A model generated the notes under the pieces. The model saw only the letters and a program-made list of their open reading frames with translations. It made no database searches and was not told where the DNA came from. This document shows positions 1 through 9,703 of a DNA stretch of 9,703 nucleotides, in pieces (the stretch's first letter is position 1; every line of letters starts with the position of its first letter). This DNA comes from Pseudomonadota bacterium (GTDB lineage: Bacteria; Pseudomonadota; Gammaproteobacteria; Steroidobacterales; Steroidobacteraceae): the NCBI GenBank assembly GCA_003242275.1, contig QGUX01000124.1:1-9703 (forward strand), given 5' to 3'. Made by a program: the position numbers and the translations under genes.

Positions 1-226
1 CGGTGGGAGGGAGGAGGCGGGCGGGCGGGGGCGGGCGGCGCCCCGCCGGCCCGGTGATGGGCGTGACGGCCGGCAGGCCGGCTGCGCCGGGCGCCGGTGC
101 GGCCGCGCCAGCCGCCGTGGTGGCCGGGCCGGCGCCCGGTCCCGCGCCTGGACGGGGAGCGCCGCCCGGCGCCGCGCCCGGACCCGCGCCGCCGCCGCGC
201 GGACCGAAGCCGCCGCCGCCGAAGGT
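1..226 (-). repeat. Low-complexity Gly/Ala/Pro linker of paralog A
   Basis: About 75 codons after the GDIGRL motif encode almost only Gly, Ala and Pro (for example GPGAGPGAAPGG), turning Pro/Arg-rich near the edge (RRPPPARLLPPT). It matches in position, but not in sequence, the linkers of B and C. It is probably disordered and separates the beta-helix from the C-terminal module. The plus strand at 5-35 has six runs of three or more G separated mostly by single bases. Confidence 0.8.
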
Positions 227-2398
227 CAGGCGCCCGATGTCGCCCCGGCACACCGCGGCGTTCCAGTCGCGCTTGATCACGCAGGCTTCCTCGTCGGTGG
301 CGATGCTGTCGAACTCGCCATCGTGGATGAGGATGTACGCGTTGGGGATGCCGCCCACCGAGCCGTCCAGGTCGTGGATCACGGCGGTCTTCCAGGCCAC
401 GATGCTGCCGAGGTCATTGCCCCACTTGCGCTCGAACTTCGGGAAGTGCACCGGCCGCGCATTGACGAACTTCGCGCCCTCGATGGCGTTCTCGGTGCTC
501 ACGCCGGCGCTGGTGTACAGCAGGTAGGACAGCGCGCCCGCCTGCCGGTACGGGTTGTCGGCGAAGTTCACGAAGGTGGTGTTCACCACGTCGTGGCGGT
601 AGTCGTAGTACTCGTAGCCGCGGATGGGGAAGTCCGGGATCTGCGGCTTGGGCAGGCTGCGGCCCTGCGCCTTCTCCTCCGGCGTGCGCGGGTTGCCGAT
701 GTTCTCGGTCTCGCCCACGAACAGCGAGTCGATCACCAGCGAGGTGAAGGGATCCCGGCCGGCCGAGCCCGAGGCGTGGGTGTAGCCGATGGCGTTGTCC
801 GCCACGCGCAGGTTCCGGAACACATGCATCTCGCCACGGCCCCACACGCCGCCGTTCCTGTTCTTGTACGAGGTCAGGTCCTCGAAGTAGGACTCCAGCG
901 TGCGGCTGGAATTGTCCTGCGGGTTCTCCTTGGGCATGTGCGAGCTGCCGGTGACGCTGAAGCGTCCGTCCGGGCCGGCGTTGCGGTCGAACATGAAGCC
1001 GTCGTAGTTCGAGTGCGCCACGTTGCCCTTGAAGATGCCGAGCTTCGTGCGCCGCGGCCAGATGGTCTTGCTGACCTCGGTGCCGTCGAAGGCGCCGGTG
1101 GGATGCTCGGGCAGCGACAGCCAGAAGCCGGTGACATCCGAGCCGGCCGCCACGTTGTCGATGTAGTGGTTGTTCGGGTTGGTGATCCAGAACGAGGAGA
1201 CGGTGTTGTCCGAGGGGATCAGCACCTCCTTCGAGGTCTGGCCCGAGTTGCGGAACACATTGCGCTGGTCGAAGTCCGGCATCTCGCCCGCGGCCGCCAG
1301 GATGGTGGGCTGGCAGGGCTTGGTCGGGTGGCACTTGGTCTGGATGGCCAGGTTGCGCACGTACTGGTTGCCGGTCTCGATGCCGTCCTCCAGGAAGAAG
1401 CAGTGGCCCACGGTGTTGTAGGTCACGTTGTTCTCGATCCGGAGGTTGTTGGTGCCATGCACGGTCACGCAGCGGTTGTACGTGTCGTGGATCGAGGCGT
1501 TCCTGATGTACTGGCCATCGGCATCCCCGACGAGGTGCCAGTGCACGGGATAGCGGGCCAGCGTCAGGTGCTGGCCCATGCGCCGCAGCTCCACGCCCGA
1601 CACGTAAATGCGGCTGGTGGGCATGGCCATGATGTGGCCGCCGAAGTAGCTCTGCTCGGCGTCCTCGGAGGCCTGGATCAGGATGTTGCGGGTCAGGAGC
1701 CCCACCTCGCCGCGCTCGTCCACCTCGAAGGTGATCTTGCCGAAGTGCATGTACTCCAGCGGCTTGTCGAGCGTGATGGTGTTGCCGCTGATGGCGCGGA
1801 TGGTGCGCCGCTCGGCCTGGCGCGGATCGTAGTCGGTGGAGGCCAGCACGATCTCGTCGCCGGGGCGCCAGCCATAGGCATTGAGCACCTCGATGGTGGT
1901 CGCGCCCGCCTCGGCGGTCTTCGCCAGCCTGGTCCAGGTGTGGGTGCGGTCGCCGTGCAGGCGCAGGGTGCCGCCGGAGATCATGATGCCGCGGTCCCCC
2001 ATGCCGGACATGATGTCCTCGCCCTTCACGTTGTCGGTGAAGGTGATGGTGGCCTTCTTCGTGTGCGGGTGCGACGGCGTGCCGATCTCGAGTTCACCGT
2101 GCAACATGATCCATTCGGTGACGAGCTCGAGGTCCCTGTCGTTCGAGAACACCAGCTTGCCCTCGATGGTGAGGCCATTGAGCGGCGGCGGGCTCACGTC
2201 GAGCACCACGACCTTGTCCTTTGCAATGGTCACCTTGTCGCCGGCCTTCGGCACCTTGCGGTCCGGCCACGCGGCCGGATCGGACCAGTGGCTGGCATTG
2301 GCCGGCACGGCCTGCGCCTGCGCGACGCTGATGGCGCCGCCGAGCGCCAGCGCCGGCACCAGGGATGCAAGCAGGATGGAGCGATAGCGAATGCCCAT
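1..2398 (-). CDS. Secreted G8-domain / beta-helix protein, CEMIP/TMEM2-like (paralog A), 3' end beyond window
   Basis: I translated this frame directly: it is open from ATG at 2398 to the left edge (799 codons, no stop). The start is chosen because it gives a signal peptide (MGIRYRS, then a hydrophobic stretch ending AQAQA) and has a GGGGG Shine-Dalgarno-like run 8 nt upstream. A G8-type domain follows (HWSDPAAWP, GDKVTIA, ELEIGT, GMGDRGIMISGGTLRLHG), then the beta-helix core with HWHLVGD, CVTVHGTNNL, HCFFLEDGIE, SFWITNPNN, AHSNYDGFMFDRN and SLFVGETENIGNPRT, then DWNAAVCRGD. The same motifs in the same order occur in animal CEMIP/TMEM2 ectodomains, compared from memory. After GDIGRL the protein becomes a Gly/Ala/Pro linker that ends LLPPT at the edge. 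By comparison with B (QPPV) and C (LPPV), only the last domain of about 100 residues is missing. It lacks the block GQRAVSNGIADAD found in B and C. Likely exported; the activity is not proven, and a glycan-active role is inferred from the family. Confidence 0.93.
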   Translation of the reverse strand, partial: MGIRYRSILLASLVPALALGGAISVAQAQAVPANASHWSDPAAWPDRKVPKAGDKVTIAKDKVVVLDVSPPPLNGLTIEGKLVFSNDRDLELVTEWIMLHGELEIGTPSHPHTKKATITFTDNVKGEDIMSGMGDRGIMISGGTLRLHGDRTHTWTRLAKTAEAGATTIEVLNAYGWRPGDEIVLASTDYDPRQAERRTIRAISGNTITLDKPLEYMHFGKITFEVDERGEVGLLTRNILIQASEDAEQSYFGGHIMAMPTSRIYVSGVELRRMGQHLTLARYPVHWHLVGDADGQYIRNASIHDTYNRCVTVHGTNNLRIENNVTYNTVGHCFFLEDGIETGNQYVRNLAIQTKCHPTKPCQPTILAAAGEMPDFDQRNVFRNSGQTSKEVLIPSDNTVSSFWITNPNNHYIDNVAAGSDVTGFWLSLPEHPTGAFDGTEVSKTIWPRRTKLGIFKGNVAHSNYDGFMFDRNAGPDGRFSVTGSSHMPKENPQDNSSRTLESYFEDLTSYKNRNGGVWGRGEMHVFRNLRVADNAIGYTHASGSAGRDPFTSLVIDSLFVGETENIGNPRTPEEKAQGRSLPKPQIPDFPIRGYEYYDYRHDVVNTTFVNFADNPYRQAGALSYLLYTSAGVSTENAIEGAKFVNARPVHFPKFERKWGNDLGSIVAWKTAVIHDLDGSVGGIPNAYILIHDGEFDSIATDEEACVIKRDWNAAVCRGDIGRLTFGGGGFGPRGGGAGPGAAPGGAPRPGAGPGAGPATTAAGAAAPAPGAAGLPAVTPITGPAGRRPPPPARLLPPT

Positions 2399-2436
2399 GG
2401 AATCGACCCCCGAGTCGGAATTCGTTGTTGGGCCGG

Positions 2437-2444
2437 AGGATAGC
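2437..2444 (-). promoter_or_regulatory. Possible -10 element upstream of paralog A
   Basis: The minus strand reads GCTATCCT, with TATCCT at 2442-2437, about 39 nt before the ATG. The matching place upstream of paralog B reads GCTATGCT. No convincing -35 box is seen, so this rests on the similarity of the two leaders. Confidence 0.3.
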
Positions 2445-2567
2445 GCGATCGCCCGCGCATGGCCTTCCCTGCGCGGCAGGGCGAGTGCCCGGGAAGCGGG
2501 GATTCATCGGGGAGGCCCTTCGGTCGGGCCGGGCAGGACTTTCGCGAACCGAAGGCCGGGACGCGGA

Positions 2568-2597
2568 ACTCCCGCCGGGGACCTGCCCGGCGGGAGT
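2568..2597 (-). terminator. Hairpin after paralog B (terminator-like, no T-tract)
   Basis: A perfect 12-bp inverted repeat (2568-2579 with 2586-2597) with a 6-nt loop lies 15 nt past the stop codon of B. The minus strand after it starts TTCCG and has no T-run, so it is not a classical intrinsic terminator. It may protect the 3' end or reduce read-through into paralog A, which starts 170 nt further on. A second, weaker inverted repeat (2517-2524 with 2548-2555) follows. Confidence 0.5.
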
Positions 2598-2612
2598 GCG
2601 GAACCGGGGTTC

Positions 2613-5384
2613 CTAGCGGCTGACCATCACGCTGCCGCCGCCGCCGCGGCCGCCGTCGGCGGTCGAGACGATCTTCAGCCACAGCGCTCCGTCGGCCTTG
2701 TAGTACGCGGTCGAGGTCGCCTTGCGCAGCGCATCCAGGCTGTCCACCGGCGTGCCCGCCGCGGCCGTGGTGAAGCCGGGCAGCTCGAAGACCACCCACG
2801 AGCCCGGGTCGAGCTCGGTCAGGGCGATGTTCACCGACGGCCGCTCGGTGGTCACCTTGATCTCGGTGCCGGCGCGCACCTTGGTCGCCGTCAGCTCATA
2901 GGTCTTGCCGTTGCGGCTCAGGTACACCGGCGGCTGCGCCGGCGCGCCGCCCGGGCCGCCCAGGCGGGGACCCGCAGCCCCCGGGGCGCCGCCAGGCGCG
3001 CCACCGGGAGCACCCGCGCCGGGCGCACCGCGCGGCGCCGCGCCAGGCGCACCGGCGCCAAAGCCCGGCGCGCCAGCGCCGCGGCCGGTCGCACCCGGTG
3101 CGCCCGCACCCGGACCGGCCGCGCCACGCGGCGGGCCGCCCGCGCCACCGCGCGGACCACCAAAGCCGAAGCCCTGGGCGCCCACCGACAGGCGGCCGAT
3201 GTCACCCTTGCAGATCATCGCGTTCCAGTCGCGCTTGACCTGGCAGGCCTTCGGTTCATCCGCGAGGGTGTCGTTGACGCCCTCGAGATTGATCAGCACA
3301 TAGGCGTCCTTGCCGGCGCCGAGCGAACCGTCCTTGTCGCGGATGACCGCGGTCTTGTAGGCCACGCTGCTGCCGTTGTCGTTGGCCCACTTGCGGTCCA
3401 TCGGCGGGAAGTACACCGGCTTGGCATCGACGAACTTCACCCGCTCCACCGAGTTGTTGGTGGTCACCGCGAAGCTGGTGTACAGCAGGTAGGACATGGC
3501 GCCGGTCTTGCGGGTGGCGTTGTCCTTGTAGTTCACGAAGGTGGTGTCCACCACATCGTGGCGCAGGTCGTAGTACTCGTAGCCGCGGATGGGGAAGTCC
3601 GGCAGCTCGGGCTTGGGCAGCGAGCGGCCGTACTTCTTCTCCTCCGGCGTGCGCGGGTTGCCGATGTTCTCGGTTTCGCCCACGAACAGCGAGTGCTCCA
3701 CGCGCGAGGTGAAGGGATTGCCGCCGCCGAAGCCGGCCGCGTGCGTGAAGCCGATGGCGTTGTCCGCCAGCTTCAGGTTCCTGAACACGTGCATCTCGCC
3801 GCGGCCCCAGATGGCGCCGTTGCGGTTCTTGTACGCGGTCAGGTCGGCGAATACCGTCTCCAGCGCGCGGCTGTTCGGGTCGGCCGGGTTCTCGCGCGCC
3901 CAGTGCGAGTCGCCGGTGACGCTGAAGGTGTTGTCCTGGTTGATGTTGCGGTCGAACATGAACGAGTCATAGTTCGAGTGGCCCACATTGCCGCGGAACT
4001 CGCGGAAGGGCGTGCGCCGCGGCCAGGTGTTCTTCGCGACCTCGGTGCCCTCGAACTGGCCGTTCGGGTGCTCGGGCAGCGAGACCCAGAAACCGTTCAC
4101 GTCCGAGCCGGCCGCCACGTTCCCGATGAAGGTGTTGTCCGGGTTGGTGATCCAGAAGCTGGCCACCGTGTTGTCCGAGGGCAGCAGCACGTCGGCATCC
4201 GCGATGCCGTTCGACACCGCCCGCTGGCCGCTGCCGCGCGCCTGCTGGGCGGTGCGGCCGAAGGCCTCGCCCGAGGCTGCCAGCACCGTCGGCACGCAGG
4301 TCTTGGTGGGATGGCACTTGGTCTGGATGGCCAGGTTGCGCACGAAGCGGTTGCCGTGCTCGATGCCGTCCTCCAGGAAGAAGCAGTGGCCCACGGTGTT
4401 GTAGGTCACGTTGTTCTCGACCTGCAGGTTGTTGGTGCCGTGCACGGTCACGCAGCGGTTGAAGGTGTCGTGGATGGCGGAGTTCTTCACGTACTGGCCA
4501 TCGGCGTCACCCACCAGGTGCCAGTGGATGGGGTAGCGCGCCAGCGTCAGGTGCTGGCCCATGCGCTGCAGCTCCACGCCCGAGATGTACATCCTCGACG
4601 ACGGCATCGCCATGATGTGGCCGCCGAAGTGCGACTCGGCCGCGTCATCGGAAGCCTGGATCCTGATGTTGCGCGTCAGGAGGCCCACCTCGCCGCGCTC
4701 GTCCACGCCGAAGGTGACCTTGCCGAAGTGCATGTACTCCAGCGGACGATCCAGCGTCAGCGAGTTGCCGTTGAGGGCGCGGATGGTGCGGCGCTCGGCC
4801 TGGCGCGGATCGAAGTCCGTCGACGCCAGCACGATCTCGTCGCCCACCCGCCAGCCGGAGGCATCGAGCACCTCGATGGTGGTGGCGCCGGCGTTGGCGG
4901 TCTTCGCCAGCTTGGTCCAGGTGTGGGTGCGGTCGCCGTGCAGGCGCAGCGTGCCGCCGGAGATCATGATGCCGCGATCGCCCATGCCGGCCATGATGTC
5001 CTCGCCCTTCACGTTGTCGGTAAAGGTGATGGTGGCGTTGCGGGTGTGGGGCCGCTCGGGCGTGCCGATCTCCAGCTCGCCGTGCAGCATGATCCACTCG
5101 GTGGTCAGCTCCAGGTCGGCGTCGTTGGAGAACACCAGCCTGCCGTCGATCGACAGTCCGTTCAGCGGCGGCGGGCTGACGTCGAGGATGACGGTCCTGT
5201 CGCGCGCGATGGTGACCTTGTCACCGGCGGCCGGCACCTTGCGGTTCGGCCACGTGGCCGGATCGGACCAGCGCGTGGCGGCGGATGAACCCGCATCCTG
5301 CGCCTGCGCCAGCGACGCCATGCCGCCGAGCAGGAGCGCGGGAACCAGAGAAGCAAGCAGGACCGGGCGGAATGCCTTGCCCAT
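2613..5384 (-). CDS. Secreted G8-domain / beta-helix protein, CEMIP/TMEM2-like (paralog B), complete
   Basis: The only complete member of the trio, 923 aa. ATG at 5384 is preferred over in-frame upstream ATGs because it gives a clean signal peptide (MGKAFRP, hydrophobic 8-25, AQAQ at 26-29) with GGGGG 6 nt upstream. Seen in order: G8-type domain about 38-150 (RWSDPATWP, GDKVTIA, GMGDRGIMISGGTLRLHG); a beta-rich bridge 151-220 (GDEIVLASTDFDPRQAERRT); parallel beta-helix about 230-690 with HWHLVGD (287-293), CVTVHG (311-316), HCFFLEDGIEHGN (333-345), SFWITNPDN (409-417) and SLFVGETENIGNPRT; DWNAMICKGDIGRL (719-732) with C714 and C725 a possible disulfide; Gly/Ala/Pro linker about 735-818; C-terminal module 819-923 (GSWVVFEL, STAYYKADGALWLKI). 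G8 proteins of animals include CEMIP and TMEM2, which take part in hyaluronan depolymerisation. The same module order suggests an exported glycan-active or glycan-binding protein; the substrate is unknown. There is no membrane anchor or sorting motif, so it is probably periplasmic or secreted. Confidence 0.97.
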   Translation of the reverse strand: MGKAFRPVLLASLVPALLLGGMASLAQAQDAGSSAATRWSDPATWPNRKVPAAGDKVTIARDRTVILDVSPPPLNGLSIDGRLVFSNDADLELTTEWIMLHGELEIGTPERPHTRNATITFTDNVKGEDIMAGMGDRGIMISGGTLRLHGDRTHTWTKLAKTANAGATTIEVLDASGWRVGDEIVLASTDFDPRQAERRTIRALNGNSLTLDRPLEYMHFGKVTFGVDERGEVGLLTRNIRIQASDDAAESHFGGHIMAMPSSRMYISGVELQRMGQHLTLARYPIHWHLVGDADGQYVKNSAIHDTFNRCVTVHGTNNLQVENNVTYNTVGHCFFLEDGIEHGNRFVRNLAIQTKCHPTKTCVPTVLAASGEAFGRTAQQARGSGQRAVSNGIADADVLLPSDNTVASFWITNPDNTFIGNVAAGSDVNGFWVSLPEHPNGQFEGTEVAKNTWPRRTPFREFRGNVGHSNYDSFMFDRNINQDNTFSVTGDSHWARENPADPNSRALETVFADLTAYKNRNGAIWGRGEMHVFRNLKLADNAIGFTHAAGFGGGNPFTSRVEHSLFVGETENIGNPRTPEEKKYGRSLPKPELPDFPIRGYEYYDLRHDVVDTTFVNYKDNATRKTGAMSYLLYTSFAVTTNNSVERVKFVDAKPVYFPPMDRKWANDNGSSVAYKTAVIRDKDGSLGAGKDAYVLINLEGVNDTLADEPKACQVKRDWNAMICKGDIGRLSVGAQGFGFGGPRGGAGGPPRGAAGPGAGAPGATGRGAGAPGFGAGAPGAAPRGAPGAGAPGGAPGGAPGAAGPRLGGPGGAPAQPPVYLSRNGKTYELTATKVRAGTEIKVTTERPSVNIALTELDPGSWVVFELPGFTTAAAGTPVDSLDALRKATSTAYYKADGALWLKIVSTADGGRGGGGSVMVSR
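2931..3182 (-). repeat. Low-complexity Gly/Ala/Pro linker of paralog B
   Basis: About 84 codons (residues 735-818) encode irregular repeats of GAPG, GAGAPG and GGAPGG. There is no strict Gly-X-Y period, so it is not collagen-like. The DNA is built of short GC-rich near-repeats that could change length by slippage. The equivalent linker is about 75 residues in A and only about 33 in C. Confidence 0.8.
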
Positions 5385-5415
5385 GGAAAACCCCCAATTC
5401 AGATTTGGCGCGCGA

Positions 5416-5423
5416 AGCATAGC
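5416..5423 (-). promoter_or_regulatory. Possible -10 element upstream of paralog B
   Basis: The minus strand reads GCTATGCT, with TATGCT at 5421-5416, 32 nt before the ATG. It shares its surroundings (GAATT, then GGGGGT, then TTCCATGGGC) with the leader of paralog A. No good -35 box is visible; an inverted repeat (5429-5449) lies where one would be. Confidence 0.3.
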
Positions 5424-5428
5424 CTGAA

Positions 5429-5449
5429 CGGACGAGGGGGGCTCGTCCG
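5429..5449. promoter_or_regulatory. Inverted repeat between GFA remnant and paralog B
   Basis: Perfect 8-bp arms (CGGACGAG / CTCGTCCG) around a five-base G/C loop. It lies 41 nt past the stop of the GFA remnant and 44 nt before the ATG of paralog B. It could be an operator for B or the old terminator of the GFA gene; no T-tract follows on the minus strand. Confidence 0.35.
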
Positions 5450-5490
5450 GAAGGGAAGGGGGGGCCGGAGTGCGAAAACTTCGCGCTGCT

Positions 5491-5880
5491 TCAGCCCGCC
5501 GGCTGCGGCCAGGTGAAATCCGGGCGCAGTCCCGGGTACACCGGCCGGCCGTCGTCGGGCTTCGGGTAGCCCTTCGATTCATCCCAGAAGGCGTGGTAGG
5601 TGGCCTCCGGGAATCCCTCGCCGTAGCCCATGAGGTCCGGCACGCCGACGCGGATGCGCTTCAACCGGTCATCCAGCATCAGCACCGCGTTGCACTCGGT
5701 GCACAGGCAGATCTCCAGCGGACCGTCCGGGTTGTCCTTGTTGAACGGCACGCGAGCGATCTTCTCCGGATGATCGACCTTCACGTCGCCGTACCGGAAG
5801 AAGGCCACGTGCGTGGTCCGGCGGCCGGTGACCGCCTTGCACACATTGCAATGGCAGACGTGGTTGTCAGCAGCGCTCCG
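5491..5880 (-). pseudogene. GFA-type (CENP-V/GFA) zinc enzyme, 5'-truncated remnant
   Basis: The open frame runs from just after an in-frame TGA (5883-5881) to TGA at 5491. It begins RSAADNHVCHCNVCKAVTG and continues through ICLCTECNAVL to a C-terminal part with YHAFWDESKGYP. CxCxxC followed by a later CxxC is the zinc-binding pattern of the GFA family (named for glutathione-dependent formaldehyde-activating enzyme, a name loosely applied to many members). The N-terminal CxCG motif and the first 40-50 residues of the family are absent in all three frames upstream. The only in-frame start is a GTG at 5844, inside the CHCNVC motif; it would lose two of the three cysteines and has no Shine-Dalgarno. 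I therefore call it a broken gene. The remaining part is intact in frame, so the loss may be fairly recent. A cut by assembly error is the alternative. Confidence 0.7.
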
Positions 5881-6044
5881 TCATCCGTGCCGTGGAGCGA
5901 AACCGGCTGGGCCCGGAATCCAAGGCGCACGCGGCCTGCATCGCCGAAGGTGTCGTCCGGCGTTCCCGCGGACGCCCCGTCGAGCCGGATGCGGGTGACC
6001 ACCGTGGAATCCTCGCCGGCACGTGCCACGTACAGCCACGCATC
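5870..6044 (-). pseudogene. Delta-60-like beta-propeller fragment
   Basis: In a frame different from both neighbours, the minus strand reads DAWLYVARAGEDSTVVTRIRLDG, a short spacer, PDDTFGDAGRVRLGF and then TDDGALLTT. The run of an Arg/Leu-Asp-Gly turn, a D-T-F-G motif and a following beta segment resembles one delta-60 (DUF5122) repeat, found in secreted or sensor beta-propellers. There is no plausible start (a GTG at 6029 is internal and lacks a Shine-Dalgarno) and the frame runs out of the pattern where the GFA piece begins. About 55 residues remain, far less than any complete propeller. It may be the sensor end of the same gene as the winged-helix fragment upstream, joined by an internal deletion, or an unrelated piece. 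Confidence 0.45.
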
Positions 6045-6187
6045 AGCGCCAGCAGCATGTCGAAGGACAGCTTCGGCAGCTCCACCGGCACGCCGCCCCG
6101 CAGCACGCGCTGCTGTCCCACGTCCAGCTCGATGTCACCCGCGCGCCAGATTCCCGTGCGCTCGCGGTCGCCTTCTTCCCTGGCCAT
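6041..6187 (-). pseudogene. N-terminal fragment of an OmpR/CadC-type winged-helix regulator
   Basis: From ATG at 6187 the frame reads MAREEGDRERTG, then IWRAGDIELDVGQQRVLRGG, VPVELPKLSFDMLLALM. This is the typical opening of a Trans_reg_C winged-helix domain (beta strands, then the first helix after the L-x-x-x-F-D-x-L-L-A-L motif). After about 49 residues the similarity stops, before the recognition helix, and the frame goes on without sense (GCTWHVPARI). Delta-60-like sequence takes over in another frame at about 6044. No Shine-Dalgarno precedes the ATG, but CATAAT lies 8 nt upstream. It cannot make a working DNA-binding domain as it stands. It points away from gene D, so the parent may once have been a divergently transcribed regulator; that is inference. 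Confidence 0.65.
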
Positions 6188-6251
6188 GGGCCGGATTATG
6201 GTCCAGCGCCAACGTGATTCGACCGCCTTTGGCTGGATTTTGGCGAAGCTG

Positions 6252-6268
6252 TGGCCGCACTTCGGCCA
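6252..6268. promoter_or_regulatory. Short inverted repeat upstream of gene D
   Basis: TGGCCG-cactt-CGGCCA, perfect 6-bp arms with a 5-nt loop, in the 166-nt gap between the divergent regulator fragment and gene D, about 86 nt before the ATG. A possible operator; such short palindromes are common in GC-rich DNA. Confidence 0.2.
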
Positions 6269-6340
6269 ACCCTCATGCGTCGCCGTGCGGAAAGGGGAAT
6301 GGTGCCGGGACCTCGTACCGAAGGACCGCCAACCAACCCC

Positions 6341-6346
6341 GGGAGA
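6341..6346 (+). promoter_or_regulatory. Ribosome binding site of gene D
   Basis: GGGAGA lies 7 nt before the ATG at 6354. It decides the start: the same frame is open far upstream, but only this ATG is followed by a signal peptide. Confidence 0.7.
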
Positions 6347-6353
6347 CGACGCC

Positions 6354-7685
6354 ATGTCCAGGGCCAGACCATGCCGGACCACCATCATCCTCGCGCTGCT
6401 CGCCATGCCGCCGGCCACCCTGCCTGCCCGGGCAGGGAACGAGCGCGTGATCAAGGTTTCCACCGTCGAGCAGCTCTACCGCGCCGTGAACGATCCGGCC
6501 AACGCCGGCGCGACGCTCGAGCTCAAGCCCGGCACGTACGTGCTCACCGCGGACGGGCCCGACGGACTGCCGCGTCCCAACGGCGGCCGGCTGGAGCTGC
6601 AGAAGGACATGTCCATCCGCGGCCGCGCCGGCGACCGCACTGCCGTCACCATCGATGCCTGGAACCTGCCGGCGACGTCGTTCCCGCAGAATGTCAACGG
6701 CCTGAACCTCGGCCCCAATGCCGCGGTGAGGCTGGGCAGGGGACGCAACACCCTGTCCTGGCTCACCGTGCGCGACGCGCGCTTCGCGCAGGCCAACATC
6801 GATTCCGGGTTGCAACCGCTGGACCCGGGCGCGGCCCATGTGCGGCTGGAGCACGTGGCCTCGAGCGGCTCCACGCGAGGCGCCAACCTGCTGAACTTCG
6901 GGCCGCTGGCCTCGGGGCAGGTGCTGGTGGCCGAGATCCTCGACTGCTACTTCTTCGACAACACCTTCAACCTCTCCGAGGGCATCCGCATCGGCAACTT
7001 CCAGGGCGCCACGAACGCCAGGGTGTATGCGCGCATGGTCGGCAATTCCTCCTGGGGGCAGTTCCAGGGGCGGCTGATCGTCAACAACCGCGCGATCTCC
7101 TCGGAGGTGCATGTGCTGTCGGTGGGCAACGCGTTCTTCGACAACGGCGCCGGTACCATCATCGTGGGCGGCCTGAGCTCGAACGACACGCGCGCCGACG
7201 GCAATACCATCCACTTCGTCTCGCGCAACGACTTCTTCGGCCGCAACAACGGCGACACCGACTTCGACCGCGGCGGGCTGGTGGTGCTGGGCACCGAGGA
7301 CATCTCGGATGCCGGCGGTGGCAGCTTCAACACGGTGAACGTCACCGTGTCGGGGGCGAAGATGCGTGACAACCAGCTCGCCGACCTCGCCGTCATCGGC
7401 GCGCGCGCGCTGTCGGCGGCGACGATCTCCAACAGCCTCGGCAACCACGTGACGGTGCACCTGCCGGATGGCCACAACCCGCAGGTGCGCAACTGGGTGG
7501 AGCTGATCGCCGACAGCGTGCCGGTGGCGCCGGGCACGGGCAACAAGGTCACGGTGATCCGGGGCGGGCACGACCACGGCGCCCACGGCCAGGGCGGGAA
7601 GGGCCAGAACGGGAAGGGTCAGAACGGGAAGGGCCAACCGGGACATGGCGCCGGCGGACATGGCGTCGGCGGACATGGCCACTGA
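6354..7685 (+). CDS. Secreted right-handed beta-helix protein with Gly/Lys/His repeat tail (gene D)
   Basis: 443 aa. Start ATG at 6354 with GGGAGA upstream and a signal peptide (MSRARPCRTT, hydrophobic 11-20, ARA at 25-27, mature end near GNERV). Residues 32-62 (VIKVSTVEQLYRAV, ELKPGTYVL) look like the N-terminal cap and first turn of pectate-lyase-like or chondroitinase-B-like beta-helices. From about 75 to 400 there are repeated short strands and Asn-rich turns (GNAFFDNGAG, GNTIHFVSRNDFFGRNNG, VSGAKMRDNQLADLAVIGA) typical of a parallel beta-helix. I see no recognisable catalytic motif, so enzyme or binding protein cannot be decided. The tail, residues 404-443, is low-complexity: HDHGAHG, three GKGQN-type units, then GHGAG/GHGVG units ending HGH. 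It stands alone in its orientation, converging with paralog C and pointing away from the gene remnants. A role on extracellular glycans fits its neighbours but is inferred. Confidence 0.93.
   Translation: MSRARPCRTTIILALLAMPPATLPARAGNERVIKVSTVEQLYRAVNDPANAGATLELKPGTYVLTADGPDGLPRPNGGRLELQKDMSIRGRAGDRTAVTIDAWNLPATSFPQNVNGLNLGPNAAVRLGRGRNTLSWLTVRDARFAQANIDSGLQPLDPGAAHVRLEHVASSGSTRGANLLNFGPLASGQVLVAEILDCYFFDNTFNLSEGIRIGNFQGATNARVYARMVGNSSWGQFQGRLIVNNRAISSEVHVLSVGNAFFDNGAGTIIVGGLSSNDTRADGNTIHFVSRNDFFGRNNGDTDFDRGGLVVLGTEDISDAGGGSFNTVNVTVSGAKMRDNQLADLAVIGARALSAATISNSLGNHVTVHLPDGHNPQVRNWVELIADSVPVAPGTGNKVTVIRGGHDHGAHGQGGKGQNGKGQNGKGQPGHGAGGHGVGGHGH
7596..7680 (+). repeat. Two sets of 15-bp tandem repeats encoding the tail of gene D
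   Basis: 7596-7640 holds three 15-bp units (GGGAAGGGCCAGAAC and variants), each coding GKGQN or GKGQP. 7641-7680 holds two and a half 15-bp units (GGACATGGCGCCGGC and variants), coding GHGAG/GHGVG. Unit differences are one to a few bases, so copy number may vary between strains without changing the frame. Confidence 0.85.
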
Positions 7686-7704
7686 CCGGAGCTGACAAGG
7701 AAAA

Positions 7705-7730
7705 GGCCCCCGGCCTCGCGGCCGGGGGCC
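7705..7730 (-). terminator. Intrinsic terminator of paralog C
   Basis: A perfect 11-bp stem (7705-7715 with 7720-7730) with a TCGC loop lies 24 nt past the stop of paralog C. On the minus strand it is followed by TTTTCCTT, giving a good rho-independent terminator. On the plus strand, 19 nt after the stop of gene D, the following bases are CCTGTCCG, so the hairpin is weaker for D but may still help. Confidence 0.8.
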
Positions 7731-7754
7731 CCTGTCCGATCGACGCGAGCGGCC

Positions 7755-9703
7755 CTAGCGGCTGACCTTCATGCGCACGCCGCCACCGGGCGCGCCGCGG
7801 CCGTCATCACCGGGCGAGACCAGCTTCACCCACAGCGCATCCTTGTCCTTGTAGTAAGCGGTGGTGGTGGCCTTGCGCAGCGCCTCGACGCTGTCCACTG
7901 CGGTGCCCGAGTCCGCCTTCGTGAATCCGGCGATCTGCAGGATCACCCACGAACCGGCATCCAGCTCGTTCACGTGCAGGTCCATCTCGGTGCGCTCGGT
8001 GTCCACGCGGATCTCGGTGCCGGCGCGCACATTGGTGCCCACCGGGATCGAGAACTGCCTGCCCTTGTGGCTCAGCTTCACCGGCGGCAGGTCCTCCGGG
8101 CGCGGGCCGCTGCTGGCGCCACGACCGACGGCGCCGAAGGCGAAGCCGCGGCCGTCGATGAAGCTCAGGCGGCCGATGTCGCCCCGGCACACCGCGGCAT
8201 TCCACTTGGCCTTGACCTGGCAGGCCTCGTTGTCGACGGCGACGCTGTTGTTCGGGCCGTCGTGGATCAGCACGTAGGAGTTGGGGCCCAGGCCCAGCGA
8301 GCCGTCGCGGTCCCTGAACGAGGCGGTCTTGTAGGCCCAGCTGCCGGCGCTGATGTCATTGCCCCACTTCAGCTCCATGCGCGGGAAGTGCACCGGCTTG
8401 GCATTGACGAACTTCACCTTCTCCACGGCGTTGTTCGAGCTCATGCCGAAGCTGGTGTACAGCAGGAAGGAGATGGCACCGGCCTCGCGGGTGGCGTTGT
8501 CGGCGTAGTTCACGAAGGTGGTGTTCACCACGTCGTGGCGGTAGTCGTAGAACTCGTAGCCGCGGATGGGGAAGTCCGGCAGCATGGGCTTGGGCAGGCT
8601 GCGGCCGTACTTCTTCTCCTCCGGCGTGCGCGGATTGCCCACGTTCTCGGTCTCGCCCACGAACAGCGAGTCGACCACCTGCGAGGTGTAGTCGTAGCGG
8701 CCGCCGGCGCCCGAGGCGTGCGTGTAGCCGATGGCGTTGTCGGCCAGCTTCACGTTCCTGAACACGTGCATCTCGCCGCGGCCCCAGATGCCGCCATTCC
8801 TGTTCTTGTACGAGGTGAGGTTCTCGAACACCGCCACCACCGGCTGGCTGTTCGGGTCGGCCGGGTTCGAGAGGCCGATGTGCGAGCTGCCGGTCACGCC
8901 GAAGGTGTTGTCCTGGTTGATGTTGCGGTCGAACATGAAGCCGTCGTAGTTCGAGTGGGCGACGTTGCCCTTGAACTCGCGGATCGGCGTGCGCCGCGGC
9001 CAGACGGTCCTGGCGATCTCGGTGCCCTCGAACTGGCCGTTCGGGTGCTCGGGGAGCGAGAGCCAGAAGCCGTTGGCGTCGGAACCCGCGGCCACGTTGT
9101 CGCGGTAGACGTTGTCGGGATTGGTGATCCAGAACGACGCCACCGTGTTGTCCGAGGGCAGCAGCACATCGGCATCCGCGATGCCGTTGGACACCGCCCG
9201 CTGGCCGGCCTGCGCCAGGCCCTGGCGCGGCTGGGCGTGCTCGCCCGAGGCGGCGAGGTTGGTCGGCACGCAGGGCTTGGAGGTGTGGCACTTGGTCTGG
9301 ATGGCCAGGTTGCGCACGTACTCGTTGCCGTGCTCGATGCCGTCCTCCAGGAAGAAGCAGTGACCCACGGTGTTGTAGGTCACGTTGTTCTCGATGCGCA
9401 GGAAGTTGGTGCCATGCACCGTCACGCAACGGTTGTAGGTGTCGTGGATGGCGGCATTCTTGATGTACTGCCCGGGCGCATCACCCACCAGGTGCCAGTG
9501 GACGGGGTAGCGGGCCAGCACCAGGTTCTGCCCCATGCGGGTGAGCTCGACGCCGGCGATGTACATCTTCGACGACGGCATGGCCATGATGTGGCCGCCG
9601 AAGAAAGACTCGGCCGCATCCTCGGAGGCCTGGATCTTGATGTTGCGCGTCAGCAGGCCCACCTCGCCGCGCTCGTCCACGTCGAAGGTGATCTTGCCGA
9701 AGT
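7755..9703 (-). CDS. Secreted G8-domain / beta-helix protein, CEMIP/TMEM2-like (paralog C), 5' end beyond window
   Basis: The frame is open from the right edge (first full codon at 9701, reading FGKITFDVDERGEVG) to TAG at 7755: 648 residues. Alignment with paralog B by eye puts the first visible residue near B residue 220, so the signal peptide, G8 domain and bridge are outside the window and the whole protein should be about 870 aa. Visible beta-helix motifs: HWHLVGD, CVTVHGTNFL, HCFFLEDGIEHGN, SFWITNPDN, AAGSDANGFW, AHSNYDGFMFDRN, SLFVGETENVGNPRT, KAKWNAAVCRGDIGRL. The linker is short, about 33 residues, and not strongly Gly/Pro-biased (GASSGPRPEDLPPV). The C-terminal module (GSWVILQI, TTAYYKDKDALWVKLVS) and the ending VSR-stop match paralog B. 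A GTG at 9680 is only an internal Val codon. An intrinsic terminator follows. Function as for B: exported and probably glycan-related, not proven. Confidence 0.95.
   Translation of the reverse strand, partial: FGKITFDVDERGEVGLLTRNIKIQASEDAAESFFGGHIMAMPSSKMYIAGVELTRMGQNLVLARYPVHWHLVGDAPGQYIKNAAIHDTYNRCVTVHGTNFLRIENNVTYNTVGHCFFLEDGIEHGNEYVRNLAIQTKCHTSKPCVPTNLAASGEHAQPRQGLAQAGQRAVSNGIADADVLLPSDNTVASFWITNPDNVYRDNVAAGSDANGFWLSLPEHPNGQFEGTEIARTVWPRRTPIREFKGNVAHSNYDGFMFDRNINQDNTFGVTGSSHIGLSNPADPNSQPVVAVFENLTSYKNRNGGIWGRGEMHVFRNVKLADNAIGYTHASGAGGRYDYTSQVVDSLFVGETENVGNPRTPEEKKYGRSLPKPMLPDFPIRGYEFYDYRHDVVNTTFVNYADNATREAGAISFLLYTSFGMSSNNAVEKVKFVNAKPVHFPRMELKWGNDISAGSWAYKTASFRDRDGSLGLGPNSYVLIHDGPNNSVAVDNEACQVKAKWNAAVCRGDIGRLSFIDGRGFAFGAVGRGASSGPRPEDLPPVKLSHKGRQFSIPVGTNVRAGTEIRVDTERTEMDLHVNELDAGSWVILQIAGFTKADSGTAVDSVEALRKATTTAYYKDKDALWVKLVSPGDDGRGAPGGGVRMKVSR

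Follow-up and report, generated by a model that had tools for sequence, protein, structure and literature searches.

Three paralogous genes, A, B and C, were found in the window (the whole analysed stretch of 9,703 nucleotides of contig QGUX01000124.1, assigned to the Steroidobacteraceae), and the homology of their products to the core of the animal proteins CEMIP and TMEM2 is strongly supported by sequence comparison and by a predicted structure. On balance, we favour the view that A, B and C are secreted beta-helix proteins with this core, which cut an acidic extracellular polysaccharide, or epimerise it at C5, by means of a conserved His/Glu site. The following features were assigned.

2398..2, minus strand: paralog A, 799 aa, open at the left window edge; signal-peptide-like N-terminus, G8 domain, CEMIP beta-helix and start of a Gly/Pro/Ala-rich linker
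1922..2269, minus strand: G8 domain of A, residues 44-159, Pfam E 7.8e-30
1001..1648, minus strand: CEMIP_beta-hel of A, residues 251-466, Pfam E 2.5e-81
1376..1636, minus strand: candidate active-site stretch of A (H255, R282, Y283, H286, H288, H314, E337, E341)
5384..2613, minus strand: paralog B, 923 aa, complete
4905..5255, minus strand: G8 domain of B, residues 44-160, Pfam E 2.2e-29
3963..4628, minus strand: CEMIP_beta-hel of B, residues 253-474, Pfam E 6.9e-79
4359..4619, minus strand: candidate active-site stretch of B (H256, R283, Y284, H287, H289, H315, E338, E342)
2946..3173, minus strand: Gly/Pro/Ala-rich linker of B, residues 738-813, model pLDDT < 50
2616..2942, minus strand: C-terminal beta module of B, residues 815-923, structural overlay on TMEM2 domain X
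9701..7755, minus strand: paralog C, 648 aa visible, N-terminus past the right window edge
8943..9602, minus strand: CEMIP_beta-hel of C, residues 34-253 of the visible part, Pfam E 5.8e-78
9333..9593, minus strand: candidate active-site stretch of C, every residue intact
7758..8087, minus strand: C-terminal module of C, B-like (55% identity to B over 94 aa)

Homology and fold in comparison with human TMEM2

The original prediction of three CEMIP/TMEM2-like paralogs in one locus was confirmed by Pfam and by sequence matches to TMEM2. CEMIP_beta-hel (PF24606) was detected in A, B and C, and the G8 domain, which had been recognised in A and B from the letters alone, was detected in both, all matches lying far above the cut-offs. 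A search without any G8/CEMIP match had been allowed for; the matches obtained were strong. No Pfam G8 domain was found in C, the N-terminus of which is cut by the window edge. The three proteins share 65-76% identical amino acids over their common parts; NCBIfam gave no match for A, B or C, and PADLOC none for B.

When B was compared to the PDB sequences, human TMEM2 (8c6i) was the sole match at E ≤ 1 (E 3.4e-83), and a profile of 64 bacterial sequences matched TMEM2 with E 6.1e-127, which places the homology of B and TMEM2 far beyond chance. The AF2 model of B (pLDDT 80.9, pTM 0.83) overlays TMEM2 118..1156 with its residues 34..923 (755 aligned). The stretch B 34-737 comprises 704 residues, fewer than the number aligned, and the overlay appears to extend into domain X of TMEM2. 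The proposed module order shared with the animal core, a continuous G8 domain and CEMIP beta-helix as in TMEM2/CEMIP2, is thus strongly backed by sequence and predicted fold; the likeness to CEMIP is taken by extension from TMEM2. The final YY-x5-L-x2-K module is indeed present in B and C and appears to resemble domain X in structure, but not detectably in sequence, as a profile of this module gave no TMEM2 match up to E 10. The other motifs quoted in advance occur in the translations of A, B and C, except that DW-x-x-A-x-C fits A (DWNAAVC) alone and not B (DWNAMIC) or C (KWNAAVC); the form common to the three proteins and TMEM2 is W-N-A-x-x-C.

Unlike TMEM2, the bacterial proteins possess a Gly/Pro-rich linker, often occur in several copies and have neither of the two lectin-like domains. 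Both single-sequence and profile alignments jump from position 166-169 of the TMEM2 chain to 341, with about 6-9 residues on the bacterial side, and residues 168-173 of B face chain positions 170-340, i.e. residues 252-422 of TMEM2. The offset of 82 used here puts the Cys of H-F-H-L-C at the unpaired Cys554 named in the TMEM2 paper. Lectin-like domain 1 is absent according to this gap; of lectin-like domain 2 nothing can remain, as B ends at TMEM2 1156 and the ectodomain runs to 1383. With both domains missing, the bacterial form represents the bare core.

A, B and C are presumed to be secreted, as had been supposed. For A and B, this reading agrees with a hydrophobic N-terminus and an AQA-like site recognised by eye; the N-terminus of C lies outside the window.

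Candidate active site

Residues R265, D273 and D286 are reported to be essential in TMEM2. Their mapping onto the bacterial proteins, as suggested in the original prediction, failed, since they sit in lectin-like domain 1, which A, B and C lack; a common catalytic site made of these residues was rejected. A nearly invariant set found across close and distant relatives comprises H256, H287, H289, H315 and E338 (numbering of B), together with R283, Y284 and E342. The equivalents in TMEM2 are H519, H550, H552, H585 and E608, and R546, Y547 and E612. This shared set is the better candidate, given the absence of the three residues named above, and judging from conservation the active site is most likely formed by H256, H287, H289, H315 and E338 with R283, Y284 and E342, possibly also H219 and R238.

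H256, H287, H289, H315 and E338 are aligned on a single strand across four consecutive rungs. According to Niu et al. 2023 (PMC10206443), loops 627-662 and 733-756 of TMEM2 obstruct the helix in its middle part. The statistical support for clustering of the conserved set is modest (hypergeometric P 0.014), and as side-chain positions follow from strand register alone, it should be noted that the alternation of inward and outward residues is clean only around H287/H289 and unclean around H256, H315 and E338. In the model of L158, strand 328-330, located in a low-confidence insertion, was left out of the rung grouping. As far as strand register shows, the original expectation of clustered His, Asp and Cys residues applies to His, joined by Glu; Cys and the Asp of E-D-G fall outside the universal set.

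One alignment used for the distant relatives contained 16 sequences, one of which (Croceibacterium) belongs to the close family; L115 and L162 were omitted (no phmmer match), and L114 and L163, which represent a single gene, were counted once. H305, H333 and D339 are invariant in the close family, but many or most of the distant relatives have lost them, and they were rejected as catalytic residues. The same holds for H469, which few of the 16 rows cover, and for the conserved Cys, judged from this alignment only.

Proposed reaction and comparison with other beta-helix enzymes

The depolymerase function of A, B and C is a prediction. In the proposed mechanism, His and Tyr would serve as the catalytic base and acid, with the uronate carboxylate neutralised by Arg or by a metal bound to His, and the reaction would be a beta-elimination or epimerisation of the kind known for the AlgE/AlgG and PL6 beta-helix enzymes. 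Animal CEMIP and TMEM2 would have kept the same site, with two lectin-like domains added on top. None of the results obtained here points to hyaluronan as the substrate.

The model of B predicts a right-handed beta-helix, a fold shared with the mannuronan C5-epimerases AlgE4, AlgE6 and AlgG and with PL6 alginate lyases, all acting on uronate polymers. Identity in these overlays is 9-15%, and the likeness described is one of fold. Phage tailspike depolymerases and the Klebsiella K1 capsule lyase also cleave polysaccharides with a beta-helix; their Foldseek TM-scores were low (about 0.1-0.2 of query), and neither single-sequence nor profile searches with B matched them by sequence.

It is improbable that the proteins are purely uronate C5-epimerases, modifying the polysaccharide rather than cutting it. 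The fold match cannot separate epimerases from lyases or hydrolases, and Narita et al. 2023 (PMC10474455) report intrinsic TMEM2 activity and a shortening of HA by the animal homologues.

A bolder variant of the preferred reading, which we regard as rather doubtful, takes H-x-H/H/E as a metal centre and unites CEMIP and TMEM2 with thousands of bacterial proteins in one unrecognised class of metal-dependent, polysaccharide-cleaving beta-helix enzymes. This ligand set is the same as the 3-His-1-Glu site of cupins. If this were true, an unoccupied site might explain why purified TMEM2 looks inactive, and some bacteria might link the metal chemistry to the cytochrome c encoded by a neighbouring gene.

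Distant relatives and exopolysaccharide genes

Distant G8 beta-helix proteins occur in Leisingera, Salipiger, Ruegeria, Vitreoscilla, Planctomyces and others. Like A, B and C, they possess the G8 domain, the start of the CEMIP helix and the conserved residue set. They differ in that only 29-41% of the amino acids in the G8/helix region are identical to those of B, and the one modelled protein overlays TMEM2 117..990, short of domain X.

All seven Rhodobacterales plasmid relatives (H4 to H10) were located amid exopolysaccharide (EPS) genes when 10-15 kb were read on each side; the gene of H8 lies at the edge of its EPS cluster, and H4, H6 and H7, with nearly the same gene order, are not independent. 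According to the annotation tables, glycosyltransferases were present in 7/7, GH16 proteins in 6/7, sulfotransferases in 5/7 and a protein for polysaccharide export or chain length in 6/7 of these regions. Three control stretches of 49 kb from two of the plasmids contained no glycosyltransferase among 116 annotated features. In the other three of the ten plasmid records (Croceibacterium, Vitreoscilla and Planctomyces), no EPS cluster was found within the stretch read; in Croceibacterium, two polysaccharide genes lie about 6-7 kb from the G8 gene. Fusions to CBM_6 or CBM_35 were found in three of seven scanned distant members, which had been chosen for listed domains, and in three proteins among the 240 rows listed. 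Further fusions involved LamG, RTX repeats and PA14. The EPS context and the fusions point to secreted polysaccharide-active proteins at the level of the superfamily. Against the preferred reading it must be held that this evidence concerns distant relatives outside the window's subfamily, and that several of these are close to one another.

The adhesin-type parts of distant relatives (cadherin-like, Ig-like, RTX, LamG) also fit a non-catalytic secreted matrix, adhesion or sugar-binding protein. The conserved set would then keep the helix together or coordinate a structural metal, and the animal counterparts would act via partners. Niu et al. 2023 (PMC10206443) agree with this, reporting that no active site could be assigned in TMEM2 and that the pure protein showed neither detectable activity nor HA binding. 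The intrinsic activity reported by the other laboratory (PMC10474455) speaks against it, and the near-invariance of the His/Glu/Arg/Tyr set in proteins as divergent as these distant relatives is typical of active sites; we therefore regard a non-catalytic role as unlikely. The enzyme status of TMEM2 and CEMIP is disputed in print, for TMEM2 between these two papers.

In Leisingera NJS201 (L174, 9905-16596), the annotation divides the G8 gene into pieces, two consecutive times under the same protein accession. Some CEMIP-like copies in L076/G015 are split across frames.

Gene neighbourhoods of the window's subfamily

Genes in the collected loci were called by a GC-frame heuristic, and 15 overlapping loci were taken out before the neighbourhoods were counted. 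Proteins with a C-x-x-C-H motif were encoded by 20 of 383 genes at most two genes away from a CEMIP-like gene, compared with 11 of 682 at a distance of more than three genes (P 0.0018); in an earlier count still including the overlapping loci, the values were 16/290 and 15/673. For C-x-x-C-H proteins below 260 aa, a size limit picked after the first counts had been seen, the ratio was 12/383 to 2/682 (P 1.7e-4). Eleven of these 12 small neighbours lie on the opposite strand, and nine are placed upstream in divergent orientation. L068 (102 aa) does not resemble a cytochrome; the others form two orthologous groups and may represent two independent events only, so that the P values overstate the association. 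Small cytochromes c were seen in L008, L011, L034, L035, L042, L056, L062, L145, L150 and L152.

Of the immediate neighbours with 110 aa or more (187 genes), 146 were scanned with Pfam, as were 141 of the 510 genes lying at least five genes away (far genes), proteins of 1300 aa or more being excluded in both. Cytochrome c was the most frequent family near the CEMIP-like genes (9/146, at most 1/141 far genes) and, with PQQ-type dehydrogenases (3/146) and beta-lactamase-fold proteins, belonged to the recurrent neighbours; TonB receptors occurred equally often near (4/146) and far (4/141).

These cytochromes might indicate a redox or metal enzyme, in which H-x-H/H/E binds a redox metal and exchanges electrons with the small periplasmic cytochrome c. 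Most loci, however, have no cytochrome c neighbour, the window shows none, and the Rhodobacterales relatives sit in EPS clusters instead. Together with the limits on the counts given above, this makes a redox function very unlikely.

A polysaccharide-utilisation locus around the window's family was considered and rejected, as the neighbours formed no recurrent sugar-related cluster: in the loci scanned, no lyase, GH88, sulfatase, CAZyme or EPS family recurred. Gene sets for DUF1552, DUF1592-type and ankyrin proteins share five loci with CEMIP-like genes (L009, L019, L023, L025 and L065). Small DUF6152 proteins recur as a cluster in ten loci and lie at most two genes away in four (e.g. L164, 7831-8634; L056, 511-930), and four of the 141 far genes belong to this type. 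The sole CEMIP-like open reading frame of the set with a C-x-x-C-H motif is located in L010 (6541-9312), where the surrounding stretch resembles an out-of-frame reading more than a cytochrome fusion.

Distribution and previous descriptions of the family

In a scan with one genome per species, 226 matching stretches were obtained, 215 of which encode relatives. By their titles, the 80 stretches kept come mostly from Gamma- and Alphaproteobacteria (Steroidobacteraceae, Nevskiaceae, Erythrobacteraceae and others) and from Acidobacteria. In the protein search, 7995 candidates were scored and at least 5553 were homologues at E ≤ 1e-3. The 24 carrier genomes contained one to seven matches each (median 3.5), and at least three in 15/24, so several copies appear usual. 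The presence is patchy, with 9/196 genomes in one order, 17/249 in one family and 7/297 in one phylum, where all members in five of the seven carriers are remote (best E no stronger than 3.5e-49). As genomes were chosen as carriers, samples were centred on carriers and split genes were counted more than once, these prevalences and copy numbers lean upward. The metagenome-assembled genome G011 (L013, L015), titled 'Bordetella parapertussis', shares its phylum group with one of Bryobacterales (Acidobacteria), and its title is probably a mislabel.

TMEM2 shares 42-46% identical amino acids with the window's family over the G8/helix region; for the other bacterial G8 proteins in the comparison, the value is 23-38%. 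A small unrooted tree, in which TMEM2 was the one animal sequence, placed it between the distant set and the window's family plus the Vitreoscilla type (support 0.77); this position does not show TMEM2 to be the sister of the window's family.

The family is real, strongly homologous and already catalogued as a domain family in Pfam, and 'G8 domain-containing protein' and 'cell migration-inducing and hyaluronan-binding protein' were among the automatic names of 120 listed proteins. A paper from 2006 reportedly named the G8 domain and may list bacterial members. The original claim that the family may be little described holds for the articles and not for the databases: in the open-access literature (most subscription papers and bioRxiv lay outside the search), no title or abstract start dealt with bacterial CEMIP-type proteins, and the CEMIP, TMEM2, KIAA1199, HYBID and G8 passages of two reviews on microbial hyaluronidases (PMC11669647, PMC13113925) name no bacterial homologues. 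New are the absence of the lectin domains, the nearly invariant His/Glu/Arg/Tyr set common with TMEM2 and the polysaccharide context of the distant relatives. A bacterial family that lacks the lectin domain with the residues reported as essential, but shares the nearly invariant set with the human protein, offers a small number of residues for mutation and a protein that is easier to express. Whether a bacterial member turns out active or inactive, and the site needed or not, the result would bear directly on the TMEM2/CEMIP dispute and would give a large family its function.

Beside the three paralogs, the window contains, between C and B, a gene (6354-7685, plus strand) for a secreted-looking protein of 443 aa, which appears beta-helix-like by eye and has a Gly/His-rich tail. 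Pfam (above the cut-off), PADLOC and a tblastn search of family loci (E ≤ 1e-4) gave no match for it. A Cys-containing protein of 117 aa without Pfam match is encoded at 5494-5844 (minus strand), between B and the remnant of a regulator gene. The latter (5870-6187, minus strand) weakly matches the first part of a winged-helix OmpR-type regulator in NCBIfam (E 0.0026, over about 44 residues only) and looks like a degraded gene.
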